From Desulfurobacteriaceae bacterium (lineage in GTDB: Bacteria; Aquificota; Aquificia; Desulfurobacteriales; Desulfurobacteriaceae): 47,339 nucleotides of DNA. The stretch covers positions 1-47,339 of the forward strand of contig JAMORC010000009.1 in assembly GCA_027063785.1 (NCBI GenBank), read 5' to 3'. Position numbers and translations under genes: made by a program. Within the stretch, counting starts at the first letter, position 1. Each line of letters starts with the position of its first letter. Below, piece after piece: positions 1 through 47,339 of the stretch. The notes under the pieces were generated by a model. It saw nothing but the letters and a program-made list of their open reading frames with translations. It was not told the origin of the DNA and did no database searches.

Positions 1-704
1 AGTCGAAGGTCAAACGGATAGACAACAAAAGGCTTAAGTTCTGGGGGAAAGTTTCAACCGCCGGCATTGCTTCATGGTTCAAGAAGATCGAGGACGAAGG
101 GTTCTCTATCTGGAATGAGGAGAAGCTATCTCCGGAGAAAACCTACATTTTTCAGAAAGAAGGCGACTATGAAAGGGAAAAAGTTTATACTTACGATTTT
201 AAGAACAAAGTAGTTAAATACGAGAAGATAAATCCGAAGAAAAATAAAGTGCAGATAAAGTTTGTAAAAATTCCAGAAGTTCCCTTCTTCGAGGATATTG
301 TAACTTCTGCTTACTTTTTCAGGAAATACGGAATATTTGAGGTTGGGAAAGTTACGTCTTTCCCGCTTTTTGCCGGTGGAAAATTTCAGAACGTAAGTTT
401 CAAGGTCGTAGCTCTTGAAGAAATAGACACTTTATTTGGAAAATTAAAGGCCTACAAAGTCATTCCTTCAAACAATCTATCTCCGGAAGGAGCTTTTGAA
501 AGGAAAGGAAAGGTTGTCTTTTGGTTTACAGCCGACAGAAGGCATCTGCCGATAAAGGCCGTCGCAGAAGTTGCAATTGGAAGCGTCAGCGCCGTTCTGG
601 TCGACGCAAAAGGAAAAGGTTTTGACCTCAGGAAGGATACGGAAAAGAAAAGGAGAGAAAACCTGTTCAGGAAAATACTGACAGGTGAACTCGGAGGAGA
701 GTGA
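1..704 (+). CDS. DUF3108-like protein, 3' part
   Basis: The reading frame is open from position 3 to the stop at 702-704, so the gene begins outside the window; about 233 residues are visible. The sequence alternates short beta-type stretches, including a [10 protein letters not shown]-like strand, a [16 protein letters not shown] strand and a Lys/Arg-rich tail. That order (a turnover of a linker, then W-F-x-x-D..R-P-I/V) resembles DUF3108 proteins, which are predicted periplasmic or envelope beta-rich proteins of unknown function. A GTG inside the frame at 249 could be mistaken for a start, but coding character continues unbroken upstream of it. The stop overlaps the ATG of the Nudix gene (TGATG), so the two are translationally coupled. 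Family assignment is from memory of the pattern and is moderate. Confidence 0.6.
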
Positions 705-1138
705 TGTTCAGGCCGGAAACACCGTTCTTGGCCGTAGACGGAATAGTTAACATTCAGGACGAAAAGGGAAAGTGGAAAGGAATTGTCCTCATAGAGAGGA
801 AAAATCCGCCCGCAGGGCTTGCCATTCCCGGCGGCTTTGTAGAAGTCGGAGAAACGGTAGAAGAGGCGGTAATCAGGGAAATGAGAGAAGAAATCGGACT
901 TGACGTTATAGTCCTCAGACAGCTAAAAGTTTATTCTGATCCGGAAAGGGATCCCCGGTTTCACGCAGTTTCGGTTGTCTTCGAATGCGTTGCAAGGGGG
1001 AAACCGGAAGGGTCGGACGATGCAAAGGTCGCAAGGGTTTACAGCTACGACAAAATTCCCCTCGATAAACTTGTCTTTGACCACAGAAAAATTGTAGAGG
1101 ACTACCTTTCAAACCCAGAAGCAGTCTGGAGGAAATAA
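704..1138 (+). CDS. Nudix hydrolase
   Basis: A protein of about 144 residues with a complete Nudix box, G-x5-E-x7-R-E-x2-E-E-x-G, seen as [14 protein letters not shown] followed by REMREEIGL. This motif binds the metal and cleaves nucleoside diphosphates linked to another group. The start is placed at ATG 704 rather than GTG 701, because the ATG overlaps the preceding TGA and has GGAGGA at good spacing. Substrate cannot be read from the sequence; small Nudix proteins of this type are often ADP-ribose or (d)NTP pyrophosphatases. It ends 1 base before glmU and lies in a run of overlapping plus-strand genes, suggesting co-transcription. Confidence 0.85.
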
Positions 1139-2542
1139 ATGACTTTTAAGGTTCTAATACTGGCAGCAGGTAAAGGCACGAGGTTTAAGTCAAACCTGCC
1201 AAAAGTCCTGCACCCGCTCCTCGGAAAGCCCATGCTCTGGTACGTTGTAAAAGCGGCAAGGGAGGCCGGGGCGGAGGAAGTTATAGTCGTAGTCGGCCAC
1301 CAGAGGGAACGTGTCGAGGAGTTCTTAAGACGAGAGTTTCCCGACGTCATAGCAGTTTATCAGAAAGAACAGCTCGGAACAGGCCACGCCGTTATGGCTG
1401 CAGAAGAACGCCTTTCCGGATACAGGGGAAGGCTTGTCGTTCTTAACGGAGATTCTCCCCTCATCCTGCCGGAAGATATAAGGAGAATCGCAGAAACTCC
1501 CGGAGATATGGTAGTACTTACGGCAAAAGCTCCCGACCCCACAGGTTACGGAAGAGTAATCAGGGATGACAGTGAAGTGCTGAAAATCGTTGAAGAAAAG
1601 GATGCAACGGAAGAAGAGAAGAGAATCAGCGAAGTGAATACCGGCATCTACGCCTTCGATGCAGCCAAGCTGTTCGATGCCCTGAAAGAGCTTGACAACA
1701 AAAACGCTCAAGGGGAGTACTACCTGCCGGATGTTCTCAAAATATTCAAGAAAAGGGATTACTCGGTGGTTCCCGTTATTTCCAAGGATTTTGAATCAGT
1801 AATGGGAGTAAACAACCGCTACGAACTCTCGGTAGCAGAGAAAATTTTGAAAAACAGGCTCATAAAAAAGCTCCAGCTTTCGGGAGTAACTTTTCACAAT
1901 CCCAATTCCGTCTATATCGAACCGGAAGTAGAGGTGGGCAGGGAAACTGTTATCTGCGGTCCTTCTTACCTCAGGGGAAAAACTAAAATAGGACAAAACT
2001 GTTACGTGGGACCTTTCTGCGACATTGCAGATTCCGAAATTGAAAACGGCGTTACAGTTGAAAGCCACTGCTGGATCAGAAGAACCGTTTTAAAGAGCGG
2101 CTCATCGGTGGGGCCCTTTGCGAAGCTTCGGGAAGGAACAGTCCTTGAAGAGGAAGCGCGTGTAGGTACGTTTGTAGAGACGAAAAAGGCCTACCTTGAG
2201 AAAGGAGTTAAAGCAAATCACCTCTCTTACCTCGGGGACTGCCGAATAGGGGAAGGGACAAACGTGGGCGCAGGAACAATTACCTGTAACTACGATGGAT
2301 TCAACAAGTGGAAAACGGAAATAGGAAAGGACGTCTTTGTCGGAAGCAATACCCTCTTTATTGCTCCGGTTAAAGTGGGAGACGGCTCAATAACAGCCGC
2401 CGGATCGGTCATAACCGAGGATGTCCCCGAAAACACCTTGGCCGTTGCAAGAGCAAAACAGGTAAACTACGTCGGAAAGGCCAGCGTAATAAAGGAAAGG
2501 AAAAGGAGAGTCAAAGGTGGACATACTGAGGAAAATCGTTGA
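1139..2542 (+). CDS. glmU: GlmU, bifunctional UDP-GlcNAc synthesis enzyme
   Basis: A 467-residue protein of normal GlmU length. The N-terminal half is the uridylyltransferase, with LILAAGKGTRF near residues 6-16 and the NGDSPLI metal/nucleotide site. The C-terminal half is a left-handed beta-helix of hexapeptide repeats carrying the acetyltransferase, including ETKKAYLEKGVKANHLSY and the NVGAGTITCNYDG segment typical of the active site. It converts glucosamine-1-phosphate to N-acetylglucosamine-1-phosphate and then to UDP-GlcNAc in the cytoplasm, feeding peptidoglycan and, in Gram-negative cells, lipid A. The last 26 bases overlap trpC in another frame. Confidence 0.97.
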   Translation: MTFKVLILAAGKGTRFKSNLPKVLHPLLGKPMLWYVVKAAREAGAEEVIVVVGHQRERVEEFLRREFPDVIAVYQKEQLGTGHAVMAAEERLSGYRGRLVVLNGDSPLILPEDIRRIAETPGDMVVLTAKAPDPTGYGRVIRDDSEVLKIVEEKDATEEEKRISEVNTGIYAFDAAKLFDALKELDNKNAQGEYYLPDVLKIFKKRDYSVVPVISKDFESVMGVNNRYELSVAEKILKNRLIKKLQLSGVTFHNPNSVYIEPEVEVGRETVICGPSYLRGKTKIGQNCYVGPFCDIADSEIENGVTVESHCWIRRTVLKSGSSVGPFAKLREGTVLEEEARVGTFVETKKAYLEKGVKANHLSYLGDCRIGEGTNVGAGTITCNYDGFNKWKTEIGKDVFVGSNTLFIAPVKVGDGSITAAGSVITEDVPENTLAVARAKQVNYVGKASVIKERKRRVKGGHTEENR

Positions 2543-3302
2543 ATACAAAAAGGAAGAAGTAGAAAAGGTAAAGAAGCAGTTTAACCTGTCGGAAGTTATC
2601 TCGGAAGCGGAAAAGCTCAAAGTTTCTTTCAACTTCAAAGAAGCTCTTTCCGGCAAAGGTATAAACATCATTGCAGAAGTTAAAAAAGCATCCCCTTCCA
2701 AAGGTGTTATAAGGGAAGATTTTGATCCCGTTGAGATTGCAAAAAGTTACGAGAGAGGAGGAGCAAGAGCAATATCTGTTTTAACGGATAAACAGTTCTT
2801 TCAAGGTTCTCCCTTCTATCTTAGGCAGGTATCCGAAGCCGTAAGGCTTCCTGTTTTGAGGAAGGACTTTATCATCGATGAATTTCAGATTTACGGAGCA
2901 AAGGTGCTGGGAGCTGCCTCTTTTCTCCTCATAGTCTCCATACTGTCCGACCCTCAGTTGAGGGATTTTATTGAACTCGGAAGAGAACTCGGAATGGAAC
3001 CTCTGGTTGAGACACACACGGCCGAGGAGGTAGAAAGGGCACTGAAAGCAGGAGCTGAAATCATCGGGGTAAACAACAGGGATCTCAAGACGTTCAGCGT
3101 TTCACTGGAAACTTCTATTTCCCTCGCCCCCCTCATAAAAGGGGCCGGAAAGGTAATGGTATCGGAAAGCGGCATAAGGACTGAAAAAGACATAAAGAGA
3201 CTCAGGAAAGCCGGAGTAGATGCTTTCCTCGTAGGAGAGACTCTCATGAGGAGCGAAAACCCGGAGGAGGTTTTAAAGCATTGGACTTCCTTAGAAGCTT
3301 AG
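2517..3302 (+). CDS. trpC: Indole-3-glycerol phosphate synthase
   Basis: A 261-residue TIM-barrel enzyme that closes the indole ring of tryptophan biosynthesis by converting CdRP to indole-3-glycerol phosphate. Recognisable family segments are IIAEVKKASPSKGVI (catalytic Lys and phosphate loop), VLTDKQFFQGS, RKDFIIDEFQI, GVNNRDLKTF and SESGI, in the expected order. The start is GTG at 2517, inside the 3' end of glmU, preceded by a purine-rich AAAGGAGAG. No other trp gene is near, so the pathway genes are dispersed, as is common in Aquificota. The 3' end overlaps the next gene by 22 bases. Confidence 0.96.
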   Translation: MDILRKIVEYKKEEVEKVKKQFNLSEVISEAEKLKVSFNFKEALSGKGINIIAEVKKASPSKGVIREDFDPVEIAKSYERGGARAISVLTDKQFFQGSPFYLRQVSEAVRLPVLRKDFIIDEFQIYGAKVLGAASFLLIVSILSDPQLRDFIELGRELGMEPLVETHTAEEVERALKAGAEIIGVNNRDLKTFSVSLETSISLAPLIKGAGKVMVSESGIRTEKDIKRLRKAGVDAFLVGETLMRSENPEEVLKHWTSLEA

Positions 3303-3904
3303 TACTGATTATGATGCTGATTTCTATTCCGCTAAACTCCTACGCCGATTGGTACATCCTGCTACCGAAGAGAAAGCCCGAAAAGAAAGTTCAACCGGGG
3401 CAGAAGATGCCCAAAATACCGTTGAAAAAGGTTAAACCCAAACCCTACAAGGTTGAAATCAGAAGAATACTGGCTCCCAATTTTGTCCTCCATACCTGGA
3501 GCGGCAAGAAGGTCTCAAAGTCCCAGCTGGAAGGGAAACCGACTGTCCTCGTATTTGTAGATGACCTCTTTTCTCCACTGAGCGAAAAGCTCGCTTCTTT
3601 TTTAGATAAGCTGGCCTCAGAGGGGAAAGTCAATGCCGTGCTCGTCGATGTAAAAGATTCCGACTTTGTATTAATCCCGAACTTTAAAAGAGTTTTAGGA
3701 GCTAAAAAAGTCATTATCACAGCTGACAGTTACCTGTTTAAGGTGTTTAAAGAAAGACTTAAGAAGCTTTCAATTCCCTCAATTGTAGTTATTGACAGGT
3801 TCGGTTTCATAAGATTTTTTGCAGAGAAAGTGAACAGCAAAAGTGGAAATGCTCTTGAAAAAGAACTGGCCGAAGTTTTGAACAGCTTAAAGAAGAAAAC
3901 GTAA
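3281..3904 (+). CDS. Exported thioredoxin-fold protein lacking CXXC
   Basis: A protein of about 207 residues. A hydrophobic signal (SLVLIMMLISIPLNSYA) is followed by a Lys/Pro-rich linker (KRKPEKKVQPGQKMPK) and then a thioredoxin/peroxiredoxin-like domain: a strand-helix core around PTVLVFVDDLFSPLSE, a cis-Pro-like SIPSIVVIDRFGF, and a C-terminal helix. In TlpA/AhpC-like proteins a CxxC or peroxidatic Cys would sit near VDDLFSP, but no Cys is visible in the mature part, so redox catalysis is unlikely. The TTG start at 3281 is preferred because GGAGGAGG lies 10 bases upstream, inside trpC; ATG 3311 is an alternative with a shorter signal. Function is unknown; a periplasmic binding or structural role is a guess. 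Confidence 0.65.
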   Translation: MDFLRSLVLIMMLISIPLNSYADWYILLPKRKPEKKVQPGQKMPKIPLKKVKPKPYKVEIRRILAPNFVLHTWSGKKVSKSQLEGKPTVLVFVDDLFSPLSEKLASFLDKLASEGKVNAVLVDVKDSDFVLIPNFKRVLGAKKVIITADSYLFKVFKERLKKLSIPSIVVIDRFGFIRFFAEKVNSKSGNALEKELAEVLNSLKKKT

Positions 3905-3918
3905 CCCCCGAAAGGGGG
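3905..3918. terminator. Short G/C hairpin between converging genes
   Basis: CCCCC-GAAA-GGGGG forms a 5-bp GC stem capped by a GNRA tetraloop. It begins directly after the stop of the thioredoxin-fold gene and faces the end of rpmB. There is no clean T-run on the plus strand. On the minus strand a T-rich stretch (GTTTTCTTCTTT) follows a few bases later, so it may end rpmB transcripts better than plus-strand ones. Confidence 0.45.
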
Positions 3919-3929
3919 ATAGAAAGCGT

Positions 3930-4118
3930 CTATATGGCCTTCACTACCTTACCGGCCTTCAGGCACTTTGTACAGACCCAAATTCTTTTCTTCTCTCCGT
4001 TTACGAGAGCCCTGACTTTCTGAAGGTTTGCCTTCTGCCTCTTACTGGTAACCCTGTGGGAGTGGCTGACTTTGTTAACGAATATTGTCGTCTTTCCGCA
4101 GATCGCACACCTAGCCAT
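3930..4118 (-). CDS. rpmB: 50S ribosomal protein L28
   Basis: A 62-residue protein starting MARCAICGKTTIFVNKVSHS, with the Arg/Lys-rich middle (TSKRQKANLQKVRAL) and the IWVCTKCLKAGKV end typical of bacterial L28. It has Cys-X2-Cys pairs at residues 4/7 and near 49/52, which makes it the zinc-binding (C+) form. It binds 23S rRNA in the large subunit. The start codon is preceded by GAGGAGG. It reads toward the plus-strand operon and shares its strand with the parvulin-type gene 38 bases upstream of it. Confidence 0.96.
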   Translation of the reverse strand: MARCAICGKTTIFVNKVSHSHRVTSKRQKANLQKVRALVNGEKKRIWVCTKCLKAGKVVKAI

Positions 4119-4155
4119 TACAGACCTCCTCTTTCAAAGTGCAGTGGCAAATTTA

Positions 4156-5421
4156 TCATTGACGTCCAGCGATTTCAACTCTTCTTAAGCACTCAAGGTT
4201 CTTTAACTTGATATCCTTCTCCTTCCACATACCTTTAAGAACCTCTTTTTCCTTCTCCCTCAGCTTCTCATCAGCCAAAAGCCTCTTTATATAGCCTTTA
4301 GCCTTTTCGAAGGGGATAGCACCTTCTTTTGAAACCGAAAGAACTTTCAAAACGACAAATCGGCCGTTTCCGAGGTCTGCTACCGTAACATCACCGGGCT
4401 TTAAGCCCTCTCCGAAAACGAGGGCACCTATGACGTCCTTTGGATCCTTGTAGTGAACTCTCGGCCTGACATTAAAGAAACCAAACCTCCTGGCTACATT
4501 ACTCCAGGTCTCTTTTTTAAGAAGGTCTGCCGCCTCCTTGGCCTTCTTCTCACTGCTAAAGTAGAAAGCAACTACTTTTGCCCTTTCTGGCATTTTAAAC
4601 TTGTCTCTGTTTTTCTGATAGTACTTCTTTGCTTCTTCTTCGGTTACGTTTATTCCTTTTTTAAGCTCTTTCCGGAAAAGCCTAATTGCTTTAGTCGCCG
4701 TGTATTCCGTAAGCATCCTCCTGAAGTTTTCATCCTTGTTAAGTCCGGATTCAACGGCTTTCCTGTAGAAGTATTCCCTGAGAAGTTCTTCCTTGGCCTT
4801 TTCTTTAGCCGACTCAACACTACTCTTAACAGGCACCGAAACTTTAAGTCCACAACAAGAAGCGGTAACTTTTTTACCCTTTACCGAAATCTTCACCTTA
4901 TCCAGCACCGACTTGTAAATCCTATCAACGGCTTCATCAAAATGCTTGACCTTTAACTCATTCCTTATAAACTCCCTCTCGGAGGGTGTAAGCTCGGCAT
5001 TCTTCTTTCCCTTCACCAGTTCCCTGAACCTTTTCTCTATCTCCTCCTCGGTCACGGGATCTGCAGTCTCTCTTGCTTTCCTGGAGACGTAAAGTCGGGA
5101 CAGATATTCCTTTTCAAACTCTTCAATCTCACCCCTTATCTGCGGGTAAAGGCCTTTTTTCTTTACGTAAGCTATTACAAGACGTCTGTTAACCATCTTC
5201 TCAAGAAGACTTCTGGGGTGATTCCTGTAGAACTTCCTTGCTTTCTCATTTACAAGTCCGGACGCATACTCGTAGTCGGCTAGGGTAAGTTTAATCCCCT
5301 TACCTTCAGCTAAAACCGTTTCGGGAGTGCAGACCTTCCCGCTTTCAACCCTCTCGGTTTCCTTCCCGCAGGAAAGAAGGAGAGCTATAAACGATACAGC
5401 AACGGCAAAAAACTTTTTCAT
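4156..5421 (-). CDS. Parvulin/SurA-type peptidyl-prolyl isomerase lipoprotein
   Basis: A 421-residue protein. The N-terminus MKKFFAVAVSFIALLLSCG is a lipoprotein signal with lipobox LLLSC, so the mature protein is probably anchored by its Cys. A long Lys/Glu-rich helical chaperone region follows, with two SurA-N-like helices (TLADYEYASG; EEEAKKYYQKNRDKFKMP). A C-terminal PpiC-like domain contains the AKEAADLLKK helix, VIGALVFGEGLKPGDV and the GRFVVLKVLSV strand. The family folds outer-membrane and exported proteins (SurA, PrsA). Start ATG has GGAGG 6 bases upstream. Isomerase activity cannot be judged from the sequence; a chaperone-only role is possible. Confidence 0.8.
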   Translation of the reverse strand: MKKFFAVAVSFIALLLSCGKETERVESGKVCTPETVLAEGKGIKLTLADYEYASGLVNEKARKFYRNHPRSLLEKMVNRRLVIAYVKKKGLYPQIRGEIEEFEKEYLSRLYVSRKARETADPVTEEEIEKRFRELVKGKKNAELTPSEREFIRNELKVKHFDEAVDRIYKSVLDKVKISVKGKKVTASCCGLKVSVPVKSSVESAKEKAKEELLREYFYRKAVESGLNKDENFRRMLTEYTATKAIRLFRKELKKGINVTEEEAKKYYQKNRDKFKMPERAKVVAFYFSSEKKAKEAADLLKKETWSNVARRFGFFNVRPRVHYKDPKDVIGALVFGEGLKPGDVTVADLGNGRFVVLKVLSVSKEGAIPFEKAKGYIKRLLADEKLREKEKEVLKGMWKEKDIKLKNLECLRRVEIAGRQ

Positions 5422-5454
5422 ATTTCCTCCGCTAAAGTGGGGAAATAATACAAA

Positions 5455-5477
5455 ATCCCCCGGCCAGGCCGGGGGAT
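5455..5477 (-). terminator. Rho-independent terminator of the cytochrome gene
   Basis: ATCCCCCGGCC and GGCCGGGGGAT form an 11-bp, almost all-GC inverted repeat separated by one base (effective loop about 3-5 nt). On the minus strand it is followed by TTTTGTATT. It lies 18 bases past the stop of the octaheme cytochrome and upstream of the parvulin-type gene, so it should separate the two transcription units. Confidence 0.85.
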
Positions 5478-5494
5478 CGAATTCAAAAACGGAA

Positions 5495-8400
5495 TTAGTG
5501 CTTTCTCCTTCTGATACCGAAGAGACCTAAAAAGCCGGAAAGAAGAACTCCGAGGTTCAGGAGACCGGAAGCAGTCGGTTGACCGGACATAGAACAGCCT
5601 CCTCCGCCACCGCCTCCCGCAGCTCTGCCGGAAGCCTGAAGACTCTCTACGCCGGCAGCGCCGAAGTAAATGGGATCAGCAATTTTATCGGGAGACGGGT
5701 CAACATCACCGATAGCCGTGTGGTTGTCAAAATCGTTTCTAATCTTAAGACGGAGTGTCCTGCCGTCAAAACCTAATATCTCGATGCTTCCGTCGGAAAT
5801 CTTATTATCCGGATAAATCTCCTCTATCGAACCCGCTTTCGTTTTCTTATAAAGAACGGGATTTTTGAGTTTATCGGAGAAGGTAACGGTAACTTCAATC
5901 TCTTCAGTCCCGTTGGGAAGATCAACTTTAAAGGAAATTCCTCCCTTAACGGGCATACGCCCGAGTTTGGAAGGAACATCTTTAAGCTCATAAGATTTCA
6001 GGAGTTTAAATTCCTCAACCTTTCCTTCCTCTGCCCTCACGGTTGCAGTCACGCTGACTGCTCCCTTGAGGGACTTTACAAGAGACAAGGCAAGCTCTCC
6101 TTCAATTCCCGCATCTTCCCTAATCGCCCTTGTGTTTACAACAAGCTTCCTTTCGTAGCCGTCAAAGTAAGCCCATCCTTTTTCGATTGCTTCCCGAAGC
6201 GGGATGCTCTGGGGCTTAAACTTCTCCTCGTCAACCTCGTATTTAACTTCCTCACCCTCCGACTTTCTCACCTTGACTATGTCTGCAAAGTTGATGTAGA
6301 GATCCTTAACCGAGATAACGCCGAGGTCGGAGAGGTTAAACTCCAGCTTCTCTATAAGGTGAGAAACGATCATTGGAGTGAAGACGGGTTCTGTTTCCTC
6401 CTCGTGGCTGCCGGCCTCTACGATCTCATCGGCAAGGTGCTCGAGGCCGAGAAGCTCGGGAAGCTCGTTCTTCATCCTGACTATCATAGCCCTCCTGGGC
6501 ATCTCATCATCCTCAAGGGCTTCAACGTGAACCGTCATAGGAATGCCTTCAAACCTCATCTCCCACTCGGAAACCTTTTCCGGAAGGGCAAAGGCCACTC
6601 CGTCAACTCCGCTGCTCTCTACCGGTATCGGAACAAGGTGCCTGTCAACGTCAAGACCGTTTGAGAGGGCATTTACAAGCAGGTCCCCGGCCGTGGTGTA
6701 CATGACTTCAAAAGTCTGATTTCCGTAGGACATAGTTCCGTACTTAGGAGAGCCGCCATCGTTTTCAGGAGAGTTAAAGAAGACCTTAACTGCTTCTTTG
6801 TAAGCTTCCTTAGGAATCTTAATAGGAACGGTGACCACCTTCCTTCCCAGGCCGAAGAACTTAATCCGACCCTGTGAGTCTTTCTCTATAAAACTTGACA
6901 GCCCAGCAAGCTCATCGGCATTGGCCTGAGGAAGCCTTCCATTCTCGGCGTCGTGGCAGGCAGAACAGCTAAGTTTTTCGCCGTTAACCATCTTACCTGC
7001 ACCGAGAGCATATTCTTTAGGAAGAACACCGTGATCAATGCTGAAAGGTGCAACCCAGAGGTAGAAAACGGGTTCGGGGTTTTTAACACCCTCAGCCTTG
7101 AGAACTTCCGTAAGGGCAGCCTTCATGTACTCATACTCTGTATCGGTATCAATCTCGGGCAGGTAATCGCCGTTGTCGTCGCAGATAAACTTACCGAGGA
7201 TTGTCTTAACGCAGACCTTACCGTTTTCAATAAAGTAGGCCGGAACTTTCTTACCTGCAGCCTCAGATTCAACAGCACCGTCCAAAGCCGCTGCCATCTC
7301 ACGGGTGTAAAGGACCTTACCGGTTGACTTGTCGTACCAGGTAACGAGGGTTAACGGGTTGGCAATCCTGTACATAAACTTCTGCCCGCCCGGGCTGTCA
7401 GGTCTGAAGCCGTTGTTGATAATTACCGGAGCCCATCCCCAAGGAAACGTATCTTCCGGAATTTCCCACATTTTGAATTGACTGTTTCCGGTTCTGAGGG
7501 CCGCCTGCCTCGGGTCAAAATCGACCTTGTAAATGGGAACCAGAACATCGCTTCCGTTATCCGTCCTTACTATCGGGAAGGGCTGAGGAGCACCGTAGCC
7601 TGCGATGGGCATGAAGGGTCCAAATCCGGGAGTAAACTGCTCCTTAGGGAGCGGAATTGTAGCGTTATTTTCAAGATCGTAATCCAGAATTCTGTTGTCA
7701 AAGTTGTAAGAATACCCGAGGACGTCATAAAAAGTCCTGAAAGTCCAGTGAGTCTTATAAGGTATGTGGCACACTTCACAGGCAACCTTTTCCATGTGGA
7801 TTGCAGATGTACCGATCTTCCCGAAACGTTCCCTGTGAACTTCAGCCGCCAGCTTCCTCGAACCGTCAAAGTGGCAATCTATACAGGTCTTCAGAGAGGG
7901 GTTGTAGTCAAGGGACTGATCCCAGTGGCCGCCCCAATCGTTACCTTTGAGGAAGTCGTGGTGGATCGGGTGAAGGGCCTTCTCCTCTTCAGACAGCATT
8001 CCCTCACCGTGGCAGGAGAGACAGGTCATTTTTCCGTGGTTTTTATCAAAATGAACATCGTAACCTATCGGAATATCCGATACTGAAGATTCAACAGATA
8101 TGTATTTATTCATCGCCGTTGCATTGCTTTGAATGTCGCTTACAGTAGCAATAACTCCTTCACTATCCTCGCTCTTTCTTGGAACATCGTAAGAGAAAAC
8201 ATCTCCTCTTTTAACAATTTCCGCTGCAAGGCCGAGGGTTCCTTTCCTCGTTACCCAGGCATAAACCTTTTCATCGTTTACCGTTCCGCTTTCGTAAGGT
8301 ATGGCCATATGGCAGTAAGAACAAACGTAACCCCACTCCCTGTCTTTCTCGCCGTGCTTCATAGTTGGGTTGCTATAACTATCTCCATTAAGTTTGCCGG

Positions 8401-9925
8401 AATTTTCAAGGACAGAGTAGGTATATCTATCCTCTTCTCTATTCTCAAGAATCGGCAGAGCCACCTCGCCATTATCGTTAAATTCTCTTTTGTTGTAGTA
8501 AACTTCCGGCTTCCAAATACCGTTTTCCTTCACAAACCTTACGTAAGCGAGGGGAACTCCGTCCCCGTCGGTATCAACACCCATAAGGGAGGCGGTTGAA
8601 ATGTATTTGAAGAAAAACCCGGCAAATGTTCTGTAAACCGTTTCATCGCCGTCTTTAAAAGTTACTGCTCCGCCGTTAACGTAGACTTCTCCTCCGTCAA
8701 GGCCTGCCGTTGCATTTGAGTGTTCAAAGTAAACAGCTCTTGCAACTTCCCTTGTGGCTCCGTTAGCATTATTCGGATAGATAAAAAACCTGCTCCAAGT
8801 TCCGTTATTAGTCTTAATACTGTTAAGTTCGTCATCACTAAGGTTGTAAAGCTTCTTAAGAACTTCTATCGGAACAGAGTAGTAGTAAGCAGAGTCAACC
8901 CGCTCTACCTTTTTACCACCAATCATTTCCCCTACCTTCGGAGGAACCCCGAGGGAAATCACGATCGTTTCGTTATCATCGGCAATCCCCCTAAAGACCA
9001 TAACCCTCGGGTTTGCCGGCATTATCGGACGAAGTTCCACGTTGTTAATCCTAGTCCTCACCGTCTTATCAGAAGCATCCGCGTGGCACATAAAACAGTC
9101 TGTATCGTTAACCCCGGAGCGCTTGAAGTTAAAGACTCCGGGCTTACCTATATATCCGGCACCGACCTCGTACTCCGAGTAAGCGAAAAAGTCGCCGTCA
9201 ATTCCAACTTTACTCACAATGCTGTCATCACGGATAAACCACGTAGAATTCTCAAGGTCGTTAAATGTGTCTTCACCTAACTTCTCTTTAAGCACTTCGT
9301 CCAAAGGTTTTTTCTCCCTTCCAAACTGAGCCGCACCCCCTCCCGCATGGCAGGAATTACAGGTTATGTTCTGGTTAACAGTTCCCATATCGAAGTTAAA
9401 ACCTTTGTAACTACTTTCATCGGCAGGGTTTACCCCATCTACCGCTCCATTGGGAACCGCCGGATCTTTTAAAGGTTTCTTTGCCGCCAACTGGCGGTAG
9501 GACGGGGGTCACCAGCCCCCGTAGTGGGACTTGCTCCTGAAATAGCGCATTTTAAGGACTTTATTTGTAACAAAGTCCTTTGTTCCCGTGTCATCTCCGT
9601 AAGTCTCACGGCTGTCCAGCCAGCCCATGTCGTGAAGGCCCACAGCCCCGTGGTGGGACATCCTGACATCTTCAACGATATTCTCATGACACCCGCTACA
9701 GGTTTTCTCCCAGCTTACCGGATCACCCTTGTAGAGAGTCACAGTGGAGTTATCGTTGGCAACGAGAGTCACATTCTCACTCTCTTTAAGATTTTCACAT
9801 ATGGAGGTTCCGTTAACGCTGATCAGCTCAACACTACGATGAGCGTATCCCTGAGATGCCATAACGGCAGAGAGTATAAAGCCGGTAGTAAGGCTCAGCT
9901 TACTGCGCCTCCACTTCTTTCCCAT
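5495..9925 (-). CDS. Octaheme c-type cytochrome, probable selenoprotein (in-frame UGA)
   Basis: Read through one UGA at 9509-9511, this is a 1476-residue exported protein. ATG 9925 has GGAGGG upstream. A signal peptide (SLTTGFILSAVMASQGYA) is followed by eight CXXCH heme sites: CSGCH before the UGA, then CNSCH, CFMCH, CSYCH, CLSCH, CIDCH, CEVCH and CSACH. A heme-free beta-rich C-terminal region of roughly 400 residues ends in Gly7-Cys-Ser-Met, a hydrophobic helix and IRRRKH, like GlyGly/Cys-CTERM surface-sorting tails. The UGA is codon 139, in the context HYGGW-UGA-PPSYRQLA. The frame is identical on both sides, the only signal peptide lies before the UGA, and no other stop occurs in 1331 codons. 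The downstream piece alone would need a TTG at 9490 with no ribosome site. I infer selenocysteine; the alternative is a nonsense mutation. A role in periplasmic or surface electron transfer is inferred; the partner is unknown. Confidence 0.8.
9484..9522 (-). promoter_or_regulatory. Candidate bacterial SECIS hairpins at the in-frame UGA
   Basis: Two inverted repeats sit at the UGA (9509-9511, minus strand). (1) CCGCC-AGTT-GGCGG at 9484-9497: a 5-bp GC stem whose 4-nt loop occupies nucleotides 17-20 after the UGA and has G at loop position 2. That fits the general bacterial SECIS layout of an apical loop about 16-37 nt downstream with an early loop G. (2) ACGGGGG...CCCCCGT at 9502-9522: a perfect 7-bp stem with the UGA inside its 7-nt loop. 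The two stems do not overlap and could stack. Folding and SelB binding are inferred. Confidence 0.55.
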
Positions 9926-9952
9926 CCTTACCCTCCAGAAGTTTACAAAACA

Positions 9953-9982
9953 TTTACAATGCATTTTGCACTATTTTATCAA
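9953..9982 (-). promoter_or_regulatory. Possible promoter of the octaheme cytochrome
   Basis: On the minus strand TTGATA (9977-9982) is followed after 18 bases by TGTAAA (9953-9958), a moderate sigma-70-type match. Transcription would start about 20 bases before the ATG at 9925. The rest of the 160-base gap up to alaS is AT-rich and shows no gene. Confidence 0.35.
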
Positions 9983-10086
9983 AGTTTTTAGGTATGAAAA
10001 GACCTGATTCTGGATATAAGGAAATTTTAATACTTAAAACCGGGAGGAACAATACAAGAAAAGACAGTTTCTTACAAGACACTATA

Positions 10087-12759
<2,673 letters not shown>

Positions 12760-13200
12760 TTAACAGTTGAGCAGGGATTGAATTTCAAGAAAGGAAAAAC
12801 CTCTTTGGAGAAGAAATCTCTTGGCCTTTAACATTTCCTTATTTTTCCTTAAATCGTACTTCCTCTTTAGCGTGCACACTATATAGGAATAATCAAACTC
12901 CACACTTAACAGCACTTCATCAACGATTTCGGGGCGAAATCCTTTAAAGATCAAGTACTGCCTGATCTTCCTCTTACCCCAACCCGATTCCATCTTCCAA
13001 TTAAAAAGGTTTAAAACTGTTTTCCTTTCATCCAGAAAACCGGAATTTTTTAACTCCTTAATAACAGAATCGATAAGGGAAGCATTAACATCAGAAAACT
13101 TCAGGGCAACTTTTTTCCTCAACTCTTTTTCCGAAAAATCCCGAGAAGAAAGGAGCTTTATACAGAAAGCGTATATTTCCTTATAGCCTGGACGATCCAC
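12760..13200 (-). CDS. recX: RecX regulatory protein
   Basis: A protein of about 146 residues with the three-helix repeat architecture of RecX: AFCIKLLSSRDFSEKELRKK, then IDSVIKELKNSGFLDE and WGKRKIRQYLIFKGF. RecX binds the RecA filament and limits its activity. The frame opens further upstream, but GTG 13200 ([12 protein letters not shown]) is preferred because it lies just inside the 3' end of pilT, with GGAGGG 11 bases upstream, and begins where RecX homology begins. It overlaps pilT by 20 bases and sits close to recA, which supports the call. Sequence conservation in this family is weak, so the call rests partly on context. Confidence 0.85.
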   Translation of the reverse strand: MDRPGYKEIYAFCIKLLSSRDFSEKELRKKVALKFSDVNASLIDSVIKELKNSGFLDERKTVLNLFNWKMESGWGKRKIRQYLIFKGFRPEIVDEVLLSVEFDYSYIVCTLKRKYDLRKNKEMLKAKRFLLQRGFSFLEIQSLLNC

Positions 13201-14278
13201 CGGAGATAATACCCTCCATCTTAAGCTTAAGGTCATCCGGCCTGGAAGCGTACTTAAGGGCATCTTCTTTTGTTATCAAACCTTTACTCCACAGCTCATA
13301 AAGGGACTGATCAAAGGTCTGAGAACCATAAACTTCCCTACCTTTTTCAATGAACTCTGGAATCTCCTCCGTAAGTTCGGGGTTAAGTATTCTCTCTTTT
13401 ATAGCCTCGGTAACTATCATAACTTCGACCGCCGGAACCCTTCCCCTGCCGTCTGCTTTAGGAATAAGCCTCTGGGATATGGTCGCCTTAAGCACCGACG
13501 CAAGCTGAAACCTTATGGCCTGCTGTTCGTTAAGGGGGAAGAAAGATATTATCCTGTTTATCGTCTCTTTCGCATCGAGGGTGTGGAGGGTTGAGAAGAC
13601 CATGTGTCCCGTCTCGGCTGCGTCAAGTGCAGTCCTAACAGTCTCCACATCCCTCATCTCACCGACAAGTATAACGTCCGGGTCTTCTCTAAGTGCTGCC
13701 CTCAAAGCCGTATAGAAATTTTCGGCATCATCACCTATTTCCCTCTGGTAAAAGATGCACTTGTTATCCCTGTGGAGGTACTCTACAGGATCCTCAATGG
13801 TTATGACGACCCTTGAATCCCTGTGGTTAAGCTCGTTCAGCATAGCAGCAAGGGTTGTTGACTTACCGGAACCCGTTGTTCCCGTTACGAGGACAAGTCC
13901 CCTCTGATAAAGGGCTATCTGCTTAAGGACCGGAGGAAGGTTAAGGCCATCAATGTTGGGAATGCTGGCGGGGATGGACCTCATAACAATCGCAAAAGTG
14001 CCCCTCTGTTTGAATATGTTAACCCTGAACCTGCAAACTCCGGGAAGTGAATAGGCTACATCAAGGTTCTTTATGTACGGGATTTCCCTCCTCTTCTCTA
14101 GGGGAAGAATCTGCCTGACAAAACCTTCAATGTCTGTCACTTCTAAGATTGGATAATTCATTTTTATAAGTTTTCCGTTAACTCGAACTATAGGAGGTAG
14201 CTTGGCCCTCAGGTGTATATCCGAAGCACCGAGCTTGTGAGCCTTTTCAAGCAGCTGGTTCAGGTCTATCCTTGACAC
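13181..14278 (-). CDS. pilT: PilT, type IV pilus retraction ATPase
   Basis: A 365-residue GspE/PilT-family ATPase. It shows [20 protein letters not shown] at the N-terminal domain, Walker [11 protein letters not shown], the Asp-box region [11 protein letters not shown], Walker [13 protein letters not shown] and the His box [11 protein letters not shown]. PilT powers pilus retraction and twitching motility at the inner face of the cytoplasmic membrane. The start lies inside the 3' end of recA (32-base overlap) and the end overlaps recX, so it is inserted between two genes that are often adjacent. No other clear pilus assembly gene is in the window apart from a pilin-like protein at 22.5-23.0 kb. 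Confidence 0.95.
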
Positions 14279-15263
14279 CGAGAACCTCCAGGACTTTCTC
14301 CTCGATTTCTGATTTAACTTCGGGGTGCTCTTTCAGGAACTGTCTTGCGTTCTCCTTACCCTGCCCCAACCTCGTATTACCGTAGGAGTACCAGGAACCG
14401 CTCTTCTTAATAATTCCCAAATCCTCCCCGAGGTTCAGGAGGTCGGCCTCCCTTGAAATCCCTTCTCCGTAGTAAATCTCCACAACAGCCTCTCTAAAGG
14501 GCGGAGCCAGTTTATTCTTAACAAGCTTCACCTTTGCCTTGTGACCGATTCTCTCATCGTTCTTTCCTTTTATCTGCCCGATGTTCCTTATCTCTATCCT
14601 CATGGAGGAGTAGAACTTCAAAGCCCTACCGCCTGTCGTTGTCTCCTGGGGACCTCCGTAGCCCATTGTGCCGATTTTCTCCCTCACCTGGTTGATAAAA
14701 ATGAGGGCGCAGTTGCTCTTACTCGTTGCAGCAGTAAGCTTTCTGAGGGCCTGAGACATAAGCCTTGCCTGAAGTCCTACGTGAGACTCCCCCATTTCAC
14801 CTTTTATCTCAGCTTCGGGAACAAGGGCAGCCACCGAATCAACAACTATAACATCGACAGCTCCGCTTCTTACGAGAGTTTCCGCTATCTCCAAAGCCTG
14901 CTCACCGCTGTCGGGCTGGGAAACGAGAAGGTCATCGAGGTTTATCCCCAACTTCCTCGCATAGACAGGATCGAGAGCGTGCTCGGCATCTATAAACGCC
15001 GCCGTTCCTCCCTCTTTCTGAGCGTTTGCTATAACGTGAAGTGCAAGTGTGGTTTTACCGGAAGACTCGGGACCGTAAATCTCGGTAATCCTGCCCCTCG
15101 GTATCCCCCCTATTCCGGTTGCAACGTCAATGGAGATAGAACCGGTGCTTATGACCGGCACCTGTTCAACGGGCTTTTCTCCAAGGCGCATAATCGCGCC
15201 CTCTCCGTATTCTTTTTTGATTCTCTTTACGGCATCCTCTAAAGCTTTTCTTTTCTCTTCCAT
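14247..15263 (-). CDS. recA: RecA recombinase
   Basis: A 338-residue protein of normal RecA length. Family landmarks are [12 protein letters not shown], Walker [30 protein letters not shown], the Walker B region [14 protein letters not shown], the L1/L2 DNA-binding loop region ending [20 protein letters not shown], and [12 protein letters not shown]. It forms ATP-dependent filaments on single-stranded DNA for homologous recombination and SOS induction. It starts 31 bases downstream of the CCA end of tRNA-Ser, so its transcript probably originates upstream of that tRNA unless a weak promoter lies inside tadA. No clear LexA-type box was seen in the short leader. Confidence 0.98.
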
Positions 15264-15294
15264 TAATGCTCCTGAACCAAAGGGTTTAAAGAAA

Positions 15295-15389
15295 TGGCGG
15301 AGAGGGCGGGATTTGAACCCGCGGTGCGGGGGCTACCCGCACACCCGATTTCGAGTCGGGCCCGTTAAGCCAGGCTCCGGCACCTCTCC
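15295..15389 (-). tRNA. tRNA-Ser(CGA)
   Basis: A class II tRNA with genome-encoded CCA. The acceptor arms GGAGAGG and CCTCTCC pair fully, and the anticodon stem CCCGA/TCGGG closes the loop CTCGAAA with anticodon CGA (reads UCG Ser). It has a long variable arm (GTGCGGG/CCCGCAC) and a T-arm GCGGG-TTCAAAT-CCCGC. Its 5' 25 bases are also the 3' end of the tadA coding sequence, including the tadA stop codon. It lies 31 bases upstream of recA on the same strand. Confidence 0.96.
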
Positions 15390-15829
15390 CTTAGAATCTT
15401 AAAAAACCGCCTTAAAAGCTCTTCGGCCTCTTTCAGCTCCAGCTTTACAATCTCCGGTCTGTGGTTGCTCCTCTCGTCGGAAAGCAGGGAGTAAAGGCTC
15501 TCCACTCCCCCAAACTTCGGATCCGGAACCGCATAAACGACTTTATCGATTCTCGACTGGATTATAGCACCACAGCACATCACACAGGGCTCAACGGTGG
15601 AGTAGAGGGTACAGCCTTCAAGCCTCCAGGAATTCAGCCGTCTTGCCGCTTCTCTTATGGCCACAACTTCAGCATGAGCAGTCGGATCCTGAAGGAACTC
15701 CTTTCGATTGAATCCCCGAGAAATAATTTCTCCGTCTTTAACGACTACAGCCCCTATGGGGACTTCACCGTAGCCGAAAGCCTTTTCGGCCTCTTTAAGG
15801 GCTTCTTTAAGGAAGAACAAATCATCCAT
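15365..15829 (-). CDS. tadA: TadA, tRNA adenosine-34 deaminase
   Basis: A 154-residue cytidine-deaminase-fold protein with zinc motif TAHAEVVAI (His ligand and catalytic Glu) and VEPCVMCCGA (the two Cys ligands), plus GEVPIGAVVVKDGEII at the N-terminus. TadA converts A34 to inosine in tRNA-Arg(ACG), letting one tRNA read CGU, CGC and CGA. That tRNA is encoded 22 bases upstream on the same strand. The last residues (about RCRSLA) are encoded by the 5' part of the tRNA-Ser gene, so processing of that tRNA would trim the tadA mRNA at its stop codon. Confidence 0.95.
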   Translation of the reverse strand: MDDLFFLKEALKEAEKAFGYGEVPIGAVVVKDGEIISRGFNRKEFLQDPTAHAEVVAIREAARRLNSWRLEGCTLYSTVEPCVMCCGAIIQSRIDKVVYAVPDPKFGGVESLYSLLSDERSNHRPEIVKLELKEAEELLRRFFKILRERCRSLA

Positions 15830-15851
15830 TTCCGTCGGAAGTTAAAATCGA

Positions 15852-15928
15852 TGGCGCGCCCGGCAGGAGTCGAACCTGCAACCTTGGGATCCGTAGTCCC
15901 ACGCTCTATCCAGTTGAGCTACGGGCGC
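15852..15928 (-). tRNA. tRNA-Arg(ACG)
   Basis: A 77-base tRNA with encoded CCA. Acceptor GCGCCCG pairs with CGGGCGC, and the D-arm is GCTC-AACTGGATA-GAGC. The anticodon stem TGGGA/TCCCA closes CTACGGA, giving anticodon ACG, and the T-arm is GCAGG-TTCGACT-CCTGC. ACG tRNA-Arg is the standard bacterial substrate for A34-to-inosine editing by TadA, whose gene follows directly. Confidence 0.97.
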
Positions 15929-15942
15929 GGATTTCGGGAATA

Positions 15943-15970
15943 AATTTATCCCCGCAGTCTGACTTTTCAA
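15943..15970 (-). promoter_or_regulatory. Putative promoter of tRNA-Arg/tadA/recA unit
   Basis: On the minus strand TTGAAA (15965-15970), a 16-base spacer and TAAATT (15943-15948) lie 14 bases before the 5' end of tRNA-Arg. This is good spacing for a tRNA promoter. The same 95-base gap must also hold the divergent valS promoter, for which I see only weak candidates (for example TAAAAT at 15984-15989). Confidence 0.45.
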
Positions 15971-16023
15971 CCTTAAAAAGAGCTAAAATTTCCAAAGCTT
16001 TTAAGGGAAAAAGGAGGAGGAAA

Positions 16024-18651
16024 ATGGAACCGACCTACAATCCGGCACTCTTTGAGGATAAGTGGTACAGAGAGTGGCTCAGCAAAGGCTACTTCCACGC
16101 AGACGAAAAAAAGGTTTTAAGGGGAGAAAAGAAGAAGTTCAGCGTAGTTCTGCCTCCGCCCAACGTAACGGGAGTTCTCCACGTAGGCCACGCCCTCAAC
16201 TCAACCCTTCAGGACATCATCTGCCGCTGGAAGAGAATGAAGGGGTATGAGGTCTGCTGGGTCCCGGGAACAGACCATGCCGGAATCGCAACCCAGTGGG
16301 TGGTTGAAAGGGAGCTGGCAAAGGAGGGGTTAACCCGCCACGACGTCGGCAGGGAGGAGTTTTTAAAGAGGGTATGGGAGTGGAAGGAGAAGTACGGAAG
16401 CAGGATTATTAACCAGCTCAAGAAACTGGGAACCTCCTGCGACTGGGAGAGAGAAAGGTTCACGATGGACGAGGGCTTTTCTAAGGCCGTTAGGAGGGCC
16501 TTCGTAAGCCTTTACAGAGAGGGGCTCATTTACAGGGGAAAGAGGTTAATAAACTGGTGCCCGAGGTGCCACACCGCCCTTTCCGACCTTGAGGTTGAGC
16601 ACGAGGAGGAGCAGGGGAACCTCTGGTACATACGCTACCCGATTGTCGGAGAAGACGGCTACGTAGTAGTTGCAACAACGAGGCCCGAGACGCTCTTGGG
16701 AGACGTTGCGGTAGCGGTCAACCCCAAAGATGAAAGGTACGCCCACTTAGTCGGAAAGAAGCTGAGGCTCCCGATAGTAGGAAGGGAGATTCCGGTAATA
16801 GCCGATGAGTACGTTGACCCGGAATTCGGAACGGGAGCGGTAAAAATCACTCCCGCCCACGACTTTAACGACTACGAGGTCGCCCAGAGGCACGGCCTTC
16901 CCGAAATACAGGTAATGGATGACTGGGGAAGGATTACGGTCCCTCCATTTAAGGGAATGGATAGGTTTGAAGCAAGGGAAGCCATTGTAGCAATGCTGAA
17001 AGAGGAAGGGCTTTTGGAGAAAGTTGAGCCCCACACCCACGCCGTAGGCCACTGCTACCGCTGCAAGACCGTAATTGAGCCCTACCTAACAGAGCAGTGG
17101 TTCGTTAAGACTAAACCCCTTGCCCAAAAGCCGATTGAAGCGGTTAAGAGCGGAGAGGTAAAGTTCATTCCGAAGCAGTGGGAGAACACCTTCTTTGACT
17201 GGATGTACAACATAAGAGACTGGTGCATTTCAAGGCAAATCTGGTGGGGACACAGGATTCCGGCATGGTACTGTCTTGAGTGCGGCCACGTAAACGTTGC
17301 CGAGGAAGCACCCAAAAAGTGTGAAAACTGCGGGAGCTACAACCTCAAACAGGACGAGGACGTCCTTGACACGTGGTTTAGCTCTGCCCTGTGGCCTTTC
17401 GGAGTGTTCGGCTGGCCGGAGGAAACCGACGAGCTGAAGGCCTTCTACCCCACCGATTTACTGGTAACCGGCTTTGACATCATCTTCTTCTGGGTGGCCC
17501 GAATGATGATGATGGGCTACCACTTTACAGGCAAGAGGCCCTTTGCAGACGTCTACGTACACGCCTTAGTCAGGGACGAGAAGGGCCAGAAGATGAGTAA
17601 GACCAAGGGGAACGTAATAGACCCCCTCGAGATGGTTGAGAAGTACGGGGCAGACACCTTAAGGTTTACCTTAGCGGCCTTAGCAGCACAGGGAAGGGAC
17701 ATAAGGCTTTCGGAGAGAATCATTGAAGGCTACCGCCACTTTGCAAACAAAGTGTGGAATATCGGAAGGTTCGTTTTAACGGCTACAGAAGGGATTAAAA
17801 CGGAAGGTTCGGTAGCTTACGCACCTGAGGATATGTGGATACTGACAAAACTTTCTGAAGCAATTGAGGAGTACGACAGGGCCCTTGAGAGCTACCGCTT
17901 CAACGACGCCGCAAAGGCAGTTTACCAGTTCATCTGGAACGAACTTGCCGACTGGTACGTTGAGTTCACAAAGCACAGGCTCTACAAGGGAAGAGAAGAG
18001 GAGAAGAGAGCCGCCGCCCACACTCTTTTAAGGGTTCTAAGGGAAGCTCTAAAACTTCTTCACCCGATTATGCCCTTTATAAGCGAGGAGATTTACCAGA
18101 AGCTTCCCAACAAAGACGCAGAGTCAATAGTAGTTGCTCCGTGGCCTGCCAAGGAGTGCTGCTCCTTCCCCGAAATTGCCCAACTCGTTGAGACGGTTAA
18201 GGAGCTTATAAGGGGAATAAGAAACGTTAAGGCAGAACTCTCAATTTCCCCATCAACCGAGGTTGAGGTTTTCGTTAAAACCAACGACGATAAACTCCTT
18301 GAGACCATTGCAAAGATGACTCCGGCAATAAAGCAAATGGCAAGGGTTTCGCAAATCCACAAGACCGATGAGGCCCCTGCCGGTTCAGTCTCTTTCTTCC
18401 TCCCCGGGGTTGAGGTCTACGTGAAAGTAGGTGAGCTGATTGATGTAGCAAAAGAGATCGAAAGAATAAAGAAAAAGCTTGATAGAATAGCCAGAGATAT
18501 TTCAAAACTCGAAAAGAAACTATCTAATGAAAACTTTTTAAACAAAGCTCCAAAGGAAGTAGTAGAGAAGAACAGAAAGGAACTTGCCGAACTCAAGGAG
18601 ATTCAAGACAAACTCCATATTACCCTCTCCCAGCTTGAGAAACTTAGGTAA
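16024..18651 (+). CDS. valS: Valyl-tRNA synthetase
   Basis: An 875-residue class I synthetase that charges tRNA-Val. It starts MEPTYNPALFEDKWYREWL. The HIGH motif is seen as HVGHALNSTL, the CP1 editing region contains VATTRPETLLGDVAVAVNP, and the KMSKS loop is QKMSKTKGNVIDP. A C-terminal Lys-rich coiled coil (IERIKKKLDRIARDISKLEK) matches the ValS arm. Two Cys clusters (CPRC; CLECGH...CENCGSY) look like zinc knuckles in the insertion. Start ATG is preceded by AAGGAGGAGG. It is divergent from the tRNA-Arg/tadA unit. Confidence 0.97.
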   Translation: MEPTYNPALFEDKWYREWLSKGYFHADEKKVLRGEKKKFSVVLPPPNVTGVLHVGHALNSTLQDIICRWKRMKGYEVCWVPGTDHAGIATQWVVERELAKEGLTRHDVGREEFLKRVWEWKEKYGSRIINQLKKLGTSCDWERERFTMDEGFSKAVRRAFVSLYREGLIYRGKRLINWCPRCHTALSDLEVEHEEEQGNLWYIRYPIVGEDGYVVVATTRPETLLGDVAVAVNPKDERYAHLVGKKLRLPIVGREIPVIADEYVDPEFGTGAVKITPAHDFNDYEVAQRHGLPEIQVMDDWGRITVPPFKGMDRFEAREAIVAMLKEEGLLEKVEPHTHAVGHCYRCKTVIEPYLTEQWFVKTKPLAQKPIEAVKSGEVKFIPKQWENTFFDWMYNIRDWCISRQIWWGHRIPAWYCLECGHVNVAEEAPKKCENCGSYNLKQDEDVLDTWFSSALWPFGVFGWPEETDELKAFYPTDLLVTGFDIIFFWVARMMMMGYHFTGKRPFADVYVHALVRDEKGQKMSKTKGNVIDPLEMVEKYGADTLRFTLAALAAQGRDIRLSERIIEGYRHFANKVWNIGRFVLTATEGIKTEGSVAYAPEDMWILTKLSEAIEEYDRALESYRFNDAAKAVYQFIWNELADWYVEFTKHRLYKGREEEKRAAAHTLLRVLREALKLLHPIMPFISEEIYQKLPNKDAESIVVAPWPAKECCSFPEIAQLVETVKELIRGIRNVKAELSISPSTEVEVFVKTNDDKLLETIAKMTPAIKQMARVSQIHKTDEAPAGSVSFFLPGVEVYVKVGELIDVAKEIERIKKKLDRIARDISKLEKKLSNENFLNKAPKEVVEKNRKELAELKEIQDKLHITLSQLEKLR

Positions 18652-18653
18652 CC

Positions 18654-18670
18654 GGGGCCTTTACGGCCCT
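18654..18670 (+). terminator. Probable valS terminator
   Basis: GGGGCC-TTTAC-GGCCCT forms a 5-6 bp stem directly after the valS stop and is followed by CTTTGATCTT, a weak U-tract. A promoter for the next gene appears to overlap its 3' side. Confidence 0.5.
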
Positions 18671-18687
18671 CTTTGATCTTGTATAAT
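18660..18687 (+). promoter_or_regulatory. Promoter of the AT-rich lipoprotein gene
   Basis: A perfect -10 hexamer TATAAT at 18682-18687 is preceded, with a 16-base spacer, by TTTACG (18660-18665; 4/6 match to TTGACA). Expected transcript start is about 18694, 20 bases before the ATG at 18716. The ATG at 18686 lies inside the -10 box and so cannot be the start of this transcript. Confidence 0.5.
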
Positions 18688-18715
18688 GGTTTCTGAAACT
18701 TATCGAAGGGAAAAA

Positions 18716-20425
18716 ATGGATAAAAAACTACTAAGCTTCGGTTTTCTTTTCCTCATGTTTATTGGCTGTGGAGTAACTAACTACGGAAGTCAGGAAAATA
18801 GTAACTTAAGTGAAGGAGAAGAAAGCACCTTAGAAGCACCTTTAAGCGGGAGCAAGGTAATTCTGGGGCCTCTGGCAGGAGCCAGAGTTAGGATATACGA
18901 AATATTAGACAATGGTTCTTACAAACTCCTTTGGACTGAACAAACATCCAGTGGGAATTCCCTAGATGAAATAGGCCACTTTGATTCTCACAAGGACGAA
19001 CTTCTTCCCGACCAATTTTACCTTTACGAAGCAACCGGAGGATGTGACTGGGATGTAGAAGATGATGGAGCAATGGATCAAATATGTACTCCAAACAATG
19101 GAACATTAAGGGCTATTGTTAGAGGAAAAGATGTTATAGAATCCGGAGGTTTAAACCTAACTATCGCTACAGAATTAGTTTACGAAAAAATTACTAAGTT
19201 TTTAAAGTACAACTTTAATAAAAAGCTCCTAGAAGATAGTCTGAAAACCGCAATTAACAGCTCTATAAAAGTTCCTCTTAAAGATAAAATCTCTAAACTT
19301 CTTCGTTTCAACCCTATAAAAGATAAAACTATCCTTGGTACTGACAATGAAACATACATCGAAGCAGTGAAAGTTGCCCATCAAGGAAAGCCTATTTTTT
19401 CGAAACCAACCGTCTTCGGAATTTCCAAATTATGGAAGTTTGACGACAAATTTAACTGGCTCCCTGCTGAAAATGTTTGGGCATCTCCAGAAGGCAAGAT
19501 TTACGTTGTAATTAGAGATTACGGTATAGAAATCCTCGACAAAAACCTTAATTTGAAAGGCGAAATCTACCGTGGGAAAATAAAAAGAGCTATTTTCAAT
19601 CCAGAACAAAAAAAAGCCATCATTTCATATATTGAAGATAACACCTTGTTTTTAAAACAATTGGATCTCAACTCTGGAGATGTTTCGGATCTTGTATCTT
19701 TTAATTTTCCTTCCTTTTATTGGCACATGAACTTATCAAATGATCGAACGAAGTTATGTATTAGCGGAGATAGCAACATATACGTTGTTAATTTAAAAGA
19801 TAAAACCTACATAAGGATTATAGATACTTCTGCTGATACGAATGCCTATTCCATTTCCTACAACTCCTGTCTTTTCTCCCCTGACGGGAATCATCTTTAT
19901 TTTACTAGGTACACCTGGCACAGCTCTAATAACTACAACTACTCTCTTGTAGACTATAACCTAAATTCTGGAAAAGAATCCGTACTGAACCTGGGAAGTA
20001 ACAGCATTACACTCTCTCCCGTTCAACTCAAAAACTTCATTTACCTACTCGGAAAGAAGATATACGTGATAGACAGAAACTCTTTCTCTGTGAAAAACAT
20101 CATAGAAGCTCCAACTGTATACAACGTAAACAAAATGGTAATGCTTAACAACGGTATAGCTGCAATCTGGGGAGATTTAACTAGCATCGTTTTCTACGAC
20201 TTTTCTAATCCAGAAAATCCTATACTTTTGAGGAGTATTGGAGTTCCGACTACATATAGTTGCTCAACCTTTGAGTCTAAACTGTATTGTGCTGCGGGTT
20301 ATACGATCTACAGGATAAATGCAGGAGATATTTCAACTCCCCAGTCCTTGGGGTATTTTTCTTTATCAAAGATAAAAGATAAATACAACTATCCCTTAGT
20401 TTATGTTAACTTTATTTCCCTTTAA
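18716..20425 (+). CDS. Surface lipoprotein, beta-propeller-like, N-terminal part
   Basis: About 569 residues beginning MDKKLLSFGFLFLMFIGCG, a lipoprotein signal with lipobox MFIGC. A Ser/Glu-rich linker leads to a short beta domain (GARVRIYEILDNGSYKLLW, like carboxypeptidase-regulatory or Ig-like folds), then a helical piece and many repeated four-strand units with Tyr/Asn/Asp turns (YVVNLKDKTYIRII, CLFSPDGNHLYFTRY, KKIYVIDRNS) typical of beta-propellers. Base composition is clearly more AT-rich than the flanking genes. The frame stops at TAA 20423, but homologous-looking propeller blades continue at once in the +1 frame, so the product may be truncated or made by frameshifting. Function unknown. 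Confidence 0.7.
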   Translation: MDKKLLSFGFLFLMFIGCGVTNYGSQENSNLSEGEESTLEAPLSGSKVILGPLAGARVRIYEILDNGSYKLLWTEQTSSGNSLDEIGHFDSHKDELLPDQFYLYEATGGCDWDVEDDGAMDQICTPNNGTLRAIVRGKDVIESGGLNLTIATELVYEKITKFLKYNFNKKLLEDSLKTAINSSIKVPLKDKISKLLRFNPIKDKTILGTDNETYIEAVKVAHQGKPIFSKPTVFGISKLWKFDDKFNWLPAENVWASPEGKIYVVIRDYGIEILDKNLNLKGEIYRGKIKRAIFNPEQKKAIISYIEDNTLFLKQLDLNSGDVSDLVSFNFPSFYWHMNLSNDRTKLCISGDSNIYVVNLKDKTYIRIIDTSADTNAYSISYNSCLFSPDGNHLYFTRYTWHSSNNYNYSLVDYNLNSGKESVLNLGSNSITLSPVQLKNFIYLLGKKIYVIDRNSFSVKNIIEAPTVYNVNKMVMLNNGIAAIWGDLTSIVFYDFSNPENPILLRSIGVPTTYSCSTFESKLYCAAGYTIYRINAGDISTPQSLGYFSLSKIKDKYNYPLVYVNFISL

Positions 20426-21305
20426 TTTAAATGGAAATTATATTTACTTCATAGCAAAATCAGGACATGATGTTTCTTATTTGCTTCGAGCCAACGTTTC
20501 TAATCCATTAAATCCTTCTCTTGATCAAGAGTATAAAATCCTAGTTGGTGAAGATTACATAGAGTCCGTTCTCTTACCAACCAGAGGAAAACTCATCTAT
20601 TATGAAAATTCCAAAGTTAAAATTACTGATATAAAAAATCCGGAAAGTAATCCTATTTCTCTTGATGTTTCAGAATCTCATGTCGTGTTAAGATCTTGCG
20701 GAAATGACTGCTTTTACATTTACGACGATAGCGGAAGCTTAAAAGAATTTGATGGTACAGGAAATAAAACAGCAGAATACCAATTGAAAGCTTTCTTTGA
20801 AGGTTGTGATAGTAGATACTTATTTTCAACAATTAATAAGAATTATCTGCCTGTTTTCTGTAAAAACGAATCGGAAAACCACTTATTACTCATAAATCTA
20901 TCTAAACAGCCACGTATTGTCGATAAACTTACAATAAACGGTAAAGTTTATTTTGATAATTTCAACTTTAATGGAAATCTAATGGCCATACATATTAATG
21001 ACAGAGAGTCTAAAACCTCTACAGTTCAGATCTTTTCAATAGAAAAATCAGGCAAACTTAAATTATTAAAATCTTTCAACTTTAACCAAGAACTGGAGTT
21101 TATTCTCCCTACAAAAGATTATGTTTTCGCAATTCCAAGGTATAACAAATATGAAATCCTTGTTCTGAATTCAAATAATGGCAATTTAATAGCAGAAATA
21201 CCACTCCGGTCTTATTTCTCATCTATATTACATCTCCCAGATGGCAAACTCCTAGTTGGAGAAAGAGGAACAGTTGAAATTATTGATCCGTTCCTAATTC
21301 ATTAG
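20403..21305 (+). CDS. Beta-propeller-like protein, C-terminal part (+1 frame)
   Basis: About 300 codons open from ATG 20403, overlapping the preceding frame by 23 bases. The first residues (FPFNLNGNYIYFIAKSG) read as the natural continuation of the propeller blades upstream. Further blades follow (CFYIYDDSGSLKEF, LLLINLSKQPRIVDK, VQIFSIEKSGKLKLL, GKLLVGERGTVEII). There is no signal peptide and no good ribosome-binding site before the ATG. The junction CTT-TAA at 20420-20425 is the kind of CUUU-stop sequence on which +1 shifting can occur. I read this as the second half of one roughly 870-residue lipoprotein, either frameshifted in expression or broken by a one-base change. Confidence 0.6.
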   Translation: MLTLFPFNLNGNYIYFIAKSGHDVSYLLRANVSNPLNPSLDQEYKILVGEDYIESVLLPTRGKLIYYENSKVKITDIKNPESNPISLDVSESHVVLRSCGNDCFYIYDDSGSLKEFDGTGNKTAEYQLKAFFEGCDSRYLFSTINKNYLPVFCKNESENHLLLINLSKQPRIVDKLTINGKVYFDNFNFNGNLMAIHINDRESKTSTVQIFSIEKSGKLKLLKSFNFNQELEFILPTKDYVFAIPRYNKYEILVLNSNNGNLIAEIPLRSYFSSILHLPDGKLLVGERGTVEIIDPFLIH

Positions 21306-21344
21306 GAGCTTAAGAATATCAAGCCAAAATTCTCAATTCATACT

Positions 21345-22274
21345 TTAAGGTTTAACTTTTCTAACAAGTTTTAAAATCAATGCCTTCTGGGTGTGGAGGC
21401 GGTTTTCGGCCTGATCCCAGACTACTGAGCGTTCACCTTCCAAGACCTCCTCGGTCACCTCTTCGCCCCTGTGGGCGGGAAGGCAGTGCATAAAGAGGAA
21501 ATCGGGTTTTGCGTGTTTTACAAGCCCCGAATTAACCTGATAGGGCATGAAAATTTTCTTCCTCTCCTCGGCTTCCTCTTCCTGACCCATTGAAGCCCAA
21601 ACGTCGGTATAAACCACGTCGGCGTCCTTAACGGCCTCAACGGGGTCGCGGGTTATCACTATCTCAGCTCCCGTTTTTTCTGCTATCTCTTTAGCCTTCT
21701 TTACGTAAAGAGGCAGGGGCTCGTAGCCCTCCGGAGTCGCCGCGTAGAACTTCATTCCCATGTAGGCCGCACCGATCAGCCACGAGTTGCACATGTTGTT
21801 TCCGTCTCCGAGAAAGGCTACCTTCAAACCGTGAAGACGCCTCTTGTACTCCCAAATCGTAAACAGGTCGGCCAGAACCTGACAGGGATGTTCCTCATCG
21901 GTAAGGGCGTTTATAACGGGAACCGTTGAAAAGCGGGCAAGCTCTTCAACCCTTTTCTGTCCGTAAGTTCTTATGACGATAAGGTCAACATAACGGGAAA
22001 GAACTCTGGCCGTATCTTTTATCGGCTCTCCTCTACCCAGTTGAGAACTTTTTGTATCCATATAAACACCGTGACCGCCGAGCTGATAGACTCCAACTTC
22101 GAAAGAAACTCTGGTTCTTGTCGAAGGTTTTTCAAAGATGAGTGCAGCCGTAAAACCGTCTAAAGGTCTGTAATTTTCTCCCTTCTTCACCTTTTCTTTC
22201 AGAAAGGCCGAAAGGGAGATAATGTTTTCTATAAAGAGCCTGTCCGCATCGAGCATTGAAATAAAATCCTTCAT
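21345..22274 (-). CDS. argF: Ornithine carbamoyltransferase
   Basis: About 309 residues from ATG 22274 (MKDFISMLDADRLF), chosen over in-frame starts further upstream because AGAGAGGG precedes it and OTCase homology begins here. The carbamoyl-phosphate site is EKPSTRTRVSFEVG, the HPCQ motif is seen in TDEEHPCQVLADL, and the ornithine-site DxxxSMG and HCLP motifs appear as DVWASMGQEEE and FMHCLPAHRGEEV. It makes citrulline in arginine biosynthesis. It lies 2 bases after a small membrane protein gene on the same strand and converges with the propeller lipoprotein. Confidence 0.96.
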   Translation of the reverse strand: MKDFISMLDADRLFIENIISLSAFLKEKVKKGENYRPLDGFTAALIFEKPSTRTRVSFEVGVYQLGGHGVYMDTKSSQLGRGEPIKDTARVLSRYVDLIVIRTYGQKRVEELARFSTVPVINALTDEEHPCQVLADLFTIWEYKRRLHGLKVAFLGDGNNMCNSWLIGAAYMGMKFYAATPEGYEPLPLYVKKAKEIAEKTGAEIVITRDPVEAVKDADVVYTDVWASMGQEEEAEERKKIFMPYQVNSGLVKHAKPDFLFMHCLPAHRGEEVTEEVLEGERSVVWDQAENRLHTQKALILKLVRKVKP

Positions 22275-22275
22275 C

Positions 22276-22515
22276 TTAGCCCTCTCTAAGTTTTTCCCGA
22301 AGGAGTTTATACTGAGTTGTGATAAAAGAAAGCTTACTTTCAAGCTGAGAAAGCTTGTTTTCAAGCTCGGTCAACCTGCTGTCAAATTTTATCAGCTCTG
22401 CCTCTTCATCGTAAACGGCAGATCGAATATCCTTCAGGATAAAATAAAGCTTGAGGCAGAAGAGAAAAACCGCCGTCAGCCCTGCAAGGAGCGTCAGTAG
22501 TAATAACTGAACCAT
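22276..22515 (-). CDS. Small membrane-anchored coiled-coil protein
   Basis: A 79-residue protein: one N-terminal transmembrane helix (VQLLLLTLLAGLTAVFLFCL), then a charged alpha-helix with heptad character (RLTELENKLSQLESKLSFI). ATG 22515 overlaps the 3' end of the pilin-like gene by 22 bases and is preceded by GAGGA. The topology (short N-terminal anchor plus cytoplasmic or periplasmic coiled coil) does not identify a family. Tight packing between the pilin-like gene and argF supports that it is translated. Function unknown. Confidence 0.6.
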   Translation of the reverse strand: MVQLLLLTLLAGLTAVFLFCLKLYFILKDIRSAVYDEEAELIKFDSRLTELENKLSQLESKLSFITTQYKLLREKLREG

Positions 22516-22985
22516 TCCTCAACCCTCCCCTTCAGCACTTTATCCTTAAGCGTGCTTACTTCTCCTTCCGTCAGATCGTAAAATCGGGGCTCTCCGACAG
22601 GAAGGTAGGAGAGAACGGCAAAGTAGCTGTCTCTCTTTGAGGATACAATCAAAACGGGAACAGGACGGTCAGTATCAAAGCAGAACCTCGAAGTAACTTC
22701 CGAAGATACCAACCTACCCGGGAAAACGAGAGATTCAATACTATAACCGGGAGGAAAACTAAAGCCGCCGTCATTATTGCCTACCCTGTTGTTTTTAAAA
22801 TCCACACATACTTCAATCCGCTCTCCCGGCAGAAATAAAGACTGGAAGAAAGCAGCAGCTGTGTTCTTAAAGCTTTCTTCTGTTGATAAAGAACTTTTGA
22901 CCATATTAGGAAGCATAACCGTAAGCAAAAGCGAAATTACGGCCAGAACAATTGTAAGTTCCAGAAGAGTAAAGGCTTTTCTCAT
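22494..22985 (-). CDS. Type IV pilin-like protein (prepilin signal)
   Basis: About 163 residues from ATG 22985, which overlaps the stop of the upstream gene (TGATG). The N-terminus MRKAFTLLELTIVLAVISLL is a class III prepilin signal: a short basic leader, cleavage before Phe, Glu at position 5 of the mature chain, then a long hydrophobic helix. Ala rather than Gly precedes the cleavage site, as in some pseudopilins. The rest is a small beta-rich head with two Cys residues (VCVDF, RFCFDTDRP) that could form the usual disulfide. It is a solitary pilin-like gene here; PilT is encoded 8 kb away. Major versus minor pilin or pseudopilin status cannot be decided. Confidence 0.8.
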   Translation of the reverse strand: MRKAFTLLELTIVLAVISLLLTVMLPNMVKSSLSTEESFKNTAAAFFQSLFLPGERIEVCVDFKNNRVGNNDGGFSFPPGYSIESLVFPGRLVSSEVTSRFCFDTDRPVPVLIVSSKRDSYFAVLSYLPVGEPRFYDLTEGEVSTLKDKVLKGRVEEWFSYYY

Positions 22986-23869
22986 CAAGTATCTATCTCC
23001 ACTCTGGCAGAAGATACAACGACTTTTCCCTCCACGCAAAAATCGGCAACCGGACACTCCTTAATCTTCGGCCTTTCACCGTTTTTCCTGTAATGGCAGC
23101 CGTGCTTGCTTAAAAGCCATAAAGGTCTAAACATCTCTATCGGGGCAATAGAAGTATCCTTCAAAGCTTCTTTCCACACCTCTATTACTCTCTTTCTCAG
23201 CGCTTCCGAGATTCCCTTAGAACTGTACTTTCCCCTTACACAACCGGTGGTAAGAGTTGCTCTGGCCACGTGGACATCAACGGGGATAGGAAGTTCATCA
23301 AGCCTCTTAAAGGGCAGGTTGAACTTATCCTTAAGACTCCTTATCCAGTGGGGAAACAATTTCGTTCCCGAAAGGCTGGGGAACTCTTCCTTCCTGTTCT
23401 TAGTAATGTCTTCAAACATTGCCCTAACATCGTACCCGTATTCTTTAAAGAGATTACTGACTTTTCCTCCGTACTTGCGGTGAAGCGTTTCGGAAATCTT
23501 CCTCCAAATCCTTGTATCTTTTTCCTTTTTCTTGGCCAGCTTATGCTTAAGGAGCGCTTCTTTCAGCTCCGATTCCCCCCTTTCCACTACAGAACCGGGA
23601 TTAAAAACCCAGCTAACTTCTCCATCTGATAAGGTCTTTGCCGAACTTTTCCAGAGTTCCTCGGCATTCCTCATATAATCCAGTGCCGTGGTAAGCGTCA
23701 CCACAAGCAGTGACTTTTCTATATTCCTTCTGTCTATAACATCGATTATTAAATCATCCGGAAGGTCTTTCCTGCCGAAAATCCCTTCTCCCTCGAGTGC
23801 CTCAACCAGCCTCTCTGCCACTTTTCTTGCTCTATCCGGATAAATTCTTAAGTTGACTGATTTTGTCAC
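22985..23869 (-). CDS. HhH-GPD-like protein with Fe-S cluster loop
   Basis: A 294-residue protein with an internal segment LPIPVDVHVARATLTTGCV that resembles the Asp-containing HhH-GPD signature (PVDTHV..) of endonuclease III-type DNA glycosylases. A C-terminal cysteine cluster follows (GCHY...KECPVADFCVEG), as in their iron-sulfur cluster loop. The spacing C-x13-C-x5-C is looser than classic EndoIII (C-x6-C-x2-C-x5-C). The N-terminal 100 residues are helical and unrecognised. A DNA-repair or nucleic-acid-binding role is inferred; enzymatic activity is uncertain. Start is GTG 23869, preceded by GAGGA. Its promoter overlaps that of the divergent TPR gene. Confidence 0.55.
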   Translation of the reverse strand: MTKSVNLRIYPDRARKVAERLVEALEGEGIFGRKDLPDDLIIDVIDRRNIEKSLLVVTLTTALDYMRNAEELWKSSAKTLSDGEVSWVFNPGSVVERGESELKEALLKHKLAKKKEKDTRIWRKISETLHRKYGGKVSNLFKEYGYDVRAMFEDITKNRKEEFPSLSGTKLFPHWIRSLKDKFNLPFKRLDELPIPVDVHVARATLTTGCVRGKYSSKGISEALRKRVIEVWKEALKDTSIAPIEMFRPLWLLSKHGCHYRKNGERPKIKECPVADFCVEGKVVVSSARVEIDT

Positions 23870-23910
23870 TTCATCCTCACGGGTAACGGTTACTCTTCGG
23901 TTCAGGCTAT

Positions 23911-23918
23911 ATTATAAT
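23911..23918. promoter_or_regulatory. Overlapping divergent -10 boxes in a palindrome
   Basis: Within an inverted repeat whose arms are GGCTAT and ATAGCC, TATAAT can be read on the plus strand (23913-23918) and on the minus strand (23911-23916). It lies between the divergent HhH/Fe-S gene and the TPR gene. The -35 regions are not obvious. A second small palindrome, GTAAC-G-GTTAC, lies 20 bases to the left. Confidence 0.45.
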
Positions 23919-23964
23919 AGCCCCTAATGATCGGGACGGGGTTTAATTACAACCGGAGGATAAC

Positions 23965-25473
23965 TTGGGCTTCTTTAACTTGTTTAAGAAAAAAAGTGAA
24001 GAAGAGCTGTTCCGAGAGGCCGTAGCATCAAAGGATTACGTTAAAGTTGTCGAAATCGCGGAAAAGTTACTATTGAAACATCCCGATTCACTCTCGCTGC
24101 TGAACACGTATACTGATGCACTAATCAAGCTGGGAAAAAAAGATAAAGCTCTCAAGGAGATAATCAGCTTTGCGGAAAAAAAGTTAAAGGAAGAATACTA
24201 TGATGTAGCAATTCCCCTCTTGAAAAAAGCTCTAAAGCTCGATCCTGCAAACGTTGAAGCCTTAAAACTCCTCACCAGCGCATATACGAAAAAGGAACTC
24301 TATTACGAGGCTTTCGAGTTACTAATCGACAGCTATAAAAAATTAAAGGAAAAGGGAGCGGATACGGCATTCATAAAAAATAAGCTGGAAGAGTTCGCTC
24401 AATCGGAATTTCACCCGCTTTTTTACGAAAGGTTCTCCGACTTACTGAAGGAAGAAGGTACTCCCGAAGACACCGAAAAGGCTTTCGTTAACTACGTCCT
24501 GGCGGCAAATCTTTACTCAGAGCTTAAGAACTACTCTTCGGCCTTAAGGGTGCTTCTAAAGGCACTAAAAATTAAGCATACAGAAAATCTCGATAAGCAA
24601 CTTATTGATGTTCTCTCCCATGTGGAAGAAGAAAAGGCAGAACCCATCCTCAAGCAGCTGCTCCTCAGCCATAAGAATGACCTTGATTTCATCAAATTTA
24701 CGGTTAATACCTTTAGGGAGAACAACAAACTTCGCTTCCTGAAGAAGCTGGCGGAATCACTGACCGCCCCCAGACTCAAGTACGCCATTCTTACCTTTGT
24801 TAACTTCGAACTCGGGGAGTTCGAAGAAGGGCAGGATTACCTGGATAAGCTAAAGCTGATAGACAGGGATCTCTATGAGAGGATAAAAATCGACCTTCAG
24901 TCCCGCTATCCCGATATCGTTCAATCGGAGTATTTCGGCGAAGCACAGACAGAGGAAATACCGGAACCGGACGAGATACTGGAAGAGCTTGATAAAGCAA
25001 TCAGCTTTGATGAAGCTATAATTGAGTATACCGTAAATCCGACAGAATACAGGAAACCCGAAAAGCTTTCAGAAGAGATAAACGCTCTCAAGAAACTGGA
25101 AGGCGACGGCATTAAAAACGTTTCAGTTGCAGAAGCACTGCTGGGAATGGGTAAGTTTGAAGAGGCAATGGAAGAAGCCAGAAAAGCCTTGAACTCTCCA
25201 AATGCCTTCAGGGCTATAATGGTCATTGTAGATGCACTCAAGCACCTCGGTCGCTACAGGGAAGCACTGACGTTCCTCTTTGACGCCGTGAAAAACCCGA
25301 ACTTAACTCCAGAACAAGTTGCCCGCCTCAAAGTAGCCGTCGGAGAAATGCACGAATTAAACGAAGATAAAGAAAAAGCCCTTATCTGGTACAAGGAAGC
25401 CCAGAAATCACTAAATGACCCCGATTTAGCAGAGAAGATCTCTGCTCTGGAGGCAAAGGCTGGCTCCATGTGA
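23965..25473 (+). CDS. TPR-repeat protein
   Basis: A 502-residue, almost wholly alpha-helical cytoplasmic protein, starting at TTG 23965 with GGAGGA just upstream. Repeated 34-residue-type units are visible (AVASKDYVKVVEIAEKLLLK; YYDVAIPLLKKALKLDPANV; YSELKNYSSALRVLLKALKI; GMGKFEEAMEEARKALNSPN; LGRYREALTFLFDAVKNPN). No catalytic motif or signal peptide is seen. Such proteins usually act as scaffolds; the partner is unknown. The TGA stop at 25471-25473 lies at the junction with an IS605-like right end, so the original C-terminus may have been different. Confidence 0.8.
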   Translation: MGFFNLFKKKSEEELFREAVASKDYVKVVEIAEKLLLKHPDSLSLLNTYTDALIKLGKKDKALKEIISFAEKKLKEEYYDVAIPLLKKALKLDPANVEALKLLTSAYTKKELYYEAFELLIDSYKKLKEKGADTAFIKNKLEEFAQSEFHPLFYERFSDLLKEEGTPEDTEKAFVNYVLAANLYSELKNYSSALRVLLKALKIKHTENLDKQLIDVLSHVEEEKAEPILKQLLLSHKNDLDFIKFTVNTFRENNKLRFLKKLAESLTAPRLKYAILTFVNFELGEFEEGQDYLDKLKLIDRDLYERIKIDLQSRYPDIVQSEYFGEAQTEEIPEPDEILEELDKAISFDEAIIEYTVNPTEYRKPEKLSEEINALKKLEGDGIKNVSVAEALLGMGKFEEAMEEARKALNSPNAFRAIMVIVDALKHLGRYREALTFLFDAVKNPNLTPEQVARLKVAVGEMHELNEDKEKALIWYKEAQKSLNDPDLAEKISALEAKAGSM

Positions 25474-25830
25474 ACTACCTACGACTGAAGTCATAGGCTT
25501 CGTGGAGGTTTGCACGCTTTTTGCGTGCCTTACTCCACAGGCGGGTTCACGCCGCCTCTACTCCTATCCCTGCAAAATGCAGGGACTAGGAGATACCTTC
25601 TCCTTCGCTCCAGTCCCCACCCCACGCCTGCAGAAAGCAGACGGGCCGTCTACTGGAGCTACTCTCCCGGCCTATTCAGTTGTTCAAAGACCTTACGGTA
25701 GGTGTTCACCTACCGTTCCTTTCACCGCCCTTAGCTCGTTTTTAACTCCTTTCGGAGTCGGCGGTGAAAGTAGTTTCTCTAATTTTACCAAAGCTTCAAA
25801 CTCAACACCCCTTCGGGGTGTCGGGCTGTA
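25471..25830 (-). mobile_element. IS200/IS605-type right end / omega-RNA-like relic, no transposase
   Basis: This 360-base gap holds no convincing gene but is packed with inverted repeats. Read on the minus strand it ends in a hairpin (CCTATGAC-TTCA-GTCGTAGG, one mismatch, 25478-25497) followed by TAGTTCA, the form of IS200/IS605 right ends. Before it lie GTGGAG..CTCCAC enclosing GCACGC/GCGTGC (25502-25538), GGCGG/CCGCC, CTCCTA/TAGGAG enclosing CCCTGCA/TGCAGGG, GCTCCAGT/ACTGGAGC, a 10-bp perfect stem at 25695-25716, an 11-bp stem at 25719-25770 and ACACCCC/GGGGTGT (25805-25821). Such serial hairpins at a right end match TnpB-associated omega RNA. No TnpA or TnpB domain is present. The left boundary, near 25830-25870, is unresolved. 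Confidence 0.6.
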
Positions 25831-26956
25831 TCCCCGCTTTGAAAAGCTCCTGTTTAGCCCATCGTTTTTCTATAAATCTCTATACGTCCACGTTCCATTT
25901 TGCAGGAAGAAGTGTCCCTACTGTGACTTCTACTCAACAACTCGGGAAGAGCTTAAAAGCCTTTACCAGAAAGCGATAAACAGGGAACTTTCACTTTACG
26001 GTTTTAACTCCGTGCCCTTCCCCACCGTATATTTCGGCGGCGGTACTCCTTCGATGATGCCTCCGGAGTTCTTCGAATCTATCCTGTCAAGAATTGGACA
26101 GTTTTCGGAAGTTACAGTCGAATTTAACCCCGAAGATGCGGGAAAAGCCGGAGAACTGCGCCAAATAGGTATAAACAGGGCCAGCCTCGGACTGCAGTCC
26201 TTATCAGAAAAAGCCTTAAACTTTCTCCGCAGGAACCACACAGCCGCAGACGGGCTCAGATCCCTGGAAACCCTCCTCAACCACTTTTCAAACGTATCTG
26301 TCGACTTAATGTACGGAATACCCGGGCAAAGCGTTGAGGATTTCTTGAAAGATATTGAAACGGTTACGTCATTCCCGATAAAGCACATTTCCATATATGC
26401 CCTTACTATCTACGAAGGAACTCCCTTTCACCGGAAGTTATTGAAAGGGGAAATCTGGCTACCCGAAGAAGAAAAGCTTGAAAAGTTCTACTACGAAGCG
26501 GTCTCCCTCCTTGAAAGCAAGGGATTCTTTCAGTATGAAATATCAAACTTTGCAAAGAAAGGTTTTGAGTGCAAACACAACCTGAGTTATTGGAGAGTTG
26601 AAAACTACCTGGGAGTCGGACCTTCTGCAGCTTCCCTTATCGCCGGGAAGTACTGGAAAAACGTAGCAGACCTTAAAAAATACATTGAGATAGTTCAAAG
26701 AGGAGAAAGGCCCACCGCTGAAGAGGTGAAATTAAGCGGAAAAGATTTACTAGAAGTTAAACTCTTAATGGGATTAAGGCTCACAGAAGGGATCAAGCTG
26801 GGAAAGAAATTAGAAAAGCTATTAAAAAAAGACAAAATACTTTCCCTGCTTGAAGAAGGATTTTTAGAAATAGAAGAAGGCAGGCTCAGGCTCGGAAAGA
26901 AGGGACTTTTCGTTTCAAATACCGTAATAGCAGAGGTCATCTCTGCCATCGAGTGA
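25577..26956 (+). CDS. hemW: HemW-like radical SAM protein, start uncertain
   Basis: The conserved protein begins at about 25874 (KSLYVHVPFCRKKCPYCDFYS) with the radical SAM CxxxCxxC site and continues for about 360 residues: YFGGGTPSMM, VEFNPEDA, NRASLGLQSL, SVDLMYGIPGQ, ISIYALTIYEGTPF and a HemN_C-like end. HemW (formerly HemN-like) binds heme and S-adenosylmethionine and is a heme chaperone; some relatives are coproporphyrinogen oxidases. No ATG, GTG or TTG occurs in frame between 25577 and the first motif, and 25577 lies inside the IS605-like relic. The listed start is only the nearest canonical codon; CTG 25850 is an alternative. The relic probably displaced the native start. Confidence 0.8.
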   Translation: MQGLGDTFSFAPVPTPRLQKADGPSTGATLPAYSVVQRPYGRCSPTVPFTALSSFLTPFGVGGESSFSNFTKASNSTPLRGVGLYPRFEKLLFSPSFFYKSLYVHVPFCRKKCPYCDFYSTTREELKSLYQKAINRELSLYGFNSVPFPTVYFGGGTPSMMPPEFFESILSRIGQFSEVTVEFNPEDAGKAGELRQIGINRASLGLQSLSEKALNFLRRNHTAADGLRSLETLLNHFSNVSVDLMYGIPGQSVEDFLKDIETVTSFPIKHISIYALTIYEGTPFHRKLLKGEIWLPEEEKLEKFYYEAVSLLESKGFFQYEISNFAKKGFECKHNLSYWRVENYLGVGPSAASLIAGKYWKNVADLKKYIEIVQRGERPTAEEVKLSGKDLLEVKLLMGLRLTEGIKLGKKLEKLLKKDKILSLLEEGFLEIEEGRLRLGKKGLFVSNTVIAEVISAIE

Positions 26957-26964
26957 CTGGAAAA

Positions 26965-26980
26965 AGCCTTACCGGAGGCT
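26965..26980 (+). terminator. Possible hemW terminator
   Basis: AGCCT-TACCGG-AGGCT forms a 5-bp stem 9 bases after the hemW stop and is followed by ATCTTTCTCGTTG, a modest U-rich tail. Confidence 0.4.
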
Positions 26981-27016
26981 ATCTTTCTCGTTGAAATCTA
27001 CACAACAGGGACGATC

Positions 27017-27265
27017 GTGGAGAGAACAAAGTTCCAAAAAGCCTTAGAACTAACGGCCTCAGTAGTTGGTGTAACGGCCCTGCTCATTACGGCTGTAGGG
27101 TTTCCCCAGGTAGGCTTTGCTGTCGCACTTGTTGCCTCAACGCTATACGGCATTTACGGTTACCTTACCAAACAATACGGGATAATGGTAAGCTCTGCTA
27201 TCTACGGAATAGTTGAAGTAATAGGCGTAATTAAGTGGGTATTCCTATCGGGAAAGGGGTCATAA
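27017..27265 (+). CDS. Small integral membrane protein
   Basis: An 82-residue, very hydrophobic protein with two to three transmembrane helices (TASVVGVTALLITAVGFPQV; VGFAVALVASTLYGIYGYL; YGIVEVIGVIKWVFL) and a short basic N-terminus. Start GTG 27017 has GGGA five bases upstream. The helix pattern with GFPQVGFAVALVASTLYGIYG is vaguely like half of a PnuC/SWEET-like small transporter, but this is not enough to assign a function. It precedes surE by one base and is probably co-transcribed with it. Confidence 0.6.
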   Translation: MERTKFQKALELTASVVGVTALLITAVGFPQVGFAVALVASTLYGIYGYLTKQYGIMVSSAIYGIVEVIGVIKWVFLSGKGS

Positions 27266-27266
27266 C

Positions 27267-28019
27267 ATGGGAAAAAGGCCGAAAATACTATTATCAAACG
27301 ATGACGGTATAAGGTCTGAGGGCCTTAAAGTCCTATACCAGGTACTTAGTGAATGGGCTGATGTCACGGTCGTCGCTCCCGACAGAGAGAGAAGTGCAGT
27401 AGGAAGGGCGCTAACCCTTCACAGGCCTCTCAGGTGCGAGAAAGTCGATCAGAATTGGTATGCCGTTGACGGCACACCGACCAGCTGTGTTTACATAGGT
27501 ATCCACGCAATAATGAAGGAAAAACCCGACATGGTTCTCGGAGGGATAAACAAAGGTCCCAATCTGGGGGAAGATATAACATACTCGGGCACTGTTTCCG
27601 TTGCAATGGAAGGAGCTTTACTCGGAATTCCGGCAGTGGCTTTCTCCCTGGCAACCTTTAACGACTTTCAGTGGCAGTCAGCAGCAGCTTGGGCCAGCCG
27701 AATTGCAAGAAATGTTTTAGACAAGGGGCTTCCACAGGGATGCTGCTTGAACGTCAACATTCCCAACCTTCCCTACCACGAGATAAAAGGAGTAAAAGTT
27801 ACCAAACAGGGAAAGAAAGCGTACACGGAAAAGGTCGAGGAGAGGAGAGATCCTTGGGGAAGGGTTTACTACTGGATAGGAGGCGAGGAGCCCAACTGGG
27901 TTCCGGAACCCGGTACCGATTACTGGGCAGTAAAGAATGGGTTTATCTCCATTACACCAATTCACCTCGATATGACCGACTACAAAGCCCTTGAAATCCT
28001 CAAGGAATACGAATGGTAA
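27267..28019 (+). CDS. surE: SurE 5'/3'-nucleotidase
   Basis: A 250-residue protein with the SurE metal-site motif LLSNDDGIRSEGL at the N-terminus, VVAPDRERSAVGRALTLHRPL, VDGTPTSCVYIGI, GGINKGPNLGEDITYSGTVSVA and the NVNIPNLP segment, all in family order. SurE dephosphorylates nucleoside monophosphates in the cytoplasm and is linked to stationary-phase survival. Start ATG 27267. Its stop overlaps the ATG of the next gene (ATGGTAA), indicating coupling. Confidence 0.96.
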   Translation: MGKRPKILLSNDDGIRSEGLKVLYQVLSEWADVTVVAPDRERSAVGRALTLHRPLRCEKVDQNWYAVDGTPTSCVYIGIHAIMKEKPDMVLGGINKGPNLGEDITYSGTVSVAMEGALLGIPAVAFSLATFNDFQWQSAAAWASRIARNVLDKGLPQGCCLNVNIPNLPYHEIKGVKVTKQGKKAYTEKVEERRDPWGRVYYWIGGEEPNWVPEPGTDYWAVKNGFISITPIHLDMTDYKALEILKEYEW

Positions 28020-28600
28020 AAGAGATTTTATCCCTTTCCTTCTGGAAAGCGTTTGCCCTGAAGTACGGAACCTTAGGGCTTGCCGTAAATGCTTTCCTCG
28101 AGGCAATCTTTTTTCCCGTCCCCCCGGATGTTCTCTTAATAGCCCTCTCCGCCGCCGAACCTGAAAAGGCCTTCCTCTACGCATCTATTGCAACCCTTTT
28201 TTCCACGTTGGGAGGAGTCGGCGGTTACTATCTGGGATACTTTGGAGGTAAACCTTTAGCTTTCAGGCTTTTTGGAGAAGAGAAAGTAAAGAAGGTTCAT
28301 AGGCTCTATGAGTCTTATGAATCCCTCGTGATACTGCTTGCCGGATTTACTCCAATTCCGTACAAGGTTTTTACTGTCACATCGGGAATCCTTTTTGCTT
28401 CCCTGTCGAAACTAATACTCTTTTCGATCCTGGGAAGAGGAACCCGCTTTTTCCTGGAAGCTGCCCTTTTTTACTTCTTCGGACCCCAGCTCAGAGAACT
28501 AATTTTGAAGAACCTTAATATAATCTTCTCTATAGCCGGACTCATTATCCTTATTTCATTCTTAATCTACAGGAGATTGCGAAAAGGAGTTCTTCCGTGA
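28013..28600 (+). CDS. DedA/YqaA-family membrane protein
   Basis: A 195-residue membrane protein. An N-terminal re-entrant helix ends in FLEAIFFPVPPDVLLIALS (the E-x-x-x-P-x-P motif of DedA proteins), and LFSTLGGVGGYYLGYFGGKPL follows. The second half has the GFTPIPYKVFTVTSGIL motif and SILGRGTRFFLEAAL, with conserved Arg and the G-R-x-x-R-F pattern. DedA relatives transport lipids such as undecaprenyl phosphate or phospholipids across the cytoplasmic membrane; YqaA is the closest subfamily by length and motif. The C-terminus is a final transmembrane helix with a basic tail. Confidence 0.85.
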   Translation: MVKEILSLSFWKAFALKYGTLGLAVNAFLEAIFFPVPPDVLLIALSAAEPEKAFLYASIATLFSTLGGVGGYYLGYFGGKPLAFRLFGEEKVKKVHRLYESYESLVILLAGFTPIPYKVFTVTSGILFASLSKLILFSILGRGTRFFLEAALFYFFGPQLRELILKNLNIIFSIAGLIILISFLIYRRLRKGVLP

Positions 28601-29157
28601 GCAGAAGGGGCTTCTTTAAACTAATCGGTAAATCAATAGCCCGGGCGGCTGCCGAATTTACCTACGAAGTAGCTAAACCGGATAAAAACTTCACGAGACC
28701 TCCGGGAAGCGGAACCGAAGAGGAATTCCTTTCCCTGTGCAAGAAGTGCGGGAAATGCGTTGAGGCCTGTCCTTCCGGAATTCTCGAGAAAATAAGCGAT
28801 ATGAATCCCATTGTCTTTGAAACGCCCGTAATGAACTTTGAAAACGGCAGGTGTGAAAGGTGCTACCTGTGTATAGAAGCCTGTCCCTCGGGAGCGCTTT
28901 CGAAGGAAAACCTTAACAAATACCGCTATGTGGCAAAACTGTTGAAGGACAGGTGCGTTGCTTTTCAGGATATATTCTGTCAGAGCTGCTACTGGTCATG
29001 CCCGAAAATGGACAAGGCCATAACGCTGAAGGATTTTGCTTATCCGGAGTTTCATCCGGAAGAGTGCCTCGGATGCGGAAGCTGCCTCAATGCCTGTCCC
29101 ACAAATCCAAAATCGATAGAGATAGTAAAAGTTGAAGGGAAAAAGCATAGAAGTTAA
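28597..29157 (+). CDS. Tat-exported four-cluster ferredoxin (NapG/MauM-like)
   Basis: A 186-residue protein starting at GTG 28597 (overlapping the preceding stop as GTGA). The N-terminus SRRGFFKLIG is a canonical twin-arginine motif. Four cysteine clusters follow: CKKCGKCVEACP, CERCYLCIEACP, a modified CQSCYWSCPK preceded by RC, and CLGCGSCLNACP, predicting four [4Fe-4S] centres. This is the architecture of NapG/MauM periplasmic electron carriers. NapG passes electrons from quinol to nitrate reductase, but no nap genes are here, so its partner is unknown. The periplasmic octaheme cytochrome is a possible but unsupported acceptor. Confidence 0.85.
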   Translation: MSRRGFFKLIGKSIARAAAEFTYEVAKPDKNFTRPPGSGTEEEFLSLCKKCGKCVEACPSGILEKISDMNPIVFETPVMNFENGRCERCYLCIEACPSGALSKENLNKYRYVAKLLKDRCVAFQDIFCQSCYWSCPKMDKAITLKDFAYPEFHPEECLGCGSCLNACPTNPKSIEIVKVEGKKHRS

Positions 29158-30076
29158 AGAAGCCATTAAAAAGCTTAAGGGAAACTTCCCTTGGAAAAAA
29201 ATTTTAATACACGGGGAAGAGGATTACCTGACAGAGCACTTCTTGAAAAAGCTTTCTTCCGTCAGGAATGTTGAGAAATTCTACGCCGATGAGGATTTGA
29301 ACGGCCTCTTTTCCTTTACAGGGTCTTCACTATTTGGTTCTTCACCGATGCCGGTAATCATCCACGGTGAGGCTCTTCCGTCCGTACTGAAGAGAAAGAA
29401 AGAAAGAGAACGCTTTTTAAAACTCCTCTCAGAGCTTGAGGAGTTCGTAGTGGCCTGCTTTAGGGAGCTGGACTACAGAGAACTCAACTCTGAGATCTTT
29501 TCCCATATTAGCTCCCTGTGTGACGTTACAATTATCTCCACTCCTTACACGGAAAATCAGATACTCGCTTTACTTAAAAGGAAATTTGAGTCAGCAGGAA
29601 AGTCTGTTTCTCCCAATGTTCTGCGCCTGATAATTAACACTATCGGCACCAGTATGAGGGAATTAAAGGTCGAGACCGACAAGCTCATTTCATATCCCGG
29701 AGAACTTGACGAAAAAACCGTAAAGGAACTCCTTTTCTCCGCCGGGAAGGTAGATCCCTTTTCCCTTGTAGTTCCGCTCATCAGGGGAGAGAAAAAAATT
29801 TTCCTGTCTTCAGTAAATACCTATCTCTCTTCAGGGGGAGATCCCGTTGCTGCCGTGGGATTGCTTCAGAGCCAGATAAGGACAATGATCAGGCTTGCTT
29901 CGGGAGAAAACGTAAGGCTTCCATCTGGAGTTTCCCGCACATATAAGCTCCTTATAAAAGAAGTCGGGATTAAAAAGTTAATATCCCTGCTCTACCTCCT
30001 GGACGAGGCCGAATTCTCAATAAAGACAGGAGCGAGAAGCGGGGAAGAAGCTCTTAAACTGCTGGCCTACCTGTGA
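29132..30076 (+). CDS. holA: DNA polymerase III delta subunit
   Basis: A protein of about 314 residues with the HolA layout: an N-terminal P-loop-like fold beginning KKILIHGEEDYLTEHFLKKL, a segment SSLFGSSPMPVIIHGEA, a middle lid domain with LRLIINTIGTSMRELKVETD, and a C-terminal helical collar (DPFSLVVPLIRGEKKIFLSS). Delta opens the beta clamp within the clamp loader. TTG 29132 is used here, inside the ferredoxin gene (26-base overlap); a later start would cut into the conserved N-terminus. HolA sequences diverge strongly, so the call rests on pattern and length. Confidence 0.85.
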   Translation: MKGKSIEVKEAIKKLKGNFPWKKILIHGEEDYLTEHFLKKLSSVRNVEKFYADEDLNGLFSFTGSSLFGSSPMPVIIHGEALPSVLKRKKERERFLKLLSELEEFVVACFRELDYRELNSEIFSHISSLCDVTIISTPYTENQILALLKRKFESAGKSVSPNVLRLIINTIGTSMRELKVETDKLISYPGELDEKTVKELLFSAGKVDPFSLVVPLIRGEKKIFLSSVNTYLSSGGDPVAAVGLLQSQIRTMIRLASGENVRLPSGVSRTYKLLIKEVGIKKLISLLYLLDEAEFSIKTGARSGEEALKLLAYL

Positions 30077-30118
30077 AGGAAGGTATATTTTCCTTCCACA
30101 AACCGTCCTGGAGGTTCC

Positions 30119-31399
30119 ATGACACTCCTGTACTTTTTAATAGCTCTGGGGATACTCATCTTCGTGCATGAGCTTGGACATTTCCTGGCAGCAAGGTTTT
30201 TCGGCGTCAGGGTTGAAACCTTCTCAATAGGTTTCGGACCAAAGCTGTTTAAGTTCCGCTGCTGGAATACCGAATTTGCCGTGTCGGCCGTTCCTCTCGG
30301 GGGATACGTAAAGATGGCCGGGGAAGATCCCGATAAGCCGCCCAAATCCCCCGATGAGTTCTATGCAAAACCTCCCTGGCAAAGAATTGTGATTGCTCTG
30401 GCCGGACCGGCCATGAATCTGATACTGGCAGTATTTTTCTTTGCCCTCTCTTTCTACATCGGCAGGCCTGTACCCACCTACCAGCTCAACGTAGCGAAGG
30501 TAGGGGCGGTGGTCTCTGATGAAATTCCTCTAAGGCCGGGAGATGTTGTTGTTGCAGTTAACGGTGAACCGGTAAGAAACTGGAAAGAATTCTCTAAAGA
30601 AGTGGCCCTAAATCCCGACAGGGAAATTGAGTTAGCCGTTAAAAGAAACGGAAAAGAGATAAAACTGAAAATACATACCGGTATAGACCAAAACGGAATC
30701 GGAACGGTCGGCGTAGTTCCGGCAGTACGACCCGTAATAGGGAAAGTAATAAAGGGTTCACCGGCAGAGAAGGCCGGCCTCAGGCCCGGTGATGTGATCA
30801 TTTCAATAAACGGCGTAAAAATCGAGCGGTGGGAACAGGTTGTTAAGCTGGTGGGAAGCAGTAACGGCAAGCCCGTAACCTTTGAGATTTTAAGGAAAGG
30901 AAAAAGGCTGTTTATAACGGTAACTCCGGAAATGAACAGGAATCTCGGACGATACACTGTAGGAATAGTTCCCAAGTTTGACATGACTTTTGTAAAGTAC
31001 CCGCTACCGGAGGCTTTTAAAAAAGGTGTGGATGAATTCATATCTCAAAGTAAGCTCTTTTTTGTCTTTCTCTATAAACTCTTGACCGGTCAAGCGTCGA
31101 TAAAGAGTCTCGGCGGCCCAATAATGATTGCCGAGGTTGCCGGGAAAGCAGCGGAAGCCGGTATATCAAACTTCATATACTTCCTCGCTTTTATAAGCCT
31201 TCAGCTCGGCTACTTTAATTTACTTCCCCTTCCGGTACTGGACGGCGGACTGATCCTTATGTTCCTGTTCGAAATTCTAACGAGAAGGCCTCTTTCACCT
31301 TCCTTCCGGGAGAACTTCCAGAAAGCAGGACTTGTTCTCCTTGCGCTCTTAATGGTAATTGTCTTCTATAACGATATTACGAGGATTTTCGGGAAGTGA
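30119..31399 (+). CDS. rseP: RseP site-2 protease
   Basis: A 426-residue membrane metalloprotease. The first helix carries the zinc motif HELGHF. GFGPKLFKF and AVPLGGYVKMAGE follow, then two PDZ domains (around EIPLRPGDVVVAVNG and KAGLRPGDVIISING). The third ligand segment is LLPLPVLDGGLILMFLFE, and a final transmembrane helix ends the protein. RseP cuts anti-sigma factors or remnant signal peptides within the membrane. ATG 30119 has GGAGG upstream. The stop overlaps the tlyA start (GTGA). Confidence 0.96.
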   Translation: MTLLYFLIALGILIFVHELGHFLAARFFGVRVETFSIGFGPKLFKFRCWNTEFAVSAVPLGGYVKMAGEDPDKPPKSPDEFYAKPPWQRIVIALAGPAMNLILAVFFFALSFYIGRPVPTYQLNVAKVGAVVSDEIPLRPGDVVVAVNGEPVRNWKEFSKEVALNPDREIELAVKRNGKEIKLKIHTGIDQNGIGTVGVVPAVRPVIGKVIKGSPAEKAGLRPGDVIISINGVKIERWEQVVKLVGSSNGKPVTFEILRKGKRLFITVTPEMNRNLGRYTVGIVPKFDMTFVKYPLPEAFKKGVDEFISQSKLFFVFLYKLLTGQASIKSLGGPIMIAEVAGKAAEAGISNFIYFLAFISLQLGYFNLLPLPVLDGGLILMFLFEILTRRPLSPSFRENFQKAGLVLLALLMVIVFYNDITRIFGK

Positions 31400-32181
31400 A
31401 GAAGGAGAGAATAGATAAACTGCTGGTAGAAAAAGGATTCGTAAAGAGCAGGGAGAGGGCAAAAGCCCTGATAATGGCGGGAAAGGTCTTTGTAAACGGA
31501 CAGAGGGTAGATAAGGCGGGAACTCTCGTTCCGGTTGATGCATCGGTAGAGGTGAAGGGCGAGGACATTCCTTACGTTTCGAGGGGAGGGCTTAAACTCG
31601 AAACGGCGATAAAGGAGTTCGGACTGAAAGTTGATAACTTTGTCTGCTTAGATATCGGAGCTTCCACCGGCGGATTTACCGACTGTCTTCTCCAGCACGG
31701 AGCTTCAAAAGTCTACGCCGTCGATGTCGGAACGGGGCAGCTGGACTGGAAGCTCCGGAATGATCCCCGGGTAGTGTCAATAGAGAGGTTCAACGCCCGC
31801 TACTTGACGGAAAAAGAAGTTCCCGAAAAGGTAGACCTGGTAGTTATTGACGTTTCTTTCATATCACTCGAAAAAATCCTTCCGGTCGCAAAGCAGTTCC
31901 TAAAGCCGGAAGGCAAAATCGTCGCACTTATAAAACCGCAGTTTGAACTCTCAAAAAAAGAAGCCGACCGGGGCAGAGGAGTAATTAGAAATCCGGAACT
32001 TCACGAGAAGGCTATTGAAAAAGTAATAAACTTTTCAAGAACCATAGGCCTTTTCCCCGAAAATTTAACCCTATCAAAGCCGAGAGGGCCCAAAGGAAAC
32101 AAAGAATTCCTTGTACTCCTCTCCCAAAGGCCAGAGGATGACAGAATCGGAAAAGAAGAAGTACAAAAAGTAGTAAAGTAA
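31396..32181 (+). CDS. tlyA: TlyA-family rRNA 2'-O-methyltransferase
   Basis: A 261-residue protein with an N-terminal S4 RNA-binding domain (ERIDKLLVEKGFVKSRERAK) and an FtsJ-like Rossmann methyltransferase (CLDIGASTGGFTDCLLQHGA as SAM motif I, VVIDVSFISL as motif IV, KPQFELSK). The K-D-K-E-type catalytic set of FtsJ enzymes is consistent with 2'-O-methylation. In mycobacteria TlyA modifies 16S and 23S rRNA and confers capreomycin sensitivity; the exact target here is inferred. Start GTG 31396. Confidence 0.93.
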   Translation: MKKERIDKLLVEKGFVKSRERAKALIMAGKVFVNGQRVDKAGTLVPVDASVEVKGEDIPYVSRGGLKLETAIKEFGLKVDNFVCLDIGASTGGFTDCLLQHGASKVYAVDVGTGQLDWKLRNDPRVVSIERFNARYLTEKEVPEKVDLVVIDVSFISLEKILPVAKQFLKPEGKIVALIKPQFELSKKEADRGRGVIRNPELHEKAIEKVINFSRTIGLFPENLTLSKPRGPKGNKEFLVLLSQRPEDDRIGKEEVQKVVK

Positions 32182-32228
32182 GAGAGTTTTTCTCCTTTAA
32201 GTTCGTCACTGTTTTGTAAAATAGCGCC

Positions 32229-32428
32229 TGCGCAGGTGAACGGGAAGTCCGGTGAAAGTCCGGCGCTGTCCCCGCAACCGTGAGCAGGCAATAAGAAGGG
32301 ATTAGACCACTGGAGCGAACAGGTTAGCGCCGCCGCTCCGGGAAGGGCTAATCCTATTAAGGCCTGCGAGCCGGGAGACCGGCCTGCGCAAATCCGAAAC
32401 CGCCCTGCGGGGGTTCAGGGCGGGGAGG
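32229..32428 (+). promoter_or_regulatory. Cobalamin riboswitch controlling btuF translation
   Basis: The aptamer is closed by TGCGCAGG (32229-32236) and CCTGCGCA (32383-32390). Hallmarks inside are GTGAACGGGAAGTCCGGTGAA, the B12-box-type core CGCTGTCCCCGCAACCGTGA and GAGCCGGGAGACC. Directly after it, CCGCCCTG (32400-32407) pairs with CAGGGCGG (32416-32423), and the 3' arm covers the first bases of the GGGGAGG ribosome site (32422-32428) of btuF. This suggests that bound cobalamin blocks translation initiation, with no U-tract for termination. Confidence 0.96.
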
Positions 32429-32432
32429 TGGC

Positions 32433-33200
32433 GTGAGGCTTTTTACGTTTTTACTGCTGATAATAGGTATTTTTTTACCTTTTTCCGGAACTTCTGCTTT
32501 TGATAGGATCGTTTCCCTCTCTCCCGCCCTCACAGAAACGGTCGTTTACGTGGGCGGAGGGAAGAAGCTTGTCGGCGTTACCAAGTACTGTGACATCGAC
32601 ATCTGCCGCAGCTTGCCGAAGGTCGGCGGAATTGTAAATCCCAACCTCGAGGCCATCCTTTCCCTCAAACCGAACATTGTCATCTCAACGAACATAACAC
32701 CGCCGAGAATCCTTAATGTTTTGAGGAAAAGGGGAATTAAGGTTGTCATCTTCAGGCTGAGAAACCTGAAAGAAATAGAAAACGCCGTCGAAAAACTGGG
32801 TAACCTCCTCTCCGGCAACGGTAAGGAGAAAAGAGAAGAGTTTGAAAGGACACTGAAGGAAGAGACGAAAGGGCTTTCCAAGTGCCTTCGGGAGAGGAGG
32901 ACGCTCGTTCTCCTTTCTCTCTCTCCGCCGATAACAGCCGGCAGGGAAAGTTACCTGGGAGAGATGCTCTCCCTTGCCGGGGCAGAAGTCTTAACCGAAG
33001 GAACGTTTAGCGTTGTTAGCTGGGAACATCTCCTTTCCCTCCGGCCGGAAATAGTCCTCGTGATTTCCGACAGAAATTCCTCCGTGCTTAAGAAGCTAAG
33101 TGGAAAGAAGTTCTTCCTGCCGAAAAACGACCTCCTTCACCCCAGCCCGAGGCTTTTAAAAGGAGCTGCCGAGATGAGGAGGGAAATTTGTTCAGAATAG
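32433..33200 (+). CDS. btuF: Cobalamin-binding periplasmic protein
   Basis: A 255-residue protein with signal peptide FTFLLLIIGIFLPFSGTSA, then the class III substrate-binding fold of BtuF/FhuD: RIVSLSPALTETVVYVGGG, VGGIVNPNLEAILSLKPNIV, a long linking helix, and SLAGAEVLTEGTFSVVSWEHLLSLRPEIVLV. It captures vitamin B12 in the periplasm for the BtuCD importer. GTG 32433 sits 4 bases after GGGGAGG and directly under the riboswitch. The ligand call is supported by the riboswitch and by btuCDB downstream. Confidence 0.93.
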   Translation: MRLFTFLLLIIGIFLPFSGTSAFDRIVSLSPALTETVVYVGGGKKLVGVTKYCDIDICRSLPKVGGIVNPNLEAILSLKPNIVISTNITPPRILNVLRKRGIKVVIFRLRNLKEIENAVEKLGNLLSGNGKEKREEFERTLKEETKGLSKCLRERRTLVLLSLSPPITAGRESYLGEMLSLAGAEVLTEGTFSVVSWEHLLSLRPEIVLVISDRNSSVLKKLSGKKFFLPKNDLLHPSPRLLKGAAEMRREICSE

Positions 33201-34099
33201 CGTTATACGTTGCCCTGACCTTTGCCGTTGCAGTTTTATTCCTCTTTTACAGGCTTCCCGAAGGAGGAAGGGAGACCATTATCATCCTCAGGGGAGAAGA
33301 GTTCCTTGTTTCCTTTTCTGCCGGAGCCGTCCTTTCACTTGCAGGAGCCGCATTTCAAAGCTCGCTGAGAAATCCACTGGCAGAACCTTACCTGCTGGGA
33401 GTATCCGCCGGTAGCGGTCTGGGGGCAGTCATAGGAATCCTTCTCGGTTATCCTCCACAGGCAGGAGCACTTTTAGGAGGGATATCTGCCGTCGGGGCAC
33501 TGCTCCTTGTTTCGAGAATTTTTTACTCTCCGCTTTCCGTCCTTCTTTTCGGCGTCGGCCTTACCGCCTTCCTCTCCTCCCTCATCCTCTTTGCCTACTC
33601 GATGACCGATGCCTGGACGCTTCAAGACGCCCTTTACTTTACCCTTGGCTTCATTCAGCCACTTCCCTTTCCCGAAGGAGCTTTCCTTCTTTTTACCTCG
33701 CTCTCCCTCTTCTTTTTCCTGCTGAAAAAGGGCAGAATTCTCGACCTCCTTTCCCTCGGCGATGAAAACGCCTTCTTCTCCGGCATCGATCCCAAGAAGG
33801 AAAGAAAACAGGTGCTCATTTTCACTTCCCTGGCAGTAGCCCTGATAACGGCGGAAGTGGGAATTATCGGATTCGTAGGGCTCGTAGTTCCTCACATCGT
33901 AAGGTTTTCCGGCTTCAGACTTTCAGAAAAACTACTGCCTCTTTCTTTCCTGTTCGGCGGCAATCTCCTCGTCACATCTCAGCTCCTTGCCAAGAACCTG
34001 GTATACCCCACAGTCTTGCCCGCCGGGGTCGTCACTACGCTCATCTGCGTTCCTTTATTCCTGCTGATACTCTGGAGGTATTCGGTTGTTAGAAGTTAA
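33188..34099 (+). CDS. btuC: B12 ABC transporter permease
   Basis: A protein of about 303 residues with many transmembrane helices, of the FecCD/BtuC family. It shows SLAGAAFQSSLRNPLAEPYLLGVSAG-type sequence (split here as LAGAAFQSSLRNPLAEPYLL then GVSAGSGLGAV), the coupling-helix region GIDPKKERKQ and the family motif VGIIGFVGLVVPHIVRF. It forms the membrane channel for cobalamin. Start TTG 33188 overlaps the 3' end of btuF by 13 bases. Confidence 0.94.
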   Translation: MFRIALYVALTFAVAVLFLFYRLPEGGRETIIILRGEEFLVSFSAGAVLSLAGAAFQSSLRNPLAEPYLLGVSAGSGLGAVIGILLGYPPQAGALLGGISAVGALLLVSRIFYSPLSVLLFGVGLTAFLSSLILFAYSMTDAWTLQDALYFTLGFIQPLPFPEGAFLLFTSLSLFFFLLKKGRILDLLSLGDENAFFSGIDPKKERKQVLIFTSLAVALITAEVGIIGFVGLVVPHIVRFSGFRLSEKLLPLSFLFGGNLLVTSQLLAKNLVYPTVLPAGVVTTLICVPLFLLILWRYSVVRS

Positions 34100-34778
34100 C
34101 GTTCTCTCATACTCCGAAATCCTGAAGGATATCTCCTTCTCGGCGAAAAGGGGAGACGTCGTCGGACTTCTGGGGAAGAACGGAGCCGGGAAGACAACTC
34201 TCCTCAGAGTTACAGGAGGATTCCTCGATTTTGAAGGTTACGTGAAGATAGGAGGAAAGGATATAAAAGAACTCCCTCCCGAAGAGCGGGTCAAGGCCGT
34301 CAACTACCTGCCTCAGAACTTTGAAATTCCCTTTCCCCTGACTGTTGAGGAGCTTCTCAGGGTGACCGTTCCCGGCTACAGCGGAATCAAAAAGGACAAG
34401 CTCGGAGTTGGGAAGCTCCTTACCCGCTTCTTTCACACCTTAAGCGGAGGCGAAAGAATTAAAGTCCTGATAAAGAGACTTCTCCTCATTGATCCCGAAA
34501 TCTACCTGCTGGACGAGCCTTCTGCCTATCTAGATCCCGACCTGACTGCCGTTCTCGAAGATGTTGTGGCAGAGCTAAAGCAAAGAAGGAAGATAGTGAT
34601 CCTTACATCCCACGACCTTCCCTTTCTCCTGAGAAACTGCAACCTGCTCCTGGGACTTAAGAACGGCAGAATGGTCTTTTTCGGAAGAAGGGACGATGTA
34701 GTGGGAAGGATCAAAGAGCTTTTTGAAACAGAACTGAAGGTTGAAAGGATAAACGGAGAATTCTTAATAAGGAGGTGA
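34086..34778 (+). CDS. btuD: B12 ABC transporter ATPase
   Basis: A 230-residue ABC ATPase with Walker A GLLGKNGAGKTTLL, Q-loop YLPQNF, signature TLSGGERIKV, Walker B IYLLDEPSAYLDP and the H-loop LTSHD. The order directly after a BtuC-type permease identifies it as the energising subunit. Start TTG 34086 overlaps btuC by 14 bases. A strong AAGGAGGTG near its stop serves the following btuB. Confidence 0.94.
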   Translation: MLEVNVLSYSEILKDISFSAKRGDVVGLLGKNGAGKTTLLRVTGGFLDFEGYVKIGGKDIKELPPEERVKAVNYLPQNFEIPFPLTVEELLRVTVPGYSGIKKDKLGVGKLLTRFFHTLSGGERIKVLIKRLLLIDPEIYLLDEPSAYLDPDLTAVLEDVVAELKQRRKIVILTSHDLPFLLRNCNLLLGLKNGRMVFFGRRDDVVGRIKELFETELKVERINGEFLIRR

Positions 34779-34781
34779 TTT

Positions 34782-36635
34782 ATGAGGAGGACTCTGCTTC
34801 TTCTCAGCCTGGCTCTCCTTTCGGTCTCGCCGGCATTTCCGGAAGAAAACACCGTTACTGTAACGGCAACGAGGGTTGAAGTCCCGGTTGACGCCGTCGG
34901 TGACGACGTGGAAGTTATAACGAAAGAGGAAATAGAAGAAAAGGGATTCACGTCGATAGCCGACGTTTTAAGAGAAATTGCCGGAGTGCACATCTCAAAC
35001 CTCGGCGGTCCCGGAAAGCAAACGAGCGTTTTCCTCCAGGGTCTTGATCCAAAATACATTCTTGTCCTTGTAGACGGAATTCCTGTAAACGATCCTTCAA
35101 GCCCCAGCAACGCTGCAAACTTTGAATGGCTCGATCTTTCCAACGTAGAAAGGATTGAAGTCCTCAAAGGTTCACAAAGCTCTCTATACGGCTCCGAAGC
35201 TATCGGCGGAGTAATAAACATAATCACGAAAGAACCGAGAAAGAACTACCTAAGGGCAAACTTTGAAACCGGTAAGTATTCAACCTTCAAAGAAAATCTT
35301 TCCGGAGCAACCGTTACAAAAAACGGTTACGTCGGATTTTCGGTGGAAAATTTTAAAACGCTGGGCTTCAGCGCAACCAACGAAAAATCGGGTAGCTGGA
35401 CGTATAACCCCGACCATGACCCCTTCCACTATACAACGGGACAGGTATTTTTTGGCTACAGACCTTCGGAAAGGTTTAAGCTGAAAGGAACAACATTGGT
35501 TAAAGAAGGATACGTTAACTACGATTCCGGAAATAACCCCGCCAGGACTAACTACAGCAGGCTCTTCAACAGCCTAAGCGCGGAGCTGGCAGCCACGGAA
35601 TCCCTCCTTTTGGAGTTCAAGTTAGGAAACAACAGGGAAAGGAGAGAGGACATTAACTCCTACCCCTACTTTGAGGGGGTAACCCGCTACGTTTCTGCCT
35701 CATCAACCTATTTCCTGTACGGAAATTCCTTCCTGAAAGGAGGAGCAAGCTATCGTTACGAGATTGCCAGATCAAACTCTTACCCCTCTGTGGACAACAA
35801 AAGGACCTACATTAAGTCCGTTTTCCTCGAAGGTCACACCGAAATCGCAGGAACTGCTTTGACTGCAGTAGTCAGGGAAGACAAGCATCAAACTTTCGGT
35901 TCCCGGACAACTTACAAGTTCAGTGCAGCCCATAGGATCAGAGCAACAGGTACAGTCCTTAAAGCCCAATACGGAACGGGATTTAAAGCTCCCACGGTAA
36001 CTCAACTCTACGGTTACTACTCCTCATCCTGGGGAACTCTTAAAGGAAATCCTGATCTCGATCCGGAAAAGTCAGAGGGCTGGACTCTGGGCTTATCCCA
36101 AGAGCTTCTCGGGAAAGGATCATTCTCCGTAAACTACTTCAAAAACCGCATCTGGAACGTCATAAACACAGTTTTCAAGGGAACCTACCAAACTTATGAA
36201 AACGCGGACAGAGTCGTTACCGAAGGAGCGGAATTAAAGCTGAACATCAGCCTGACGGAAAACCTCTCTTTATTCGGAAGTTATACCCACCTGAGAGCTA
36301 AAGAAAAGAAAAATGGGAACTGGAAAGAACTGGAAAGGAGACCCAAAGAATCTTACACAGCCGGATTGAGGCTCAAGACAGGAAAGTTCTCGTTTACCAC
36401 TTGGTTTGACCACTACGGAAGAAGGAAGGATACAGACTGGAGCACAGGAACAACAAGGAAAGTTACGATTGACGGCTTTACGACCTTCAACTGTTACGCC
36501 TCCTACAAGCTGAACAACAGGGTCAAGCTCTACGCAAAGGGAGTTAACCTCACCGACAAGAAATACGAGCTGGCTTACGGCTACAACACTATGGGAAGGG
36601 CCTTATTCCTCGGGGCTACCGTTTCGTTTAAGTAA
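34782..36635 (+). CDS. btuB: TonB-dependent B12 outer-membrane receptor
   Basis: A 617-residue protein. A signal peptide (LLLLSLALLSVSPAFPEE) leads into a TonB-box-like ENTVTVTATRVEVPV. The plug domain has VITKEEIEEKGFTSIADVL, ILVLVDGIPVND and VERIEVLKGSQSSLYGSEA. A 22-strand barrel ends in the aromatic ALFLGATVSFK. Such receptors import ligands across the outer membrane using TonB energy, and its position under the cobalamin riboswitch with btuFCD points to B12. It also shows that the organism has an outer membrane. TonB/ExbBD are not in the window. Confidence 0.94.
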   Translation: MRRTLLLLSLALLSVSPAFPEENTVTVTATRVEVPVDAVGDDVEVITKEEIEEKGFTSIADVLREIAGVHISNLGGPGKQTSVFLQGLDPKYILVLVDGIPVNDPSSPSNAANFEWLDLSNVERIEVLKGSQSSLYGSEAIGGVINIITKEPRKNYLRANFETGKYSTFKENLSGATVTKNGYVGFSVENFKTLGFSATNEKSGSWTYNPDHDPFHYTTGQVFFGYRPSERFKLKGTTLVKEGYVNYDSGNNPARTNYSRLFNSLSAELAATESLLLEFKLGNNRERREDINSYPYFEGVTRYVSASSTYFLYGNSFLKGGASYRYEIARSNSYPSVDNKRTYIKSVFLEGHTEIAGTALTAVVREDKHQTFGSRTTYKFSAAHRIRATGTVLKAQYGTGFKAPTVTQLYGYYSSSWGTLKGNPDLDPEKSEGWTLGLSQELLGKGSFSVNYFKNRIWNVINTVFKGTYQTYENADRVVTEGAELKLNISLTENLSLFGSYTHLRAKEKKNGNWKELERRPKESYTAGLRLKTGKFSFTTWFDHYGRRKDTDWSTGTTRKVTIDGFTTFNCYASYKLNNRVKLYAKGVNLTDKKYELAYGYNTMGRALFLGATVSFK

Positions 36636-36636
36636 C

Positions 36637-36656
36637 GGGAAGGGAAAGCCCTTCCC
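36637..36656. terminator. Bidirectional hairpin between btuB and Csd4-like gene
   Basis: GGGAAGGG-AAAG-CCCTTCCC, a perfect 8-bp stem with a 4-nt loop, sits at the point where the btuB operon and the minus-strand cell-wall genes converge and touches the stop codon of the latter. No long T-run flanks it on either strand. Confidence 0.6.
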
Positions 36657-37744
36657 TATCCAACTACAATTCTTATCCTAAAAAGCTTCCTGAAATCCTC
36701 TCTAACCTCAAGGGCTATTCTTCTTTTTATCGAAAACTTCCTCAGGTTCATGTTAACATCCGGGGATATAACGTTAACGCCGTCTCCGCCGCTGAACTTG
36801 AGAAGCTCCACTCTGCTTCCCGGAGGAAGCTTGAAGGTTTTTGAGAAAGATACCGTTAACATCCTGCCGTTTACTGATAACTCTGCACTGTAAAGCTTTT
36901 TCGGCATCAGAAAAGAGGATATGTTCTCAATCAGGTAGTCGAAATCCGGCTCAATCTCAACGTTGTAAACCTTGAAAAACTCTTTCAGAAGCAAAAGGTG
37001 AAACCGAACCTTCGATTCAAGGTTCGGCAACTGTTTTGAAACCTCAAGGCAAATTGCAGGAACGCCGCACTCCGTCAGGGAGTAGTAGGTAAGTGACTTC
37101 CTCTGTTCCGGATGTCTGGTATTATGTTCAAAGGTTTTCGTATTAAAAACCGGAAATCTCCACTTTCTATTCTTGATTTTCCTGTTAACCTCCCCTGCAA
37201 CTTTCCTCGCCAGATTTCCGAGCCGGAAATTCTTATAGCGCTCAGAATCGATTACAAGGCACTGCCCCCAGGCTTTCGGATTCACAGAGTGAAAACCGAA
37301 ACCGTCGTGCAGGGTGAGAAGCAATTGAGGTTTTGTTTCCCGAATCAACTCTTTCAACGCTTCAACGTAAGGATAGTCGGGATCTCTCTTTGAAATCCGC
37401 CTGAACTTCCTGTTCATATCCCCGTTGTAGCCTCTCACATTTGCGAGGATGGAAAGGAAGTTGGCTCTGGGAGCTATTATGAGTTCCCCCCGCTTAACTT
37501 TCACACTTCTGAGGATTTCTGCAGCCTTGTATGCCCCCGGTTCGTTCCCGTGAATTCCCCCCACTATGAGGATTCTTCCTCCCTTTTTATCCCCCCGCAT
37601 ATAGCTTTTCTGAAAGGGAATAGGGGGAAGAACTACCTCAACGGAAGAACTTTTTGCCAGAGCATCATCCCGACTTAAAAACGGTAGCGTCAAAGCACCT
37701 TTTAAAAAAGCTCCTATAAATTCTCTTCTCCCAATATTTTCCAT
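36656..37744 (-). CDS. Zinc carboxypeptidase, Csd4/Pgp1-like (M14/M99)
   Basis: A 362-residue protein. The N-terminus GRREFIGAFLKGALTLPFLS has a twin-Arg-type export signal. The metallopeptidase core shows RILIVGGIHGNEPGAYKAAE (His/Glu zinc ligands), then RGYNGDMNRKF (substrate Arg/Asn region) and LLTLHDGFGFH with a third ligand His, and CLEVSKQLPNLESK near the catalytic Glu. A beta-rich C-terminal region follows. This matches the Csd4 (H. pylori) and Pgp1 (C. jejuni) family, which trims peptidoglycan tripeptides to dipeptides and sets helical cell shape. It overlaps the upstream L,D-transpeptidase-fold gene by 31 bases, strengthening the wall-remodelling call. Confidence 0.75.
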   Translation of the reverse strand: MENIGRREFIGAFLKGALTLPFLSRDDALAKSSSVEVVLPPIPFQKSYMRGDKKGGRILIVGGIHGNEPGAYKAAEILRSVKVKRGELIIAPRANFLSILANVRGYNGDMNRKFRRISKRDPDYPYVEALKELIRETKPQLLLTLHDGFGFHSVNPKAWGQCLVIDSERYKNFRLGNLARKVAGEVNRKIKNRKWRFPVFNTKTFEHNTRHPEQRKSLTYYSLTECGVPAICLEVSKQLPNLESKVRFHLLLLKEFFKVYNVEIEPDFDYLIENISSFLMPKKLYSAELSVNGRMLTVSFSKTFKLPPGSRVELLKFSGGDGVNVISPDVNMNLRKFSIKRRIALEVREDFRKLFRIRIVVG

Positions 37745-38781
37745 TCTCCGTCCTCTTTGATTACGTAGAGAACCTTGTTCGTTATTGATCTATAGTTGTT
37801 AGAGCGGTAGTCAAGCTTCATTCTTACGACATAGAGATTTCCAAAGGAGAGTATCCTGCCGTCCTTGGTTACTACAAGGTCTGAAAGTCTTATCCTTATC
37901 CATCTCTTTCTTCCGGTTATCTTCTTCTTATACTTGACCCAGTCCTCGTATCCTCCCTTTTTCCAGACAAAGGACTTTGAGTAACAGTTGAGATAGGCAC
38001 TTATATCTTTCGGAGTGTTCTCCCATGCTCTTTTCCAGCGCAGGACAAAGTTAAGCAATGACTTTTTTTCTTCTAAAAAGTCCTCTTTCCGCGAGTAAGA
38101 GAGGCTTGAAACTATAACGACAGGTGTCCTCTTGGGAACTATCAGTTTTTTCAGCTCTTTCAAATACTCGTTTTTCAATACTATACATCCGTTTGTGCTG
38201 TGCGGCGGCCTGTCCGGATTATCAGTTCCGTGTATCCATATGCCGTGACCGTTCCTCTTTAGAATGGTTTTGTCAAGCAGGTTGGGGTAATTAAGGGGGA
38301 AAGCTCCTACACCGTACAGCTTGGGTAAATTTCCTTTCCAGTAAAGAGGGAAGTAAATCCCCTCCGGCGTCCTCAAGTCCCCTTCCTCGAGCTTATCCCC
38401 CGGCCTTTTTCCCGTTATGCAGGAAAACCATCTGATAACCTTTGGGAAACCTCTATCCATTCCGATTACGTATAAAACTTCATTTGTCTTGTCAACTACA
38501 ACGGCCTTCAAGTCGGGTGGAAGCTCCAGCACGTTAGAGATTACTTTCAGCGAGTAAATTTTCTTCAGAAGCTCGGCAGCTTTTTCGTCCTTTCCCGCAA
38601 AGCTCAAAAGGAGAACTTCCAGCTTCAGCCTGTCCTCCTCCGGAAGCTCTTCAATTGCCCGCTCTATCTCTTGAGGCTTGAGGCTGTCCAGCTCCTCTAC
38701 CAGCTCTTTCAGAGTCAGGGCTTTAGAGGAAACAGAGAAAATGAAAAACAAGGAAAGAAAGAGAAAAAAGAATCTGCGCAT
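37714..38781 (-). CDS. YkuD-domain protein, Csd6/Pgp2-like
   Basis: A 355-residue protein with signal peptide RRFFFLFLSLFFIFSVSSKA, a helical N-terminal region, a YkuD catalytic domain (AVVVDKTNEVLYVIGMDRG ... GIWIHGTDNPDRPPHSTNGC, with the conserved His and the S-x-G-C active site) and a C-terminal domain (RAWENTPKDISAYLNCYSKS ... LYVIKEDGEWKILGEENL) with the NTF2-like pattern. The YkuD plus NTF2 order is that of Csd6 in H. pylori and Pgp2 in C. jejuni, which act as L,D-carboxypeptidases on peptidoglycan tetrapeptides. The product would be the tripeptide substrate of the Csd4-like enzyme encoded next. The shape role is inferred. Confidence 0.8.
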   Translation of the reverse strand: MRRFFFLFLSLFFIFSVSSKALTLKELVEELDSLKPQEIERAIEELPEEDRLKLEVLLLSFAGKDEKAAELLKKIYSLKVISNVLELPPDLKAVVVDKTNEVLYVIGMDRGFPKVIRWFSCITGKRPGDKLEEGDLRTPEGIYFPLYWKGNLPKLYGVGAFPLNYPNLLDKTILKRNGHGIWIHGTDNPDRPPHSTNGCIVLKNEYLKELKKLIVPKRTPVVIVSSLSYSRKEDFLEEKKSLLNFVLRWKRAWENTPKDISAYLNCYSKSFVWKKGGYEDWVKYKKKITGRKRWIRIRLSDLVVTKDGRILSFGNLYVVRMKLDYRSNNYRSITNKVLYVIKEDGEWKILGEENL

Positions 38782-38847
38782 CGGGCCTCTCCTTTCGGAG
38801 TTTGGCCTATTTTAACCGATTATGGAACCTTTTAAGGGTAAAGGAGC

Positions 38848-39372
38848 TTACCCCAGCAGGTCGGTTATCTGATTTACCAGCTCCTCAACGTCTTCTTTCT
38901 TAACTTCTTTCCTTGTTGCAAAGTCTTCTATCCTGCTCGAAAGCCAGAAAAGGTACTGAGCCTCTTTAAAGTTTTCCTTTACCTTACCCCTCATCACGGG
39001 CCTAAAGTAGCCGATGGGCCTTGACCAGAGAGTAACGTCATCAGAACCGCACTTTTCACACACAGTCTTCCTTCCCACCATTTTGTGGCCGCACGAGTTG
39101 CAGGTTGTGAGAAACGGAGTCTTCGTCAGGTACTGAATGGGAAAGTTCCTTATTATGTTGAATATCAGCTTTTCCTGCTCTTCCGGTTTCATCTCCTCTG
39201 CTGTAAAGAGGTGCATAATACTTCCGCCGGTAGCGTAGGATTGGAAGTGAGCGTTAACGTCAATCTGCTTTAAAAGATCCCCTTCCTGGAAGGGAGCCTG
39301 AAATCCCGAAGTGAGGAAAACCCTTCCCGTTGCAGGATCGCCGTTAACATACATCCTGGGCTTCATGCTCAT
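38848..39372 (-). CDS. nrdD: Anaerobic RNR glycyl-radical/zinc domain as separate gene
   Basis: About 174 residues equal to the C-terminal part of class III ribonucleotide reductase. It has a zinc site CNSCGHKMVGRKTVCEKCGS (C-x2-C-x11-C-x2-C) and the glycyl-radical loop SRPIGYFRPV, with the radical on the Gly. It also carries GGSIMHLFTAEE and PFLTTC, expected just before the zinc site. ATG 39372 (MSMKPRMYVNGDP) has GGAGGTGG upstream and overlaps the catalytic part by 29 bases in a different frame. The two polypeptides must assemble, because the radical Gly is needed next to the active-site Cys, unless a frameshift joins them. Most NrdD proteins are one chain. Confidence 0.88.
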   Translation of the reverse strand: MSMKPRMYVNGDPATGRVFLTSGFQAPFQEGDLLKQIDVNAHFQSYATGGSIMHLFTAEEMKPEEQEKLIFNIIRNFPIQYLTKTPFLTTCNSCGHKMVGRKTVCEKCGSDDVTLWSRPIGYFRPVMRGKVKENFKEAQYLFWLSSRIEDFATRKEVKKEDVEELVNQITDLLG

Positions 39373-42145
39373 CTTCCACCTCCACTCTTTCAAACAGTTC
39401 CTCTCCGAACTTTGTAATCGCTTCCTTTATGAACAAATTAAGGAACGGGTCTTTTGAAATGTCCGGCTTCCTCTCGCCGTTAAGGACTTCTGCCACTGCC
39501 TTTGCAAAAGAAAGATCCTTTTCCGCCATCCTGCAGGCTGCGTTTTCACTCGGAGCGTACTCCAAGGAGTAAAGAACTCTGTCCCTTTCCATGAACTCCT
39601 GAAGCTTTGTATAAAGGTACTGAGCTATCTTGTGGGCATACTCCTTGGCATCTTCGTTAAAAAGCCCTCCTTTAAATCCCGCATTAATCATTCCCTCGTG
39701 AACTCCCACTACAGAAAAGATGTTAAACAGTGAACGGTCATCCTTCTGATAAAAGGACAGGTACGGGAATAGGTCGTTCCAGTGCTTTCTGAGCCATTCC
39801 CTCTTCCTCTGCAAGGCCTTGGCACCGACCTCCATCGTGTAGTCAATCATTCTCTTTAAGAAATCAAAATCATCCTTCGCAAGGAACAGGAGCCTGTTCA
39901 TGTTAATTGCGTAAACTCCGATTCCACCGACCCCGCTTCCCGAATGAAACGGGTTTGAGCCGGTAACGGCTTCTACCTGAGAAATGTTAAACAACATCCG
40001 GCAGTTAAAACTGACAATTCCGTTGGCGAGGATAAAGGTCTCGTTATCTTCGACTTCTATATCAAGGAACGTTTTAGGCTCTTCTAAGACCTTTTCTTCA
40101 ACGGACTCAACCTTGACAATTTCAACGTCCCAGCTCTCGTAATCCTCAAGCTCTATGCTTGTCAGTCCGTACTTCTTAACAAAGTCCCAAGAAACCGTTG
40201 GGGTTTTTATGTAGCTCCTGTGGCCGGAGGCAGTAACTACAGCCTTTTCTTTAATAAGAGTAGTTGGAACAAGAGAGTAGCAGGAGGATTTAGTGGGCTT
40301 TGAAATCTTTAGTGTCTGAGAATCTTTTCTTATCCTTAGAGTGTGCCTGATTCCGTGAACCCAGAGGAGAGAAGAGAGATCTTTTATTAGAGGTTCATCG
40401 TTTATGTGAATTTCAATATGGTCTCCCCTCCTATAACCGTCCCCGTCAATGAATCCGTTTAAGAAAGCCTCTACGACAGACTTTGGAGACCTGCTTAAAG
40501 CAGGAGGTAACTTGCCGTACTTAACGATTCCGTTTTTAAAGAGAAACTCCGCTAGGCGTCTTCCGTATATCCAGAGTTGAACGGAACTTTCCTTCCCATT
40601 CCACTTTTTAACATAAAACTTCGCTGAAGAAATGAGGTCACCAAAGTATTGAAGGGCTATTTCTCTCGCCCTTTCAAGCTTTTCCCTTTCCCTTATGTTG
40701 GCCGTAAGGACAATGCCGTTAAACTTCTCCTTGTTGTAGTGGTCTTTTACAAAACAGCCTTCAGCATAGAAATATCCAAAGAACCATGCAAGTTCTTCAC
40801 TCAGTTCAGTTCCATCAGATAGCTTGGCATAAGAGTCAGCTTCAAACAATGGCTTTTTTATGGTAAGTCCAAAATCTCCGGGTCTAACTTCACAGGCAGG
40901 TTTCCACGTGATTCTGTTCTCCTCGGAAGAGAACACTGCTACCCTGTGGGTTGGGTCGCAGACAATCTCAAAGCCGTTCCGGAACTTGATTTTTACCTCC
41001 CTCTTTGAGCGAACCTCTAAGAGTTTGGTTACCCTCTTCTTCTCCAGCCTACCTGTTTTCGGGTTCAGGGAAGGAACAGAAATACCTTCTACCTCCCACC
41101 ACTTTTCAGAGCTTCCCCCAGCAATAATCCTCTTCGAAAACCTTTCCTTAATTTCCTGTAAGGTTATCCATTCCGGGTGTTTCTTCCCTTCGGTATAAAC
41201 AAACAGCTCCGTTTCCGGAACAAGACAGCAGTTGGAGTAAATCATTCCCTCATCAAAGGGCTTTATGTAGGGATTTTTCTCCTTGTACTTAGACGGTTTC
41301 GTAAACGGCTCCCTCAAGTAGTTCTGGACGTAGAAACCGCCGAAATACTCGCTCTCCTTGAGCAATAACTTCCAAGCCGGGTTGTTCCTGTCAAAATCCT
41401 CGGTGATGTTAACCGTTATCAGGGGAAATGTAAAAGGATTCCCGTCTGCGTCACCCCTCCTCATTGCCTTTATAAAAGCAGTGTTAATCCTGTCGAAGTA
41501 GTGAGAAGGAATTTGATTGTAAGTGATATCGAGAAGCTGACCTGCGTAAACTACCGGTTCGTACTTTAACCTGCTGTTGGGCTTCCCGAAGTCAAGGGTA
41601 ATGTTCGAAAAGGGAGAATTCCCGCTCCTGAAGGGAAGGTTGATGTTGTAGAGGAACTCCTGCCACAAGTTTTCCAGATCATAGTCGGAATAGCTCTTCT
41701 TACCCTCCTTTTCCAAGTAGTAGAGGTAACCGGCGGCTACCGTTGAAAGGTCGTTAAGGGAAGTTGCTCCCGAAACCTCCTGAGCTATAAGGCAAATCAG
41801 GTTTGCACACTGCATAAATAGGGTTTCAAGCCTTTTCGGAGGAGCGGCTTTCCTCTCGTTCTTAGCGTTGCTCTGAAGGCCATGAAATGCAATGTCTTTA
41901 GCGGACAAACCAATACAATACGCACTTAAGCGATACGTTTGATGGTGGTAAGCCCAACCCTCCTCGTGGTGGGTTCTTACCGGAAGTCCCTTGTATATCT
42001 CATCAAATAGGTAGTCCTTCATAACTTCGCCGACAACAACGTGCTCAAGGACGGGAATACCCCTTACGAAATTGGCGTTGTTGCGGGAGATATCGTCATT
42101 TTCTATGAAAAGGTCTATGAGCTTGAAGTACTTGTTTCCTTTCAT
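39344..42145 (-). CDS. nrdD: Anaerobic ribonucleoside-triphosphate reductase with intein
   Basis: A 933-codon frame: N-extein of 306 residues, a 408-residue intein and a C-extein of 219 residues. The exteins match the catalytic barrel of class III RNR (VRTHHEEGWAYHHQ, SDYDLENLWQEFLYNINLPF, FPLITVNITEDF, GMIYSNC joined to CRMLFN, VVGVHEGMINAGF, EYAPSENAACRMAEKD). No ATP-cone is present at the N-terminus. The chain stops before the zinc and glycyl-radical region, which is in the next gene. It reduces NTPs to dNTPs without oxygen, using a radical generated by NrdG, encoded immediately upstream. ATG 42145 overlaps the nrdG stop (TGATG). Confidence 0.93.
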   Translation of the reverse strand: MKGNKYFKLIDLFIENDDISRNNANFVRGIPVLEHVVVGEVMKDYLFDEIYKGLPVRTHHEEGWAYHHQTYRLSAYCIGLSAKDIAFHGLQSNAKNERKAAPPKRLETLFMQCANLICLIAQEVSGATSLNDLSTVAAGYLYYLEKEGKKSYSDYDLENLWQEFLYNINLPFRSGNSPFSNITLDFGKPNSRLKYEPVVYAGQLLDITYNQIPSHYFDRINTAFIKAMRRGDADGNPFTFPLITVNITEDFDRNNPAWKLLLKESEYFGGFYVQNYLREPFTKPSKYKEKNPYIKPFDEGMIYSNCCLVPETELFVYTEGKKHPEWITLQEIKERFSKRIIAGGSSEKWWEVEGISVPSLNPKTGRLEKKRVTKLLEVRSKREVKIKFRNGFEIVCDPTHRVAVFSSEENRITWKPACEVRPGDFGLTIKKPLFEADSYAKLSDGTELSEELAWFFGYFYAEGCFVKDHYNKEKFNGIVLTANIREREKLERAREIALQYFGDLISSAKFYVKKWNGKESSVQLWIYGRRLAEFLFKNGIVKYGKLPPALSRSPKSVVEAFLNGFIDGDGYRRGDHIEIHINDEPLIKDLSSLLWVHGIRHTLRIRKDSQTLKISKPTKSSCYSLVPTTLIKEKAVVTASGHRSYIKTPTVSWDFVKKYGLTSIELEDYESWDVEIVKVESVEEKVLEEPKTFLDIEVEDNETFILANGIVSFNCRMLFNISQVEAVTGSNPFHSGSGVGGIGVYAINMNRLLFLAKDDFDFLKRMIDYTMEVGAKALQRKREWLRKHWNDLFPYLSFYQKDDRSLFNIFSVVGVHEGMINAGFKGGLFNEDAKEYAHKIAQYLYTKLQEFMERDRVLYSLEYAPSENAACRMAEKDLSFAKAVAEVLNGERKPDISKDPFLNLFIKEAITKFGEELFERVEVEDEHEAQDVC
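40004..41227 (-). mobile_element. LAGLIDADG intein in NrdD
   Basis: A 408-residue in-frame insertion between the two Cys of the extein motif SNC/CRM. It starts with Cys (CLVPETELFVYTEG, block A), and block B is CDPTHRVAVF with the TxxH motif. Two LAGLIDADG-type helices are LAWFFGYFYAEGCF and VEAFLNGFIDGDGYR, and block F is FLDIEVEDNETFILANGI. It ends SFN followed by Cys+1 of the extein. The terminal Asn and both junction Cys are present, but the usual penultimate His is Phe, and the block F His is Glu. Splicing would restore SNCCRMLFN at the active-site loop. The homing endonuclease looks intact. Confidence 0.93.
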
Positions 42146-42798
42146 CACTCCTCCGGGTCAAAAAACGGATTAAACTGATGCGGAAGAGATTTTAGCTCTG
42201 TCTTTATCAACCTCTTATCCTCTTCGGTAAGCAGGGGGTACTCGACGGTTCTCAAGAGCGTGTAAGGAAGGGAGTATTTCTTTATTATTTCTATTGTTCT
42301 TCTCACTAGATTAGAGTATTCGAATACGGAAGACTCTCTAACACTGGTTGACGAAAAGAGAACTCTTTTAAAGCGTTGGAGCTGGTCAGGGGTATACTCA
42401 TCGAGAAGGGGAATCTTAACGTCAAGGGCAACACCGTCTATCAGTCCCTCCCTGATCAAACTCTCAACCCGCTCCGGCCTCGTTCCGTTTGTGTCAAGCC
42501 TGACGGGGAATGAATAGGCTTTAATAAAATCTAAACTCCTTTCCAACTCCGGTTCAAGCGTCGGCTCTCCTCCCGAGATAATCAGCAACTCGACTCCCAA
42601 AAGTTTCAGCATCTCCAGTTTTTCTCCAAGTTCCTCAAAGGTAAAGAACTCTTCCTTACCCTTAAAAAACCTTCTGTTGTGGCACTTGTAGCAGTTAAGG
42701 TTACACAGGTTTATCTTCGTATAGAGAAGGGCAGACTGAACTCCGGGGTGATCCCTGAAGGTAACGGGGACTTCATTCCTGAGAAACGACGAGCGCAC
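42145..42798 (-). CDS. nrdG: Anaerobic RNR activating protein
   Basis: About 217 residues from GTG 42798, chosen because TAGGAGG lies 7 bases upstream and the longer frame runs into the divergent promoter region. The radical SAM motif is TKINLCNLNCYKCHNRRFF (CxxxCxxC), followed by LLIISGGEPTLEPEL and RLDTNGTRPE. This enzyme uses S-adenosylmethionine and a [4Fe-4S] cluster to install the glycyl radical on NrdD. It is the first gene of the nrdG-nrdD unit, and its stop overlaps the nrdD start. Confidence 0.9.
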   Translation of the reverse strand: MRSSFLRNEVPVTFRDHPGVQSALLYTKINLCNLNCYKCHNRRFFKGKEEFFTFEELGEKLEMLKLLGVELLIISGGEPTLEPELERSLDFIKAYSFPVRLDTNGTRPERVESLIREGLIDGVALDVKIPLLDEYTPDQLQRFKRVLFSSTSVRESSVFEYSNLVRRTIEIIKKYSLPYTLLRTVEYPLLTEEDKRLIKTELKSLPHQFNPFFDPEE

Positions 42799-42899
42799 TT
42801 TCACACCTCCTATTCGATCATAATTTAGTGCCGATCGGCCCCCGGAGAACCTTGACATGCTCACTCCGATGCTGCTTTAATTCCCCCGGGAGGTATAAG

Positions 42900-43175
42900 A
42901 TGGAAGTAAAAATAGACAGGGGAAAGATCATCCTGGAGCTTGACGACGGACAGGAGGCCTTCGTTACTTTCGGAATAGACGAAGAGAAAGGAGTGATCGT
43001 CGTATCAACAACCTTCGTTCCGGAAAGTCACAGAGGAAAGGGAATTGCCGGAAAGCTCTCAGCAGAACTGGTTCGATTTGCCGAGGAAAAGGGATATAAA
43101 ATCTACCCGCTGTGTTCTTATACTCAGAAGTATTTGGAAAGAAAACGTCCAGACCTGATAGCAGGGACGGAGTAA
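42900..43175 (+). CDS. Small GNAT-family acetyltransferase (NATD1/YjdJ-like)
   Basis: A protein of about 91 residues from ATG 42900, preceded by GGGAGG. It is a minimal GNAT fold: short beta strands (KIILELDDGQEAFVTFGI), VIVVSTTFVPESHRGKGIAG (the acetyl-CoA loop R-G-x-G-x-A/G) and KGYKIYPLCSYTQKYLERKR at the end. This matches the small GCN5-related family whose substrates are unknown. It is immediately followed by the methyltransferase gene with no gap, and is divergent from nrdG. Confidence 0.85.
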   Translation: MEVKIDRGKIILELDDGQEAFVTFGIDEEKGVIVVSTTFVPESHRGKGIAGKLSAELVRFAEEKGYKIYPLCSYTQKYLERKRPDLIAGTE

Positions 43176-43958
43176 ATGGACGTTGTTATTACTACTGACA
43201 GACGTCCTACCCCGGAAATGATAGAGGATGCGAGAAGGCTTGCCGAGAAGCTGAAAGCTCCTTACGTCAAGAGGCGCCACAGAACTATCGAGAGCATAAA
43301 GAAAGAATTCATCAAGAACGTTCTGGTCGTCGGGAGAGACCTTAACCTTACCCTTCACACGATTTCAGGGAAGAAACTGTTCTTTCACCCCGGACTTTTG
43401 AAGATAAGGCTACTTAACTACCTATCAACAGGCCACGAGGCAATGATCGACGCAATGGAGCTGAAAGAGGGGGATAAAGTCCTTGACTGCAACCTCGGGC
43501 TTGCTCAGGACGCACTCCTGGCAGCCTTTGTCTCTAAAAGGGAGGTTGTAGGAGTCGAAAAAGACCCAGTAATTTTTGAAATAGTAAGCAGAGGTCTGAG
43601 GAGCTACAGACCGAAGGGAAAGCTCAAAGTTGCAGAGTTTGCGTTTAAGCTGGTGAGGCCGGTGCTCGGAGATAACTACGAATTTCTGAAGAAACAGCCC
43701 GATAAGTCATTCGACATTGTTTACTTTTCACCCATGTTTGTAAAGCCAAAGTGGCACTGCGACGTAATGGCCCCCTTTAGGGAGGTTGCCGTAAAGGACT
43801 TTGTTACTCCCGAAACGCTGAAGGAAGCAGAAAGAGTCGCCAGAAAGAGGGTTGTAATAAAGGTAAACAAGGGAGTAAAGGAACTCTTCCCCTTTTTATC
43901 CGACTACGAGCTAAGGCCTTCCTCCACAAATGTTGAATACCTGGTAAAAATTTTGTAG
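43176..43958 (+). CDS. RsmJ-like SAM-dependent methyltransferase
   Basis: A 260-residue class I methyltransferase. An N-terminal extension (AEKLKAPYVKRRHRTIESIK) precedes a Rossmann domain with motif I KVLDCNLGLAQDALLAAF, VVGVEKDP and the catalytic-type segment FDIVYFSPMF, which resembles the DPMF motif of RsmJ (16S rRNA G1516 N2-methyltransferase). Motif I lacks the usual Gly-rich stretch, so activity on the same target is uncertain. It is probably co-transcribed with the GNAT gene. A roughly 195-base AT-rich gap follows, carrying the nrdA leader. Confidence 0.75.
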   Translation: MDVVITTDRRPTPEMIEDARRLAEKLKAPYVKRRHRTIESIKKEFIKNVLVVGRDLNLTLHTISGKKLFFHPGLLKIRLLNYLSTGHEAMIDAMELKEGDKVLDCNLGLAQDALLAAFVSKREVVGVEKDPVIFEIVSRGLRSYRPKGKLKVAEFAFKLVRPVLGDNYEFLKKQPDKSFDIVYFSPMFVKPKWHCDVMAPFREVAVKDFVTPETLKEAERVARKRVVIKVNKGVKELFPFLSDYELRPSSTNVEYLVKIL

Positions 43959-44108
43959 GCAGAAGCCGGATTACCCCTTTCACCTATAAAGACTCCCTAA
44001 TGCATTATCTTTCGGAAAAATCGACTATTAGTTAATTAAAATTTCACAACCTTATCCCAAAGTTTTCCCTTGCTACACTTACCCTTCCTGCTTCTGACTT
44101 GAAGACAT

Positions 44109-44140
44109 CCCCCCCTCGGGGGTTAAATTCCGCTTAACCC
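44109..44140 (+). promoter_or_regulatory. Mutually exclusive leader hairpins before nrdA
   Basis: A C-run (44109-44115) can pair with GGGGG (44118-44122), while GGGTTAA (44120-44126) pairs with TTAACCC (44134-44140) over a 7-nt loop. The two share GGG and cannot form together. They end 7 bases before the GGAGG of nrdA. This could be an attenuator-like or translational switch, or simply a terminator remnant; no NrdR box was found. Confidence 0.3.
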
Positions 44141-44156
44141 GAAGAAGGAGGAATTG

Positions 44157-46454
44157 ATGACCAGGATAACGGTCGTTAAAAGGAAGGGAGTAAGGGAGCC
44201 GCTGAACATCGAGAAGATAAGGAAAGTTATTAACTGGGCAGCAGAAGGGCTTGATGTCAATACATTGAAGCTCGAGGCAAAGCTGAAGCTCCACTTCTTT
44301 GATGGAATCACCACAAGGCAGATACACGAAGCTGTTATAAACACGGCACTTCAACTTACAACGCCCGAAGAGCCGGACTGGAGAATCCTTGCCGGTAGGC
44401 TTTTCATTTTTAACCTCTACAAGGAAGTCTCCATAAGGAGGGGAACGTCAAAGCTTGCATACGTCGGCGGCGGGGAAGAATACCTAAAGGTTGTAAAAAA
44501 CCTCGTATCTATGGGTCTCTACACCCCGGAAATTCTTGAGGCTTACTCGGAAGATGAGATAAAAGAAGCCGGGGATTACCTGAAGCTTAAGTACGACTTC
44601 CTCTACGATTACGCCGGAGCAAACCTACTCGCAAAGCGCTACCTCTGCATCTATGAAGATTTCCCCATAGAGCTTCCCCAAGAGATGTACATGACGATTG
44701 CCCTTATGCTTGCAAAGAATGAACCGAAGGAAAAGAGGCTCGAAATCGCCAAGAAGTTCTACGACATGATAGCCGGGAAGAAGCTCTCCCTCGCCACGCC
44801 GATCCTCATAAACCTCAGGCGGCCGGGAGGGAACCTCTCTTCCTGCTTCATAACGGCGATGGATGACAACCTCGACTCCATAATGTACACGGCCAACCAG
44901 GTTGCCCAGATCTCAAAAAGGGCCGGAGGAGTCGGAGTTAACCTGTCAAGGATAAGGGCTCAAGGGTCTTGGATCAAAAAAGTTTTCGGAGCAAGCGGGG
45001 GAATCGTCCCCTGGGCAAAGATACTCAACGACGTCGCTGTTGCCGTAAATCAGGAGGGGAAAAGGGCAGGAGCCGTTACGATAGCCCTCGACGTCTGGCA
45101 CCTCGACATATTCGACTTCCTGGAGCTGAAGACAGAAAACGGAGACCTCAGGCGCAAAGCCTTTGATATCTTCCCGCAGGTGGTTATTCCCGACCTCTTT
45201 ATGGAAAGGGTTAAGTACGACCAGGATTGGCTCCTCGTCGATCCCTACGAGGTTGAGAAGAAGTTCGGCTTCAAGCTTTACGAACTGTGGGGGGAAGAGT
45301 TTGAAAAGGCATACATGCAGGTGGAAAACGAATCTGAAAAGCTGAAGCTGAAAAAGAGGGTCAGGGCAAAAGAGCTTCTAAAGGAAATCCTCAAGACCCA
45401 GGTAGCCACAGGCCTCCCCTACATCTTCTTTAAGGATACGGCAAACAGGCTCAACCCTCTAAAGCACGACGGCTATATAGGCAACGGCAACCTCTGTATG
45501 GAAAGCTTTTCAAACTTCAGACCTTCCAAAGGCTTCAAAACCTACCTGAAGGACGGGAAAATAGTTAACGAGATCTCCGAACCCGGACTCGTCCACACCT
45601 GCAACCTCCTATCGATAAACCTTGCCAACATCGAAGACGACAGAGAACTTGAGGATGCCGTAAGAACTGCCGTAAGGATTCTCGACAACACAATAGAGCT
45701 GACCTCCCCTCCGATCCTCGAGAGCAAGCTCCACAACGACAGGTACAGAACAATAGGCATAGGAACCCTCGGCCTTGCAGATTACCTTGCTAAAAGAGAA
45801 ATCCCTTACGGAAGGCAGTCCCTCAACGTCATAGACAAACTCTATGAAAAGATCGCCTTCTTCGGAATAGACGAGAGCGCAAACCTTGCAGCGGAAAGAG
45901 GCGCCTTCCCCGCATTTGAGGGTTCGGAGTGGAGCAGGGGAATACTGATAGGAAAAGATGCAGAATTCTTCCTGAAGGAGAGCAGCCTGAAGGATAAGTG
46001 GCTCGAGCTCATAGAGAAGGTCAAGAAGAACGGTCTGAGGAACGGACAGCTCTTTGCAATAGCTCCCAATACAAGCTCCGGACTCCTTCAGGGAGCAACT
46101 CCGGGCGTTCTGCCGCCCTTCTCCCGCTTCTACATCGACAAGAACCAGAAACAGGCCGTTCCGATTTGCCCGCCCTACATAAAAGAGAGGTTCTGGTTCT
46201 ACAGAGAGAGCAAGTTCATGGATCAAAAAGAGGTCATCGACGTGATAGCAACAATTCAGAAGTGGGTCGACAGCGGGATTTCGATGGAACTCCTCTTTAA
46301 CCTGAACCTGGGTATAAGGGCAAAGGATATCTACGAAACGGTCATGTACGCCTGGGAAAAGGGGATAAAGACGATCTACTACGTGAGGACAATTCAGAAA
46401 GACAGCCAGCAGGCGATTTCCAAAAAGGAAGAGTGCGTAGCCTGCGCTAACTAA
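44157..46454 (+). CDS. nrdA: Class I ribonucleotide reductase alpha subunit
   Basis: A 765-residue protein from ATG 44157 (GGAGG five bases before). It starts with an ATP-cone allosteric domain (TVVKRKGVREPLNIEKIRKV). The catalytic barrel has NLSSCFITAMDD (first redox Cys), the finger-loop GNGNLCMESFSN (N-x-C-x-E), HTCNLLSINLANI (second redox Cys) and PNTSSGLLQGATPG. Near the end GIKTIYYVRT carries the Tyr-Tyr radical-transfer pair typical of class I, and the tail ECVACAN has the shuttle CxxC. NLCME rather than NPCGE, plus the Tyr pair, argues against B12-dependent class II. A partner NrdB is needed and is not in the window. Confidence 0.93.
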   Translation: MTRITVVKRKGVREPLNIEKIRKVINWAAEGLDVNTLKLEAKLKLHFFDGITTRQIHEAVINTALQLTTPEEPDWRILAGRLFIFNLYKEVSIRRGTSKLAYVGGGEEYLKVVKNLVSMGLYTPEILEAYSEDEIKEAGDYLKLKYDFLYDYAGANLLAKRYLCIYEDFPIELPQEMYMTIALMLAKNEPKEKRLEIAKKFYDMIAGKKLSLATPILINLRRPGGNLSSCFITAMDDNLDSIMYTANQVAQISKRAGGVGVNLSRIRAQGSWIKKVFGASGGIVPWAKILNDVAVAVNQEGKRAGAVTIALDVWHLDIFDFLELKTENGDLRRKAFDIFPQVVIPDLFMERVKYDQDWLLVDPYEVEKKFGFKLYELWGEEFEKAYMQVENESEKLKLKKRVRAKELLKEILKTQVATGLPYIFFKDTANRLNPLKHDGYIGNGNLCMESFSNFRPSKGFKTYLKDGKIVNEISEPGLVHTCNLLSINLANIEDDRELEDAVRTAVRILDNTIELTSPPILESKLHNDRYRTIGIGTLGLADYLAKREIPYGRQSLNVIDKLYEKIAFFGIDESANLAAERGAFPAFEGSEWSRGILIGKDAEFFLKESSLKDKWLELIEKVKKNGLRNGQLFAIAPNTSSGLLQGATPGVLPPFSRFYIDKNQKQAVPICPPYIKERFWFYRESKFMDQKEVIDVIATIQKWVDSGISMELLFNLNLGIRAKDIYETVMYAWEKGIKTIYYVRTIQKDSQQAISKKEECVACAN

Positions 46455-46526
46455 TGTTGATAGCAGGAGTGCTGAATGTTATATTTAGCATTAGAAGAAT
46501 TAACTATTAGAGAACTATTCTCAATT

Positions 46527-46582
46527 GGGAGGCTCCCCCCTCCCACCATTAATTTCGGGAGGCTCCCCCCTCCCACCATTAA
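46527..46582 (+). repeat. Two tandem hairpin repeats
   Basis: A 26-base unit, GGGAGGCTCCCC then CCTCCCACCATTAA, occurs at 46527-46552 and again at 46557-46582 (30-base period), identical in both copies. Each unit can fold as GGGAGG-CTCCCC-CCTCCC. They lie between nrdA and the NYN-domain gene, directly before a longer terminator hairpin. Confidence 0.9.
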
Positions 46583-46585
46583 ACG

Positions 46586-46609
46586 AGGGAGCAGCAAAAG
46601 CTGCTCCCT
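46586..46609 (+). terminator. Strong hairpin terminator after nrdA
   Basis: AGGGAGCAGC-AAAA-GCTGCTCCCT is a perfect 10-bp stem with an AAAA loop, followed by AATTATCTTTAATT. With the two hairpin repeats just upstream it forms a triple barrier before the NYN-domain gene. The flanking bases are AT-rich on both sides, so it may act in both directions. Confidence 0.75.
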
Positions 46610-46633
46610 AATTATCTTTAATTGGGGAACTTT

Positions 46634-47257
46634 ATGAAAAGGACTGCCATATACGTAGATTTTGACAACATCTACAGTGCCATCTTGGGCAAGCTCGGAA
46701 TAAGCACAGACCATAAGAAAGTAACTACATTCCAGCTGGAGCTTTTTAAAGAAGTCCTTAAGAATTTCTTTAGGGAACTCAAGAGAAATCTCTACTTCAT
46801 ACAATCTCCATTAAGCTCTTTTTCCTACTTTGAGGAAGAAATTGAAAAAGAAAGCCACTATTGCCTCTGTCTCAAAGTCTTTGCAGAATACGAAATGTTG
46901 CCTCTCCACAACCTATTTTCCCCGAGCGTTCAGATTTTTCTACACAACGCTGGTGTAACTCCTCTGAATCCTTTTATTGCTTTCTCAAAAAACAAAGAAA
47001 ACCGTAACGCTGCAGACCTTGCCCTTACACTCTCCGTCATTGAAGATGTAGTGGTAAAACGTATACCTGCAGAAGCAATTATTATATGTACTTGCGATAT
47101 AGACTTGTATCCCTTGTTCGTCTGGTTAAGAGAACACACGGGTAAAAAAGTCTATCTCGGAGGTTTCAGTAAGAGGACAAGCAACATTTACGACGCAACA
47201 ATAATAGATGAGTGTCACGACCCCCTAAATCACTGGACAACTAAAGCGACAGATTAG
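46634..47257 (+). CDS. NYN-domain (LabA/DUF88-like) protein
   Basis: A protein of about 207 residues from ATG 46634, preceded by TTGGGGAAC. It has the PIN-like NYN pattern: AIYVDFDNIYSAI with the first acidic cluster, KENRNAADLALTLSV with the central Asp, and EAIIICTCDIDLYPLFVWLR, where the usual S-x-D-x-D motif reads C-D-I-D. It ends with GKKVYLGGFSKRTS. NYN proteins are predicted metal-dependent ribonucleases, often found near mobile or defence genes. A TTG at 46622 would add four residues but lacks support. Activity and target are inferred from fold only. Confidence 0.8.
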   Translation: MKRTAIYVDFDNIYSAILGKLGISTDHKKVTTFQLELFKEVLKNFFRELKRNLYFIQSPLSSFSYFEEEIEKESHYCLCLKVFAEYEMLPLHNLFSPSVQIFLHNAGVTPLNPFIAFSKNKENRNAADLALTLSVIEDVVVKRIPAEAIIICTCDIDLYPLFVWLREHTGKKVYLGGFSKRTSNIYDATIIDECHDPLNHWTTKATD

Positions 47258-47279
47258 ACAATCTCATAAGGGGGTCAAA

Positions 47280-47339
47280 ATGAGAAAGAGAAAGTACTGG
47301 ACAGCTGAAGAGAAACTACAGGCAATCATGTACGTGGAC
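47280..47339 (+). CDS. Start of transposase-like HTH gene (partial)
   Basis: An ATG at 47280, preceded by AAGGGGGTC, opens a frame that runs off the window: MRKRKYWTAEEKLQAIMYVD. This basic start with W-T-A-E-E-K-L resembles the first helix of IS3-type transposase OrfA proteins and related helix-turn-helix proteins. Only 20 residues are visible, so the call is tentative. Confidence 0.5.
   Translation, partial: MRKRKYWTAEEKLQAIMYVD

Follow-up and report, generated by a model that had tools for sequence, protein, structure and literature searches.

An octaheme cytochrome gene of Desulfurobacteriaceae whose in-frame UGA is very likely read as selenocysteine

The window, meaning the whole stretch of 47,339 nucleotides that was analysed, carries on its minus strand a cytochrome gene broken by a single TGA: the open frames 9925-9512 and 9508-5495 form one frame, interrupted only at codon 139 (TGA at 9511-9509, in the context HYGGW-U-PPSYRQLA). 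The read-through product has 1476 residues and eight CXXCH motifs, at residues 76, 189, 277, 535, 635, 681, 716 and 987. The only signal peptide and heme site 1 precede the UGA, which falls between heme 1 and heme 2, and the ATG at 9925 follows a good ribosome-binding site. The first start candidate on the 3′ side of the UGA is a TTG at 9490 that lies within a hairpin; it is conserved in 36 of the 36 related genes discussed below, and a Shine-Dalgarno-like motif precedes it in none of them. The original prediction, made from the sequence alone, had claimed two frames in the same phase split by one UGA, the sole signal peptide and heme 1 before it, seven further CXXCH sites and no credible start after it, and a 5-bp hairpin with its loop at nucleotides 17-20 and an early loop G; each of these claims held, the G being at loop position 2. 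The neighbours of the gene are alaS and a PpiC-type isomerase gene, the latter being a conserved neighbour of the same gene family (loci L046, L047, L048, L049, L051, L053 and L054), and no neighbour that is conserved across loci and indicative of substrate was found. The features are collected in Table 1.

Table 1. Coordinates of features at the octaheme cytochrome locus (OTR, octaheme tetrathionate reductase)
Feature	Position	Strand	Basis
Family A Sec octaheme cytochrome gene, complete, 1476 aa with UGA139 taken as Sec	5495..9925	-	sequence, homologues
Ribosome-binding site GGAGGG before ATG 9925	9931..9936	-	sequence
Signal peptide, approximately residues 1-28, ending ...ASQGYA-H	9842..9925	-	inferred from sequence pattern, without a predictor
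Heme 1 site CSGCH	9686..9700	-	motif
In-frame UGA very likely read as selenocysteine, codon 139	9509..9511	-	conservation in homologues
15-nt block TACCGCCAGTTGGCG, identical in 36/36 Sec genes of families A, B and C	9485..9499	-	frozen synonymous sites
SECIS-type hairpin CCGCC-AGUU-GGCGG, loop at nucleotides 17-20 after the UGA	9484..9497	-	conservation, placement
Heme 2 site CNSCH	9347..9361	-	motif; analogy with OTR suggests this as the active-site heme
Heme 3 site CFMCH	9083..9097	-	motif
Heme 4 site CSYCH	8309..8323	-	motif
Invariant Lys572, aligned with OTR Lys153	8210..8212	-	alignment
Heme 5 site CLSCH	8009..8023	-	motif
Heme 6 site CIDCH	7871..7885	-	motif
Heme 7 site CEVCH	7766..7780	-	motif
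Heme 8 site CSACH	6953..6967	-	motif
C-terminal sorting-type tail: poly-Gly, Cys, hydrophobic stretch, RRRKH	5498..5617	-	common to families B, C and D
Lipoprotein gene immediately downstream, peptidyl-prolyl isomerase of the PpiC type	4156..5421	-	Pfam Rotamase_2, 55.7 bits

The hairpin (loop AGUU) is unremarkable by folding energy alone (z = -1.58), and the evidence for it is therefore its conservation. The window has 1465 TGAs, counting both strands, and a perfect 5-bp stem at exactly this placement accompanies only one of them, that of the cytochrome gene itself. Among 136 Aquificota genomes, a UGA followed by the exact 15-nt hairpin block was found in 36 genes of 17 genomes (two duplicate loci being left out of the count), and none was found in this sample outside three paralogous families, designated A (that of the window gene), B and C. 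Across these families 29 amino acid columns are invariant, and only at the five hairpin codons does the codon never change. The residues PPS between the UGA and the hairpin are kept in families A and B by means of three or four different codons each, indicating that the stretch between the UGA and the hairpin is translated.

All 13 other genes of family A, as well as families B and C, have UGA and the same hairpin at this site, while family D has serine there and retains the hemes and the lysine. The original prediction of a single gene is thus refined: the window gene is one of three selenocysteine (Sec) paralogues in its genome. A form with cysteine at the Sec site of families A-D was not found in the Aquificota sample, beyond which only a contig scan with the window protein and plasmids were covered. 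The Sec column is the sole non-heme Cys/Sec column that is invariant in A and B; six histidine columns are conserved outside the heme motifs (H92, H625, H656, H697, H710 and H965), and two lysines are invariant (K572 and K660). As part of the best explanation, the three Sec families are likely to be old in Desulfurobacteriaceae. The C-terminal tail gave only subthreshold matches to the MYXO-CTERM and LPXTG models, and a candidate rhombosortase for it was rejected, being below the cut-off (36 versus 84 bits) and matched in every control genome too.

The genome encodes tRNA-Sec (83 bits, TCA anticodon), SelA (639 bits), SelB (431 bits) and SelD (372 bits). As a separate observation, the SelD gene itself has a UGA and a hairpin, the loop of which also contains GU. 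UGA is a normal stop codon in the same genome, ending 12 of the 35 main open reading frames of the window. The finished chromosomes of Thermovibrio ammonificans HB-1 and Desulfurobacterium thermolithotrophum DSM 11699 contain UGA genes of these families, so the TGA is not a read error. The original prediction of Sec recoding was to be refuted by absence of the sel genes, by homologues with neither Cys nor UGA at the site, or by a sequencing error, and nothing of this that could be computed came true: selA, selB, selC and selD are all present, the homologues in families A-C combine UGA with the hairpin (no Cys homologue being found), and sequencing error is ruled out by the two finished chromosomes. 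The prediction is supported, and codon 139 is very likely decoded as selenocysteine, without direct data on the protein or its selenium.

Families A-D are likely to be remote members of the OTR superfamily. The best curated match of every member scanned is TIGR04315, at 28.9 bits for the window protein and 29.8-63.6 bits for families B, C and D, and no member of A-D passes its cut-off of 375 bits. The best PDB match of a profile of families C and D is OTR of Shewanella oneidensis (1sp3), with E 3e-4 and collinear. When two OTR-like proteins (L102 and L104) were compared by hhalign, only the heme-1 region aligned with a 35-sequence profile and hemes 3-7 aligned with the C+D profile. The families share with OTR eight CXXCH hemes in identical order with matching histidine columns, DVH before heme 5, HxxxxACxxCHIP at heme 7, (N/D)HxVxPKE before heme 8, and a lysine after heme 4, the invariant Lys572 being aligned with Lys153 (ligation is not shown). 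Lys153 is reported to be the lysine ligand of the active heme in OTR (2004 structure paper). Both also have a single non-heme Cys or Sec between heme 1 and heme 2, Cys64 in OTR and Sec in the window protein; they occupy the same interval without a residue-by-residue alignment, so their equivalence is topological. Unlike OTR, the families described here are two to three times longer, with large inserts, a Gly-Cys C-terminal sorting tail and Sec in place of Cys, and lack the GGGGDxVK motif. The smallest proteins of the set are those of family C, at about 90-100 kDa. Of the relatives without Sec in the phylum sample, L102 and L104 are the nearest. These OTR-like octaheme cytochromes come from genus g7, which belongs to the same bacterial family; they match TIGR04315 at 197 bits and have histidine and lysine columns in common with A-D, but are about 540 residues long, carry Cys and not Sec in the interval between the first two hemes, and have a hydrophobic stretch at the C-terminus that lacks the Gly-Cys motif; their genomes lack families A-D.

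The explanation that is likely as a whole, its functional part being inferred, is an exported selenoprotein reductase of the OTR superfamily with Sec at the active heme. UGA139 would be decoded by SelB and tRNA-Sec with the downstream SECIS hairpin, and the protein would be exported, loaded with eight hemes and perhaps anchored outside the cytoplasmic membrane by its Gly-Cys tail. The heme chain would pass electrons to the active heme (heme 2, by analogy), which would be held by the invariant lysine, and the selenolate next to it might attack a sulfur substrate (for instance polysulfide, thiosulfate or tetrathionate, or a compound like these) at an S-S or S-O bond. The coding signals for Sec, the heme sites and the pattern of homology are shown; the anchoring, the identity of the active heme, the role of Sec, the substrate and any tetrathionate reduction are inferred, without protein data. 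A sulfur compound as substrate is a tentative inference, slightly more apt to be wrong than right, and selenite, tellurite and nitrite are possible. AlphaFold2 models (mean pLDDT 51.7 for the window protein and 62.0 for family C, below 50 in the Sec region) are too poor for Sec to be placed near a heme, and a Foldseek search of the PDB with these models was discarded, as it returned nothing below E 1. How the hosts carry out their reduction of sulfur or thiosulfate is not known (PMC12724263; PMC5441870). A bolder reading, no more than possible, is that the Sec octahemes carry out the terminal reduction of sulfur or thiosulfate in Desulfurobacteriaceae, for which the enzymes are unidentified; they would be anchored at the surface, with a selenolate that splits S-S bonds. 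To our knowledge, no cytochrome is known to cleave such bonds with a selenolate at its active heme.

The reading of the TGA as a real stop, whether in a pseudogene, between two separate genes or through sequencing or assembly error, can be dismissed almost entirely. In its favour, TGA is in use as a stop codon in this genome, and the TTG at 9490 that might start a second gene is conserved throughout. Against it, the UGA is kept in 36 genes with both flanks intact, including those in the finished chromosomes of two cultured species, and the residues between the UGA and the TTG are conserved as protein with synonymous changes; moreover, the TTG has no Shine-Dalgarno-like motif upstream, and a downstream fragment with seven hemes but no signal peptide could be neither exported nor matured. 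Decoding of the UGA as another amino acid, by reassignment to Trp or nonsense suppression, is highly improbable. Plain readthrough would equally yield a full-length protein, but UGA terminates about a third of the main open reading frames of the window (the 12 of 35 noted above) and also the family members L006 and L088, and the hairpin block with its frozen synonymous sites and the complete Sec gene set point to SelB.

If Sec is accepted, its role is less certain. The original prediction offered it as a heme ligand or an active-site nucleophile, which stands only as a suggestion, without experimental data; the nucleophile is favoured, by inference from topology and not from direct data, because Sec sits in the interval from heme 1 to heme 2 that in OTR contains Cys64. 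The rival, an electron-transfer cytochrome in which Sec binds a heme iron axially through its selenolate and does not act as a catalytic nucleophile, is unlikely. It may draw on the fact that only six non-motif histidine columns are conserved, leaving one or two of the eight hemes in need of another ligand, and on the invariance of the Sec column in A and B; however, the invariant K572 and K660 can fill this gap, K572 being aligned with OTR Lys153, and the serine of family D is a poor heme ligand, yet accompanies the same heme set. It also remains possible that the proteins reduce selenite or tellurite, or transfer electrons to minerals or other extracellular acceptors, and not to sulfur compounds. 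A link to selenite reduction in Geobacter has been drawn for ExtKL, an established multiheme cytochrome with Sec (PMC5877670), and the family B gene of D. thermolithotrophum adjoins a multiheme gene cluster that is probably a porin-cytochrome cluster (PMC4245776). Against this possibility, a match to ExtKL is undetectable, and the adjacency is not conserved: T. ammonificans and five other genomes have no multiheme neighbours of family B, and assignment of this family to a conserved extracellular electron-transfer cluster was rejected.

Selenocysteine in multiheme cytochromes is rare but has precedents, the literature searched giving ExtKL and a one-line OTR annotation, and families A-C are a further variant. 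ExtKL of Geobacter (GSU2937-2936; NF040886) is, like the product of the window gene, a multiheme c-type cytochrome with an in-frame UGA (PMC1914089, PMC5877670), but has five hemes in its N-terminal part, compared with eight in the window protein, and belongs to the ext gene cluster; its profile did not match the window protein up to E 0.1. The other precedent, WP_331457571.1, is annotated with one Sec as a "tetrathionate reductase family octaheme c-type cytochrome" in one table line (PMC13188914); it resembles the window protein as an OTR-family octaheme cytochrome with one annotated Sec, but rests on GenBank annotation only and is placed under TIGR04315, a family for which the window protein falls far short of the cut-off. 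The window protein does not qualify as an MtrC/OmcA outer-membrane decaheme cytochrome, having only a local PF22113 match at threshold (30.1 bits) and eight hemes, not ten.

The three Sec families, paralogous and probably old, have retained the UGA across most of the species sampled from a heat-loving vent lineage, and annotation pipelines that do not read UGA would call their genes broken or truncated. Because the hosts are culturable and their enzymes of sulfur and thiosulfate reduction are reported to be unknown, the hypothesis is directly testable, and the Sec octahemes, their function being inferred, are obvious enzymes to test for the sulfur respiration of their hosts. Together with their relatives they offer naturally occurring versions of one heme active site with Sec, with Ser and, in the OTR-like proteins, possibly with Cys; among these, family D, with serine and the same lysine and hemes, indicates that Sec is dispensable for some function.

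The octaheme cytochrome gene of the window occupies a minus-strand frame from an ATG at 9925 to a stop at 5495, of which the TGA at codon 139 is the sole interruption, as the original prediction of one frame split by a single UGA had it; readthrough yields a product of 1476 residues. Its upstream neighbour is alaS, and the PpiC-type isomerase gene on its other side is found behind every examined gene of the same family (family A) whose contig reaches that far; the isomerase is possibly a dedicated folding factor for the family-A cytochrome. A cobalamin riboswitch (93.5 bits) was identified at 32217-32401 on the plus strand of the window.

Features of the window cytochrome, its downstream neighbour and related tails (L, G and C denote loci, genomes and contigs of the Aquificota sample)
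Feature	Coordinates	Description
Signal peptide		N-terminus, ahead of heme 1
Heme 1		CSGCH, before Sec
Sec139	9511-9509	HYGGW-U-PPSYRQLA, between heme 1 and remaining hemes
Seven more CXXCH motifs		downstream of Sec
C-terminal tail, window protein	5498-5617	7 Gly, Cys, hydrophobic stretch, RRRKH
PpiC-type isomerase lipoprotein gene	4156-5421	same strand, directly downstream
C-terminal tail, second instance	L085:4200-4382	
Further tail loci	G000:C41:21415-22002; G021:C7:81081-81410; G016:C6:82076-82378	

Each of 13 other family-A genes (64-75% identical) carries a single internal TGA in the corresponding position, as do the members of two paralogous families, B (13 genes at about 40% identity) and C (9 genes at about 25%). 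A 15-base block, TACCGCCAGTTGGCG, is unchanged across all 36 of these selenocysteine (Sec) genes; it forms the hairpin CCGCC-AGUU-GGCGG in A and B and a 4-bp version in C. When A, B and C are aligned by codon, 29 residue columns other than Met and Trp are invariant, and just five of them use a single codon throughout; these are the five contiguous hairpin codons. In the interval from UGA to hairpin, A and B retain Pro140, Pro141 and Ser142 and encode each with 3-4 codons; being kept as protein while codons vary, this stretch must be translated. A UGA-hairpin pattern search of 136 Aquificota genomes, permitting one mismatch, returned 36 exact sites, spread over 17 genomes, and none in the remaining 119, and a reversed control pattern gave no exact sites among the 136.

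The source genome encodes tRNA-Sec (anticodon TCA), SelB, SelA and SelD, each exceeding its curated cut-off. SelB passes in 20 of 22 sampled Desulfurobacteriaceae genomes; two draft assemblies (G018 and G020) lack SelB over cut-off, yet contain UGA genes. Both T. ammonificans and D. thermolithotrophum have tRNA-Sec according to a published survey (PMC4227106). The selD gene of the source organism (L106, G000:C21:16404-17324) is itself a selenoprotein gene (ASGUGAK), and its own hairpin resembles that of the window gene (loop GGUC, nt 18-21).

Two other explanations of the UGA can be weighed. Sequencing error, a worry of the original prediction, is excluded because two finished chromosomes contain UGA genes: that of T. 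ammonificans HB-1 (1,682,965 bp) has members of all three families, and that of D. thermolithotrophum DSM 11699 (1,541,968 bp) has members of B and C. Reassignment of UGA to another amino acid is very unlikely, since UGA is the ordinary stop of 12 of the 35 window ORFs. The Sec reading held, with UGA and hairpin at the site in homologues of A, B and C, as did its premise of a Sec pathway, selA, selB, selC and selD all being present. Machinery, homologues, RNA signal and protein signal agree that codon 139 is very likely decoded as Sec, for which there are no direct protein or selenium data.

A fourth family, D, has eight hemes as in A-C, with GMYNR(x)SVPHM in place of the GMYGKL-U-PPAYRQ of C; the Sec column holds Ser (AGT, TCT or TCA) and the hairpin block is absent. 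A tree rooted with proteins like octaheme tetrathionate reductase (OTR) resolves (A,B),(C,D), with 0.96 support for C+D, and parsimony places Sec in the ancestor shared by A-D, with a loss in D. No version with Cys at the Sec column was found in the Aquificota phylum sample. One genus of Desulfurobacteriaceae (g7) is without A-D and has a shorter OTR-like octaheme protein with a Cys between hemes 1 and 2. The family-D gene of G015:C19 (L096:5401-7524) contains two in-frame TAG codons, one at the relatives' Trp, and is a pseudogene or an assembly error.

The best curated match of scanned members is the OTR profile TIGR04315, at 28.9 to 63.6 bits versus a cut-off of 375. With a C+D profile the best PDB chain is the Shewanella oneidensis OTR, 1sp3 (E 3e-4, three collinear pieces); with an A-led profile 1sp3 reaches merely E 0.39, and other multiheme proteins rank ahead of it. 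In alignment, OTR-like proteins and A-D have in common eight hemes, His92, His625, His697, His710, His965 and Lys572, the last aligning with the Lys of the GGGDGVK motif, which contains Lys153 in 1sp3. In OTR, Lys153 is a ligand of heme 2, the active heme, and Cys64 sits in the heme 2 pocket. Cys64, situated between the first two hemes, is the sole Cys outside heme motifs in 1sp3 residues 4-427; in parallel, Sec139 is, as far as heme 8, the sole Cys/Sec outside heme motifs that never varies in A and B. Sec139 may be likened to Cys64 by position, an analogy that does not establish residue-level equivalence.

All families A-D end in poly-Gly, Cys-Ser, a hydrophobic stretch and a basic end. The tail matches no curated sorting domain over cut-off and might represent a CTERM sorting signal, so far undescribed, of Desulfurobacteriaceae; the one rhombosortase candidate for it is weak (G000:C7:4496-4933).

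ExtKL of Geobacter is a precedent for Sec in multiheme cytochromes (PMC1914089, PMC5877670). One Sec-containing member of the OTR family, known from GenBank annotation only, is listed in a 2026 review (PMC13188914). No description of Sec cytochromes in Desulfurobacteriaceae was found in the open-access literature, the only literature searched. What is new is the set of three old Sec paralogues, including their size and their tail, the sister family D with its Ser, and a link to organisms whose sulfur reductases are unknown.

The Sec octaheme cytochrome is real; Sec coding signals, eight heme sites, export-type N-terminus and sorting-type tail can be seen in its sequence, and the tail is common to all families. 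Its function remains an untested proposal. The protein would be exported, loaded with heme and anchored via its Gly-Cys tail; electrons would move through the chain of hemes to heme 2, ligated by Lys, and the selenolate would attack a sulfur substrate. How D. thermolithotrophum HR11 reduces sulfur or thiosulfate is reported as unknown, the usual reductases being absent, and c-type cytochromes have been proposed as participants (PMC12724263); for T. ammonificans, the pathway of sulfur reduction is likewise described as unclear (PMC5441870). Gene neighbours favour no particular substrate. Sulfur compounds are an inferred choice that we hold with rather less than even confidence; selenite/tellurite or extracellular acceptors are possible and rank lower. 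Not conserved in six other genomes checked, a multiheme operon adjoins the family-B gene of D. thermolithotrophum on the opposite strand (L125:10685-19902, L092:1-8046; G001:C1, about 336-346 kb) and encodes several multiheme proteins; among its products are a 1025-aa protein bearing 28 CXXCH motifs and one resembling cytochrome b561.
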